NCBI GenBank assembly: GCA_001783695.1
Contig: MFNE01000022.1
Coordinates: forward strand, 1 to 46,619
DNA: 46,619 bases
Direction: 5' to 3'
From: Candidatus Lambdaproteobacteria bacterium RIFOXYD2_FULL_50_16
Lineage (GTDB): Bacteria; SAR324; XYD2-FULL-50-16
A program made the position numbers and the translations under genes. The notes below the pieces were generated by a model. That model ran no database searches, was not told the origin of the DNA, and worked only from the letters and a program-made list of their open reading frames with translations. This document shows, piece by piece, positions 1 to 46,619 of the stretch. Position 1 is the first letter of the stretch, and every line of letters begins with the position of its first letter.

Positions 1-174
1 GGCTTGGGCCTTTTCTAAAATTTGGTCCAGATCGGTCAATCCCCAACAGTTAGCCAAGGTCTCGATCCCGCCATTACCAGGGGTGACGTGGAGTTCGGTA
101 AGTTGGGGACTATTTTTAAGCCCATACGCGAGGGCGTGCTCCCTTCCTCCTGCACCGACGACCAGGACTTTCAT
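1..174 (-). CDS. purD: Phosphoribosylamine-glycine ligase, N-terminal part (runs off the window)
   Basis: This is the first 58 codons of a minus-strand gene that continues past position 1. The translation opens [19 protein letters not shown], and the GAGGREHAL loop is the hallmark N-terminal nucleotide-binding motif of PurD (GAR synthetase). The enzyme joins phosphoribosylamine and glycine in de novo purine synthesis, using ATP. A later TPGNGGI segment also fits the family, where the usual form is PGNGG. The gene diverges from trpB2 across a 198-base gap. Only the N-terminal domain is visible, so integrity of the full gene cannot be judged. Confidence 0.9.
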
Positions 175-372
175 GCAAATGCTCTTTGTAACTAGTTGGT
201 TAAGCTAATCTAGGCGACAACCCAGACCTTCCTAACTTGGGGTATCAGCCCCCGTTTGGTCAAGCCGAATTGGCCCCAAGACAGGCTCCTTTTTCTTAAC
301 GCTTTATCCTGGAAAAAGCGGAACCAACCTGATAAAAGCAAAACTAAACCCCTACCCCTTGCGGAGCGCCCC

Positions 373-1728
373 ATGGCCCAGACCAAAATCCTTCTCGCTG
401 AATCGGAAATCCCTACCCATTGGTACAACGTCATCGCCGACATGCCCAACCCCCCGGCCCCACCCTTAGGGCCAGACGGCAACCCAGTGGGGCCCGAAGC
501 GTTGCAAGCGATTTTCCCAGACGCTTTGATTGAACAAGAAATGTCGGGCCAACGGTGGATCGAGATCCCTGAGCCTGTGCGCGAGGCTTATAAACTCTGG
601 CGGCCCTCGCCCATGTTCCGCGCCCACCGCCTAGAAGCGGCCCTGGGCACCCCGGCGAAGATTTATTATAAATATGAAGGTTGCTCGGCGGCAGGGAGCC
701 ACAAACCCAACACCGCCATCCCCCAAGCCTATTATAACAAAATGCAAGGGATTAAGCGGATCACCACTGAAACCGGGGCCGGGCAGTGGGGCTCGGCGAT
801 TGCCCAAGCAGGGCAGATGTTTGGGATCGAAATCAAGGTTTATATGGTTAAGGTAAGCTACCAGCAAAAGCCCTACCGGCGCAGCCTTATTCAGACTTGG
901 GGGGCCGAAGTCCACGCCAGCCCGACCGATCAGACCGCCGCAGGCCGGGCAGTATTAGCCAAAGATCCCAATTCGCCTGGGTCCTTGGGTATCGCCATTA
1001 GTGAGGCGGTCGAGGAAGCCGCGACCCGCAAGGATACCAACTACGCCTTGGGCTCGGTGCTTAACCATGTATTGTTGCACCAAACCATCATCGGCCTTGA
1101 AGCAAAAAAACAATTCGAAATGGTCGGGGATTACCCAGACGCCATCTACGCCCCTTGCGGCGGCGGCTCGAACTTCGGCGGGGTGGCCTTTCCCTTTTTG
1201 CCAGACCGTTTAAATGGCAAAGACATCAAGCTGGTCGCCGTCGAGCCCATTAGCTGCCCGACCTTGACTAAAGGTTCTTACGCCTACGACTTCGGCGACG
1301 TCGCCGGGATGACCCCGATGATGCTGATGTACACCTTAGGCCACGACTTTGTGCCCCCCTCAATCCACGCCGGTGGGCTTCGTTACCATGGAGACAGCCC
1401 CTTGGTGAGCCAACTCTACCACGAAGGCCTGATCGAGGCCCGCGCCGTGCCTAACTTGGGCACCTTCGAGGCCGGGGTCCAGTTCGCCCGCACCGAAGGC
1501 ATCGTGCCGGCCCCCGAGTCCTGCCATGCGATTAAGGCCTGTATCGACGACGCCATGGAGTGCAAAAAAACGGGCCAGAAAAAGACCCTGTTTTTCAACC
1601 TTTCTGGTCACGGCCACTTCGACATGTCCGCCTACGACAAATACTTCTCCGGCGGCATCGAAGACTACGCCTACCCCGAAGAAGCAATCAAGGACAGCAT
1701 TTCTAGGCTGCCTAAGGTCGGGAAATAA
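373..1728 (+). CDS. trpB: Tryptophan synthase beta chain, TrpB2 type
   Basis: PLP enzyme that condenses indole with serine to give tryptophan. The PLP lysine lies in GSHKPNTA at about residue 111, and the phosphate-binding loop is GGGSNFGG at about 263-270. The YYKYEG...AGSHKPN context and the ~451-aa length are typical of the longer TrpB2 form rather than TrpB1. The reading frame is open upstream to 256, but the ATG at 373 has a GGAG sequence 6 bases before it and gives the usual N-terminus (MAQTKILL). No trpA lies next to it, as is common for TrpB2, which may work alone or salvage indole. The gene is monocistronic here and convergent with the 5'-nucleotidase-like gene. Confidence 0.93.
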
Positions 1729-1821
1729 TTTTGTATAACTCGGTTAATTAAAAGGACGCATTATTTGGCATTAGCAAACGCCGAAAAATAAAGCGACATT
1801 GGGGACTAGAGGAGGGCAAAT

Positions 1822-3480
1822 TCAGGAGGAGGGTTTACTTTTTAAGTCTTTTGAATCTGCTGTTCTTTTTAACATCCTACAGCTTGAAGGCAGGGGGTTT
1901 GGGGATTTTAGGTAGGAAAAGATCAACTCTCGTAAGCTTTGCTTAAGGATCGGATTCGCAGGGACCGCCCCTTCTGCCCCTAGACCTTGGGCCTGTATTA
2001 GCTCTTTTGGATCTAAGAACAACATGGGGACGACGCCACCACCGCCGTTTAGGTGATAGTCCGAAAGTTGGACTAAGTATTCTCGTTTTAAAGAACTGCG
2101 CGCTTCTAGGCTAAGGTCGAGGGGTTGGGCAAGGGCAATATGGAGTTGTCTAGCGCGGTTGGGTTTCTTTTTGCCGTAGGGAGCGGCTGGATGGGCTAAG
2201 AGGGCTAGTTCGCGCTGGCTTAAACGAATCGTGACCGCAAGCTCATCATGGGGTAGCCAGCGGTAAAGATCGGCTCGAGTGAGCAAGCGACCCTTGGTTA
2301 GGCCTAAGTTTTCTAAATAAATTTTGCCAAAGGCGCTGCTTTCCCCCGGTTTTTGGGCGGCCAGGGCCAAGACTTGATCGAGGCAAATCGCCAACTTGAC
2401 CCGAGGTTTTCCCTTTAATTTATAGGGCAAGGGTTCAGTCAAAAAGGGCAGCAAACCCTTTGGTGGCCTGGGTTCTGCCCCTTGGGCGCGGTGAAGATTG
2501 ATATGGGGGAGTGGCCCTAAACTCACCTCCACCAAGGCCCGCCCCCGACTACCAGCACTAATCAACACCGCTCCACCCTCATAAGGTGCCAGACCAGGGC
2601 GAGGCAAACGGCGCTCGCCACCGGCAATCACCAGATCAACCCCAGCCAGCCTTGCCAGCCGCCGCCCCTGGCCAGGTGGGGTCAGTCGAGCAAGTTTGGC
2701 CTCTTCGGCACCATCGGTAGGGTTCATTAAGCCGCTGTAAAGGATGACCAGCTTGTTGGGGTGGTCATTTTGAATCCTTTTGATCCAAGCCTGGGCCGAG
2801 CTTACCGGGTCTTCTATCTCCAAGCCAGCTATGGGCCTGTGCCCTAAGGGTAAGGCGGGATTGGCCAAGCCTAAAACGGCGATTTTAACCCCTTCTAGTT
2901 CAAAAATTTTATAGCTACCAAAAGGTCTCTGCCCGTTGATTTTCAGGTTGGCGGCCAGATAGGGCAGACCTGAGGCGGCCAAACGCTCCCAGCCCCAGTC
3001 CAGGTCGCCTCCGCCTGGGACCAAGGCATCATAGCCCTTTAATCGGTCCATTAAAGACGGGCAACCCTGCCGTTTGCAAAAGGCCGCTTCTGGACTGCCT
3101 GAAAGCGCTTCGCCTCCGTCTAGTTTTAACGCACCTGGGCCAAGATGGTCTAATAAAGGCTCTAAGTGCGCTAGTCCAAAAGGAACCTCTTCGGGTTGTG
3201 CCCACCGTTGGCTGGTCCAGCCGTTTAGGTTAGCCGTAATCAAAAGCCGAGGTTCTGCGCTTAAGGGGAGGGGGATTAGAATAAAGATTAGGAGCAGTGC
3301 GTTTAAATCAAACGCCCCCCCAAATTTAAACCGGTTGGCAACCGGCTTTTTGGCAAACAAACCCATTGGTTTTTGGCCGAATAGCCAACTAAGTAGGGAG
3401 CGCCCGAAGCCAAATGGGTGAAGGAATCTGCGCGAGACTAAGGGGTAAAGCTGGGCATTAAATAAAGTTTTAGCCCTCAT
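1822..3480 (-). CDS. 5'-nucleotidase/UshA-like protein with a degenerate metal site
   Basis: Two-domain layout of the UshA/5'-nucleotidase family: a calcineurin-like N-terminal domain, then a 5_nucleotid_C-like domain containing GRLLTRADLYRWLPHDEL and a late LNGGGG segment. A hydrophobic segment at about 59-75 ending in SAEP looks like a signal peptide, so the product is probably periplasmic. The ATG at residue 39 (3366) would give a more normal signal peptide than the longest frame, whose ATG at 3480 overlaps the upstream gene by 11 bases. The metal-binding motifs are all altered: ITANLNGW for the DxH box, LDGGE for GGD, PGGGDLD for GNHE, and AGGERR for GHSH. It may therefore be non-catalytic; this is inference from the motifs. 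Confidence 0.75.
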   Translation of the reverse strand: MRAKTLFNAQLYPLVSRRFLHPFGFGRSLLSWLFGQKPMGLFAKKPVANRFKFGGAFDLNALLLIFILIPLPLSAEPRLLITANLNGWTSQRWAQPEEVPFGLAHLEPLLDHLGPGALKLDGGEALSGSPEAAFCKRQGCPSLMDRLKGYDALVPGGGDLDWGWERLAASGLPYLAANLKINGQRPFGSYKIFELEGVKIAVLGLANPALPLGHRPIAGLEIEDPVSSAQAWIKRIQNDHPNKLVILYSGLMNPTDGAEEAKLARLTPPGQGRRLARLAGVDLVIAGGERRLPRPGLAPYEGGAVLISAGSRGRALVEVSLGPLPHINLHRAQGAEPRPPKGLLPFLTEPLPYKLKGKPRVKLAICLDQVLALAAQKPGESSAFGKIYLENLGLTKGRLLTRADLYRWLPHDELAVTIRLSQRELALLAHPAAPYGKKKPNRARQLHIALAQPLDLSLEARSSLKREYLVQLSDYHLNGGGGVVPMLFLDPKELIQAQGLGAEGAVPANPILKQSLRELIFSYLKSPNPLPSSCRMLKRTADSKDLKSKPSS

Positions 3481-4681
3481 GGCGAAGACGCGCCAGATAC
3501 ATCCCGTTACTGCCCCAACGCCCAGGCAAGATCGTTAGTTCTCCGCTTGTTGGTTCGCCGCTTAAGGGGTCTAAAAAAGGTTCCAAACCAAACGCGCGGT
3601 TTTCGGCCAAAAAGGCCCAAACCTGGGCGCTGTTCTCTGAACTAATAAGAGAACAGGTAGCATATAACAAAACGCCGCCAGGCTTGAGTTTAAAAACCCC
3701 TTGCCTAAGTAGCTGGGCTTGGGTTTTTAAGATTTCATTAAAGTGGGTTTGGTCCAATTGCCACCGGGCCCAGGGGCTCCGGTGCCAAGTGCCCGAACCA
3801 GAACAAGGGGCGTCGATGATCACCCCATCGTAAGCGTGATCCGGCAAGGGGTCACCTTGATTTAGGGCGCAATAACTAATCCCTGTGCGGCCAGCCGCTT
3901 GGGCCCGGCTTTTGGCCTCGGCTAAGGCCTCTGGGCGTATGTCGGCCAGGGTCAAGCGCCCCTCATTTTGCATCTGGTCCCAAAGGTGAAGCCCCTTTCC
4001 ACCTGCGCCAGCGCAGAGGTCGAGCCATGTTTCACCGGGCCGGGCCCCAGAGGCCGGGGCAACCGCTTGGCTAGAGAGGTCCTGGATTTGTACTTGATCC
4101 GCATAGGGTTTGAGGTCCATCGAGCGAGACAGCCAGAAGGCCCCTTTTTGCCTTTCGTGTTCCTCAAACTGGGTGCCGTCTTTTTTGAGACGCTCGAAAA
4201 ACTCAGTGGCTGGTCCCAAGAGTCGAATCCATAACCGAGGGCGGGAGAGCAGGGATTCTAAGACCTGTTTTTCCATGGGTTCCACAAAACTCGGCTGGAG
4301 TTCGAGGGCCAAAGCCTTAGGTAAAAACCGACGAATCCAGGTTAGTTTCTCGGCCAGACCTTGGGGGGCGGGTTCGACTGCCTCTAGCCCTAGCTGGTCC
4401 GCCCAAAGCTTGGAAGGGGCAAACCCCTCTAAAGCGTAAGCTAGAAAAAGGGCCTTTGCCTCCTCTAACTGTACCAACCAGCCCCGGTGTCTATAATAAC
4501 CATAAATAACCGTGGTATAAAACCGGCGGTCCTTCGAGCCCAACTTGCGGTGGGTGCGAAATTCGTTAGCTAAGGCTTGATCCACCGGGTGACCCGCTTT
4601 AAAGGCCTCTTCGGCATTAGCAAAAAGCCGGGTTAGCCACTCTAGTTGGCCCAGGTAACGAGGTTGTTCTTCTGAAGGCAT
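3470..4681 (-). CDS. RsmB/NOP2/Sun-family rRNA (cytosine-C5) methyltransferase
   Basis: SAM-dependent RNA m5C methyltransferase of 403 aa. The SAM-binding motif is DLCAGAGGKGLHL, followed by the two cysteines of the NSUN mechanism: one in DAPCSGSGT (motif IV) and one in YATCSL (motif VI). The N-terminal ~150 residues are helical and NusB-like, as in RsmB, whose target in E. coli is 16S rRNA C967. Assignment to RsmB rather than RsmF or another NSUN member is inference. The gene lies 36 bases downstream of hpf, with a hairpin in the gap, and its 3' end overlaps the 5'-nucleotidase-like gene, so the three are probably read together. Confidence 0.88.
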   Translation of the reverse strand: MPSEEQPRYLGQLEWLTRLFANAEEAFKAGHPVDQALANEFRTHRKLGSKDRRFYTTVIYGYYRHRGWLVQLEEAKALFLAYALEGFAPSKLWADQLGLEAVEPAPQGLAEKLTWIRRFLPKALALELQPSFVEPMEKQVLESLLSRPRLWIRLLGPATEFFERLKKDGTQFEEHERQKGAFWLSRSMDLKPYADQVQIQDLSSQAVAPASGARPGETWLDLCAGAGGKGLHLWDQMQNEGRLTLADIRPEALAEAKSRAQAAGRTGISYCALNQGDPLPDHAYDGVIIDAPCSGSGTWHRSPWARWQLDQTHFNEILKTQAQLLRQGVFKLKPGGVLLYATCSLISSENSAQVWAFLAENRAFGLEPFLDPLSGEPTSGELTILPGRWGSNGMYLARLRHEG

Positions 4682-4692
4682 AATAAGGGAAA

Positions 4693-4709
4693 GGCCGACA
4701 AAGTCGGCC
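4693..4709 (-). terminator. Perfect hairpin between hpf and the rRNA methyltransferase gene
   Basis: GGCCGAC-AAA-GTCGGCC is a 7-bp perfect stem with a 3-base loop. On the minus strand it is followed by TTTCCCTT, a weak U-tract. It could be an attenuator or a processing hairpin that lowers expression of the methyltransferase relative to hpf. It is not a strong terminator. Confidence 0.5.
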
Positions 4710-4717
4710 CGTAAACG

Positions 4718-5032
4718 CTAGTCCGCTACGTTTTTGATGGTGTCACCCGCCTTGTTGGACTTTTTACTACGGCGTAATTGTTTTTCAAGTTTATCTACGC
4801 AAAGATCAATCGCTTTATACATACTTTGCGGGTCCTCTGCCTCGGAATTATAGGTCGCCCCAGCGCCTTTGACGGTGGCGTGAATCTGGTGGCGGTGTTT
4901 CTCGACGCCTAGGTGGATGTCAGCTGAAAGGCGATGTTCCGAATATTTTTTGATTCGAATCACTCGCTCTTCCACATGATTTTTGAGGGCGTCGGTCAAC
5001 TCCATATGTTTAGCAGAGATGGTAATTTCCAT
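4718..5032 (-). CDS. hpf: Ribosome hibernation promoting factor, short form
   Basis: 104-aa protein starting MEITISAKHMELTDALKNHV, the standard opening of the HPF/YfiA (sigma-54 modulation protein) family. HIHATVKG-type strands and the acidic NSEAEDPQSMYKAIDL segment match the fold, which binds the decoding site of idle 30S subunits. The length fits the short form, without the extra dimerisation domain of long HPF. An AGGAG site lies 6 bases before the ATG. It is probably the first gene of the run leading into the rRNA methyltransferase gene. A ~120-base gap separates it from gloB. Confidence 0.92.
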   Translation of the reverse strand: MEITISAKHMELTDALKNHVEERVIRIKKYSEHRLSADIHLGVEKHRHQIHATVKGAGATYNSEAEDPQSMYKAIDLCVDKLEKQLRRSKKSNKAGDTIKNVAD

Positions 5033-5149
5033 ATGTTTCTCCTGATTGATGTTGGCTTTACAGCCGGTAACTGGCTCCTATGGCAGGTAAAGACCCACAG
5101 GGCACAGCTTGATTATGTCAAATCCAGCGGGATAGGGCTAGGATAAATT

Positions 5150-5905
5150 TCAAAACTGATCTTTCTTTTGCCGCAAATGGCCGATTCGCTCTTCGCGGCT
5201 TAATTGGCCTTGAGGGTCTATAGCTTGGATTACCTCTTTTTGGTCGATACGGAAAAAGGGGTTGATCAAGCGTTCGAGAGCGATACTTGAAAAAAGGGGG
5301 GCCCCCTTTGATTTTATGATATTTTTCTGTTTTGTGATTTCTGAATTGTTGGGTTCAATTTGAGCAGAAAATTCTAGGTTGGACTGGGCGTAATCATGGC
5401 CATAATAGGTCTTGATGTCGGGGCTTAAGGCACAAAGCCGGTCCATGGCGGTTAATAAATCCGCAGGGCTGCCTTCAAAAAGTCGTCCGCAACCGGCAAA
5501 AAAGAGGCTATCTCCAGTAAAAAGATGCCTGCTGTCAAAGAGATAGTTAAGACTATAGCGGGTGTGTGCCTGGGTTAGTAAACCTAGAACCTTGGTCGCG
5601 CCAAAGCGAATGGTCTCACGGTCTTTATAAGGATATCCCTTAAATCCAATCCGAGTTTCACCTTCAGGGTAAATCAATTGGGCCTTAGGGAAGTGGTCCA
5701 AAAACTCCCCTAAGCCCTCAACGTGGTCGTGGTGGTGGTGCGTGATAAAAATATGGCTAGGGGTTTTTCTAGCCTCGGTTAAGGCTTTGATCATTAAGAC
5801 CCCGTCCGCCAGATCGACCACTCCTAAGGAGCCGGTCTCGGTGCATTCAACCCAAAAGTTAAGATTGTGCATCGACCCAAAGGGCAGCGCTTTGATTTGA
5901 ATCAT
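5150..5905 (-). CDS. gloB: Hydroxyacylglutathione hydrolase (glyoxalase II)
   Basis: Metallo-beta-lactamase fold thioesterase that hydrolyses S-lactoylglutathione in methylglyoxal detoxification. THHHHDH gives the first metal ligands, the His of QAHTRYSLNY another, and FTGDSLFFAGCGRLFEG and YYGHDYAQSNL are signature glyoxalase II blocks. The C-terminal tail (NPFFR) also fits GloB. The ATG at 5905 overlaps the folK stop as ATGA, so translation is probably coupled to folK; an in-frame TTG at 5914 is less likely. The usual GHTPGH loop is changed to AHTRYS, losing one His-containing turn but keeping the ligand His. Confidence 0.9.
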   Translation of the reverse strand: MIQIKALPFGSMHNLNFWVECTETGSLGVVDLADGVLMIKALTEARKTPSHIFITHHHHDHVEGLGEFLDHFPKAQLIYPEGETRIGFKGYPYKDRETIRFGATKVLGLLTQAHTRYSLNYLFDSRHLFTGDSLFFAGCGRLFEGSPADLLTAMDRLCALSPDIKTYYGHDYAQSNLEFSAQIEPNNSEITKQKNIIKSKGAPLFSSIALERLINPFFRIDQKEVIQAIDPQGQLSREERIGHLRQKKDQF

Positions 5906-6396
5906 GGTGCCCAATGGCTTAAATGGGTTAAGGATTCCTTGGGGATCTGGGCCAGTAGGACTTGCAGCGATTTTCCAGTTCGAGGATCCATTAATTTGGG
6001 GGAGAGTTCTAATAGGGGGACCAAGAAAAAGTCTCGGCCTGCTAAATCATAATGGGGGATTGTTAATTTATCACTTTCTAGTACTAAATCACCAAAAAGG
6101 GCGATGTCTAGGTCGAGGGTGCGTTCATCCCATTTAAGTTGGGTGCGCCGCCTGCCCAGATCTTTTTCTATCTGAAGGAGTTGGTCGAGCAGGTCTTGGG
6201 GGGAAAGTTCAGTCCAAAAACACAAGGCCGCGTTTAGATACGCCCCTTGTTTTAAGCCTTGATAAGGTGCGCTGAGGTAGTACCTAGAAACCTTGAATTG
6301 TTCTGGGAATTCAGCTTGAAGCCGCGCCGCCGCTTGGTCCAGATAGGAAGCCCTAGGCTCGAGGTTTGAGCCTAGGCAAATATGGACCAGAGGCAT
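5902..6396 (-). CDS. folK: 6-hydroxymethyl-7,8-dihydropterin pyrophosphokinase
   Basis: 164-aa HPPK, which transfers pyrophosphate from ATP to 6-hydroxymethyldihydropterin in folate synthesis. Visible signatures are CLGSNLEPR near the start, GRRR, then W.ERTLDLDIALFG (the ATP- and Mg-binding Asp pair) and IPHYDLAGRDFFLVPL. The start codon overlaps the stop of the upstream membrane-protein gene by one base (TAATG), and its own stop overlaps gloB (ATGA), giving a tightly coupled run ihf - membrane protein - folK - gloB. Confidence 0.95.
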   Translation of the reverse strand: MPLVHICLGSNLEPRASYLDQAAARLQAEFPEQFKVSRYYLSAPYQGLKQGAYLNAALCFWTELSPQDLLDQLLQIEKDLGRRRTQLKWDERTLDLDIALFGDLVLESDKLTIPHYDLAGRDFFLVPLLELSPKLMDPRTGKSLQVLLAQIPKESLTHLSHWAP

Positions 6397-6845
6397 TAAA
6401 AATGGTAATGGAAGTGGGCCAATTCAACCTCGCCAGGGCCGCGCCAATGAATTGGACGGAAGTCTTCACCTCCGACTACTCTAGTGCGGTTGGGGTCAAA
6501 ACTGATCCCAGACATGGACAGGTAAACCCCCACAAAAAGCCCGCCGATCCCGCCGTAAGTAGCGCCTTCGATAAATTTGGCGGTCATGTTGGTAAAGCCG
6601 TAGCGCTCCCCTTTTGATTTTGTGTCGTCGAGGATGTTGAGGCCGGTGTAAAGCATCCCGCCCGTCAGGCTTCCCCACAACACGTTTAAAAAGACGTTAC
6701 GCATCGGGGGGTTAGGCCCTCCGACCCCATCGCCCATCGCAGTCCCTCCACCCCCGCTTGCAGACATCTGGGCCAATAGGGGTTGGTTGGGTACAAGCAG
6801 GGCCAAGAGTAAACCCAGGATAAGCAGCTTCTTCAAAAAGGACAT
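6396..6845 (-). CDS. Exported glycine-rich protein of unknown function
   Basis: 149-aa protein with a clear signal peptide (MSFLKKLLILGLLLALL, cleavage near LLAQ), then a Gly/Ser-rich stretch, then two glycine-rich hydrophobic segments (roughly VFLNVLWGSLTGGMLYTGL and GATYGGIGGLFVGVYLSM). It ends with a His-rich FHYHF. The chosen ATG has AAGG 5 bases upstream; a longer frame reaches back to 6890 and would overlap the IHF gene. The paired glycine-rich helices suggest membrane insertion after export. I do not recognise the family. Its position between ihf and folK with a TAATG junction says little about its job. Confidence 0.6.
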   Translation of the reverse strand: MSFLKKLLILGLLLALLVPNQPLLAQMSASGGGGTAMGDGVGGPNPPMRNVFLNVLWGSLTGGMLYTGLNILDDTKSKGERYGFTNMTAKFIEGATYGGIGGLFVGVYLSMSGISFDPNRTRVVGGEDFRPIHWRGPGEVELAHFHYHF

Positions 6846-6886
6846 AGTCGCCTTGATGTTGGGTTGCCCCCGGGTCAGCCTGTCTC

Positions 6887-7168
6887 TCAAACGTTCAGGT
6901 CTTTCCTGAAAACCTTTGACGGATAAAAGGTCACCACAACCCGTTCCGAAATCTCATAGGCCACCTTGGTCTTGGGATTGCGGCCCATACGGGGTTTTTT
7001 GTGGCGTACTTTAAAGTGGCCAAACCCGGAGATCATTACTTCTTCGCCAGAACGCAGCGAGTCTTTAATGATAGTCAAAATCGCTTCTACCAAAGCTTTG
7101 GCGTATTTTCGATCTAACGTGATTTTGGTCATCACATCACGAATAATGTCTTCTTTGATCCTAGTCAT
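6887..7168 (-). CDS. IHF/HU-family DNA-bending protein (IHF-alpha-like)
   Basis: 93-aa histone-like protein. The DNA-binding arm is GRNPKT, and the preceding ISGFGHFKVRHKKPRMGRNP block and the C-terminal FYPSKVFR match the IHF-alpha/HU family. The opening MTRIKEDIIRDV resembles the TKADL-type start of IHF-alpha. It would dimerise and bend DNA; whether it pairs with a beta subunit cannot be seen here. It is the first gene of the minus-strand run and has a good sigma70-type promoter 75-103 bases upstream. Confidence 0.9.
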   Translation of the reverse strand: MTRIKEDIIRDVMTKITLDRKYAKALVEAILTIIKDSLRSGEEVMISGFGHFKVRHKKPRMGRNPKTKVAYEISERVVVTFYPSKVFRKDLNV

Positions 7169-7242
7169 CTGCGTCTCTTGGTTGGTTAAATTCCGCTCCG
7201 CGATTGTCCTTTGGACGTCCTGTCCGTTGGAAACATTTAGGG

Positions 7243-7271
7243 AGTATAGAGGGTTGTTTGGCCCCCTGCAA
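7243..7271 (-). promoter_or_regulatory. Sigma70-like promoter of the ihf operon
   Basis: On the minus strand TTGCAG (7271-7266) is followed after 17 bases by TATACT (7248-7243). The expected start site near 7236 would give a ~70-base leader before the IHF ATG. Confidence 0.65.
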
Positions 7272-7297
7272 TAGGATTTTTCCGCGCAGTAATCGCA

Positions 7298-7326
7298 TTA
7301 GACAAGTGCCAAGGCTTGGCTATATA
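7298..7326 (+). promoter_or_regulatory. Sigma70-like promoter of the DsbD-alpha/plsC/mutM/recQ run
   Basis: TTAGAC (7298-7303), a 17-base spacer, then TATATA (7321-7326). It sits back to back with the ihf promoter and ~40 bases before the first ATG of the plus-strand run. Confidence 0.55.
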
Positions 7327-7365
7327 CTTCAGGAATGCTAGTTTAGTTCCTAAATCGGGAGGGGG

Positions 7366-7839
7366 ATGACTTTTTTTGCAATTTTTTATTTCTTGGTATG
7401 GCCTTTAGGGATGGACCTTCGGGCCCAGTCCGCCTTTGGGAGCCCGCCGCCCAATCTTGAACCTAAATTAGAGATCTTGGCCGAAGCCGAATCGCAACCG
7501 GGGGGCCAGATTTTTTTAAAAGTGATTGGTCGCCTGGAACCTGGGTTCCACCTTTATTCCATCAAAACTCAAAAGGGCCCCAAACCCACCCGGCTTGAGA
7601 TTGAAACCCCTGGAATAAGGGCCTTGGGCGAGACCGAGGAGTCTGCCCCTAAACTAAAGCTAGATGAGGCCTTAGAGGAAAAACTCTGGGTGCATGAAAA
7701 CGAATTTTTTTTAAAAAAAACCTTGGTGGGAAAACCCCTAGAAGGCCGCGAGCTCAAAGGCTTTATTTTTTTTCAACTTTGCGATAACTTGATCTGCCTG
7801 AACCCCCAAAAAAAATATTTCACCACGCTCCTAAAATAG
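7366..7839 (+). CDS. Stand-alone DsbD N-terminal (alpha) domain protein, periplasmic
   Basis: 157-aa protein with a short N-terminal signal (MTFFAIFYFLVWPLG..RAQS) and a single beta-sandwich domain like the N-terminal domain of DsbD. The LYSIKTQKGPKPT strand and the late FFQLCDNLICLNP block, with a CxxxxC pair, are the recognisable parts; in DsbD this Cys pair passes electrons on to periplasmic partners. The transmembrane and C-terminal thioredoxin domains of DsbD are absent, and the stop codon is intact, so it is either a free-standing redox domain or relies on a partner elsewhere. GGAGG lies just 3 bases before the ATG, an unusually tight spacing. The plsC ATG follows directly after its stop. 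Confidence 0.7.
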   Translation: MTFFAIFYFLVWPLGMDLRAQSAFGSPPPNLEPKLEILAEAESQPGGQIFLKVIGRLEPGFHLYSIKTQKGPKPTRLEIETPGIRALGETEESAPKLKLDEALEEKLWVHENEFFLKKTLVGKPLEGRELKGFIFFQLCDNLICLNPQKKYFTTLLK

Positions 7840-8577
7840 ATGCGCCACCTCTGGAATTTTTTAGTGATCACCCACTGCCTTTTGGTGACCTTAAAGGTCT
7901 CGCTCATTACCTTGTTTGAGCTACCCTTTGGGGGCTGTTCTAGGGAAAAAATGAACCGGCGGGTTCGGGGGTGGGCGCAGTCGCTGGTCGATTTTATTGG
8001 GGTAGAGCTAGAGGTCGAAGGACTGCCCGAACTCAAAGAGGGGGGCCGTTACGTCTTGATGTGTAACCATTCGAGCCTTTATGACATACCCATCTCGATG
8101 GTGGCCTTTGATGCGCCGATACGGATGATTGCCAAGAGCGAACTGTTTAAGGTGCCCGTTTGGGGGCAGGCGATGTTGGCTTCGGGTTTTATGCCTATTG
8201 ACCGCGATGACCGGCGGCAAGCCGCGCTAGATCTGGAATACGCCAAAACCCAAATGGAACAGGGCACTTTGGTTTGGGTCGCCCCAGAGGGCACCCGTTC
8301 GCGAGAGGGCCAAATTGCCGAGTTTAAACCGGGTGGTTTTAAGCTGGCGATGGACATGGGGGCCCAGATTATCCCCATGGGTATTGAGGGGGCGTTTCAG
8401 ATTATGCCTGCTGGCAGTCTTAAGATTATGCGCCATCAAAAGGTTAAGGTGCGTATTGGTCAGCCGATTGACACCACGGGCATGGGCAAGGATAAACGCA
8501 AGCCTTTAATGGTAGAGCTTCGAAAAACCATTGCTGAACTGGCTGGGCAACCGGATCCATTAGAGGAAAATGCCTGA
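7840..8577 (+). CDS. plsC: 1-acyl-sn-glycerol-3-phosphate acyltransferase (PlsC family)
   Basis: 245-aa membrane-associated acyltransferase that makes phosphatidic acid from lysophosphatidic acid. The catalytic NHxxxxD box is NHSSLYDIP, and the substrate-binding motif is PEGTRSR. One N-terminal hydrophobic helix (FLVITHCLLVTLKVSLITLF) anchors it. The ATG follows the upstream stop without a gap, and the 3' end overlaps mutM by 8 bases, so it is co-translated with both. Other acyl acceptors are possible in this broad family. Confidence 0.9.
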   Translation: MRHLWNFLVITHCLLVTLKVSLITLFELPFGGCSREKMNRRVRGWAQSLVDFIGVELEVEGLPELKEGGRYVLMCNHSSLYDIPISMVAFDAPIRMIAKSELFKVPVWGQAMLASGFMPIDRDDRRQAALDLEYAKTQMEQGTLVWVAPEGTRSREGQIAEFKPGGFKLAMDMGAQIIPMGIEGAFQIMPAGSLKIMRHQKVKVRIGQPIDTTGMGKDKRKPLMVELRKTIAELAGQPDPLEENA

Positions 8578-9379
8578 ACTGCCCGAGGTGGAGACCCTCC
8601 GCCGGGAACTTAGTCAGGCGTTAGTGGGCTTTTGTATTAAAAAGGTCACCGTTAATCGCGCCAGCGTGGTCAAGGGGGCACCAGACAGTCTAAAGGCTTT
8701 AAATGGCCGCGCTTTTGGTCCAGTATTAAGGCGGGCGAAATACCTTCTGTTTACCTTTGGAGAAGGCCCCACCTTGCTGGCTCACTTAGGGATGAGTGGC
8801 AAGTTTATTGTCGATCAAAACCAAACCCACCAAGGGCCCCACGACCGAGTGGTATTTGATCTGGACCAGGGCAGACGGCTGATCTTTTGCGAGATGCGCT
8901 GTTTTGGGTTTTTAGAACTGGCCGAAAAGGTTGAGCGCCACCCTCGCTTAAGCAAACTGGGCAAAGACCCATTAGAAACCCTCAATCCAAATTGGCTCAA
9001 AGCCCAGTGGCAAGGGCGCAAAAAACCGGTGAAGTCACTTCTACTCGACCAAAACATCCTGGCCGGGATTGGGAACATCTACGCCAGCGAGATCCTCTTC
9101 GCCGCCCAAATCCACCCCCAAACCCCTGGCGGGGATTTGGGCTTAAAACAACTTTCTCGCCTGTTAAAAGAAACTAAACGGATTTTAGAGCTGGCCTTGG
9201 TTCATAACGGCACCAGCATCTCTGACTACCGCCGGGTGGACGATAAAACCGGTGAATTCCAGGACTTTTTGCAGGTTTACGGCCAAGCGGAGGCCCCCTG
9301 CCCGGTTTGTGGGGCACCCATACAAAGGTTAGTGCAATCAGGTCGTAGCAGCTTTTTTTGTGGGCATTGCCAAAAATGA
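8570..9379 (+). CDS. mutM: Formamidopyrimidine-DNA glycosylase
   Basis: 269-aa base-excision repair enzyme that removes 8-oxoguanine and formamidopyrimidines and nicks the abasic site. The N-terminal PELPEVETLRREL carries the catalytic Pro and Glu, MSGKF the beta-hairpin Lys, and GIGNIYASEILF the helix-two-turn-helix. A zinc finger with Cys at 244, 247, 264 and 267 closes the protein. The stop overlaps the recQ ATG (ATGA), so two DNA-repair genes are coupled. Confidence 0.96.
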   Translation: MPELPEVETLRRELSQALVGFCIKKVTVNRASVVKGAPDSLKALNGRAFGPVLRRAKYLLFTFGEGPTLLAHLGMSGKFIVDQNQTHQGPHDRVVFDLDQGRRLIFCEMRCFGFLELAEKVERHPRLSKLGKDPLETLNPNWLKAQWQGRKKPVKSLLLDQNILAGIGNIYASEILFAAQIHPQTPGGDLGLKQLSRLLKETKRILELALVHNGTSISDYRRVDDKTGEFQDFLQVYGQAEAPCPVCGAPIQRLVQSGRSSFFCGHCQK

Positions 9380-11193
9380 ATGAGTCCATTGGGCTGTTAA
9401 ACAAGGTTTTTGGGTTCGAAGGCTTTCGCGGGGAGCAAGAGGCGATTTGTAGCCAGATTTTAGGTGGCGGCGACGCCTTGGTGTTGATGCCAACAGGGGG
9501 CGGAAAATCCCTTTGTTATCAATTGCCCGCGCTGTTACTGCCGGGCACGGCCTTGGTGGTTTCACCCTTGATTGCTTTAATGAAGGATCAAGTCGAATCT
9601 TTGCGGGAGCTTGGGGTGCAGGCGGGATTTTTAAACAGCAGCCAAAGCCCCGCCGAGGCCCGTGAGGTGGAAGCCAAACTTTTAAGGGGAGAGCTTAAAC
9701 TCCTCTATGTTGCCCCCGAGCGGCTTAATACCGACAGCTTTTACCACCTTTTGCGGCGTTTTCAGGTAAGTTTATTTGCGGTGGACGAAGCGCACTGTGT
9801 CTCCAAATGGGGCCACGACTTCCGCCCTGAATATTTACAGTTAGCCAGACTTTTTGGCTATTTCCCCAATATCCCCAAAATCGCCCTGACCGCTACGGCA
9901 GATCAAGCGACCAAAGAGGAAATCATCCAACGATTGGGGCTAGAGAGGGCTCAGGTCTTTATTTCTAGCTTCGACCGACCCAATCTTTTTTACCGCATTG
10001 CCCACAAACAGGATGGCCGCCGCCAACTATTAGCCTTTATTCAAAGCAAACATGCAGGCGAAGCAGGGATTGTTTATTGTTTGAGCCGAAAAAAGGTGGA
10101 GGACACCGCCAAGTGGCTCTGTACCCAGGGGATCAAGGCACTTCCCTACCACGCAGGGCTGGCGCCAGAGCAGCGGGCCAGGAATCAAGAGGTGTTTATT
10201 AAAAAAGAGGGCCTAGTGATGGTGGCTACCATCGCTTTTGGGATGGGTATCGATAAGCCAGATATTAGGTTTGTGGTACACATGGACCTCCCTAAAAACC
10301 TAGAGGCCTATTATCAAGAAACAGGCCGCGCCGGGCGCGATGGCCTCAAGGCAGACCTGTTCCTACTCTACAATCTAGCCGATTTAATCACCCACCGCAA
10401 ATTTGCCAATAACCCAGACCTCCCCCCCGAAGTGGCGGTCCATGAAGAGGCGCGGCGGGTTTGGTTTTTAAGTTTTTTAGAGTCGATTCGGTGCCGCCGG
10501 GAATCAATCCTCGAATATTTTGGCGAGAAATACCAAGGCCCTTGCGGGGCTTGTGACAACTGCCTAGACCGGCCCCAACAAAAAGAAGGCACCTTGCTGG
10601 CTCAACAGGCGTTGTCTAACATTTATCGCACGGGCCAACGTTATGGAGTAGGCCATTTGGTGCAGGTGTTAATGGGGGCCTCCAGTCCAAAAATAAAACA
10701 ATTAGGCCATGATCAACTTAGCACCTACGGGTTGGGCCGAAGTGCCAGCGAGGAAGATTGGAAGGGGGTTTACCGGCAGTTGATGGCCCAAGGGTTGGTC
10801 AAGGTGGACCCCGAAGGAGGAGGCTTATTTTTAAGTGACCTCGCCCGACCTGTGCTCAAGGGACAAGCCCCGGTTTTTCTGCGCGAGGACGCGGTTTCTT
10901 TCCAGCGCTTAGCCAAGACCAGCAGCCGTCCAACTCGCCCGGTTGCCGCCGAATTCAGTCGGTCCGATTCGAAGGACCTATTCGAACGCTTGCGCCAGCT
11001 TCGCCGTGAACTAGCCAGCGAGCGCGACCTGCCCCCCTATATGATTTTTAACGACAAAAGCCTTTGGGAAATGGCTGAAGTCCGGCCACAAAGCCTGATT
11101 GCCTTAGGCCATCTCTATGGGGTAGGGGAGGTCAAGTTAGAGCATTATGGCGATGATTTTTTAAGGGTTATTAGGGATTTTGAGGCGGGTTAG
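9376..11193 (+). CDS. recQ: ATP-dependent DNA helicase RecQ
   Basis: 605-aa superfamily 2 helicase acting 3' to 5' in recombination and fork repair. Walker A is TGGGKS (Lys ~44) and the Walker B box is DEAHC. Motif VI is QETGRAGRDG, the RQC zinc ligands include CRRESIL and CGACDNC, and an HRDC-like segment lies at the C-terminus. The ATG at 9376 overlaps the mutM stop; the reading frame is open a little further upstream but without reason to prefer it. The 3' end overlaps the convergent permease gene by 23 bases, so both genes use the same DNA for their last codons. Confidence 0.95.
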   Translation: MNESIGLLNKVFGFEGFRGEQEAICSQILGGGDALVLMPTGGGKSLCYQLPALLLPGTALVVSPLIALMKDQVESLRELGVQAGFLNSSQSPAEAREVEAKLLRGELKLLYVAPERLNTDSFYHLLRRFQVSLFAVDEAHCVSKWGHDFRPEYLQLARLFGYFPNIPKIALTATADQATKEEIIQRLGLERAQVFISSFDRPNLFYRIAHKQDGRRQLLAFIQSKHAGEAGIVYCLSRKKVEDTAKWLCTQGIKALPYHAGLAPEQRARNQEVFIKKEGLVMVATIAFGMGIDKPDIRFVVHMDLPKNLEAYYQETGRAGRDGLKADLFLLYNLADLITHRKFANNPDLPPEVAVHEEARRVWFLSFLESIRCRRESILEYFGEKYQGPCGACDNCLDRPQQKEGTLLAQQALSNIYRTGQRYGVGHLVQVLMGASSPKIKQLGHDQLSTYGLGRSASEEDWKGVYRQLMAQGLVKVDPEGGGLFLSDLARPVLKGQAPVFLREDAVSFQRLAKTSSRPTRPVAAEFSRSDSKDLFERLRQLRRELASERDLPPYMIFNDKSLWEMAEVRPQSLIALGHLYGVGEVKLEHYGDDFLRVIRDFEAG

Positions 11194-11944
11194 CCCTATC
11201 CTTGCCCAGGTCTGAGATCAGTGACTTTAAAAACAGCGACTTCGCCCAGCCCAAAAGGGGAAGGATCATAAAAAGACCAATCCCCAAATTTTGCCAATAA
11301 GCCAGTTCCTCGGCCCAAGCGGACCAAAAGGCTTTCGCCAGCCAGTATGGCGGGAAGACTAGGCCAATGAGGTTCCCATAAGGCGGGGTGAGGAAATAGG
11401 CCAAAATCGGCAGTCCGCCTAAGATCTGAAGCAGCCGCGCCAAGGCCATGGCCCCCTCACGGTTGGCAGAAAAAGAAAATAACAAGAGACAAAGCAGCGG
11501 GGTTTGCAGGCTCGCCGCCAAGGCCATCCAGAGGATTGGGGCTAGGTCTAAAGGCTCATGAGGGGCAATTAAGAGGCAACCCAGAATTGTAAGATAAGAG
11601 AGGAGCGCGGGCACCCAAAGCCGGTAGGCCAGATAAGCCCTTTTAGGCAAGGGCAGCGCCAAAAGAGCGCAGAGCCCCGATTGCCGCTCTTCTAAAAGCA
11701 ACTCAGCAGCCCATAATCCTAAGCTTAAAGGGGCAAGCCACAAAAAAAGGAAACCCAAAATCAAGGGGTAATGCGCGACAAGATCAAAATCGTCTTTAAG
11801 CCAAAAACTCAAACGAGGAAGTAACATCCGCGCCATTAAGGCGTTGAGCCAAGGGGTCAGTAAGAGCAGGCCAAGGCGCGAGTCCCGGCGGCTTCTAAGC
11901 CCATCACCTTTTATTAATTGCCAAAGAGGCTTAAGCCCTTCCAT
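11171..11944 (-). CDS. ABC-2-like permease subunit B
   Basis: 257-aa protein with about six hydrophobic helices, such as LILGFLFLWLAPLSLGLW, ALLSYLTILGCLLI and LGIGLFMILPLLGW. The LLLEERQSGLCALLALPLPKRAYLAYR segment after the second helix is the EExxG-type cytoplasmic loop seen in ABC-2 exporters, which contacts the ATPase. It overlaps the upstream permease by 14 bases. The frame has GTG-ATG at its start, and the ATG at 11944 is chosen. It is the last gene of the kinase/ABC operon. The substrate is unknown. Confidence 0.65.
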   Translation of the reverse strand: MEGLKPLWQLIKGDGLRSRRDSRLGLLLLTPWLNALMARMLLPRLSFWLKDDFDLVAHYPLILGFLFLWLAPLSLGLWAAELLLEERQSGLCALLALPLPKRAYLAYRLWVPALLSYLTILGCLLIAPHEPLDLAPILWMALAASLQTPLLCLLLFSFSANREGAMALARLLQILGGLPILAYFLTPPYGNLIGLVFPPYWLAKAFWSAWAEELAYWQNLGIGLFMILPLLGWAKSLFLKSLISDLGKDRANPPQNP

Positions 11945-12596
11945 CACTCCTCAAGGCTTGAGCCGCCATCCAGTAAGCAAAAAAAGCCCACCCGAAAGAC
12001 AATAGCCACCCCTCGGTCCGATCAGGCCACAACATAAGGCTTAGCGGACCGTAACCGGGCAAGAGACGAAGGAACCAAATTGGCCAACCGGCCAGCAGAC
12101 CCATCCCTGGGAGTTGGTATAAAAATACCAAACCTAAAGCCGGAAAAATAAAATCGCCCATGGCAGGCCGCTTTAATGCGAAATAGAGCCCCCAACCGGT
12201 TTGGGCGAACCCGAGTAGGATCAGGCCAGGCAAGTGGAAAAGTGCTTGAACCCCCAGTGCCCCAATCCCTGAAGCTAGACCAAAACCAATAAAGACCAGG
12301 GCAGCACTAAAAAATTTGCCTGCTAAATATTCCTTGGTTTTAAGCGGGGAGGCCTTTAGGAGTCCCCAAGCCCCTTCGCGGCGTTCAAGCCATAACAAAG
12401 TGGCGCTCAAAAAAAGTCCGGTTCCACCAATGCCGGTGACCAACCCCAAGGGTAAAGCTAAAGCCCTTTGTTCAGGTGAAAAAAAAGCTCTTACCAAGAG
12501 CCCCGCCATTAGCCCTAATCCCAAGGCCAGGGGGGCAAAGCGGTAGCGGAACATCAATAGTAATTCGAGCCTAGTTTGCGTCCAAACCCGTCCCAT
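11931..12596 (-). CDS. ABC-2-like permease subunit A
   Basis: 221-aa protein with about six hydrophobic helices, among them FAPLALGLGLMAGLLVRAFF and ALVFIGFGLASGIGALGV. It carries the loop ERREGAWGLLKASPLKTKEYLAGK, which matches the ERExGt.e.L...P....y...K pattern of ABC-2 exporters. It probably pairs with the second permease to form a heterodimeric membrane domain. The gap to the ATPase gene is 31 bases. Confidence 0.65.
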   Translation of the reverse strand: MGRVWTQTRLELLLMFRYRFAPLALGLGLMAGLLVRAFFSPEQRALALPLGLVTGIGGTGLFLSATLLWLERREGAWGLLKASPLKTKEYLAGKFFSAALVFIGFGLASGIGALGVQALFHLPGLILLGFAQTGWGLYFALKRPAMGDFIFPALGLVFLYQLPGMGLLAGWPIWFLRLLPGYGPLSLMLWPDRTEGWLLSFGWAFFAYWMAAQALRSDGRA

Positions 12597-12627
12597 TAGC
12601 CTTCCCCATTATAAATAATCTCGCGCC

Positions 12628-13470
12628 TCAAAGCGGCCTCCCCGTGAACTCCCGGTAAGCTTGGGCGAGGTCGGCGTTTTGGGTGTAGAGCGCTTTGGGG
12701 CCTAAAGCAAGTAGGCGTTGGAATTCAGGGTTTTGGTCCAGACCTAAAAGTGGGAATCGGGCCTCCCGAAGCTCGCCTTTTTCCTCCCATTCTAGGACCA
12801 GCGGGTTTTCTTGGCGGTTTTTTAGCAGTTGCAAAATATTTCCTTGAGCCAATATCTTCCCCCCTGCCATAAAGCCCACTTGGTCGGCGAGATGGGCTGT
12901 AAAGTCAATTGAGTCCGCAGTAAAAAACAGGGTTTTGCCGGCCTCTTTTTCCGTTTTTAGGAGGCGCTCAATTTGCAAAACCCAATCGGGCTCCAGCCCT
13001 TGGCCGGGCTGGTCTAAGAGCAAGATCGAGGGGTTGTGTAGGAGTGCCCTGGCTAAACTTAACCGGCGGGCTTCACCTTGGGAAAGCTGGCCTGCTGGCT
13101 GGTCTCTCAACGACCTTAAACCCAATTGGTCTAATAATTCGTCGATCGGGCGACAGGGACCTTGGTAAAAACCTTTAAAATACTGCAAATTTTCAAAGAC
13201 ACTAAGCCGCAAATAATGCCCTTCGCTTAAGAGACCCAGACTTTCATAAATCCCTTGATCCGCCGTTTCCAGAGGTTGGGTGCCCAACTGAATTTGACCT
13301 TGATAACCCCTTAGAAGCCCAGCTAAAACCTGAACCAAAGTGGTTTTGCCAGCGCCTTTAGGGCCTAAAAGCACAAACGCCTCTCCTGTTTTAATATCCA
13401 AGTCGATTTGATCGATGGCTGGGCTGGCTTGATGGCTAAAAGAAAAACGCAGGCCTTTGGTTTTTATCAT
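12628..13470 (-). CDS. ABC transporter ATP-binding protein lacking the catalytic Glu and switch His
   Basis: 280-aa nucleotide-binding domain. Walker A is GPKGAGKTT (36-44), the signature is LSQGE (129-133) and Walker B is ILLLDQP (149-155). The residue after the Walker B Asp is Gln154, where the family has the catalytic Glu. The segment that should hold the switch His reads FFTADSIDF, with Ala185 at the His position. The Q-loop Gln is also not evident (LLSEGHYLRLSVFENL). The C-terminal ~65 residues form a regulatory tail seen in CcmA/DrrA-like subunits. It starts one base after the kinase stop codon. ATP binding is plausible; hydrolysis looks impaired (inference). Confidence 0.85.
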   Translation of the reverse strand: MIKTKGLRFSFSHQASPAIDQIDLDIKTGEAFVLLGPKGAGKTTLVQVLAGLLRGYQGQIQLGTQPLETADQGIYESLGLLSEGHYLRLSVFENLQYFKGFYQGPCRPIDELLDQLGLRSLRDQPAGQLSQGEARRLSLARALLHNPSILLLDQPGQGLEPDWVLQIERLLKTEKEAGKTLFFTADSIDFTAHLADQVGFMAGGKILAQGNILQLLKNRQENPLVLEWEEKGELREARFPLLGLDQNPEFQRLLALGPKALYTQNADLAQAYREFTGRPL

Positions 13471-13471
13471 C

Positions 13472-16400
13472 TTAATCTAAGCTGGTTTGGATGATTTTTA
13501 AGCTTTTTAAGGCGGCCTCAAAATCGAAGTTATCGATTTGCTCGAACATTTCCTTGGCCACAAAGGCCGAAGGGTGCGGGCCTAAAAGTCGCTCTAACTC
13601 CTGAGCCAAGCGCTCTGCGTGAATCGCCTCGCCACGACCGATAGCCGGTTCTAACTCAACCATTTTTGCCCGTGCCTCCTCCAGATATATCTCCCCCGTG
13701 GGTGCGCTGACAGGCTGGAATTGCTCCAGTGTTTTAGACAATTTTTCAATCGAATCGAGTACTTCCTTTAAGGACAAAAGACAGGCTGGGCCTGCTAATA
13801 AAATCCCCTCGTGGTCTAGTTCTTTGGCGCGGTTTTCTAACTCTTCTGCAGTTTTGGCCAAACCCTCGGCAGAGATGTTTCCCGCAGTGCCCCTTATTTT
13901 GTGGCCAAGAGCAGCGATTTTGGAGAACTCAACTGAACCTATTAATTGTTCGAGTGCCTTGGCCGTTTCTAGGTTTTGCCGGCGGAAGTCTTTGAGGGCG
14001 TCCAGATAGGCCCGCTGCGAATCGCCCCACCGGCAAAGCCCTTTGGCCAATTCGATTCCTGGGACTTCTATAGACCCTAAATCGGTTTCGCTTTCACTGG
14101 GTTTCGCCTGAACCTCGGGCAGCTGGCCTAATAAGTTGCTGATTAAAGGGAAAAGCCGATTAAAATCCACCGGTTTGGCAACTAAGCCGTCCATTCCTGA
14201 TTCAAACACCGCCCCTCTGGCTAATTCTTGATCAGTGCCGGAGATGGCTAAAATCGGGGTGCGTTTGAGATGTTGCTCCTCCTCAAACCGGCGCAGGGCC
14301 AAAGCGGTCTCAAATCCGTTTAAGCCAGGGAGTTGCAAATCCAATAAAATCAGATCATAAGACCGGTTGTTCACCCGCTCTAAAGCCTCTTCCCCAGAGA
14401 CCGCCAAGGAGACCTGGATCATCTTTTCTTTTAACCGGGTTTCCAACAAGAGGCGGTTGGTCGAGTCGTCATCGACCACTAAAACCTTGGCACTGCGTCC
14501 GAAACTTAAGGTTTTCGAATCCGCCAAAGTGACGGGCTCTTCGCTTTGGATCAGGCCTAAGCGACGAGCGGCGTCCATGATTCGTTCTTTAAGTTCCTCG
14601 CGTTTGACCGGTTTAAATAAAAACAAGGGCTCACCCAATTCGATCAGGGCTTTTTGGTATTGGGGGGTAAAAAAGGAAAATAGGAAGACAATCGGGGTTT
14701 TTTTATAGGCTAAATTTTCCTTTATTTGACGAGCCAAGGTGATGCCGTCGATATCAGGCATTTGCACGTCCATAATAATCAACTCAAACGGCCTCGCCTT
14801 GGCCCGCTCGATCTGGTACAGCGCCTCTTTAGGCCCTTGGGCCAACCTAGGATTGAGCCCCCAACTGGTTAGAATCGACTGGAAGTTTTCCAGATTTGTC
14901 GGGTTGTCGTCGATCACTAACACCTGTTTAAGTGGAAGCCCCTGCAAGGTTTTAGAGCGCTCATCTGGTTGATTTTTAGGCAATTTTAAGATGAGATTAA
15001 AATAAAAAGTGGTTCCTTGGCCCAAAGTGGAATCCACCCTAATCTTGCCCCCCATTAACTCAACAAGCTGTTTGGCGATGGTAGTACCCAGACCGGTCCC
15101 GCCGTATTTACGGGTGGTCGAGTCGTCGGTCTGAGTGAAGGATTCAAATATTTTGTCGATCCGGTCTGCCGGAATACCAATGCCCGTGTCTTTGACCGAA
15201 AAAGCGAGGGTAATCTCTTGTTCGCTCCGTTCCTTTTGACTGAGCTGGATTACGACCGAGCCGGTTTCGGTAAATTTGATAGCGTTACCGATCAGGTTGA
15301 CCAAAATCTGCCTTAGTCTAGTGGGGTCTCCCATTACAAAAGCGGGTACCTGGGGCTCTATCTTTAAAATAAAATCGAGCCCTTTTTTTTGCGCATCTAG
15401 GCTAAGGGTCTCCATGCACTCTTCTAGGAGTTGCTCTAAATCAAAACCAATCACTTCTAGGGTAAGGTGGTCGCCTTCCATCTTGGAAAGGTCAAGAATA
15501 TCGTTAAGAAGTTTTAACAAAGACTTAGCCCCGCCATTGGCGGCTTTGATGTAGCGTCTTTGGTTCTGGTTTAGATTGGTTTCTAAAGCTAGTTCCGTCA
15601 TCCCCAAGATCCCGTTCATCGGGGTGCGGATTTCATGAGAGATGTTAGCTAAAAAGGAGGATTTCAAGCGGTTGGCTACCTGTGCCTCTTCCTTGGCCCG
15701 GATTAATTTGGCCTCCATTTTTTTTTGTTCGGTAATGTCTCGAATTAGCCCGGTATAAATGGTTTCTGAGCGGTAGAGGGTCTCGGAGATGGAGATATAG
15801 GCTGGATGAAGCCCCTGGTCCTTGTGTAATACACTTACCTCTTGGCCTTTGCCTACCTTGGACTTGATCACCTGCTCCATGTATTTATCCAGACTTTCAA
15901 GCGCCTCTTCGGTCCCTGGCAGTAGATTAGAGATATTAAGCCCCAAGGCCTCTTCTTCGGTATATCCAAAAATATCTTCTGCCGCTCGGTTAAAAGATTG
16001 GATCAAACCTCGATGGTTAAAGGTAATAATCCCATCTACCGCCGAATCCACAATCGCAAGATGACGACCATAGGATTCGACTAGGCTGTTTTTCATGCGG
16101 TTAAAGGTGATGGTCAGATCCCCTAATTCATCATTGGTTTCCACTGGAATATCTTGGCCTAAGTCCCCGGCGGCAAAGGCGTGACTGGCGTGGGCTAGGT
16201 GGTGAATGGGGCGCGTGATAGCAGCGGATTTTTTAGCCGAAAACCAAAGAGCACTAATGATCATTATTAAAACTAGTAGCAGATTAACCCCCATCGAAAC
16301 CGTCGCAATTAAGGTGGCTTGATTGGCGTCGCCAGCAATCTCACCACCCAAGATTTCGTCGAGTTCTAAAATCGCTTGGGTGACCCTGGCTTGCAAGGGC

Positions 16401-17203
16401 ATCATCTGGGTGCTCTGCAAATAGAGCGAGCGGTTCCAGTCGGGCGCTTGTCGAGCTTGGAAAACCTCATGGCAGACGCTCTGGTATCGCAGGAGTCCCG
16501 CATTAAATCCACTAAGGGCAGGCGCCATCAGCGGAGAAGCCTCCTTTTGGGCTTCGGCTAATAGTTGGTTTACTTGAGCGAAATCCTCATCTAGCACTTG
16601 GGCCTCGCCGCCTTCATCTAAATAGCTCAACACCCGCAGATTGATTTTTTCAAGGTCTTCACCAAGCCGTCTGATTGATTTTTTAAATCCCCCTCCCCCG
16701 GTTCTCGTTAACCGTTCGGCTGCCTCGGACAAGTCCCGGTAGAGGGGCATGCCAGACTGGTTATAGAGTAACCGGGCTGGTTGCTCTTCAGGGGTGTGGG
16801 CCAGGGATTCAATTTGGGCTTGAATACTGTGAAGTTCGGCCAAAAGATCAATTAGCTGGTCCAGGTGCCGGTTAATTTCGGTCTCATCCTGGGTGGTCAG
16901 ATCTTTGAGATTTTTGTAGCTAGGATAGACAAATTCCTTCCAAACCTGATTGCGTAGAACCCGCGACTCTTGGCTGGGCAGGGTTATGTAGTTAAGAAGA
17001 ATAGTGGCACTTTGGTAAACCCCACGGTCAATATGGTCTAGCGCCTCCATTCGAGGCTGGCTGATCAAAGCCAATTTATGGGTCGAAGAACGTAGCCATA
17101 AAGTCGTAAAAAAAGCGACCAACAAAAGCAACACGCCAATGGCGGCGAGGCTTAGGTGGCTTATGAGCATTTGTTGTTTTAAACTGCTGCGCTTCGCTTT
17201 CAT
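13472..17203 (-). CDS. Hybrid sensor histidine kinase (TM-sensor-TM-HAMP-PAS-HisKA-HATPase-REC-REC-Hpt)
   Basis: 1243-aa inner-membrane kinase. A TM helix near residues 10-33 is followed by a mostly helical periplasmic sensor and a second TM at about 300-320, then HAMP and a PAS domain starting near 383. The phospho-acceptor His is ~523 (SHEIRTPMNG), with an ATPase domain behind it (VKDTGIGIP, GTGLGTTIAKQLV). Receiver 1 has Asp ~812 (MDVQMPD), receiver 2 Asp ~955 (LDLQLPG), and the C-terminal Hpt His is ~1101 (LGHKIRGTAGN). This is the BarA/TorS-type four-step phosphorelay layout; its final response regulator is not in the window. It is the first gene of the ABC operon, one base from the ATPase gene. 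Confidence 0.95.
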   Translation of the reverse strand: MKAKRSSLKQQMLISHLSLAAIGVLLLLVAFFTTLWLRSSTHKLALISQPRMEALDHIDRGVYQSATILLNYITLPSQESRVLRNQVWKEFVYPSYKNLKDLTTQDETEINRHLDQLIDLLAELHSIQAQIESLAHTPEEQPARLLYNQSGMPLYRDLSEAAERLTRTGGGGFKKSIRRLGEDLEKINLRVLSYLDEGGEAQVLDEDFAQVNQLLAEAQKEASPLMAPALSGFNAGLLRYQSVCHEVFQARQAPDWNRSLYLQSTQMMPLQARVTQAILELDEILGGEIAGDANQATLIATVSMGVNLLLVLIMIISALWFSAKKSAAITRPIHHLAHASHAFAAGDLGQDIPVETNDELGDLTITFNRMKNSLVESYGRHLAIVDSAVDGIITFNHRGLIQSFNRAAEDIFGYTEEEALGLNISNLLPGTEEALESLDKYMEQVIKSKVGKGQEVSVLHKDQGLHPAYISISETLYRSETIYTGLIRDITEQKKMEAKLIRAKEEAQVANRLKSSFLANISHEIRTPMNGILGMTELALETNLNQNQRRYIKAANGGAKSLLKLLNDILDLSKMEGDHLTLEVIGFDLEQLLEECMETLSLDAQKKGLDFILKIEPQVPAFVMGDPTRLRQILVNLIGNAIKFTETGSVVIQLSQKERSEQEITLAFSVKDTGIGIPADRIDKIFESFTQTDDSTTRKYGGTGLGTTIAKQLVELMGGKIRVDSTLGQGTTFYFNLILKLPKNQPDERSKTLQGLPLKQVLVIDDNPTNLENFQSILTSWGLNPRLAQGPKEALYQIERAKARPFELIIMDVQMPDIDGITLARQIKENLAYKKTPIVFLFSFFTPQYQKALIELGEPLFLFKPVKREELKERIMDAARRLGLIQSEEPVTLADSKTLSFGRSAKVLVVDDDSTNRLLLETRLKEKMIQVSLAVSGEEALERVNNRSYDLILLDLQLPGLNGFETALALRRFEEEQHLKRTPILAISGTDQELARGAVFESGMDGLVAKPVDFNRLFPLISNLLGQLPEVQAKPSESETDLGSIEVPGIELAKGLCRWGDSQRAYLDALKDFRRQNLETAKALEQLIGSVEFSKIAALGHKIRGTAGNISAEGLAKTAEELENRAKELDHEGILLAGPACLLSLKEVLDSIEKLSKTLEQFQPVSAPTGEIYLEEARAKMVELEPAIGRGEAIHAERLAQELERLLGPHPSAFVAKEMFEQIDNFDFEAALKSLKIIQTSLD

Positions 17204-17304
17204 CTAAAATCCAAGTCTGGTTAGCAAAGCCAGCTTACCCCAAGCAAATGGCCTTGCCTAGCGGGGCACTTGACAATTATGGAGCAAAAAAGCCTGGATT
17301 ACCG

Positions 17305-17970
17305 ATGAAAAACAAACAAGAATACTTTGCCAGTTTAAAAGCCTTATCCGAAAAAGGGATCAACCGGGTTGGGGTCTTGGACCCGGCGGACTATCCTGGT
17401 TTTGCTCAACTAGGAAGCGGGCGCTTGGTGCTTTTGATGATGGGTGGTTCCAGGTTTTGGGAATGGGCGTTGGCCCATTGGCCCAACACGCCCGATCCGC
17501 TGGATCAACTTTCAAAGCAAATAGTTCAACAATGGACCCAAGGTCTAGCATTAGAGGGGGTACATCTACTTTATCCAAGCGGGCTATGGCCTTTGGGGGA
17601 TTTATTGCCAGCTTTAGGTATAAGCCCCAGTCCGTTAGGGATCGGGATCGACCCAGAATGGGGCCTTTGGAACGCCCTGCGAGCCGTGATCTTTACCCAG
17701 TCTTTGTTGCCCCTAAGTCCGCCAATCCAGGCGGTTCCCCCTTGCCAAACCTGTCATTCCCGCCCTTGTTTGGCCGCTTGCGGCGCCCAGGCCGTGCAAT
17801 GGCCAGGGCCTTTTGACGGGCAAAGATGTCGAGCTTTTCGATTGGCTAAAGGTTCGCCCTGCGCCCAAGACTGCCCGGCTAGGCGGGCCTGCCCCCTGGG
17901 CAAGCCCTACCCAGACGAGCAAATCGCCTACCACACTTTAAAAAGTTTGGAGATGATTAAAGGAAGTTAA
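17305..17970 (+). CDS. Double-cluster ferredoxin-like iron-sulfur protein
   Basis: 221-aa protein. The N-terminal ~150 residues form a globular domain containing NTPDPLDQLSKQIV and SPLGIGIDPEWGLWNALR. The C-terminal part carries cysteines arranged CQTCHSRPCLAAC and later C-x-x-DCPARRAC, enough for two 4Fe-4S clusters. From memory this resembles the uncharacterised ferredoxin-annotated proteins of alphaproteobacteria, whose sequence also has PDPLD, SPLG...GLW and a CxxCxxxPCLxxCP box; their function is not known to me. The ATG at 17305 is chosen; the frame is open from 17248. It diverges from the kinase operon and converges on the ODP operon. Confidence 0.6.
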   Translation: MKNKQEYFASLKALSEKGINRVGVLDPADYPGFAQLGSGRLVLLMMGGSRFWEWALAHWPNTPDPLDQLSKQIVQQWTQGLALEGVHLLYPSGLWPLGDLLPALGISPSPLGIGIDPEWGLWNALRAVIFTQSLLPLSPPIQAVPPCQTCHSRPCLAACGAQAVQWPGPFDGQRCRAFRLAKGSPCAQDCPARRACPLGKPYPDEQIAYHTLKSLEMIKGS

Positions 17971-18006
17971 CCCAAGCCCCCAGCAAGTGCAGGGGGGGTT
18001 GGTTAA
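17967..18006. terminator. Bidirectional hairpin between convergent genes
   Basis: TTAACC...AAGCCCCC and GGGGG...TTGGTTAA form an imperfect hairpin that includes both stop codons of the flanking convergent genes. It could end transcription from either side. Confidence 0.5.
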
Positions 18007-18743
18007 TAAACGATCTGACCGACCTTGAGGTCGTGTAACCATTCGAGGAAAGTTTTAATCATCTTACCCTGGTATATTAGCCCGTGTTGCGGGGCTAAAA
18101 AGTCCAGATCAAGCTCTAAAACCCGCTCGCACCACTGGTTTTTATGCTCGTTGCTACCTAACCACCGTTTGTGGAACCCTTCAATTAGTGGGAGGTGGGC
18201 ATCGAAGTTCTTAACAAAGGGATCATCGCCGTCTTTAGGGATAATCGCCGCCCCAATATCTCCAGAAAACAATATCTTAGCTTCTGGATCATAGAGGCTA
18301 AAGTTGCCCGAACTATGAACATAATGAGCTGGAATCGCCTGGAGGTTAAGGTTACCCAAAGGGATCGACATACCCTCGTCAGGTATTAATTCAAAAGTGT
18401 TGGCGGCGCCTGCAAAGTGTAACATAAAGCCCAACCAGATCTTGGGCAGATAAACCTTGAGGTCCGGTTTGATCTGCAACCAAAGGGCGATACTAGAGAA
18501 AACGTCCGGGTCTTGATGGGTGCAAAACACCCGATCAATCGCAGCAAAATCCACAATCTCGGCAATAGAAGAGACTATCTCTGGGAACACCTCGGTTCCA
18601 CCTGGATCGGTCAAAAGCACACTAGAGCCCGACTGAATCACGTATTCCTTGGTGCCAACTAGATGGCTGGCCCTTTTGGGGTCTTTATAAAGACAGTACC
18701 ATTTATGGTCGCCTTTTTCGTATATCGGCAGGTATTTTTTCAT
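18003..18743 (-). CDS. ODP/flavodiiron-type metallo-beta-lactamase protein, paralogue 2
   Basis: 246-aa single-domain MBL-fold protein like the diiron part of flavodiiron (FprA) proteins and the oxygen-binding ODP proteins, with no flavodoxin domain. Likely metal ligands are His, Asp and Asp in CTHQDPDVFSS, His in IPAHYVHSSGNF, Asp in LFSGDIGAA and His in APQHGLIY. The fourth His of the usual HxExDH box is Val, and the Glu is Asp, both consistent with a sensor or redox role rather than hydrolysis. The start overlaps the previous gene (ATGA). It is close in sequence to paralogue 1, which points to tandem duplication. Confidence 0.75.
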   Translation of the reverse strand: MKKYLPIYEKGDHKWYCLYKDPKRASHLVGTKEYVIQSGSSVLLTDPGGTEVFPEIVSSIAEIVDFAAIDRVFCTHQDPDVFSSIALWLQIKPDLKVYLPKIWLGFMLHFAGAANTFELIPDEGMSIPLGNLNLQAIPAHYVHSSGNFSLYDPEAKILFSGDIGAAIIPKDGDDPFVKNFDAHLPLIEGFHKRWLGSNEHKNQWCERVLELDLDFLAPQHGLIYQGKMIKTFLEWLHDLKVGQIVY

Positions 18744-19495
18744 AAACTAACACTCCTGTTGCTTGCCGAACCTACGTTGAGACCTCTAAGCCAAGAGATA
18801 AACTGTTTAACCTGTTCCCCCTTGTAAATCGAGCCATGCTGGGGACACAAGAGTTGGATATCTAATTCCGCCACCCGCGCACACCAAGCGTTTTTGTGAT
18901 CGTTGCTGCCTAACCAACGGCGGTGGAAATATTCGATATGGGGGATATGGGCTTCGAAATTTTGCACAAACAAATGGCGTTGGTCGTCGGGCAAGAGGGC
19001 CGCGCCGATGTCGCCAGAAAAATAGATCTTAGCCTGCCGGTCAAACAGATGAAAATTGCCGGCAGAATGACAATGGTGGGCAGGGATCACGTCTAGTTTA
19101 TAGCCACCCAGGTCAATCACCATTCCCTTGTCGTCGATAGAGATATAGGTCTCCTCGGTGCCACCAAAATGGGGCACAAAACTTTTCCAAAGCCAGGAGA
19201 TGTAACATTTAATCTGGGGATTGATCTCTTGCCACAAAGACAGCGAACTGGCGATGTCTGGGTCTTGATGGCTGGCGAACACCCGGTTGATTTTCATAGG
19301 GTCCACCACCTGCACCAAAGTCGAAAGAACCGCCGGAAAAACCGCAAATCCACCTGGATCTAGCAAAATATGGTCGTCCCGGTGGGATATTAGGTATTCA
19401 TTGGAGTCAAGAATATCTGCCGGTTTTTTGGGGTCCATGTAGAGCACCGTCCAGCGGTGCTCACCGCGCTCAAAGAGGACGTGGTATTTTTTCAT
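18740..19495 (-). CDS. ODP/flavodiiron-type metallo-beta-lactamase protein, paralogue 1
   Basis: 251-aa single-domain protein with the same layout as its downstream neighbour: ASHQDPDIASS, IPAHHCHSAGNF, YFSGDIGAALLP, FHRRWLGSNDHKNAW and CPQHGSIYKG. These blocks match the diiron pocket of FprA/ODP proteins, which bind oxygen and, in Treponema, feed into chemotaxis signalling (established for ODP; assignment here is inference). It starts 3 bases after the chemoreceptor-like gene and overlaps paralogue 2 by 4 bases. The two may form a heterodimer, since flavodiiron domains pair head to tail. Confidence 0.75.
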   Translation of the reverse strand: MKKYHVLFERGEHRWTVLYMDPKKPADILDSNEYLISHRDDHILLDPGGFAVFPAVLSTLVQVVDPMKINRVFASHQDPDIASSLSLWQEINPQIKCYISWLWKSFVPHFGGTEETYISIDDKGMVIDLGGYKLDVIPAHHCHSAGNFHLFDRQAKIYFSGDIGAALLPDDQRHLFVQNFEAHIPHIEYFHRRWLGSNDHKNAWCARVAELDIQLLCPQHGSIYKGEQVKQFISWLRGLNVGSASNRSVSL

Positions 19496-19498
19496 GCC

Positions 19499-20125
19499 CT
19501 AAATCTCCTCTGCGCTCATGCTGCTAAACAGGTTTTTGATCACCCCGAATTCAGTAGAAATCTTTTCTAAGAGATCAAAAAGGCGATCAATCGACTCTTG
19601 CATGGTCTCGGTAATGATACGGAATTTTTCCTCAGAGCCTACAATATAAACCGCTTTGATTTTGCCTCCAATGGCCATGGTTTTGCCAATGTTAACCAAC
19701 GCAATGAGATTGTCCAGACTTCGCGACATAGCAGAGGTGTTTCGCTTTAAAATCGAAACATCGTAGTTTGTGATCTGACTTTGGACTAGACGCACCATCT
19801 TTTCGAGCTTGGGTTGCTCCTGATAAGCCATTTTAAACAGGCGGTAAAATCGCATTATAGTCAGTAGTTGACCAAAACTTTGGGCGGTAGTGTCTAGGCA
19901 GTAAAAAGCAGTGTCCCGACCCAAGCGAGCCGATTCTGTAACGTTGGCCGACATGTTTTGGATCTCTGAGCTAAGCTTCATAAAACTGTCGTTATTCGCC
20001 TGTTTAGACGCGATTCCCGCGTTAATGGCGATAAATTCTAAAGAGGCGCACTCCTCCACCAATTCATCATAGTGATTGGCAATGGCTACGTAAGAATTGG
20101 ATGCTTGTCGAAGTTCACGGAGCAT
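19499..20125 (-). CDS. Small chemoreceptor-like coiled-coil protein
   Basis: 208-aa soluble, almost wholly helical protein without TM segments. The part reading LEFIAINAGIASKQANNDSF followed by LSSEIQNMSANV resembles the hairpin tip of methyl-accepting proteins (usually LALNAAIEAARAGE..F.VVA.EVR.LA). The later half keeps helical heptads. It is shorter than a full signalling domain, and no CheA- or CheW-like gene is nearby. As first gene of the three-gene ODP operon it may pass oxygen or redox state from the ODP proteins to a partner. The link to chemoreceptors is by eye. Confidence 0.55.
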   Translation of the reverse strand: MLRELRQASNSYVAIANHYDELVEECASLEFIAINAGIASKQANNDSFMKLSSEIQNMSANVTESARLGRDTAFYCLDTTAQSFGQLLTIMRFYRLFKMAYQEQPKLEKMVRLVQSQITNYDVSILKRNTSAMSRSLDNLIALVNIGKTMAIGGKIKAVYIVGSEEKFRIITETMQESIDRLFDLLEKISTEFGVIKNLFSSMSAEEI

Positions 20126-20209
20126 AATAAAAGGCTCGAAGGTTTTGGTTGGAAATTAACAGGCCTTACCCATTATCGCAAGAGTCAAAGGTTGGGCATT
20201 GGTTCTATT

Positions 20210-21400
20210 TTATATAAAATGATCCACTAAACGGAGTAACTCTTGGCGTTGGTTGAGCCCTGGATCAAGCCAGACTGCTTTTAAAATCTCCCGATGAACC
20301 CGACCCAAGGCCTTACCCTTAAGGCCCCGATTGATCAGGTCGCTCGAGGATAACTCCAGATCGGCAAGTACTAAAGGTTCACCCGCAGCTAAAAGGTCCA
20401 AGCTTTTTTTCCACACAGGCACCCCTAAAATCACTTCAGCCGCTTGGGCGCCGTAAGCCCGGTTTTCGGGAGGGAGAGCACTTAAATAAGATTTTAAGGT
20501 GACCGCAGAGGTCCAATCTTGTTCTTTTCGCTCTAACAACAAGCAAGCCATCCGTTTCTCTTTTTTAGACAAGCGTAGGTCTTCTGGAGGGAATTTGAGC
20601 CCTTTTTCCACCGCCACCCAGAAAGCCAAAGGGGTTTGGTCTTCTAAGGTGAGTAACTGCTCAATCACCTGTGAATGACGGGATTTACTTAAGCGGCCAG
20701 AAAAAATTTGTAAGGTAGTTAGTACCTTGGTTAAAAATAGGTTGTCTCGGCTGGGTATTTTGCGGATTTTGTTGAGTTCTTCGTATATTCGTTCTAAGGA
20801 AAGTTGGGTTCCATCAAAACAAGCCTGCACCTGAAGTAGCTCGTCAGGGTCATAAGTAAATCCGTAGGGTGCCAATTTAGCAATCATCCGCAAATAACGA
20901 ATCGCTCTCAAATGATCTTCTTTGATTCGCTCTGCCGCCCTGCCAACAAAATGGATTTTTTTGTTTTTAAAGTCTTCTAGGCCACCTTGGCTATCAACCA
21001 AAGTCCCGTCGATTGGGTTAAACGCAAGGGCATTGATTTTTAGGTCTCTACGCAGTTGGTCTTCTTCAATGGTTTTGGCAAAGGCAACCACCGCCCGCCT
21101 ACCATCGGTTTCCACGTCTTTGCGAAAACGGGTTACCTCAAAGCTGTAAGAGCCTGATAAAATAGTTAAAGTTCCATGATCCACCCCCGTAGGAATCACC
21201 CGCTTAAAAAGCGTCTGGGTCACTTCAAGCGGACAATCGGTCGCTAAATCAAAGTCTTTGGGGATAAGGCCTAAAAGCAAATCTCGCACACAACCCCCCA
21301 CTAGATAACACTGGTAGCCAGCCCGGTGATAACAAGTCACTAGCGACAATAAGTGTTCTCTAAGTAGAGGGTCAACCTCGGAAAAGCTTTTTTGGATCAT
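20210..21400 (-). CDS. CCA-adding enzyme/poly(A) polymerase family nucleotidyltransferase
   Basis: Class II nucleotidyltransferase. The head domain has YLVGGCVRDLLLG, then KDFDLATD with the metal-binding DxD, and RRDLKINALAFNP..G.LVD for base recognition; HLRAIRYLRM begins the neck. It matures tRNA 3' ends (CCA) or tails RNA (PcnB). The N-terminal half alone does not separate the two; the ~400-aa length and lack of a long basic C-terminal tail favour a CCA-type or generic enzyme. The fMet tRNA in this window lacks an encoded CCA, so such an enzyme is needed. An in-frame GTG 21 bases upstream of the ATG is an alternative start. It diverges from tlyA. Confidence 0.85.
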   Translation of the reverse strand: MIQKSFSEVDPLLREHLLSLVTCYHRAGYQCYLVGGCVRDLLLGLIPKDFDLATDCPLEVTQTLFKRVIPTGVDHGTLTILSGSYSFEVTRFRKDVETDGRRAVVAFAKTIEEDQLRRDLKINALAFNPIDGTLVDSQGGLEDFKNKKIHFVGRAAERIKEDHLRAIRYLRMIAKLAPYGFTYDPDELLQVQACFDGTQLSLERIYEELNKIRKIPSRDNLFLTKVLTTLQIFSGRLSKSRHSQVIEQLLTLEDQTPLAFWVAVEKGLKFPPEDLRLSKKEKRMACLLLERKEQDWTSAVTLKSYLSALPPENRAYGAQAAEVILGVPVWKKSLDLLAAGEPLVLADLELSSSDLINRGLKGKALGRVHREILKAVWLDPGLNQRQELLRLVDHFI

Positions 21401-21477
21401 CACTTGGCAGCTTGAGGCCACTCCTTTAGGGTTGGTGGAACCATATTAGAACGCTTAAGAGCTTCTTGTAACCCCCC

Positions 21478-22212
21478 ATGAAAAAAGAGCGTATTGACCA
21501 ACTTTTGCTTAACCAAGGCCTCGTACCAACCTTAGAGCGGGCCAGGGCTTTGTTGATGGCAGGGCGGGTTTTGGTGGGAAATCAGCCGGTGACCAAGCCG
21601 GGGGCCTTGGTGACGGGGGATGCCCAGGTTCGCCTTAAAGGCGAGGAACTTCCCTTTGTTGGGCGCGGTGGACTCAAGCTGGAGGCGGCTTTAGAAACTT
21701 GGGAAATAGACCTAAAAGGGCAACTTTGTTTGGACGTCGGGGCCAGCACTGGGGGCTTTTCTGACTGTATGTTACAAGCTGGGGCGGCTTTGGTTTGGGC
21801 GGTTGATTCTGGGCAAAACCAGTTAGACCAACGGCTCCGCCGAGACCGCCGGGTAATCTGTTTAGAAAAAACCAACTTTCGCTATGCACAATTAGAATTG
21901 ACCGGGTCTTATGTCGATTTTGCCGCCGTTGATGTCTCTTTTATCTCGCTAAAACTAATCTTGGGGCCACTTTATGGACTTTTAGTCAAGGGCGGTCACG
22001 CGGTGGTTTTAGTCAAACCCCAATTTGAGGCAGGCCGGGGCCAGATTGGTAAAGGTGGCCTAGTAGAGGACCCCCTTGTCCGCCAAGAGGTCGTCCGCCA
22101 AATCGTCGAATTTGCCCAGGCCCTCGGCTTTTTGGTCCGAGCGATGAGGGAAAGTCCGATTGAAGGGAAAAAAAGTGGAAACCTAGAAACCCTTTTGTGG
22201 CTTGAAAAATAG
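21478..22212 (+). CDS. tlyA: TlyA-family rRNA 2'-O-methyltransferase (S4 plus FtsJ-like)
   Basis: 244-aa protein. The N-terminal S4 RNA-binding domain opens MKKERIDQLLLNQGL and holds ARALLMAGRVLV. The SAM-binding domain follows GRGGLKLEAAL, with the motif LDVGASTGGFSDCMLQ and later VDVSFISL and VVLVKPQFEAG. Known TlyA proteins methylate ribose in rRNA and are often named hemolysins for historical reasons. No clear ribosome-binding site precedes the ATG. A 7-bp hairpin (22217-22235) follows the stop without a U-tract. Confidence 0.92.
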   Translation: MKKERIDQLLLNQGLVPTLERARALLMAGRVLVGNQPVTKPGALVTGDAQVRLKGEELPFVGRGGLKLEAALETWEIDLKGQLCLDVGASTGGFSDCMLQAGAALVWAVDSGQNQLDQRLRRDRRVICLEKTNFRYAQLELTGSYVDFAAVDVSFISLKLILGPLYGLLVKGGHAVVLVKPQFEAGRGQIGKGGLVEDPLVRQEVVRQIVEFAQALGFLVRAMRESPIEGKKSGNLETLLWLEK

Positions 22213-22306
22213 AGTTTTTAGTCTTTGGGACTAAATGCGAGGCTTGAAATATGCATTTTTATTGTACTAAAAGGGGGAAAACCTTATTTTGCAATGGGAT
22301 AAAAAA

Positions 22307-23011
22307 ATGGGGAAAAACAATCAAAGTTATTTCGGGTCATTGCTTTTGTTGGCTATAGTCCTGCTTGCCCCCCAAGCCCTAAGGGCTGACGATTGGGAAC
22401 AAGGGCGTAAAGAGCGGCCTGTGCAAATGCAGATAAACATTATTGGCGGAGGAGTGTTTGGTTATCATTTAAACGATATCTTGTACATCGGCGCACTCCA
22501 AACCAATCCATATACCACTGATTCTGCCCAAAACCCGGATCAAGTGACCAGCCAAACCGTTTATAACCAAGACGGAATGACGCGGGAAATCTGGAACCAA
22601 TCGCGTCATGCTGCGGTAGAGCTGCGCATTACCCCTTGGCCCTTTGGGTTTTACTTTTCTGGAGGTTATGTTCGTACAGAAGAGGAATATTTTACTCAAA
22701 CCTTTGATAAACGGTCGAGAACGATTGGCTCGGGGACCTATAACACCGGATTCGAGGTGGATGTGCGCGCTCCAAGGTACGTCAGTGCGGCCTTCGGGAT
22801 GGGAATCAACCATGTGCAAACCAACGGTTTTTCTTGGGGATTTGGTTTTATCGGCGGTTCTTCGCTTCGCAAAGACCTAAAGGTGAGTATTACCGGCTGG
22901 GACGAAGCCCCCAGCGCCGAGGACCTCGCCGAATTTGAGGATTACGTCAACAAAACGGCCTCCTATTCAGGCGGTGGAATACTCGTCCTTTCGCTGGGTT
23001 ATAACTTCTAA
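22307..23011 (+). CDS. Outer-membrane beta-barrel protein, unknown family
   Basis: 234-aa protein with a signal peptide (SLLLLAIVLLAPQALRA, cleavage before DDWEQ). The mature part alternates amphipathic strands such as AVELRITPWPFGFYFSGGYV and GFSWGFGFIGGSSL, and it ends with LVLSLGYNF, a terminal Phe as is usual for BAM-inserted barrels. The ATG at 22307 is chosen; an in-frame TTG at 22289 with AGGGGG upstream is an alternative. The family is not recognised. It is followed by a second barrel gene. Confidence 0.6.
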   Translation: MGKNNQSYFGSLLLLAIVLLAPQALRADDWEQGRKERPVQMQINIIGGGVFGYHLNDILYIGALQTNPYTTDSAQNPDQVTSQTVYNQDGMTREIWNQSRHAAVELRITPWPFGFYFSGGYVRTEEEYFTQTFDKRSRTIGSGTYNTGFEVDVRAPRYVSAAFGMGINHVQTNGFSWGFGFIGGSSLRKDLKVSITGWDEAPSAEDLAEFEDYVNKTASYSGGGILVLSLGYNF

Positions 23012-23182
23012 CCCAGTCCTATAGGGTCACCCGGTTGGAGGGCTTTGATTTTATAAAATTACCTAGCCCCTTTTTCGATTGTGTTTACCCCAATGCCCCC
23101 CCTTCAAGGTGGGGCCCTCCCCCTACAATGGTGTTCAACTTGCATTTTACCTCTTTGGATTTAATCAATTCGAGGAGCAATC

Positions 23183-23884
23183 TTGAAAAAATGGCGGTTG
23201 TTTGGGGTCTTTATTGCGGGGCTTCTTTCCTCTAGTCCCGCATTGGCGGGGGATTATTTAATAGGGGCAGGCTATTTTTTAGAAGAGGCCACCTATTCGC
23301 TGCACCAAGAAAACGGCGAAACCTTAGAAAAAGGAACCGCTACCTCCGCCGGACAAGCAGGGGTGGCACTCGGCTATGCCTCCACCCCTAAATTGGGCAG
23401 TAGCCCCGTGGGCTTAGGGCTCCAATTTGAACTCGGTGGCAATGGGTTCCAAACCAAGCAACAGGTGGTCAAAAGTACCTCCCAGGGAACGATCAACCTG
23501 GATTTGGGTACAATAACAAATAACAATCTGTATTTCCTGATGCCGTCCCTGTTTGTTTACGCTAGAGCGGGGGGCGGTTTTTTTAGTCTTGGTGCGGGGA
23601 TGGGTTATGCTAATTATAAAAGTGAAGGGGACCTGTACATGACCGATGGCTTGGAGGCTACCGATATTTGCAAACAAGCAGAAACCATCGAATTAGTCCA
23701 AGGAAACTGTCAAAAGGTAGCCTATTCAATATCAGGTAAGGTTTTCCCTACCCAATATTTTGCTTGGTACCGGAGCCGCTCCTGGGGTATCCGGCTTGCT
23801 CAAGTTCAGTTTAATAGCAGTAAAAATATCAACCAACGGTTGGCGGAAAACTCGACTAGCGCAATGCTAATTTGGTTTTTTTAA
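23183..23884 (+). CDS. Outer-membrane beta-barrel protein with a TTG start
   Basis: 233-aa protein starting at TTG (23183-23185), set by GAGGAG 5 bases upstream and by the signal peptide that follows at once (KKWRLFGVFIAGLLSSSPALA, cut before GDYLIG). The mature part shows short amphipathic strands (LGLQFELGGN, SLFVYARAGGGFFSLGAGMGYA) and ends MLIWFF with a terminal Phe. Two Cys, in ATDICKQ and QGNCQK, could form a disulfide. The family is not recognised. It is not evidently a copy of its neighbour. The 171-base gap before it holds a GC-rich hairpin-prone stretch but no firm promoter. Confidence 0.6.
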   Translation: MKKWRLFGVFIAGLLSSSPALAGDYLIGAGYFLEEATYSLHQENGETLEKGTATSAGQAGVALGYASTPKLGSSPVGLGLQFELGGNGFQTKQQVVKSTSQGTINLDLGTITNNNLYFLMPSLFVYARAGGGFFSLGAGMGYANYKSEGDLYMTDGLEATDICKQAETIELVQGNCQKVAYSISGKVFPTQYFAWYRSRSWGIRLAQVQFNSSKNINQRLAENSTSAMLIWFF

Positions 23885-23896
23885 AGAAGCAGGGGG

Positions 23897-24610
23897 TTAC
23901 TTCTGGCAAAAGCCAATCGAACCCTTTTTACACAACATGCCGTCGGTCCATTTAGCCCCCTGGAACTGGGTGCCATGGTGGGCTGGGGCGATCAACTGGG
24001 CTCCGTTTAGCCTCGTATCTTTCATATTCGCCCCGTGCAGAGTGGTTTCTTCGATCACCGCATTTTCGAAATTGCTACCCGAAAGGTCGCTCAAATCCAA
24101 TTTGGTCCAAATCAACCGGGCGTTTTTAAAAATGCTATTAGTTAATTGGGCGCGTTCGGCACGGGCTTGGGTGAGGTCTGTTTTTTCAAAGCTGGCCTTG
24201 TCGCCTTGGGCTTTTTTTAGATTAGCCAACCGCATATGAGCCCCCTTAAAGTCAGCCCCGTCCAGCTTGGTCCCCTCAAGGTTGGTTTCGATTAGGTTGG
24301 TTCCCCAAAGCTTGGCCCCTGCGAGATTGGCCCCTTCTAAGTGGGCTCCTTCGAGGTTAACGCCACTTAAATTAGCCTCCGATAGATCGGCCCCAGATAG
24401 ATCAGCAAATTCCAGATTGGCCCCTGTGAAGTTACTACCTGAAAGATTGGCCCCTTTTAGATTTTCATACTGGAGCAGGGCTTCGGTCAGGTCGCACTTC
24501 TGGCAGGACTTTTGGAAGCGGGCGTCTGAGACATGGTCGGGATCGGCGGCCAATAGTGGGCCTCCACCGATAAACGCCCAACTCAAAAGGACAATCGCCA
24601 ACTTCTTCAT
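23897..24610 (-). CDS. Secreted pentapeptide-repeat protein (long)
   Basis: 237-aa protein with a signal peptide (LAIVLLSWAFIGGGPLLA) and, after CQKCDL, about 30 pentapeptide repeats of the A(D/N)LXX type such as NLSGSNF, NLEFADLSGADLSEANL. These fold as a right-handed square beta-helix. The C-terminus has W-T-DG-LCKKGSIGFC, which recurs in the gene before it. The four Cys bracketing the helix may form disulfides in the periplasm. It lies 10 bases downstream of its shorter paralogue. Function unknown. Confidence 0.75.
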   Translation of the reverse strand: MKKLAIVLLSWAFIGGGPLLAADPDHVSDARFQKSCQKCDLTEALLQYENLKGANLSGSNFTGANLEFADLSGADLSEANLSGVNLEGAHLEGANLAGAKLWGTNLIETNLEGTKLDGADFKGAHMRLANLKKAQGDKASFEKTDLTQARAERAQLTNSIFKNARLIWTKLDLSDLSGSNFENAVIEETTLHGANMKDTRLNGAQLIAPAHHGTQFQGAKWTDGMLCKKGSIGFCQK

Positions 24611-24620
24611 AAAAAACCGT

Positions 24621-25088
24621 TTATCGGATACATTCGCCTAAACTTCCCTTCAGGCATAGGGTCCCGTCACTCCAAAAGGCATCGTCTAGGTCGGCCCCTT
24701 CGAAATTAGTATAATATAAGCTAGCCCCAATCAATTTGGCTCCACCTAGCTTAGCGTGGTAAAGCGTGGCCCTCGTTAGGTCAGCATGGGTCAGGTTGGC
24801 CTTGGTTAGGTCGGCCCCACCCAGATGGGCATCTGTTAGACTGGCTCCTTGAAGGCTGGCTCCTTTGAGCTTGGCCTTGGTTAATTTTGCCCGGTCTAGT
24901 TTAACATCGTTGAGGTTAGCCTCTTCGAGGTTAACCCCGACTAGATAAAGCCCCGTTAAGTCGGCCCCTGAAAGGTCGCATTTGGGACAGGCACCTTTGG
25001 CGATCAACTGATCTACCAATGCTCGTTCAAAACCCCAAGCTGGTAATCCTAGGCACAATAAAAAAGATAAAATCAACACAAAACGCAT
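24621..25088 (-). CDS. Secreted pentapeptide-repeat protein (short)
   Basis: 155-aa protein with a signal peptide (FVLILSFLLCLGLPAWG), a CPKCDLSGADL entry and ~20 pentapeptide repeats. It closes with WSDGTLCLKGSLGEC, the same C-terminal block as its longer neighbour, so the two are tandem paralogues. AGGAG lies 7 bases before the ATG, and the pair is probably one operon. Role unknown; secreted pentapeptide proteins with Cys caps are widespread in proteobacteria. Confidence 0.75.
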   Translation of the reverse strand: MRFVLILSFLLCLGLPAWGFERALVDQLIAKGACPKCDLSGADLTGLYLVGVNLEEANLNDVKLDRAKLTKAKLKGASLQGASLTDAHLGGADLTKANLTHADLTRATLYHAKLGGAKLIGASLYYTNFEGADLDDAFWSDGTLCLKGSLGECIR

Positions 25089-25222
25089 AAGAGGCTCCTA
25101 TGGCAGCTGACACCCTTTGGGGTATCACAAGCTCCCCCAAGTTACAACCGAATCCGCAGCATTTCCTTTTGGCCCCGCCTTCTTTGATCTCGCGACATAA
25201 CCATCTAATATGTAAGCAGAGA

Positions 25223-25894
25223 CTAGCCCACCAAAGCCCGCTTGGCCTCATTGAGCCGAATAAATTCTGCCTCAGAGCCTCCTTTGTCTGGGTGCAGGCT
25301 TTGGGCCAAAAATCGAAACCGGCTTTTGATGGCCTCTTCCGGGGCGCCGGGAGCCAGCCCCAAAACCTCCCAAGCCTCTTCCTTGGCCAGATGACGCCCA
25401 AACGACCACCAAAATTCTTCTAACATCGCGGTCACCTCGGCCCGACCTGTTTTTTTGAGTTGGTTTAGGTCTAAATAATAATCTCTCAACGGGTCTGGTT
25501 GGGTGAGGGTATGGGGTTGGGGGCCTTCCTTTAAAAGACGAATTTTTAGGCAATGAATTTCTAACCCCCGCCCTGTTTCTTGCAGCCGGTCTTGGAGTTG
25601 GTAAAGCAGGTGAAACAGAGTAAAATGGAGCCCAAAGAGTTGCCAGTCATCGTTTATTTCCACCCCGGCAAACGGAACCAAACGCCTTTTGCGCAGTTCT
25701 TCAGAAAGGTCCCATTCTTTGATCCCTTGGGGATGGTCCGCCAGAATGTCTAAGAGGACCGCAAACAAGGGCGGGTCCTCTGGGTTTAGCTGGGTGGGGC
25801 TCAATATTCGTTCTCCTTGGTTTCCGCTTCGGGCTAGATAAAGACAAATAAATCCCAAATCCATTGCCCAAGGGGCGCGGGCGGTGATAAACAC
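25223..25894 (-). CDS. DNAJ_related-type protein with C-terminal J domain
   Basis: 223-aa protein. The N-terminal ~120 residues (WDLSEELRKRRLVPF, then LFGLHFTLFHLLYQLQDRL) resemble the DNAJ_related domain (Pfam name from memory). The C-terminal ~60 residues are a J domain with WEVLGL, RFRFLAQSLHPDKGG and the essential HPD. It would stimulate an Hsp70 ATPase. The start is GTG (25894) or the ATG 30 bases later; neither has a clear ribosome-binding site. It diverges from the ylqF gene. Confidence 0.7.
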   Translation of the reverse strand: MFITARAPWAMDLGFICLYLARSGNQGERILSPTQLNPEDPPLFAVLLDILADHPQGIKEWDLSEELRKRRLVPFAGVEINDDWQLFGLHFTLFHLLYQLQDRLQETGRGLEIHCLKIRLLKEGPQPHTLTQPDPLRDYYLDLNQLKKTGRAEVTAMLEEFWWSFGRHLAKEEAWEVLGLAPGAPEEAIKSRFRFLAQSLHPDKGGSEAEFIRLNEAKRALVG

Positions 25895-25964
25895 GAGGTT
25901 ATCAAGGTTCCTGGTTGCCTTACTATTCTAACAGGCCTTTCCCCTAATCACAAGAACCCAACCG

Positions 25965-26825
25965 ATGTCCGAGACCCAAACGCCCCGAATCAATTGGTTT
26001 CCAGGGCACATGAAAAAGGCGCTGCGCGAGGCCATTGAAAAAGTAAAGATGGTCGATCTGGTCTTGGAGGTGCGCGACGCTCGGCTCCCCTTTTCTAGCG
26101 GGAACCGGGATTTAGAGGAAAAATTAGGCAAAACTAAAAGGATCATCCTGCTTAATAAAACCCTCTACGCCGAGCCCCGCAATCTGGCGTTGTGGGAGGC
26201 TTGGTATAAAAAACAGGGGTTGGTTTATTTGGCGGTGGATGCGCTCGATTTTCGTTCGGCTAAAAAAATCATCCCTCTCGCTCAGGAGATGATCAAGGTG
26301 CGGGACCAATATTATATTAAACGAGGTATTCGCCCGCCACCCTTGCGGATGATGGTGATGGGCCTGCCTAACACGGGCAAGTCCACCTTGATCAACAGCC
26401 TAATCCGCAAAAAACAAGCCGCCACTGGCAACCGCCCCGGTATCACCAAGAACCAGGAATGGGTGGTGATCAAAGGCAATTTAGAACTCTTGGACACCCC
26501 GGGTATCATGCCCCCGCGCATCGACTCGGACCACGTCGGCCTTAGCTTGGCAGCGATCCACGCCATCAAAGACGAAATCCCTGGCAAACAAAAGCTCGCC
26601 CTGTTTCTCATGGAGCGCCTCTTAGATCAACGCCCCAAAGACTTTATAGAACGCTACCAAATAACCGAGAACGCCACCCCCGAATCCGCCTTGGAGGCCC
26701 TAGCCAACCAAGTGGGAGCCCTCAAAAAGGGCGGCGACCTTGCCCTGGACAAAGCCCAAGCCACTCTTATCAACGACTACCGTAGGGGGGCGCTAGGGAG
26801 GCTGGTGTTTGAGGTGCCTGAATAA
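25965..26825 (+). CDS. YlqF/RbgA-type circularly permuted ribosome-assembly GTPase
   Basis: 286-aa GTPase with the G4-G1-G2-G3 order typical of this family. INWFPGHMKKAL opens the protein. The G4 region reads LLNKTLYAEP at 62-71, the P-loop is GLPNTGKST, G2 is GITKNQEW and G3 is DTPGI. It is expected to act in late 50S assembly. The G4 box normally reads NKxD, whose Asp selects guanine; here the position is Leu67. The rest of the protein is intact. The C-terminal ~90 residues are the helical RbgA-type RNA-binding part. Confidence 0.88.
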   Translation: MSETQTPRINWFPGHMKKALREAIEKVKMVDLVLEVRDARLPFSSGNRDLEEKLGKTKRIILLNKTLYAEPRNLALWEAWYKKQGLVYLAVDALDFRSAKKIIPLAQEMIKVRDQYYIKRGIRPPPLRMMVMGLPNTGKSTLINSLIRKKQAATGNRPGITKNQEWVVIKGNLELLDTPGIMPPRIDSDHVGLSLAAIHAIKDEIPGKQKLALFLMERLLDQRPKDFIERYQITENATPESALEALANQVGALKKGGDLALDKAQATLINDYRRGALGRLVFEVPE

Positions 26826-26847
26826 ACTTTTATTTGTTAAAGGGTGG

Positions 26848-27400
26848 TGTAGTGGCCCCCAGAATCTGGACAACTGTTTAGGTAGGGGCGAGCCAGAGGA
26901 GGAGGAGCCCTGAAATGACAGAAATTTAGCAAAGCATTCAAAGCGAAGGTGACCTTAGAGGCAACATGAGATCACTTCGGAGTTTGAGGTTTACTTTGGC
27001 CGGGTTGAGCGGAGCCTTCGAAAAGACGAACCCCAAGTAGGCCGTCGCCATTGAGCGGAAAAAGGAACCGCTTTTTCAAAAAGTTTGGCTACTTCAGATT
27101 GAAGTGGATTGGCTAAAAAAAACGGTCACTTGCAATGAGCCTCAAGGAAAAGGGGGCTTTGATTAAACCAGAATCGAGCAAATCCGCTGGCAGCGCCCAT
27201 GTGAATTGATCGGGCTGAACCGCTCCAGTTAGTATCTGCCGGGGGATCAGGGGAAGCAGTTGGTAAATGAAGAACAGAATTTGACTTTGATGCGACTGAT
27301 AGACGAGCAATACACCGCCGTTCCTTTCTTTGGCAGCCGTCAGATGCGGGATACCTTGCCTCACGGGCGGTCACACCTTCGAAAATGGAGGCTTTTTTTT
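26848..27400 (+). mobile_element. Decayed IS3-family insertion sequence
   Basis: Both transposase reading frames are present in fragments broken by stops and frame changes. OrfA-like pieces are KFSKAFKAKVTLEA (26922 on) and LLQIEVDWLKK (just before 27120). OrfB-like pieces are CELIGLNRSS (near 27200) and LMRLIDEQYTAVPFFGSRQMRD (from about 27287). The left end starts TGTAGTGGCCCCC..ATCTGGACA, matching the usual TG-initiated IS3 terminal repeat. The catalytic DDE part is missing and the right end is not clear. It is inactive and sits between ylqF and the TPR gene. Confidence 0.75.
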
Positions 27401-27495
27401 GGGGGGGGGTATTATACTAAGCGGGGTTTGACCAGAAGAACCCCTTCTAGTTCAAAAGATTAACCGCCTTTTTCATCCCACCACAGGCCGCTGGT

Positions 27496-29301
27496 TTATA
27501 AGCCCGCATAATACCAATGAAACTCCTTCTCCAGCTTCATTTGTTCCTCTTCGACCTGCATCATTTTAGTCCAACGCCTCTCCAAGTCGCCCAACTCGGT
27601 TTCGAGGCCATGTTCTTGATATAAAGCACAAAGAGTCCGGTAAATACTGAGATTGGCTTTATAGGATAAAGCCTTTTCAAGAACCGTAATCGCCTTTCGA
27701 GCTGAGCCGGTTTTTAAAAACGCCATACCTGATTTAAGTAATTTCTCCTGTTCAAGCGCGGCTTTTCGCCTCTGTTCCATTAGTACCATAATATGCCGCT
27801 CCATCGCCGCCTCTTTGGCTTTGAGCGGTTGTTTTAGGCGGTAATAGCCCTCTTCTAGGCGTTTTAGAAGCTCTGGGGTTTTAGCGATGGAGGCGGCTTG
27901 AAGGTAAATTTTCATGGCTGGACGAAATTTATTTTCTTTTTCCAGCGCGTCCCCTTGAGTCAAAAAGGAATCCGCTAATTCTGAGAGTTTTTCTTTGGCA
28001 TATTGGTTAGTGGGCTCCAACCTCAACCATTCTTTCAGGGCGTGCGCCGCTTCCCTTAAATGCTCACGGTCAAATTCCAATTTGGCAAGGCGCGCCCAGA
28101 CCACGGGGTCTTCGACCTCTAGAGAAATTTGATTATAAAGCTTGCGGGCCAGATTTTGTTGGTTTGGGTCTTCGTAAGCCTTTTGAGCTTCAGCCATAAA
28201 ATCAGGGTAATGAAAGTGCCCATGACTACACTCAAGTAAATTTGCCGCAATCAGCCGGTACATCGCCGCTGAATATCGGTGACCGGCGCGCGAATGCAGC
28301 AAACCTAAATTGGCGTTGGCATAGCGGTCTTTGGGGTCCTGGTGTAAACAATCGTTTAAGGCTTCTAGCCCTGGGTCCAAACCCTGAACTTGATAAACCG
28401 CCAACCCATGGAGCATTTTTAAATAAGGCAGCGGAGCGTTTTGATTAATCAGCCCCGCAAAAATCGGCAGGGCCAATTCGCCCTTTTCCAAGGTGAGCGC
28501 AAAAAGCCCCAAGTCGTGTTGTCGCTTTTGGGCATAAAGCGGACTAACCCGCTCTGGCTGGGCCAAATCACGGTCCACCTCCTTTTGTATAACTTCTAAA
28601 ATCTCCTCAGCCGTGGGGCTCCCGTCCCAAGCCTTTAATTTATTGGCCTCGGTGCTATATCCATGGACCTTCAAGGCGTCCATCTTTCGTTCTGCTTGAT
28701 CTTGCAAGTTAATCAACTCATTAAGCCGTTCGTCTTTGTTTTTTAAATTTATTTCACGCCGACTTTGGGTCAGCTTTTGGATCAATTGGGCGTCGGTCTG
28801 GAAAGCGGGCAGACAAAGGTGATCGTCGGGCAAATGTTTTTTTATTAATTCAGGGATCGCCGCGTCATAAAGATCAATCTTGGCGGTAGTAGCCGCCATA
28901 TTAAACAGGCTAAGTTTGTGCATGGGATTAGCCTTAACACCCACGGCATAAAGCTTTTTAGCCAAACTAGGATTGTCTTGACGCCTTGCGAGGTTGCCCA
29001 AAAAATTAGTTAGGGTTGGGGTCGCTTTTTCTAATTTAACCAGCATCAACCCAGCGGTCAAAAGCGCCTCATCCGTGCCGCCCAGGCGCCACTGGTTAAA
29101 AATAATTTTGATATAATCGAGGGTTTCACTGGGCGAAATATCTGCCGCTTTAGACCAGCTTAACAAAGCGGTAGAATCATGTCCCGCCAAGGCCAATTGC
29201 TTCCCCTGCTCAAGTAAGCTTTTGAGGGTTTCCTTCTCCTGCGGCAGACCGTTAATAGAAGGAATTTTCAGGCCTTTCAAAACACGAGCGAACGACATCA
29301 T
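27496..29301 (-). CDS. Tetratricopeptide-repeat protein
   Basis: 601-aa soluble protein built from helical pairs with TPR-like spacing, for example GNLARRQDNPSLAKKLYAVG, ANANLGLLHSRAGHRYSAAM, ALKEWLRLEPTNQYAKEKL and KSGMAFLKTGSARKAITVL. No enzymatic domain, signal peptide or TM helix is visible. It probably scaffolds protein interactions. AGGAG lies 7 bases before the first ATG of a MetMet start. Just upstream is the ~570-base region leading to tRNA-fMet; downstream is the IS relic. Function unknown. Confidence 0.75.
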   Translation of the reverse strand: MMSFARVLKGLKIPSINGLPQEKETLKSLLEQGKQLALAGHDSTALLSWSKAADISPSETLDYIKIIFNQWRLGGTDEALLTAGLMLVKLEKATPTLTNFLGNLARRQDNPSLAKKLYAVGVKANPMHKLSLFNMAATTAKIDLYDAAIPELIKKHLPDDHLCLPAFQTDAQLIQKLTQSRREINLKNKDERLNELINLQDQAERKMDALKVHGYSTEANKLKAWDGSPTAEEILEVIQKEVDRDLAQPERVSPLYAQKRQHDLGLFALTLEKGELALPIFAGLINQNAPLPYLKMLHGLAVYQVQGLDPGLEALNDCLHQDPKDRYANANLGLLHSRAGHRYSAAMYRLIAANLLECSHGHFHYPDFMAEAQKAYEDPNQQNLARKLYNQISLEVEDPVVWARLAKLEFDREHLREAAHALKEWLRLEPTNQYAKEKLSELADSFLTQGDALEKENKFRPAMKIYLQAASIAKTPELLKRLEEGYYRLKQPLKAKEAAMERHIMVLMEQRRKAALEQEKLLKSGMAFLKTGSARKAITVLEKALSYKANLSIYRTLCALYQEHGLETELGDLERRWTKMMQVEEEQMKLEKEFHWYYAGL

Positions 29302-29633
29302 ACGCAGACTCCTTTTTTCGCTCCCATCTTATCAAATTTCCAAAAAATTTGCGACTCCATTTTAGATCTGGGAGTTTGGTTTCGCGCGACGCTTTGGGAT
29401 TCCTGGCCAAGGCCCCCGATTCCAACTGGGCTCTCTCATTCACACCCAGGGGTTTATTCAAGCCTAACTATTTCTAATAAAAAACGATCAACAACTCCCT
29501 ACCTTTTCAAAAAAAACCTTTTGCTGCAAGAAGATTGCATAAACTTATCTTTCTAACAATAGCCTCATCTTCGTAAAATTTTGATCAAAAAAAGGGATAT
29601 ATCGGGCAGATACCTTATTACCAAGGCCAGAGC

Positions 29634-29807
29634 TTAGTTCCCATTTTGAGAAAGGGTTGCTTTCCGTAAAAACAAAAGACGCAAGATCACTTTTACCAAA
29701 GGCACAAGAAGCGCTGCGCCAGCGGGCAATAAGCTGTGTGAAAGTGGGAACTTTAGGCTGAGCGGAGTAATAAAGAGAACCGTTAATTTCAATACTAAAG
29801 CAGCCAT
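29634..29807 (-). CDS. Possible small membrane protein (57 aa)
   Basis: The ATG at 29807 has AGAGGA 7 bases upstream, and the product has two hydrophobic stretches (ALVLKLTVLFITPLSL and GAALLVPLVKVILRLLFL), giving a two-helix membrane protein. The longer frame to 29906 runs into the tRNA promoter, and no promoter of its own is visible, so it may be non-functional. The rest of the stretch 29302-29869 holds nothing else I can support except the tRNA promoter. Confidence 0.25.
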   Translation of the reverse strand: MAALVLKLTVLFITPLSLKFPLSHSLLPAGAALLVPLVKVILRLLFLRKATLSQNGN

Positions 29808-29819
29808 AATAAATTCCTC

Positions 29820-29848
29820 TTGACACCAATAACCCATCGTCCTAGAAT
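29820..29848 (+). promoter_or_regulatory. Near-consensus promoter of tRNA-fMet
   Basis: TTGACA (29820-29825), a 17-base spacer and TAGAAT (29843-29848). The predicted start near 29855 lies 15 bases before the mature tRNA. Confidence 0.8.
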
Positions 29849-29869
29849 CAACGTTTAGACACAGAACGC

Positions 29870-29943
<74 letters not shown>

Positions 29944-29948
29944 CCCCA

Positions 29949-29987
29949 TCAAAAAAGGCTCTAACAGTTTCGCTGCTGGAGCCTTTT
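29949..29987 (+). terminator. Intrinsic terminator of tRNA-fMet
   Basis: AAAAAAGGCTC...GAGCCTTTTTT with an inner CAG/CTG stem, followed by a run of T. It is a good Rho-independent terminator for the tRNA and is roughly symmetric. Confidence 0.8.
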
Positions 29988-30124
29988 TTGTTTCTTGCCC
30001 CATTCCTTGCCACAGTCTTCCGAAAATTTCACTAGAACGACCTTTCCGAAGTTTCTATACTTTCACCTGGCTAGTCCGCCCATAAAAACCCCCATCCGTT
30101 TTTTTGGACTCTTGGGATTAATAA

Positions 30125-31324
30125 ATGCGTACCAAAAAAGAGCTCTGTAACCGAATTGAACACTACCTCAGGATGCGCATTCCTAATTCATTGCGGTTCC
30201 CAGAAGACAGTGTTCAAACGCTGGTTGAGCAGTACAGAGAAGGAATTCGAAATATTCCTATTCACGAAAAAGCTCATTTTTTCCAAGAAGAGAAAGCCAG
30301 ACTAGAAGCGGTTTTAAAAGAAGTTACCGAACGCGAACAGCGTTGGTCTGATTTCGTAAGACAATGGGCAATCCAATTCTCTCACTGGATTTTTCAAAAC
30401 ACGCCGATCCTAGAAATTCGCAGTTGGTCTTGGTCCAAAGACCGAGAGCCACGGTTTATCGAAGACGATCTAGGCGCACAACTGGAAATAATCCAGAACT
30501 TTCCTGACCTTTCACCTAAAACTCCTCTTATAACTGGACTGATCCCGGCAAAAGTAGCGAACGAATATTCCCCCTTTTTGCAATCTGAGGGGGTTTGGAT
30601 TTTGGAGGCGGCTAATGAAGTGCTTTTTGAATTTGCTCGTATTGGGTTTGTATCGGGTTCAAGCCTCAAGACAGTCAATATTTTGGATTTTTTGGAAACT
30701 TTGTATCTCGCACACTGGAGGGACTTTTCGAAAAACCCAGTCCCTCCCGATGTAGTAAAACGCCAATTAGAGTTTGTTGAGCAACAATTAATCGTCTGGG
30801 GTCGAGCAAAGGGCTCAGCGCCAAACAAAGCTATCCAAAGTCCCGAAAAAATGGTTTTCCAGCCTCGCTTGGATGAAACTGGCTTGGACCTAGAGCTACT
30901 GTTTGAATCCCGAATTCGAAATCACCCGATCCCCTGGTTAAAATCAGAATTGGCCAAGCCTCTATTTTTGGCATTAGTCGGAAATCAGCGGATTCGTGTT
31001 GATAATCTCGGACTAGCCCTATTGCATCATAGAGATGAAGCAAAAAACAAAAGATTAAAAGTCGGTAATCGGCTTTTTTGGTTGGGGGATAAAAGTGACT
31101 TAATACACCTTCAAAATGCCCTTCAGCAGCTTAAAGTTTGGGATAAAGGAATGGATAATAAAATTCTCGAAGAAAACTTTGCTTTTTTGAATGGGGAAGG
31201 TGAACGAACAGAGCTTAAGATTGAATCAGATTTTTCCAATTTGAGGTCTAAGATTAACAACGGGGTGACTTGGGGTAACCAGCCGGCTATCTTTAAACTA
31301 GTTAAGAGCCTCTTACCCGAATAG
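30125..31324 (+). CDS. Protein of unknown function (399 aa)
   Basis: Soluble mixed alpha/beta protein without TM segments or signal peptide. The N-terminal ~100 residues are helical and charged (HEKAHFFQEEKARLEAVLKE). The rest contains WSWSKDREPRFIEDDLGAQL and a late lysine-rich stretch. I do not recognise any domain. It lacks the codon-level look of the neighbouring housekeeping genes and sits in the accessory region just after tRNA-fMet. It has no clear ribosome-binding site before the ATG. A phage- or island-borne origin is possible but unproven. Confidence 0.6.
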   Translation: MRTKKELCNRIEHYLRMRIPNSLRFPEDSVQTLVEQYREGIRNIPIHEKAHFFQEEKARLEAVLKEVTEREQRWSDFVRQWAIQFSHWIFQNTPILEIRSWSWSKDREPRFIEDDLGAQLEIIQNFPDLSPKTPLITGLIPAKVANEYSPFLQSEGVWILEAANEVLFEFARIGFVSGSSLKTVNILDFLETLYLAHWRDFSKNPVPPDVVKRQLEFVEQQLIVWGRAKGSAPNKAIQSPEKMVFQPRLDETGLDLELLFESRIRNHPIPWLKSELAKPLFLALVGNQRIRVDNLGLALLHHRDEAKNKRLKVGNRLFWLGDKSDLIHLQNALQQLKVWDKGMDNKILEENFAFLNGEGERTELKIESDFSNLRSKINNGVTWGNQPAIFKLVKSLLPE

Positions 31325-31485
31325 ATTTTGGGGCACATTCAGCAGAATATTGTAAAATATCTTACTAATACCGCCAAAAAAAAGGACGCACCCCCACTGC
31401 TACCCTCCTAGAACTACCTGCTTGTATCGGCTTTAATAGGCTTACTCGCGGATATTCCATTCGCGGAGCTATCAGGGGAAAGTAG

Positions 31486-31722
31486 ATGTTAAATAAAAAT
31501 AACCAGGATCGTCGTCTCGACTTATCTTCAGAACAGCTTTTAACCGAACACCAAGCCGCTAAATGCTTAGCGGTCTCTGTTTCCCTGCTTCAGAAATGGA
31601 GACACCAGAGAAAAGGGCCTCCCTACCATAAGCTTGGGCGATCCGTTCGTTACTCTACTGCCGATCTAAGCGAATTTATTCAAACTAGGCGGATTGAGCG
31701 TGATCCTGGACTGGATCAATAA
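31486..31722 (+). CDS. Excisionase-like MerR/HTH_17 DNA-binding protein
   Basis: 78-aa protein with LLTEHQAAKCLAVSVSLLQKW, then GPPYHKLGRSVRYSTADLSEFI. This is the winged helix-turn-helix of the HTH_17/excisionase family (usual form LLT..EAA..LgvS..tl..wr..G.gP.y.klG..vrY...dL..wl). GGGGA lies 6 bases before the ATG. Such proteins often work with an integrase, but no integrase gene is visible in this window. It is a hint that the region was mobile. Confidence 0.8.
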   Translation: MLNKNNQDRRLDLSSEQLLTEHQAAKCLAVSVSLLQKWRHQRKGPPYHKLGRSVRYSTADLSEFIQTRRIERDPGLDQ

Positions 31723-31933
31723 ATTGGACTTGGAATGGGGTGTAGTCCCTAAAAAGTCTATTTCCCGCAAGTTCGAGACCGGGAAAAAATCAGAAGTTAA
31801 TTTGCTGTTCCAAGGTTTCGGCGGCCAATCTTTTTTGTATAAAGGATACGAATGTAAAGCAAAACAGTTAGATATAGTTTTAACCAAATTTGATCTGAAT
31901 TTACAAAAATTAGGCTACTGCCAATTAAAATAG
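31694..31933 (+). CDS. Doubtful small ORF downstream of the excisionase-like gene
   Basis: 79-codon frame that overlaps the excisionase-like gene by 29 bases and would start at TTG (or GTG at 31700). The translation (FETGKKSEVNLLFQGF, then LTKFDLNLQKLGYCQ) reads like protein, but I see no ribosome-binding site and no known domain. Confidence 0.25.
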   Translation: MSVILDWINKLDLEWGVVPKKSISRKFETGKKSEVNLLFQGFGGQSFLYKGYECKAKQLDIVLTKFDLNLQKLGYCQLK

Positions 31934-32079
31934 TTAATACATAATATCAATGTATTAAACAAATTAGCAACAAATCCAGGAACCGCAGCCATCTGAGCAA
32001 GTTTACGTTTAACTCTATCTTGGGCTTAGGCTAATCAAAGCCTTCTTGGGCGGATCGGTTCCGTTAGAATCTATCTGCT

Positions 32080-32364
32080 TCAAACCAGGAGTTTTCTCCA
32101 ATTTTGGAAAAAACACTTCAGGCCGCCCCATTTTAAGGGCCTGTACCGACTCAAAACCTTTTCGCTGCCCATAGGTAAGCGTTCAAGGGGCTGAATGGCC
32201 TCGCTAGCCCGGTATAAGTTTTTCAGCGCATTGATTCGTTAGAGGTTCCGCTTAACGGGTACTTGCTTAAAGACTAGGTTGATCGGCGCATCGGGCAACG
32301 GCCCCTTTCCTTCTGGCCGGGTTTTGGGTGGGCCTTCGTTTTGGGTGGAAAAAAATGAGTACAC
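32080..32364 (-). pseudogene. Relic ORF with one internal stop
   Basis: On the minus strand one frame is protein-like over ~95 codons except for a single TAA: PDAPINLVFKQVPVKRNL, stop, then RINALKNLYRASEAIQPL and LKWGGLKCFFQNWRKLL. It starts at a possible GTG (32364) and ends TGA (32080). The family is not recognised. It lies in a 598-base stretch (31934-32531) that otherwise shows nothing I can support. Confidence 0.3.
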
Positions 32365-32531
32365 TCAACGCAATCGGCTGCGCCGCTAGTTGGAGGGGAT
32401 ATTTAGTTTATCTTTATGATATATATATTCTTTTATTCGTTGTGCAGCGTTATCCGCTAAGGTAGGATGACCGCTGCTAATTGGGACGAGCGTCCTAACA
32501 TCGAGGCATAACACCGCATAACAAAGGAACA

Positions 32532-32945
32532 ATGGCAAAGAATACGTTTATTGGATACCGAGCGGCCGACAGCGAGCGGCAAGAGGTGCATCAAATGGCC
32601 AAAGATAGGGGGTTTGAAAATGTGACCCACTATTTGCGTCACCTAGTCGAGCAAGACAAAGCCGGTAAAGAGATCGTTAGCCAATCCTTAGGGTCAGAGG
32701 GAACCCAGGTTAACGAGTCTGAACTAGAGGGGAAATATTTTTTACGCCAAGAAGACCTACTGCTCGCTTTAAACCATATAGACCGAAAGTTGGACCGATA
32801 CCTAGGCCTAACCTACAGCGCCACCAAGGTAAACAGCCACTATGAAAAGCTAAGAAACGCCATCGTCGCTTTGGGCCTCCTCAACGACAACCCCGCCAAG
32901 CTCATGGGGTACCTCAAGGAACTGTTTAAGTCGGAGATGGAATAG
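32532..32945 (+). CDS. Possible ribbon-helix-helix DNA-binding protein
   Basis: 137-aa protein. The N-terminal part (FIGYRAADSERQEVHQMAKD, then VTHYLRHLVEQD) fits the beta-strand/two-helix pattern of RHH proteins that act as relaxase helpers or antitoxins. The rest is helical with a charged middle (QEDLLLALNHIDRKLDRYL). AAGGA lies 5 bases before the ATG. No partner gene such as a relaxase or toxin is adjacent, so its role is open. The assignment is by shape and is uncertain. Confidence 0.5.
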   Translation: MAKNTFIGYRAADSERQEVHQMAKDRGFENVTHYLRHLVEQDKAGKEIVSQSLGSEGTQVNESELEGKYFLRQEDLLLALNHIDRKLDRYLGLTYSATKVNSHYEKLRNAIVALGLLNDNPAKLMGYLKELFKSEME

Positions 32946-33093
32946 AAATCTCAAAAGCTAGAACAGTGCCCTGATGACTCGGGGACAAAGCAATAAATAT
33001 CGCTACACTTGCCTTAAACAGCGACCAACACGAAATTAAAAGGGTTGTTGTGGAAGATATTCAAAATAACTTAAGCTAAAAGGAGCAGGTAAG

Positions 33094-33229
33094 GAAACGG
33101 CTACGGCAGCGCCGTGGTAGAAAGTTTCTTTTACTTACTCAAAGAGAAGGGGCTCCATCAGGTTTCGGGGCGAAACCAGGACAAGTATCTTTGATAACTG
33201 GCCTCGCCTTCCCTCGACTTTGGGCCAGT
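33094..33229 (+). other. Structured non-coding stretch with three hairpins
   Basis: Three inverted repeats follow each other in a 396-base gene-free region (32946-33341). First, GAAAC (33094) with GTTTC (33124) encloses CTACGGC-AGC-GCCGTGGTAG. Second, GGTTTCG-GGG-CGAAACC spans 33161-33177. Third, ACTGGCC (33197) pairs with GGCCAGT (33223). No protein-coding frame is convincing. It might be a structured RNA or the relic of a mobile element. Confidence 0.4.
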
Positions 33230-33341
33230 CCTAAAGCGTGTGAAATACTAACAGCCGAATAGGGCTTTTACAAAAACCGAGCAAGCTCAGGTCCGCCATC
33301 AGCAAACCAGCTACTATGCTTATAACTTTATGGAGAAAATT

Positions 33342-33890
33342 ATGAATGACCCCGTAAATACAACCGCCAAAAAACCAAGCTTTATCGAATCATCGTTGAT
33401 ACCAGGCGAGCGAATCGTCTGCTTTGTGGAAGGTTCTGAAAAAGCCTCAAAAATCAGAAAAAGAGTTTTGCAATCGCTGTATGCACTGACGTTTGCTCAG
33501 ATCGCGATTGCCATTTTGGCAAAAAGCGGAAATTGGGGGGCAAGTGCCTTCTTATTCTTTGCTTTTAGCGTGCTCGTCTCCCTGTTTAACCTTGCCGGAG
33601 CATTTGCAAACTCTTTTTTTGAACAGGCGATTACCAATAAACGGGTGGTGCGTGTATCAACCTTTATTTTTCGCGGTACCGACGAAATGCGTCTTTCGGA
33701 AATCGAATCTATCGAGGTTCGGCAAGGACCCTTCGCCAGATCTTACAATTACGGACATATAATTGCTCGAGGTCGAGGCATTGGAGCCACAACCCTTCTA
33801 TGGGTGCTCAATCCGGTTGAAATCAAGAAAACCCTGGAGGTTGAAATGGAGAAGGCCAAGCAAAACTCTGGAAAAGATCAACCAACTTAG
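33342..33890 (+). CDS. Membrane protein with bacterial PH domain (bPH_2-like)
   Basis: 182-aa protein. After a soluble start comes a pair of hydrophobic helices (SLYALTFAQIAIAILA and ASAFLFFAFSVLVSLFNLAGAF), then the PH-like domain ITNKRVVRVSTFIFRGTDEM, LSEIESIEV, YGHIIARGRG and VLNPVEIKKTLE. This matches the YdbS/bPH_2 layout of inner-membrane proteins with cytoplasmic PH domains. The ATG at 33342 has GGAG 6 bases upstream; the frame is open 12 bases further. Its function is unknown, and it may be unrelated to the restriction operon that follows 230 bases later. Confidence 0.75.
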   Translation: MNDPVNTTAKKPSFIESSLIPGERIVCFVEGSEKASKIRKRVLQSLYALTFAQIAIAILAKSGNWGASAFLFFAFSVLVSLFNLAGAFANSFFEQAITNKRVVRVSTFIFRGTDEMRLSEIESIEVRQGPFARSYNYGHIIARGRGIGATTLLWVLNPVEIKKTLEVEMEKAKQNSGKDQPT

Positions 33891-34120
33891 GGCTAATGCC
33901 AAATCCCAAGAACAGTGAAATTTCCTATTTCGAGAGCGCGAACGAATTCTAAACCAATTAAACATTCCCTAGAACTAGGGGGACCTCTTTTCTTAAATTT
34001 ACTGCTAATAAGTCTGTCTTGCCAATATGGAAGCCAATCTATTAGGGTTTGACAGCAATGCTTTCAACCCATTCGGGCTGAATCAAGCGACCGGATCTCT
34101 TTTCTGACCTATTGACCAAA

Positions 34121-35578
34121 ATGTTTGAACAAGCCTTTAAAAATATCGACAACATTCTTTGGAAGGATGCCGGGGTTTCCAGCGAGCTGGATTATACCGA
34201 GCAAACCTCTTGGATTTTGTTTCTCAAATACCTGGACGACCTAGACAAACGCCGGGCCGACGAAGCCGAATTGGTGGGCAAGGGGTATTCCTTCCTCTTT
34301 GATCCCGAATACCGCTGGGCCACCTGGGCCGCTCCGAAAGACAAAAACGGCAAGTTCGACCACAACGCCGCCCTAGTAGGCGATGACCTGATCAACTTTG
34401 TGGACAATAAGCTTTTCCCCTACCTTAAGGGATTCAAGCAAAAGGCCAGCGGCCCCCAAACCATCGAATACAAGATTGGCGAGATTTTTGGGGAGGTCAA
34501 AAACAAGATTCAAAGCGGTTACAGCCTGCGGGATATTCTGGAATCAGTGGATGAGCTTCGTTTTCAATCGCACGATGAAAAGGATGAATTGTCCGTCTTG
34601 TATGAAAACAAGATCAAAAACATGGGCAATGCTGGCCGCAATGGCGGCGAGTATTACACCCCCCGCCCCTTGATCAACACCATCATCAAAGTGGTCAACC
34701 CCAAGATTGGGGAACGGATTTATGACGGTGCTTGCGGGTCTGCCGGGTTTCTTTGTGAGGCCTTCAACTACTTGCGCCATGGCAAGAAGCAGCCCACCAC
34801 TTCCGAGCTAAAAACCCTGCAAGATTCCACCTTCTTTGGGCAGGAAAAAAAGCCTTTGCCCTATGTGATCGGGATCATGAACATGATTCTGCATGGCATT
34901 GAGGCCCCCAATGTGGTGCATACCAACACCCTGAACGAAAACCTCGCGGACATCCAAGAGAAAGACCGCTTTGAAGTCATCTTAGCCAATCCCCCCTTTG
35001 GCGGGAAGGAGCGGGCCGAGATTCAGCACAACTTCCCTATCCAAACCGGCGAAACCGCCTTTTTGTTTCTCCAGCACTTCATCAAAAAGCTAAAAGCTGG
35101 TGGCCGGGCGGGCGTGGTGATCAAAAACACCTTTTTGTCCAACACCGACAACGCCGCCACCAGCCTGCGAAGGGAGCTGTTAGAAAGCTGCAACCTGCAT
35201 ACGGTGCTCGACCTCCCCGGCGGCACGTTCCTAGGGGCTGGGGTGAAAACGGTGGTTTTGTTCTTTGAAAAAGGAGCCCCCACCCGGAAGGTTTGGTTTT
35301 ACCAGCTCAACCTAGACCGCAACCTGGGCAAAACCAACCCGCTAAACGAGCAAGATTTGGCCGAGTTTGTGGAACTACAAAAGACCTTTGCGGACTCTGA
35401 AAATTCTTGGACGCTTGATGTTGTTTCTATTGATCAAGGCACCTTTGATTTGTCGGTCAAGAACCCCAACCGGTCCGATGAAGCGGCCCTGCGCAGCCCT
35501 GAGGAAATCATTGAAGAAATGATCGCGCTGGACAAGGAGAGTGAAGAAATTTTGAAAGGCATTAAAGATTTGTTATGA
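34121..35578 (+). CDS. hsdM: Type I restriction-modification system, DNA methyltransferase subunit
   Basis: 485-aa adenine-N6 methyltransferase. The N-terminal HsdM_N domain (FKNIDNILWKDAG) is followed by the SAM-binding motif GACGSAGFL at 202-210 and the catalytic NPPF (290-293) with GGKER behind it. It ends with LDKESEEILKGIKDLL. The ATG at 34121 is chosen; the frame is open to a TTG at 34112, and there is no clear ribosome-binding site. The stop overlaps the next gene (ATGA). It would work with HsdS as M2S1 and with HsdR for cleavage. Confidence 0.95.
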   Translation: MFEQAFKNIDNILWKDAGVSSELDYTEQTSWILFLKYLDDLDKRRADEAELVGKGYSFLFDPEYRWATWAAPKDKNGKFDHNAALVGDDLINFVDNKLFPYLKGFKQKASGPQTIEYKIGEIFGEVKNKIQSGYSLRDILESVDELRFQSHDEKDELSVLYENKIKNMGNAGRNGGEYYTPRPLINTIIKVVNPKIGERIYDGACGSAGFLCEAFNYLRHGKKQPTTSELKTLQDSTFFGQEKKPLPYVIGIMNMILHGIEAPNVVHTNTLNENLADIQEKDRFEVILANPPFGGKERAEIQHNFPIQTGETAFLFLQHFIKKLKAGGRAGVVIKNTFLSNTDNAATSLRRELLESCNLHTVLDLPGGTFLGAGVKTVVLFFEKGAPTRKVWFYQLNLDRNLGKTNPLNEQDLAEFVELQKTFADSENSWTLDVVSIDQGTFDLSVKNPNRSDEAALRSPEEIIEEMIALDKESEEILKGIKDLL

Positions 35579-36552
35579 GCGAAGTTCAACCCCTTATATA
35601 TCAAACTGAAAATGGTGCCATTGAGCTTCGAGAGGATCAAAACAATGAAACACTTTGGGCAACACAAAAGCAGCTTGCTGAGTTGTTCAGCGTGGATGTA
35701 AGAACAATCAACGAGCATATCAAAACTATTTTTAAAACAAAGGAATTAGCAGAAGATTCAGCTATCCGGAAATTCCGGATAACTGCCACCGATGGTAAAA
35801 GCTACAATACCAACCACTATAGTCTGGATATGATGATCTCCGTGGGTTATCGGGTAAATTCTGCCAAGGCCACAAAGTTTAGAAGGTGGGCCACTGAGAC
35901 CTTAAAACAACATATTACCAAGGGCTATACCCTCAATCGATCTAGGATCGAACAAAATTATCATGCCTTTTCGCAGGCTATAAAGGACCTAAAAACCTTA
36001 GCAAACAATAGCCAAAGCCTAGCCACAGATGATGTTTTATCCCTAGTCACTGCCTTTGCCCAAACTTGGTTTTCTTTAGAATCTTATGACGAAGACAGAT
36101 TACCCAAAGAAGGCATAACCCATCAAACGGTGACGCTTGAGGCAACCGAGCTATATCAAGCGGTCGAGGTGTTAAAACAGGATTTGATCAAAAAAAGACA
36201 GGCAACCCCGCTTTTTGCCCAAGAAAAAACCAAAGATGGCTTAAGGGGGATTTTAGGTAGTATTTATCAGTCTGCCTTTGGTCAAGATGCCTATCCAACC
36301 ACCGAAGAAAAGGCGGCGAACCTGCTTTACTTTATCATTAAAAATCATCCTTTTAATGACGGTAATAAACGCACCGGTGCCTTTTCCTTCATCTGGTTTT
36401 TACATAAAACCTCTGGCACCGCTTATCGCCAAATCACCCCAGAAACCTTAACAGCTCTGACCCTGTTGATTGCAGAAAGTGACCCTAAAAGTAAAGACCG
36501 CATGATTGGTTTGCTCCTATTACTACTCACAGGAGGGGGTAATTATGAATAA
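35575..36552 (+). CDS. RhuM-family protein fused to a Fic/Doc domain
   Basis: 325-aa two-domain protein. The N-terminal part (LWATQKQLAELFSVDVRTI, EDSAIRKFRITATDGKSYN, YSLDMMISVGYRVNS) is the RhuM domain often found in mobile DNA and restriction loci. The C-terminal part carries the Fic motif HPFNDGNKRTG at 258-268, with the catalytic His and the anion-binding GNKRxG intact. It would move AMP or phosphate onto a target; the target is unknown. No inhibitory (S/T)xxxE(G/N) helix is evident. It overlaps hsdM (ATGA) and lies between hsdM and hsdS; such insertions occur in type I loci, but the function is not settled. Confidence 0.88.
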   Translation: MSEVQPLIYQTENGAIELREDQNNETLWATQKQLAELFSVDVRTINEHIKTIFKTKELAEDSAIRKFRITATDGKSYNTNHYSLDMMISVGYRVNSAKATKFRRWATETLKQHITKGYTLNRSRIEQNYHAFSQAIKDLKTLANNSQSLATDDVLSLVTAFAQTWFSLESYDEDRLPKEGITHQTVTLEATELYQAVEVLKQDLIKKRQATPLFAQEKTKDGLRGILGSIYQSAFGQDAYPTTEEKAANLLYFIIKNHPFNDGNKRTGAFSFIWFLHKTSGTAYRQITPETLTALTLLIAESDPKSKDRMIGLLLLLLTGGGNYE

Positions 36553-36613
36553 ATTTGTTCTTTTGGATCAGGAAAGTGAAGAAATTTTGGCGGGGATTCG
36601 GGGGTTGTTGTGA
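36545..36613 (+). CDS. Mini-ORF repeating the HsdM C-terminal tail
   Basis: A 22-codon frame, ATG at 36545 to TGA at 36613. Its last 15 residues, LDQESEEILAGIRGL, match the HsdM end, LDKESEEILKGIKDL. The ATG lies within the last codons of rhuM-fic, and the TGA overlaps the GTG start of hsdS (GTGA). The DNA is similar too: both copies contain AGTGAAGAAATTTTG. It looks like the tail of an hsdM left behind next to hsdS when rhuM-fic entered, and it may still couple translation into hsdS. Confidence 0.65.
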   Translation: MNKFVLLDQESEEILAGIRGLL

Positions 36614-37884
36614 ACCAAGGTCAAGTAAAACAAACATCTTCTGCTGTAGATTTATTTGAGCGGTTAAAGGACGCAAAGAAAATCCTTATAACCAACAAAC
36701 AACTTATTGATAAGAAAGATAAGCATACATACCCAATCAAATGCGCACCCTTTAAAATTCCAAGGGACTGGATTTGGTGCTACCTTTCTGACATTTCGAT
36801 AATCCAGGAGGGACCAGGCATTCGGAAGCACCAATACCAGGAAGAAGGCGTACAGTTTTTGACGGTTACAAATATACTAGAAGGCTCGGTTGATCTGGAA
36901 AAATCACGGAAGTTCATTTCCAAGGAAGAATATGAATCTAAATATTCTCATTTCACAATCAAACAAGACGACATAGTTACTGCGTGTTCAGGGGGGAGTT
37001 GGGGAAAGTCTGCTATTTTTGAAGAAGATGAGCTAGTAATCTTAAACACCAGTACGCTAAGGCTTCGTTTTTTTAACGACCTTGCTAGCAACAGCTATTT
37101 ATATTACCTAACTAAAACGCAGTTTTTTAAAACTAGTCTCAGCCTTCACTCAACAGGGCAACAGCCTAATTTCGGGTATTATCATTATTCTAGAATTCCA
37201 GTCCCGCTGCCATCTTACCAGAAGCAAAAACAGATTGTGGCGATTTTGGATGAAGCCTTTGAAAAGATCGAGCGGGCCAAGGAACTGGCCGCAAAAAACC
37301 TACAAAACGCCCGTGAGCTTTTTGAAAGCTATCTGGGCAAAATTTTTAGTCAACACTGTGAGGGGTGGACGCAAACAACGGTCGGAGAACAGTTCACTCT
37401 CCAACGTGGAATTGATATAACTAAAAGTCAACAAGAGCCCGGTACGGTCCCAGTAGTATCGAGTGGAGGTATAAAGAGTTACCATGACACTGCATTGGTT
37501 AGCGCACCCGGTGTGGTAATTGGAAGAAAGGGCACGCTTGGAAAAGTTTATTTTCTTGAAGTTGATTTTTGGCCACATGATACAACTTTATGGGTAAAAG
37601 ATTTTGGAGATAATCACCCTAAGCTTGTTTTCTATTTTTTAATGAGCCTTGATGTTATTAAGCTTGACTCTGGTGCCGCCAATCCAGCCCTTAACAGAAA
37701 AAACGTCCACTCAATAAAAACTAGCTGGCCAGAGCCTAAAATACAAAAAACAATTATCAAACAATTGGACTTACTGTCTGATCAATCCAAACAACTCAAA
37801 ACGATCTACCTACAAAAAATAACCGACTTAGACGAACTTAAACAATCCCTTCTCCAAAAAGCCTTCGCCGGGGAGTTGACCTAA
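36610..37884 (+). CDS. hsdS: Type I restriction-modification system, specificity subunit
   Basis: 424-aa subunit with two target-recognition domains: about residues 50-205, opening KIPRDWIWCYLSDI, and about 255-400, opening CEGWTQTTVGEQF. Each is followed by a conserved coiled-coil spacer: QKQIVAILDEAFEKIERAKE and the C-terminal KITDLDELKQSLLQKAFAGEL. It recognises a bipartite DNA target, one half per domain; the target cannot be read from sequence alone. It starts at GTG, overlapping the mini-ORF stop. Confidence 0.93.
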   Translation: MNQGQVKQTSSAVDLFERLKDAKKILITNKQLIDKKDKHTYPIKCAPFKIPRDWIWCYLSDISIIQEGPGIRKHQYQEEGVQFLTVTNILEGSVDLEKSRKFISKEEYESKYSHFTIKQDDIVTACSGGSWGKSAIFEEDELVILNTSTLRLRFFNDLASNSYLYYLTKTQFFKTSLSLHSTGQQPNFGYYHYSRIPVPLPSYQKQKQIVAILDEAFEKIERAKELAAKNLQNARELFESYLGKIFSQHCEGWTQTTVGEQFTLQRGIDITKSQQEPGTVPVVSSGGIKSYHDTALVSAPGVVIGRKGTLGKVYFLEVDFWPHDTTLWVKDFGDNHPKLVFYFLMSLDVIKLDSGAANPALNRKNVHSIKTSWPEPKIQKTIIKQLDLLSDQSKQLKTIYLQKITDLDELKQSLLQKAFAGELT

Positions 37885-37887
37885 TCC

Positions 37888-38160
37888 ATGAACCGAGAAC
37901 TGATCCAACAACTTACGACCAGCCTGAATGCCCTGATTCAGGTGATCCCCGAGGCCAAGATTGAATTTTGGTATGCCCGCGATTTGATGGGGCAAATGGG
38001 TTATGATCGCTGGGAGAACTTTCAAAGGGTGGTCGAAAAAGCGATGATCGCCTGCCAAACCACCGAAGAAAAGGTCTCGGACCATTTTCGTGAGGTCACG
38101 AAATTGGTTCCCATTGGCTCCGGTGCCGACAGGCCATTTTGCCGATCAATAATGATTTAA
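37888..38160 (+). pseudogene. dinD: Truncated DinD-like protein
   Basis: 90-aa remnant of a DinD (DNA damage-inducible protein D) or BRO-N-like protein. It carries EFWYARDLMGQMGYDRWENF, then VVEKAMIACQTTEEKVSDHF and LVPIGSGADR, which match the DinD N-terminal domain. Full DinD proteins are ~270 aa and continue into an LTRYACYLIAQNGD-type block; here the frame ends in an unrelated PFCRSIMI. It is either a 3' deletion or a single-domain gene. It starts 3 bases after hsdS and is followed by hsdR 9 bases later. Confidence 0.65.
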
Positions 38161-38169
38161 GGTGAACTG

Positions 38170-40572
38170 ATGAACGAAGCGGAAACCAGAGCAGAACTGA
38201 TCGACCCCGCCCTCGCCAAGGCGGGTTGGGGGGTGAAGGAAGGGGCTGTTATCCGCCGTGAATTCCCCATTACCTTGGGCCGCATCCAAGGGCTGGGCAA
38301 ACGCGCGAACCCGCTTTCTGCTGATTATGTACTGATCTACAAAAACACCAAGCTGGCCGTGGTGGAAGCGAAAAAGCGGGATTCAGGCCTTACCGAAGGC
38401 TTGGCCCAGGCCAAAGACTACGCCGAACGGCTGCATATCCGGTTTACTTACGCCACCAACGGGCTGGGCCTTTATCAAGTGGACATGGAGACGGGACAAG
38501 AAGGGGAGGTGGCCGCTTACCCAAGCCCCGAAGAACTATGGCGGATGACCCACGCCGAGGAAAACAATTGGCGGGACCGTTTTTCGAGCATCCCCTTTGA
38601 GGATCGGGGCGGCACTTGGCAGCCGAGATACTACCAAGACAACGCCATTTCCAAGGCCCTGGAAGCCGTAGCCACCAACAAAACCCGCATTTTGCTAACC
38701 CTGGCCACGGGGACGGGGAAGACGGCCATTGCCTTCCAAATCTCTTGGAAGCTCTTCCAAACCCGCTGGAACCTTGGCCGGGAGCCGAACCGAAGGCCCA
38801 GAATCCTCTTTTTGGCGGATCGGAACAACTTGGCCGATCAAGCCTTCAACTCCTATTCATCCTTCGCCGAAGATGCCTTGGTGCGCATTGCCCCCAGTGA
38901 GGTAAAGAAAAAGGGCCGAGTGCCGAAAAATGGCAGCGTCTTTTTTACCATCTTCCAAACCTTCATGAGCGGGACCGACGAAAAGGGTCAGCCCGCGCCC
39001 TACTTTGGGGAGTATCCAAAGGACTTTTTTGATTTCATCATCATCGACGAGTGCCACCGGGGCGGGGCCAACGACGAAAGCAGTTGGCGGGCGATTTTAG
39101 AATACTTCTCTCCTGCGGTGCAGCTTGGCCTTACCGCCACCCCCAAGCGCAAAGACAACGTTGATAGCTACAAATACTTTGGTGAGCCCGTTTATCAGTA
39201 TTCCTTAAAGCAGGGGATCAACGACGGCTTTTTGACCCCCTTTAAGGTGCGCCAGATTTCGACCACCTTGGATGACTACGTTTTTACCAATGATGATGAA
39301 GTGGTGGAAGGAGAAGTCGAAGAGGGAAAGCGTTACACCGAAGACGACTTCAATAAAATAATTGAGATCAAAGAGCGGGAGGAATACCGGGTTAAGTTGT
39401 TTATGGCGGAAATTGACCAGAGCCAAAAAACCTTGGTCTTTTGCTCGACCCAGCTACATGCGGCGGCGGTGCGGGATTTGATCAATCAGCATAAGAAGAG
39501 CAAAGATCCAAACTACTGCGCCAGGGTAACGGCAGACGATGGAAAGCTAGGTGACGAAGCCTTGCGAAAATTCCAGGACAACGAAAAAACCATTCCCACC
39601 GTTTTGACGACCTCCAAAAAGCTTTCTACCGGCGTGGACGCAAGGAACGTGCGCAACATCGTGCTGATGCGCCCAGTTAAAGACATGATCGAATTCAAAC
39701 AGATCGTGGGGCGGGGAACCCGGCTTTTTGAAGGTAAAGACTATTTTACCATTTATGACTTTGTAAAAGCCTACCTGCATTTCTGTGATCCTGAATGGGA
39801 CGGGGAACCGGAGCCCTGCTCCCAATGCCACAACGACCCTTGTACTTGTAGTGATCAACCGGGCTGTCCGGTCTGCGGGCAAAGGCCCTGTATCTGCCCA
39901 CCCAAGCCTTGCAAGAAGTGCGGTCAAGCGCCCTGCGTTTGCGAGCCGGAGGTTTGCGAAAAATGCGGGCAGCGTCCCTGCGTTTGCATCAAGAAAGTCA
40001 AAATCAAGTTGGCTGATGGGAAAGAGCGCACCATCAACCATATGGCCTCAACCAGCTTTTGGAGCGCCGATGGCAAACCCGTCTCGGCGGCCGAGTTTTT
40101 AGATGGGCTTTTTGGAACCTTGCCGGATTTCTTCAAAAACGAAGCCGAACTTCGGGCGCTTTGGGGCAAGCCGGATTCCCGGAAGCAGCTTTTAGATCAG
40201 CTTTCAGACAAAGGGTATGATTTGGGCCAACTAAAAGAAATCGCCAAGCTGATTTCCGCCGAAAAGAGCGATGTATTTGATGTCCTGGCCTATATCGCCT
40301 TTGCCCTGCGTCCGATCACCAGGGAAGAACGAGCAACGAGCCATAGGAGGCAAATCATGTCCATGTTTAACGAGAAACAGCAAATTTTCATCGAATTTGT
40401 GCTTTCGCAGTACGTGGCCGAAGGCGTCGAAGAGCTAAACCCAGAAAAGCTTCCAGATTTGCTAAATATCAAGTACAAGGGACTTGAAGGAGCCAAGCAG
40501 GAACTTGGGGAAATCAAGTCAATCCGAGAAATCTTTGTTGGGTTTCAGGGGTGTTTGTATGAGGTGGCGTGA
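38170..40572 (+). CDS. hsdR: Type I restriction endonuclease subunit with four internal CxxCx4CxC units
   Basis: 800-aa restriction and translocation subunit. The N-terminal PD-(D/E)xK nuclease reads DYVLIYKN, then AVVEAKK. Superfamily 2 motor motifs follow: LATGTGKTAIAFQ (Walker A), IIDECHRGG (DEAx-type box), GLTATP and QIVGRGTRLFEG. Residues 550-606 hold four tandem units, each CxxCx4CxC, 16 Cys in all, spaced by 4-5 residues rich in Pro and Glu; these are likely zinc-binding knuckles. The C-terminal part after KLADGKERTI is the family's HsdM/HsdS-contacting region. AGGTGA precedes the ATG. Confidence 0.93.
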   Translation: MNEAETRAELIDPALAKAGWGVKEGAVIRREFPITLGRIQGLGKRANPLSADYVLIYKNTKLAVVEAKKRDSGLTEGLAQAKDYAERLHIRFTYATNGLGLYQVDMETGQEGEVAAYPSPEELWRMTHAEENNWRDRFSSIPFEDRGGTWQPRYYQDNAISKALEAVATNKTRILLTLATGTGKTAIAFQISWKLFQTRWNLGREPNRRPRILFLADRNNLADQAFNSYSSFAEDALVRIAPSEVKKKGRVPKNGSVFFTIFQTFMSGTDEKGQPAPYFGEYPKDFFDFIIIDECHRGGANDESSWRAILEYFSPAVQLGLTATPKRKDNVDSYKYFGEPVYQYSLKQGINDGFLTPFKVRQISTTLDDYVFTNDDEVVEGEVEEGKRYTEDDFNKIIEIKEREEYRVKLFMAEIDQSQKTLVFCSTQLHAAAVRDLINQHKKSKDPNYCARVTADDGKLGDEALRKFQDNEKTIPTVLTTSKKLSTGVDARNVRNIVLMRPVKDMIEFKQIVGRGTRLFEGKDYFTIYDFVKAYLHFCDPEWDGEPEPCSQCHNDPCTCSDQPGCPVCGQRPCICPPKPCKKCGQAPCVCEPEVCEKCGQRPCVCIKKVKIKLADGKERTINHMASTSFWSADGKPVSAAEFLDGLFGTLPDFFKNEAELRALWGKPDSRKQLLDQLSDKGYDLGQLKEIAKLISAEKSDVFDVLAYIAFALRPITREERATSHRRQIMSMFNEKQQIFIEFVLSQYVAEGVEELNPEKLPDLLNIKYKGLEGAKQELGEIKSIREIFVGFQGCLYEVA

Positions 40573-40578
40573 TTTACC

Positions 40579-40845
40579 ATGTTAAATAGATTAGCGAAAC
40601 TAGCTTTGGTCTCAACCTCTATTGCACCGATATGCTTGACACTTTGGTTTGTCGAAATCAGCTCAAAATGGAACCTTGAGCAATCAATTTTACTAAACCT
40701 GAAAAATCACTATTCGGCAGGGCTATTCTATCTGTGTGCTGCCCTATTTCTTGCGCTAATTGAGCAGGCGATTCAGTTGATGGTTGATAGGGATATTGTA
40801 GATTATTATTTTGATGTTAAAATGCAAGCTATAGATGAACGTTGA
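40579..40845 (+). CDS. Small two-helix membrane protein
   Basis: 88-aa protein with two hydrophobic helices (LALVSTSIAPICLTLWFV and AGLFYLCAALFLALIEQAI) and a charged C-terminus (DIVDYYFDVKMQAIDE). It starts 6 bases after hsdR and is followed 16 bases later by the large VPA1262-like gene, so it appears to be part of the defence run. I do not recognise the family. Small membrane proteins next to large effectors are a common arrangement in defence loci; a membrane-disrupting or anchoring role is a guess. Confidence 0.6.
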   Translation: MLNRLAKLALVSTSIAPICLTLWFVEISSKWNLEQSILLNLKNHYSAGLFYLCAALFLALIEQAIQLMVDRDIVDYYFDVKMQAIDER

Positions 40846-40861
40846 ACATAAAGGATAAATT

Positions 40862-43800
40862 ATGAGTTTTTTTAGCCTATTTTCCGCTTTTCTCCAATTA
40901 GACGGAGAAACCCACATGCTGTTTTCCTGCGTTTTAGAGTCGCCGCGAACAGCGGAAAAGCCCTTATTGGAAGACACTGAATTTCTTATAGAGGCATCTG
41001 CCCCTTTGGCCTGCAAGGTAAAATTCTTTCGAGCAGTCATACCGGACGAGAGGTTAGCAGTAATAGTCGGTGAAGCCCAAAAAAGTCATCAAATTAATTT
41101 GAAGTATTTTTGTGACGAAGATTCAAATTTAAAAATCTCAGACTACCGAAAGGTTTTACAGCTTGATTCTGATTCCTCGCAAAATCAGGCCAGATTTCTT
41201 TTTCCCGCACCAGAATCCATAAACTACTCTACTTGTCCGGTCGAGATTTTCTACACGGAAAGCCAAGCAAGGCTAATTAAGCTCATGTCGGACTGGGACT
41301 ATGAACAAACCGAGCTTTTTCAAGAGAAAATCCTTGCAGAATTGCAACGGCAAACAGGTTTGAGTTTTAAGACTGCATATCGCTTTCGCCTTGGATGTTT
41401 TGAGGTATATCGGTCATCTCACCTGCAACAATTTCCTTATATTCAGCCAACTCAATCAGGTTTTGAAATCCATCCGTCCACTTCCGGGAATGATGCAACA
41501 CATTGCATTCATGTTGTTTTGAGAGATGGTGAGGATATCATTTTTGACCGCTTGCTCAGGCTCGATCCAAGCAACGTTGTTCAGGTAAATATCAACGGGC
41601 CGTTTAATAATATTGAAATCACCTATTTTGATAAACAAGGAAATCTTCTGCACAAGGAACACCGCAGCGATATTGATGAAGGGATTACCATCAATATGCA
41701 AATAAGCTCTGGCGGAGCGAAACGAATTGAAGATGAATTAACTATGTATTTGGAACGTCGGAATCAACCAGAAAGCCCAAAGGCTGCAGAAGTTGATACT
41801 GGATTGATCTCCAACCCGATTGTAATCCAGAGCGACAAAAGCTTGGTCAAGCAAAACAAGAGAGCGCTTTCAAGGCTTTTTTTAAAAGCTGATAGCCAAC
41901 TAAAGGGTAACTTTTTTAAAGAAAAGGATGAAAAAGGGAAGGCGTACTCTTGGCTTATTGATTTTATAAATGGTTCTAAATCAATTTGGATAATTGACCC
42001 CTACTTGAGCAGCAAAACGGTTATTCAGGCCTTTCGGAGAATCAACCATGAAGTTGAGGTTAGGGCGATAACAAGTATCGGGAAAGGCGAGGAGCAAATT
42101 CAAAAGGAATTAGAAACTGCTCTAGCTGAATGCGGAAAGGATATAGCGTGCGCATTGCAAGTTGTTAATTTGACAAAAAATGACAAAGGGAAGCTGTTTC
42201 ATGACCGATTTCTTTTGCGTTTTGATAAAGAAAAACCCGAAGCATATATGTTGTCTAACAGCCTGAGTACGTACGGAGAAAATTTTCCCTTTACTGTTAT
42301 GCAGTTGGATTGGAGGACTACAGACAAAGTCATTGCATATTTTAATGAAATCTTAAGTGAAAGTGGGACTGATAATAAAAGGCTTTGGGACAGCCGCGAA
42401 TTTCATAAGCAGATAAAAGGTCAAATCAATGATAATTGGCTGCTGAATAGTAGTTTTTTCCAGTTTGGACTGAATTTTATTTTAGGTGGAAAGTTTGATT
42501 TAACCGATTTGGCTGCGCAGGTCGAATTCGGAACATATGATGAGGGTGGTTTTATCCTGAGGAAACAAGAGTCGGTTGGGTTTAAGACAAACCTTGACAT
42601 ATTTCAAGATCAACTTCGTAAAAATGTGCTGGCGGCGAATATTGATGCGCTTTCCGTAGATGAATTAGCCAGCATTTTGTTGGCCTTTGGTGAGTTGGCA
42701 GCAAGATGCCATGCTGATGAACTCAAACAGGAATTGGCAGCATGGCTGATGAACCTTGCAGAAAAGGATTCATTGACCAGGGTGTTAAATCGCATTATCG
42801 CGTTTTACGACAAAAATGCTCCGTTTGAAGCCCAGCATAGCCTGGATATTATTTACCCAAAAAATGATTCACTTACTAGATTGTTCGAGGTTGCAGAGTG
42901 GATCGTCCAGGCCCCGCTTGAAATCAGGGGACGGTATTACGGTCTACAGAGAAGTGCTGAGCTAATCGTCCCCTTATTCCCTTTGCAAATTGAACTCGGG
43001 GGCTTGAATCAAGAAGAAATCATTATTAAAAACATACTCCAAGGGATTATCGAAGCACTCGGTTATTCGCAGACTCATTGTAGCGGTAAAGTGATTGGGA
43101 ATTTGTTACAATCTAAGATGCCAATTTTTAAGGTGATTGCCTGTTGTCATCTAAATCAAATAGATTGCAGTTTGGAGAAGCTTGCCAACCAGCTAAAGCT
43201 CAATGGTATCTCCGATGAGCTAACTATCCTAACGTTAGCACGGAAGTATAAATCCTTCATGCACCGTTTTTATTGTATTAAAGACAGGGCGGGGGCTGAT
43301 GTTGAAAGTCATTTGGAAAATATGTCTGATATATCGAGAAAAACATGCGAAATATGGGAACAATCTAATGTTAGTGAGCGGTATCTTGAGGCTATTTACA
43401 GAAGCTTTTTCGGAAAATATAAGTTTGCGCTAGGGTTTATCGAGCCTTTGGGCAATCAAAGAGAAAAACAGAAATTCTGTCAGTTTCTGATCAGTCAGCT
43501 TGAAGCGGAATATGGTTGGCTTGAAAGGTCTGAAGAAGCCAACGGAATTAATGATCATGAAGCCGAAGTGCTTGTCTGGGCGGCCAAAGCCTACCAAATT
43601 GCCTATCCTGAGAAGATTTTTGAACGAGTTGGAGAATGGGACAAGACATTTGTCGCCTTCGCAAAAGGAAGGCTCGAAAAGCCTCTTTACAAAGGTAACA
43701 CTTCTAACCTTTGTAACCGGATGGCTGCGTTGTACTTCTTTATCAGTGAGGCGGTACTGTGTTTTCTAGCCCATGAAACAATTCCTTGTAAATTGTCCGT

Positions 43801-43960
43801 ACTTGTTGATGGGCTTATAACAGACACTGATTCTCTGTTCGCCTATGAAAATTGTAGTATGAATCACACGAGCGGTCTTCCGGGTCGCATAACCGGCAAT
43901 ATTACCAAGATTAGGACACTGATGGGTAAGATGGAACAGACTGAGCCAATACCTGATTAA
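40862..43960 (+). CDS. Large VPA1262-like protein with phospholipase-D-like motifs
   Basis: 1032-aa soluble protein. From memory it resembles the VPA1262 family (N-terminal domain through QAKHHL-like block is not certain), large proteins found near restriction genes. Around residues 376-383 it reads WIIDPYLS, and at 447 HDRFLLRF, followed by SNSLSTYGENFPF; this is the pattern of PLD-like nucleases in which the HxK His is followed by Asp and Arg. The C-terminal ~500 residues are helical, with no recognised domain. The AT-rich coding differs from the flanking GC-rich genes. It is the last plus-strand gene of the cluster. Confidence 0.6.
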   Translation: MSFFSLFSAFLQLDGETHMLFSCVLESPRTAEKPLLEDTEFLIEASAPLACKVKFFRAVIPDERLAVIVGEAQKSHQINLKYFCDEDSNLKISDYRKVLQLDSDSSQNQARFLFPAPESINYSTCPVEIFYTESQARLIKLMSDWDYEQTELFQEKILAELQRQTGLSFKTAYRFRLGCFEVYRSSHLQQFPYIQPTQSGFEIHPSTSGNDATHCIHVVLRDGEDIIFDRLLRLDPSNVVQVNINGPFNNIEITYFDKQGNLLHKEHRSDIDEGITINMQISSGGAKRIEDELTMYLERRNQPESPKAAEVDTGLISNPIVIQSDKSLVKQNKRALSRLFLKADSQLKGNFFKEKDEKGKAYSWLIDFINGSKSIWIIDPYLSSKTVIQAFRRINHEVEVRAITSIGKGEEQIQKELETALAECGKDIACALQVVNLTKNDKGKLFHDRFLLRFDKEKPEAYMLSNSLSTYGENFPFTVMQLDWRTTDKVIAYFNEILSESGTDNKRLWDSREFHKQIKGQINDNWLLNSSFFQFGLNFILGGKFDLTDLAAQVEFGTYDEGGFILRKQESVGFKTNLDIFQDQLRKNVLAANIDALSVDELASILLAFGELAARCHADELKQELAAWLMNLAEKDSLTRVLNRIIAFYDKNAPFEAQHSLDIIYPKNDSLTRLFEVAEWIVQAPLEIRGRYYGLQRSAELIVPLFPLQIELGGLNQEEIIIKNILQGIIEALGYSQTHCSGKVIGNLLQSKMPIFKVIACCHLNQIDCSLEKLANQLKLNGISDELTILTLARKYKSFMHRFYCIKDRAGADVESHLENMSDISRKTCEIWEQSNVSERYLEAIYRSFFGKYKFALGFIEPLGNQREKQKFCQFLISQLEAEYGWLERSEEANGINDHEAEVLVWAAKAYQIAYPEKIFERVGEWDKTFVAFAKGRLEKPLYKGNTSNLCNRMAALYFFISEAVLCFLAHETIPCKLSVLVDGLITDTDSLFAYENCSMNHTSGLPGRITGNITKIRTLMGKMEQTEPIPD

Positions 43961-44141
43961 AATTTGAGTAGAAGCGGTTCACTGCGAAAGCATTAGGTGC
44001 GATAAGGAGCGCGATAAAAACTAATTGCAAAACCTCGCATAACTGGCGGGGTCGTGAAAGAATCGAACTTCCCAGCGAACTTCTACAGCCCGCTCGCTCG
44101 ATTTTGAAGGTGTCAATCCTGTCTCGACGTCCTTGCTTGTG

Positions 44142-45503
44142 CTAGCCTATCAAAATCCATTTGCCTTCTTTCCGCCCCCCAACCCGCTCTAGCCGCCCTT
44201 CATCCTTCAACTGTTTAATCTGCTTCTCTACGGTGCTAACCCCCAGGCCGAAGGCCTCTGCGATAGCGGCAATGGTGATGCTAGGGTCTTCGGTAATTAA
44301 CTGGATGATTTGATCTGATCTGTTTCCCGTATTCTTTCCCGTACTCTTTCCCTTATCTTTTTGTTCTTGCTCAATGTTCTTTCCCGTATTCTTTTCCTCA
44401 TTCCTTTGTTCGTGTTCAATCTCCAATGCCAGTGGATCAATGGGAAACTGAGCCCGGATGAAATTGGGTGTGATGGCGAAGGATTCGCGGGGATAGGACT
44501 TGAGGATGCGAGGCATGCCGGAGCCCAATTGTTCCACAAAACCCAAATCCTTGAAGACGCGCATCAGGACTTTGTTCCGGGGCGAGGAGTAACCCGAGAA
44601 AAACTCTTCTTCGGCTAGGCCCGGCGGTATGGAGCCTGCCGAGGTGATTTCGATGCGGTCGGAGAACAGTTCGATCTTGGGGACGGCTTCGTTGGTGTAG
44701 TCGTTGTGGATTAGGGCGTTGATGATGGCTTCCCTAAGGGCGATGGCGTTCCACAGGCGGCGGGTGATCCGCTCCTTGGAGGTGATGCGCGTCACCGAGC
44801 GGTTTTCCACCTCCAGGCGGTCCAAGACCTGATTGCAGGACTTGATCAACGAGCAATACCCGTATTCCTCGTTTTCGATCAGGTCTTCCCGGTCGGTGGC
44901 CCGATACTTGGCGACCTTGACCGAATTCCCGTTTTGGTCGGCCAGGAGATAGGCGGCATAGTTGTAATCGCCCTCTTCGGTCAGCAGTTCCAGGTTGGCG
45001 GCGAACTGCGGGCCGAGGTCGAAACCCTTCTCTTGGTAGTAGATGCGCAGCTGCTCGAAGTGCAGGTCTGGGCGGGGGGAGCGGATGCGGCTGATCGAGT
45101 TGCGGGTGCGCTTGGCAAAGCGTTCCTCGATCATTCGGGTCGTCATGGGCTCGCTGGCGCTGCCAATGCGGAGGAAGCAGCCCTTCTCAGAAAGACCAAA
45201 TTTCTTGAGGTAGTAGGGCTTTTCCGGCCCACTTGCTAGGGTGATCTTAACGATCTGCTTCTCCTCACGCACCTCCAACAGCACATCAAAGAGCCCCATG
45301 CATGAGGGCAGAATATTGGTCTTGAGCCGGTCCTTGACCTTCAGTTGAACACCGTCTGCGTCCTCCAGCCCAACCACCACACCGGCCTTGTCGATCCCCA
45401 GATAAACTATGCCGCCCTCAGGAGCATTGAGGAAGGCGACCACCTCTTTCTCCAGGGATTCGGTCAATTCCTGTTTGTATTCGATGCGGTGGGACTCGAT
45501 CAC
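44142..45503 (-). CDS. AlbA_2 (Schlafen-like) ATP-binding regulator with winged helix
   Basis: 453-aa protein. The N-terminal AlbA_2/Schlafen AlbA_2 domain has EYKQEL...VVAFLNAPEGGIVYLGID. The middle shows a HATPase-like stretch with LREAIINALIHNDY and a segment LFSDRIEITSAGSIPPGL. The C-terminal ~75 residues form a winged helix (AIAEAFGLGVSTVEKQIKQL). A linker rich in NTGKN repeats (44325-44400 in DNA) separates the two parts. Start is GTG at 45503 with AAGG 9 bases upstream. Such proteins often regulate transcription in accessory loci. It converges on the VPA1262-like gene. Confidence 0.8.
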   Translation of the reverse strand: MIESHRIEYKQELTESLEKEVVAFLNAPEGGIVYLGIDKAGVVVGLEDADGVQLKVKDRLKTNILPSCMGLFDVLLEVREEKQIVKITLASGPEKPYYLKKFGLSEKGCFLRIGSASEPMTTRMIEERFAKRTRNSISRIRSPRPDLHFEQLRIYYQEKGFDLGPQFAANLELLTEEGDYNYAAYLLADQNGNSVKVAKYRATDREDLIENEEYGYCSLIKSCNQVLDRLEVENRSVTRITSKERITRRLWNAIALREAIINALIHNDYTNEAVPKIELFSDRIEITSAGSIPPGLAEEEFFSGYSSPRNKVLMRVFKDLGFVEQLGSGMPRILKSYPRESFAITPNFIRAQFPIDPLALEIEHEQRNEEKNTGKNIEQEQKDKGKSTGKNTGNRSDQIIQLITEDPSITIAAIAEAFGLGVSTVEKQIKQLKDEGRLERVGGRKEGKWILIG

Positions 45504-45531
45504 TATCTGCGCCTTGGCTGGTTGATCATCC

Positions 45532-45565
45532 TTTGGCCCCCTTGCCCAAGGGCAATGTGGCCAAA
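45532..45565. promoter_or_regulatory. Nested palindrome upstream of the AlbA_2 gene
   Basis: TTTGGCC (45532) pairs with GGCCAAA (45559), and inside it TTGCCC (45542) pairs with GGGCAA (45550). It lies ~30 bases upstream of the GTG start of the AlbA_2 gene and could be an operator or cruciform. The stretch 45504-45862 holds no gene I can support besides this and the promoter below. Confidence 0.4.
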
Positions 45566-45808
45566 GGGCATGCTAGGGGCCAGGATATAGCGGTCTGCCT
45601 GCCTTGGCAAGCTGGATTACTCCTGGCGCAAACAGGGGGCGAAGTTTGCTTGCTCCCTAATGCCAGATTGTCCCAAAAGTTCGTCGCCCATTGCCGGGAT
45701 TCACCCCCTAGCGGGCGTTCTTTGGGTAGTCTGAAAGCTTCTCTCCGGCGACCGGCGAGTTAAACCCATTCACCCCCGTCCCGGCCAAATCCCGCATCCC
45801 CGCTTGTC

Positions 45809-45837
45809 TTGACCTTCGCACTGGCATTGACTATCCT
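45809..45837 (+). promoter_or_regulatory. Sigma70-like promoter of the toxin-antitoxin pair
   Basis: TTGACC (45809-45814), a 17-base spacer and TATCCT (45832-45837), 25 bases before the DUF433 ATG. Confidence 0.65.
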
Positions 45838-45862
45838 GAAAGCAACGCCAAGGAGTTGCCCT

Positions 45863-46090
45863 ATGAACGCTCAAATCAATCGCATCACCTTCGACCCCCT
45901 GATTTGCCACGGAAAACCCTGCATACGGGGCTTGCGGTATCCGGTGGAGATGATCCTTGAGCTTCTGGCCTCTGGCATGAGCCATGAGGAAATCAGGGCC
46001 GATTACGCCGATTTGGAGCCCGAAGACCTGTTCGCTTGCCTCGCTTACGCCGCCCGGACGACCCGCGTTCAAGCGGTCTTGCCTGAATGA
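45863..46090 (+). CDS. DUF433-family antitoxin
   Basis: 75-aa protein with INRITFDPLICHGKPCIRG, then VEMILELLASGMSHEEI and DYADLEPEDLFACLAYAA, the standard blocks of DUF433 (winged-helix, VapB-like antitoxin in COG2442 terms). AAGGAG lies 7 bases before the ATG at 45863; the frame is open further upstream. Its stop overlaps the toxin ATG (ATGA), as usual for this pair. The antitoxin is intact although its toxin gene is broken. Confidence 0.88.
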   Translation: MNAQINRITFDPLICHGKPCIRGLRYPVEMILELLASGMSHEEIRADYADLEPEDLFACLAYAARTTRVQAVLPE

Positions 46091-46439
46091 AGTTCCTGGT
46101 TGACGCCCAACTCCCATACCGTCTGGCGGAGTTTCTGCGGTCCAAGGATTAGATGTTCTCCACTGCCTCGACCTGCCCCAAGGAAACAAAACCACGGACC
46201 CGGAGATTCTTCAAATCTCCATGGCCCAGAGCCGGGTGGTCATCACCAAAGACCGAGATTTTCAGCATAGTTTTTTAATTTCCGGCAAACCTTATAAGCT
46301 GGTGCTGGTGTCCACCGGCAACATCGGGAATACCGCTCTTTTGGAGCTTTTCAAAGATCACTTGGCCCAACTCCTGGCGGTCCTAGAAACCCACCACTAC
46401 CTTGAGATTGGGGCCAACCAACTGCTGCTCCACGGGTAG
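46087..46439 (+). pseudogene. DUF5615-family PIN-like toxin with a frameshift
   Basis: The frame from ATG 46087 reads MKFLVDAQLPYRLAEFLRSKD and stops at 46150. A +1 frame then continues LDVLHCLDLPQG, VVITKDRDFQHSF, KLVLVSTGNIGN and LLLHG to the TAG at 46437. The total, 353 bases, is one short of 118 codons; adding a single G before ATTAGATG restores the whole family sequence with its acidic PIN residues (D6, KDRD). It is either a real one-base loss or a sequencing error. The 180 bases after it (46440-46619) hold nothing I can support. Confidence 0.8.
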
Positions 46440-46619
46440 GTCATTCTTTTTGCCTTAAAAAAGCTATTTGCTGCGCCTTAAACCCGTTGGTTTATAACCC
46501 CTCAAACATCCCCCCCCGGCTAAATCCGCCGCCTTCTGCAACGATTCTAGACCCCTGCACGGTAAAAACCTCACATTTTCACTTTAACAATCTGATATAT
46601 ATTGCTATAGTTGGGTAGC

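Follow-up and report, generated by a model that had tools for sequence, protein, structure and literature searches.

The locus described here raises the question whether an ABC ATPase with natural substitutions at its catalytic site still drives a transporter, has taken on another role or is in decay. It lies in the window, i.e. the whole stretch of 46,619 nucleotides that was analysed, and is considered below together with its operon, its relatives and its neighbouring genes.

The ATPase gene and its operon

The gene at 12628..13470 on the minus strand encodes an ABC ATPase of 280 aa, which was assigned as a degenerate DrrA/FLQE-type protein by alignment, by a Pfam ABC_tran match (3.6e-25, 89.6 bits) and by a structure model. 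The AlphaFold model has a pLDDT of 90.8 and finds nucleotide-binding domain (NBD) matches in the PDB. Walker A (GPKGAGKTT, residues 36-44) and the signature (LSQGE, residues 129-133) are intact both in the open reading frame and in the alignment, as had been claimed from the sequence alone, and the C-terminal domain (residues 220-280) is conserved. By its Walker A, Walker-B Asp, LSxG signature and NBD fold, the protein is an NBD homologue.

Both permease genes are located downstream on the same strand, giving the order ATPase-permease-permease. Permease 1 (221 aa, 11931..12596) shows a weak match to PF24686 FLQE3_permease, with 31.8 bits against a cut-off of 60. Permease 2 (258 aa, 11171..11947), which overlaps permease 1 by 17 bases, resembles part of a fused Halobaculum permease. 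A contig search with the ATPase as query returned generic ABC proteins only. A tblastn search of plasmids with permease 2 gave a single match, to this haloarchaeal fused permease, whose plasmid also encodes an ATPase, and it was this match that led to the comparison with FLQE-type systems. FLQE3 matches occurred in 11 of 301 genomes sampled for the phylum of a Chloroflexota genome and, at a looser limit, in 58 of 349 sampled for that of a Blautia genome, with ATPase genes adjoining the permease; a scan of Verrucomicrobiota gave one distant match.

In the Chloroflexota the loci are ordered ATPase-FLQE3-permease 2, and the ATPases of relatives with strong FLQE3 matches are 32-39% identical to the window ATPase over its full length. 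Since FLQE-type ATPases align with the window protein from end to end, including the C-terminal TGRxL end, the gene was assigned to the DrrA/FLQE-type exporter ATPases; it carries the Glu of the Q-loop (Glu83) and the conserved C-terminal domain of this type, and ends in ADLAQAYREFTGRPL. It is not DrrA proper, because its score against the drrA subfamily model TIGR01188 is 128.5 bits, below the cut-off of 312, a cut-off under which an intact Chloroflexota FLQE relative also falls (226 bits). The locus is thus a putative DrrA/FLQE-type (fluoroquinolone-export-like) ABC exporter operon. An operon of the FLQE type, Rv2688c-Rv2687c-Rv2686c of M. tuberculosis, has been linked to fluoroquinolone efflux (PMC6300501). 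The window resembles that type in its ATPase-permease-permease order and in the weak FLQE3 match of permease 1, and it shares the C-terminal domain and the Q-loop Glu of the ATPase with Chloroflexota relatives of the type; this likeness is drawn via those relatives and Pfam rather than via M. tuberculosis sequences and does not imply fluoroquinolone export. It differs in that the FLQE3 score of permease 1 falls short of the Pfam threshold and in that the ATPase has lost its catalytic Glu, its D-loop Asp and its switch His.

Catalytic residues

The sequence-only reading had placed Gln154 in the position of the catalytic Glu of Walker B (LLLDQP), and this was confirmed: its codon, CAG at 13009..13011 (minus strand), falls in the Glu column. 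The same reading had found the switch His replaced by Ala185. The loss of the His stands, but its position was off by one. No gaps occur between GKT and LAD(R/Q)V when the protein is aligned with relatives reading 'TTHDM' and 'TSHKLEE', where the window reads TADSI; this rules out Ala185, which takes the place of the Thr or Ser preceding the switch His, and puts Asp186 (codon GAC, 12913..12915, minus strand) in the His column. In the AlphaFold model the strand formed by residues 180-185 stops just ahead of Asp186, the expected place of the switch residue. Two further changes had gone unmentioned, namely the D-loop Asp to Glu160 (GLEP instead of GLDP) and, next to the Pro of Walker B, the following Thr to Gly156.

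The Q-loop Gln had also been described as not evident. The residue is indeed Glu83, but it is no sign of degeneration, since all 40 FLQE-type relatives covering the position carry Glu there. The actual anomaly of the Q-loop is a deletion of two residues directly after Glu83 (residues 83-90), at a place where Pro-Asn is invariant in the 12 relatives compared most closely. The region just after the Q-loop touches the coupling helix of the permease in other ABC proteins.

The baseline for these columns was provided by 41 other FLQE-type ATPases (28 from Bacillota, 11 from Chloroflexota, one haloarchaeal and one distant from Verrucomicrobiota). All 41 retain the Walker-B Glu, the D-loop Asp and the switch His, and departures were seen only in the window (Q154/E160/D186) and in its closest counterpart described below (D/D/H). 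The three changes together can therefore not be regarded as noise in this family. An active ABC ATPase should carry both the catalytic Walker-B Glu and the switch His, and the window has Gln154 and Asp186 instead, which on sequence grounds weakens any claim of an active ATPase and leaves the NBD homology intact. The earlier suggestion that hydrolysis is impaired is well supported by the sequence, with Glu to Gln, His to Asp and D-loop Asp to Glu all unique in the family sample.

A syntenic orthologue in another genus

Two of the 52 phylum genomes were found to contain the operon, the window genome and G002, which belongs to another genus of the same family. The G002 locus is syntenic, with recQ, permease 2, permease 1, the ATPase, two extra genes and an orthologous histidine kinase, and the reading frames of all three operon genes are intact in both genera with matching order. 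The two extra genes (L062 8058-9575), absent at the window locus, encode a multihaem cytochrome c (Cytochrom_CIII/C7) and a protein without a Pfam match.

In the G002 ATPase the Glu column is occupied by Asp (LLLLLDDP), and the switch His (TSHK) and the D-loop Asp are retained, so that the Glu is lost in both proteins, and the His and the D-loop Asp in the window alone. Of the idea that orthologues might share both changes, the loss of Glu holds, with Asp as the G002 residue, and the loss of His does not. Standard Glu and His in orthologues had been named as a sign of local mutation or sequence error; both are present in the 41 wider relatives, and the G002 orthologue has His without Glu. The changes are accordingly neither a shared design of the family nor a simple local error, because the relatives are canonical, yet G002 also lacks the Glu.

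Evolutionary rate and constraint

Between the window and G002 the ATPases are 37% identical, the permeases 38% and 44-45% (permease 2 about 45%), the neighbouring histidine kinase 55% and RecQ 63%; for two further ABC ATPases encoded in both genomes the values are 68 and 70%. The ATPase is normally the more conserved part of an ABC system, and in 38 Chloroflexota FLQE pairs whose permeases 2 share less than 50% identity the ATPases are 54-71% identical. The window and G002 ATPases are no better conserved than the permeases they belong with, which inverts the usual relation. In the ATPase tree they are sisters (99/83) with end branches of 2.98 and 3.5 (median 0.24), and this length makes the rate estimates for both imprecise. 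The ratios of ATPase to permease distance for this pair are 1.32 and 1.94 (medians 0.63 and 0.61), and pairs with a permease distance above 0.5 otherwise reach at most 1.00.

Out of 89 columns invariant in 12 relatives, 52 are retained and 37 lost in the window, and 56 retained and 33 lost in G002. Gly, Lys and Thr of Walker A, the Walker-B Asp and Ser and Gly of the signature are among those retained, and the C-terminal domain is kept too. Codon-position G+C and codon use resemble those of neighbouring genes. The catalytic constraint on the ATPase is relaxed or changed, with unbroken reading frames.

The histidine kinase and other neighbouring genes

Upstream of the ATPase, a gene at 13472..17203 (minus strand) encodes a hybrid histidine kinase of 1243 aa with the architecture HAMP-PAS-HisKA-HATPase-REC-REC-Hpt. 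The coordinates bear out the earlier observation that the ATPase begins one base past its stop, a spacing that suggests co-transcription. The sensor part of the kinase was found mainly in the window genome and G002, with weaker matches in two others. A functional link between kinase and ATPase is only a lead, because two genes intervene in G002; the role of sensor or scaffold proposed earlier for the ATPase is possible.

Divergent from the kinase gene, a 240-aa protein encoded at 17248-17970 (plus strand) contains a Cys-rich stretch (CQTCHSRPCLAACG...CRAFRLAKGSPCAQDCPARRACPLG) and gave no Pfam or NCBIfam matches. Two adjacent, overlapping genes at 18003-18743 and 18740-19495 (minus strand) encode ODP-family (PF19583) proteins of metallo-beta-lactamase fold, and this tandem pair may represent di-iron oxygen or redox sensors.

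Proposed explanation and its alternatives

With moderate confidence, we interpret the protein as a lineage-specific degenerate NBD that is probably ATP-binding and slow or non-hydrolysing, belongs to an exporter with a single ATPase and has come under relaxed or altered constraint. ATP binding is plausible because Walker A, the Walker-B Asp and the signature are kept. As the operon holds one ATPase gene, a homodimer is the simplest assembly; by analogy with the family, two copies would sit under a heterodimer of the permeases, and both composite ATP sites would then be without catalytic Glu, switch His and D-loop Asp. In ABCB1 an engineered change of the Glu to Gln or Met stopped transport and trapped ATP; further changes can restore cycling, and a degenerate site of the ABCB11-like NBS1 kind can support transport with compensating residues (PMC7544095). 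An engineered second degenerate site abolished the function of CTS (PMC4652930), and Asp in the Glu column, as in G002, can hydrolyse slowly (PMC7756269). Given these precedents, binding of Mg-ATP with very slow or no hydrolysis appears most likely, and the complex would cycle rarely, or report the occupancy of ATP or substrate, rather than pump at a normal rate. The degenerate state would have arisen inside the bacterial family of the window and G002, with the Glu column lost in both known members (Gln and Asp, respectively) and the His and D-loop Asp lost in the window lineage alone, while constraint on the ATPase loosened or shifted and all three frames were kept.

The strongest rival, which we consider unlikely, is a decaying transporter whose ATPase drifts without selection for hydrolysis or a new role, in an operon heading for loss. 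The rarity of the operon in the phylum would fit, as would the number of family-invariant columns lost beyond the catalytic ones; against it, none of the three frames is broken in either genus, at a RecQ identity of only 63% between them, codon use and G+C by codon position are like those of the neighbours, the nucleotide-binding residues are kept and permease 2 is still conserved. Because the frames and nucleotide-binding residues survive across so deep a split, a retained regulatory or low-rate function is modestly favoured over decay. A specific form of retention, a hydrolysis-dead NBD homodimer kept with its permeases beside the kinase as an ATP-gated sensor or channel-like module rather than a pump, is doubtful. 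Equally doubtful is a motor that is still active with altered kinetics, other residues having taken over (e.g. Asp186 or acidic groups polarising water). We know of no case of Asp functionally replacing the switch His, and Glu to Gln is the standard hydrolysis-dead change; moreover, the loss of ATPase-specific conservation speaks against a preserved catalytic role, even though polar or acidic residues fill the altered columns (Gln154, Asp186, Glu160) and compensation by several residues is known for the ABCB11-like site (PMC7544095).

The sequence-only reading had also offered an active second ATPase as partner, which would make the protein the degenerate half of a heterodimeric pair that combines a dead with a live site, an arrangement known from TM287/288, BmrCD and TAP. 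Degenerate-site exporters are common, and Glu to Asp, as in G002, is a typical change in them (PMC7756269). Among the 30 ABC ATPase matches of the genome, 17 regions with 18 ABC open reading frames were inspected; nearly all of these adjoin their own membrane partners, one is in an LptB-like setting, and no orphan candidate was evident. The window operon, its orthologue and the relatives hold one ATPase gene each, and heterodimeric ABC systems usually encode both halves in one operon. An ATPase shared from another operon is possible, and the heterodimer as a whole is improbable. Least probable is that the catalytic codons reflect an error of sequencing or assembly. The window-specific changes come from one draft genome of 54 contigs, and a single base separates each of the codons of Q154, E160 and D186 from a canonical one; that three errors should arise independently and strike catalytic columns only is nevertheless very unlikely, the adjacent family-invariant residues at positions 156 (T156) and 185 (T185) are also changed, and G002 likewise has no Glu.

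Comparison with known systems and significance

The degenerate-site exporters TM287/288, BmrCD, TAP, ABCB11 and CFTR share with the window an ATP site without the Walker-B Glu. They combine one degenerate with one canonical site and have transmembrane domain and NBD fused in one chain, whereas the separate single ATPase of the window would make both sites degenerate. Engineered ATPases (e.g. LptB E163Q, PDB 6mbn and 4p33) likewise have Gln in the Glu column and an intact Walker A; in contrast to LptB E163Q, the Gln of the window is natural and is accompanied by His to Asp and D-loop Asp to Glu. A partial literature search found no description of a natural NBD homodimer in which both catalytic residues are absent. 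If confirmed, the locus would be a natural test of the abilities left to an ABC exporter with both ATP sites lacking catalytic residues, a condition that is otherwise obtained through mutagenesis, and the G002 locus, with Asp and a retained His, would provide an intermediate step by which the losses could be ordered. If it proves to be mere decay, it would be a tidy case of constraint on the ATPase relaxing ahead of that on the permeases.
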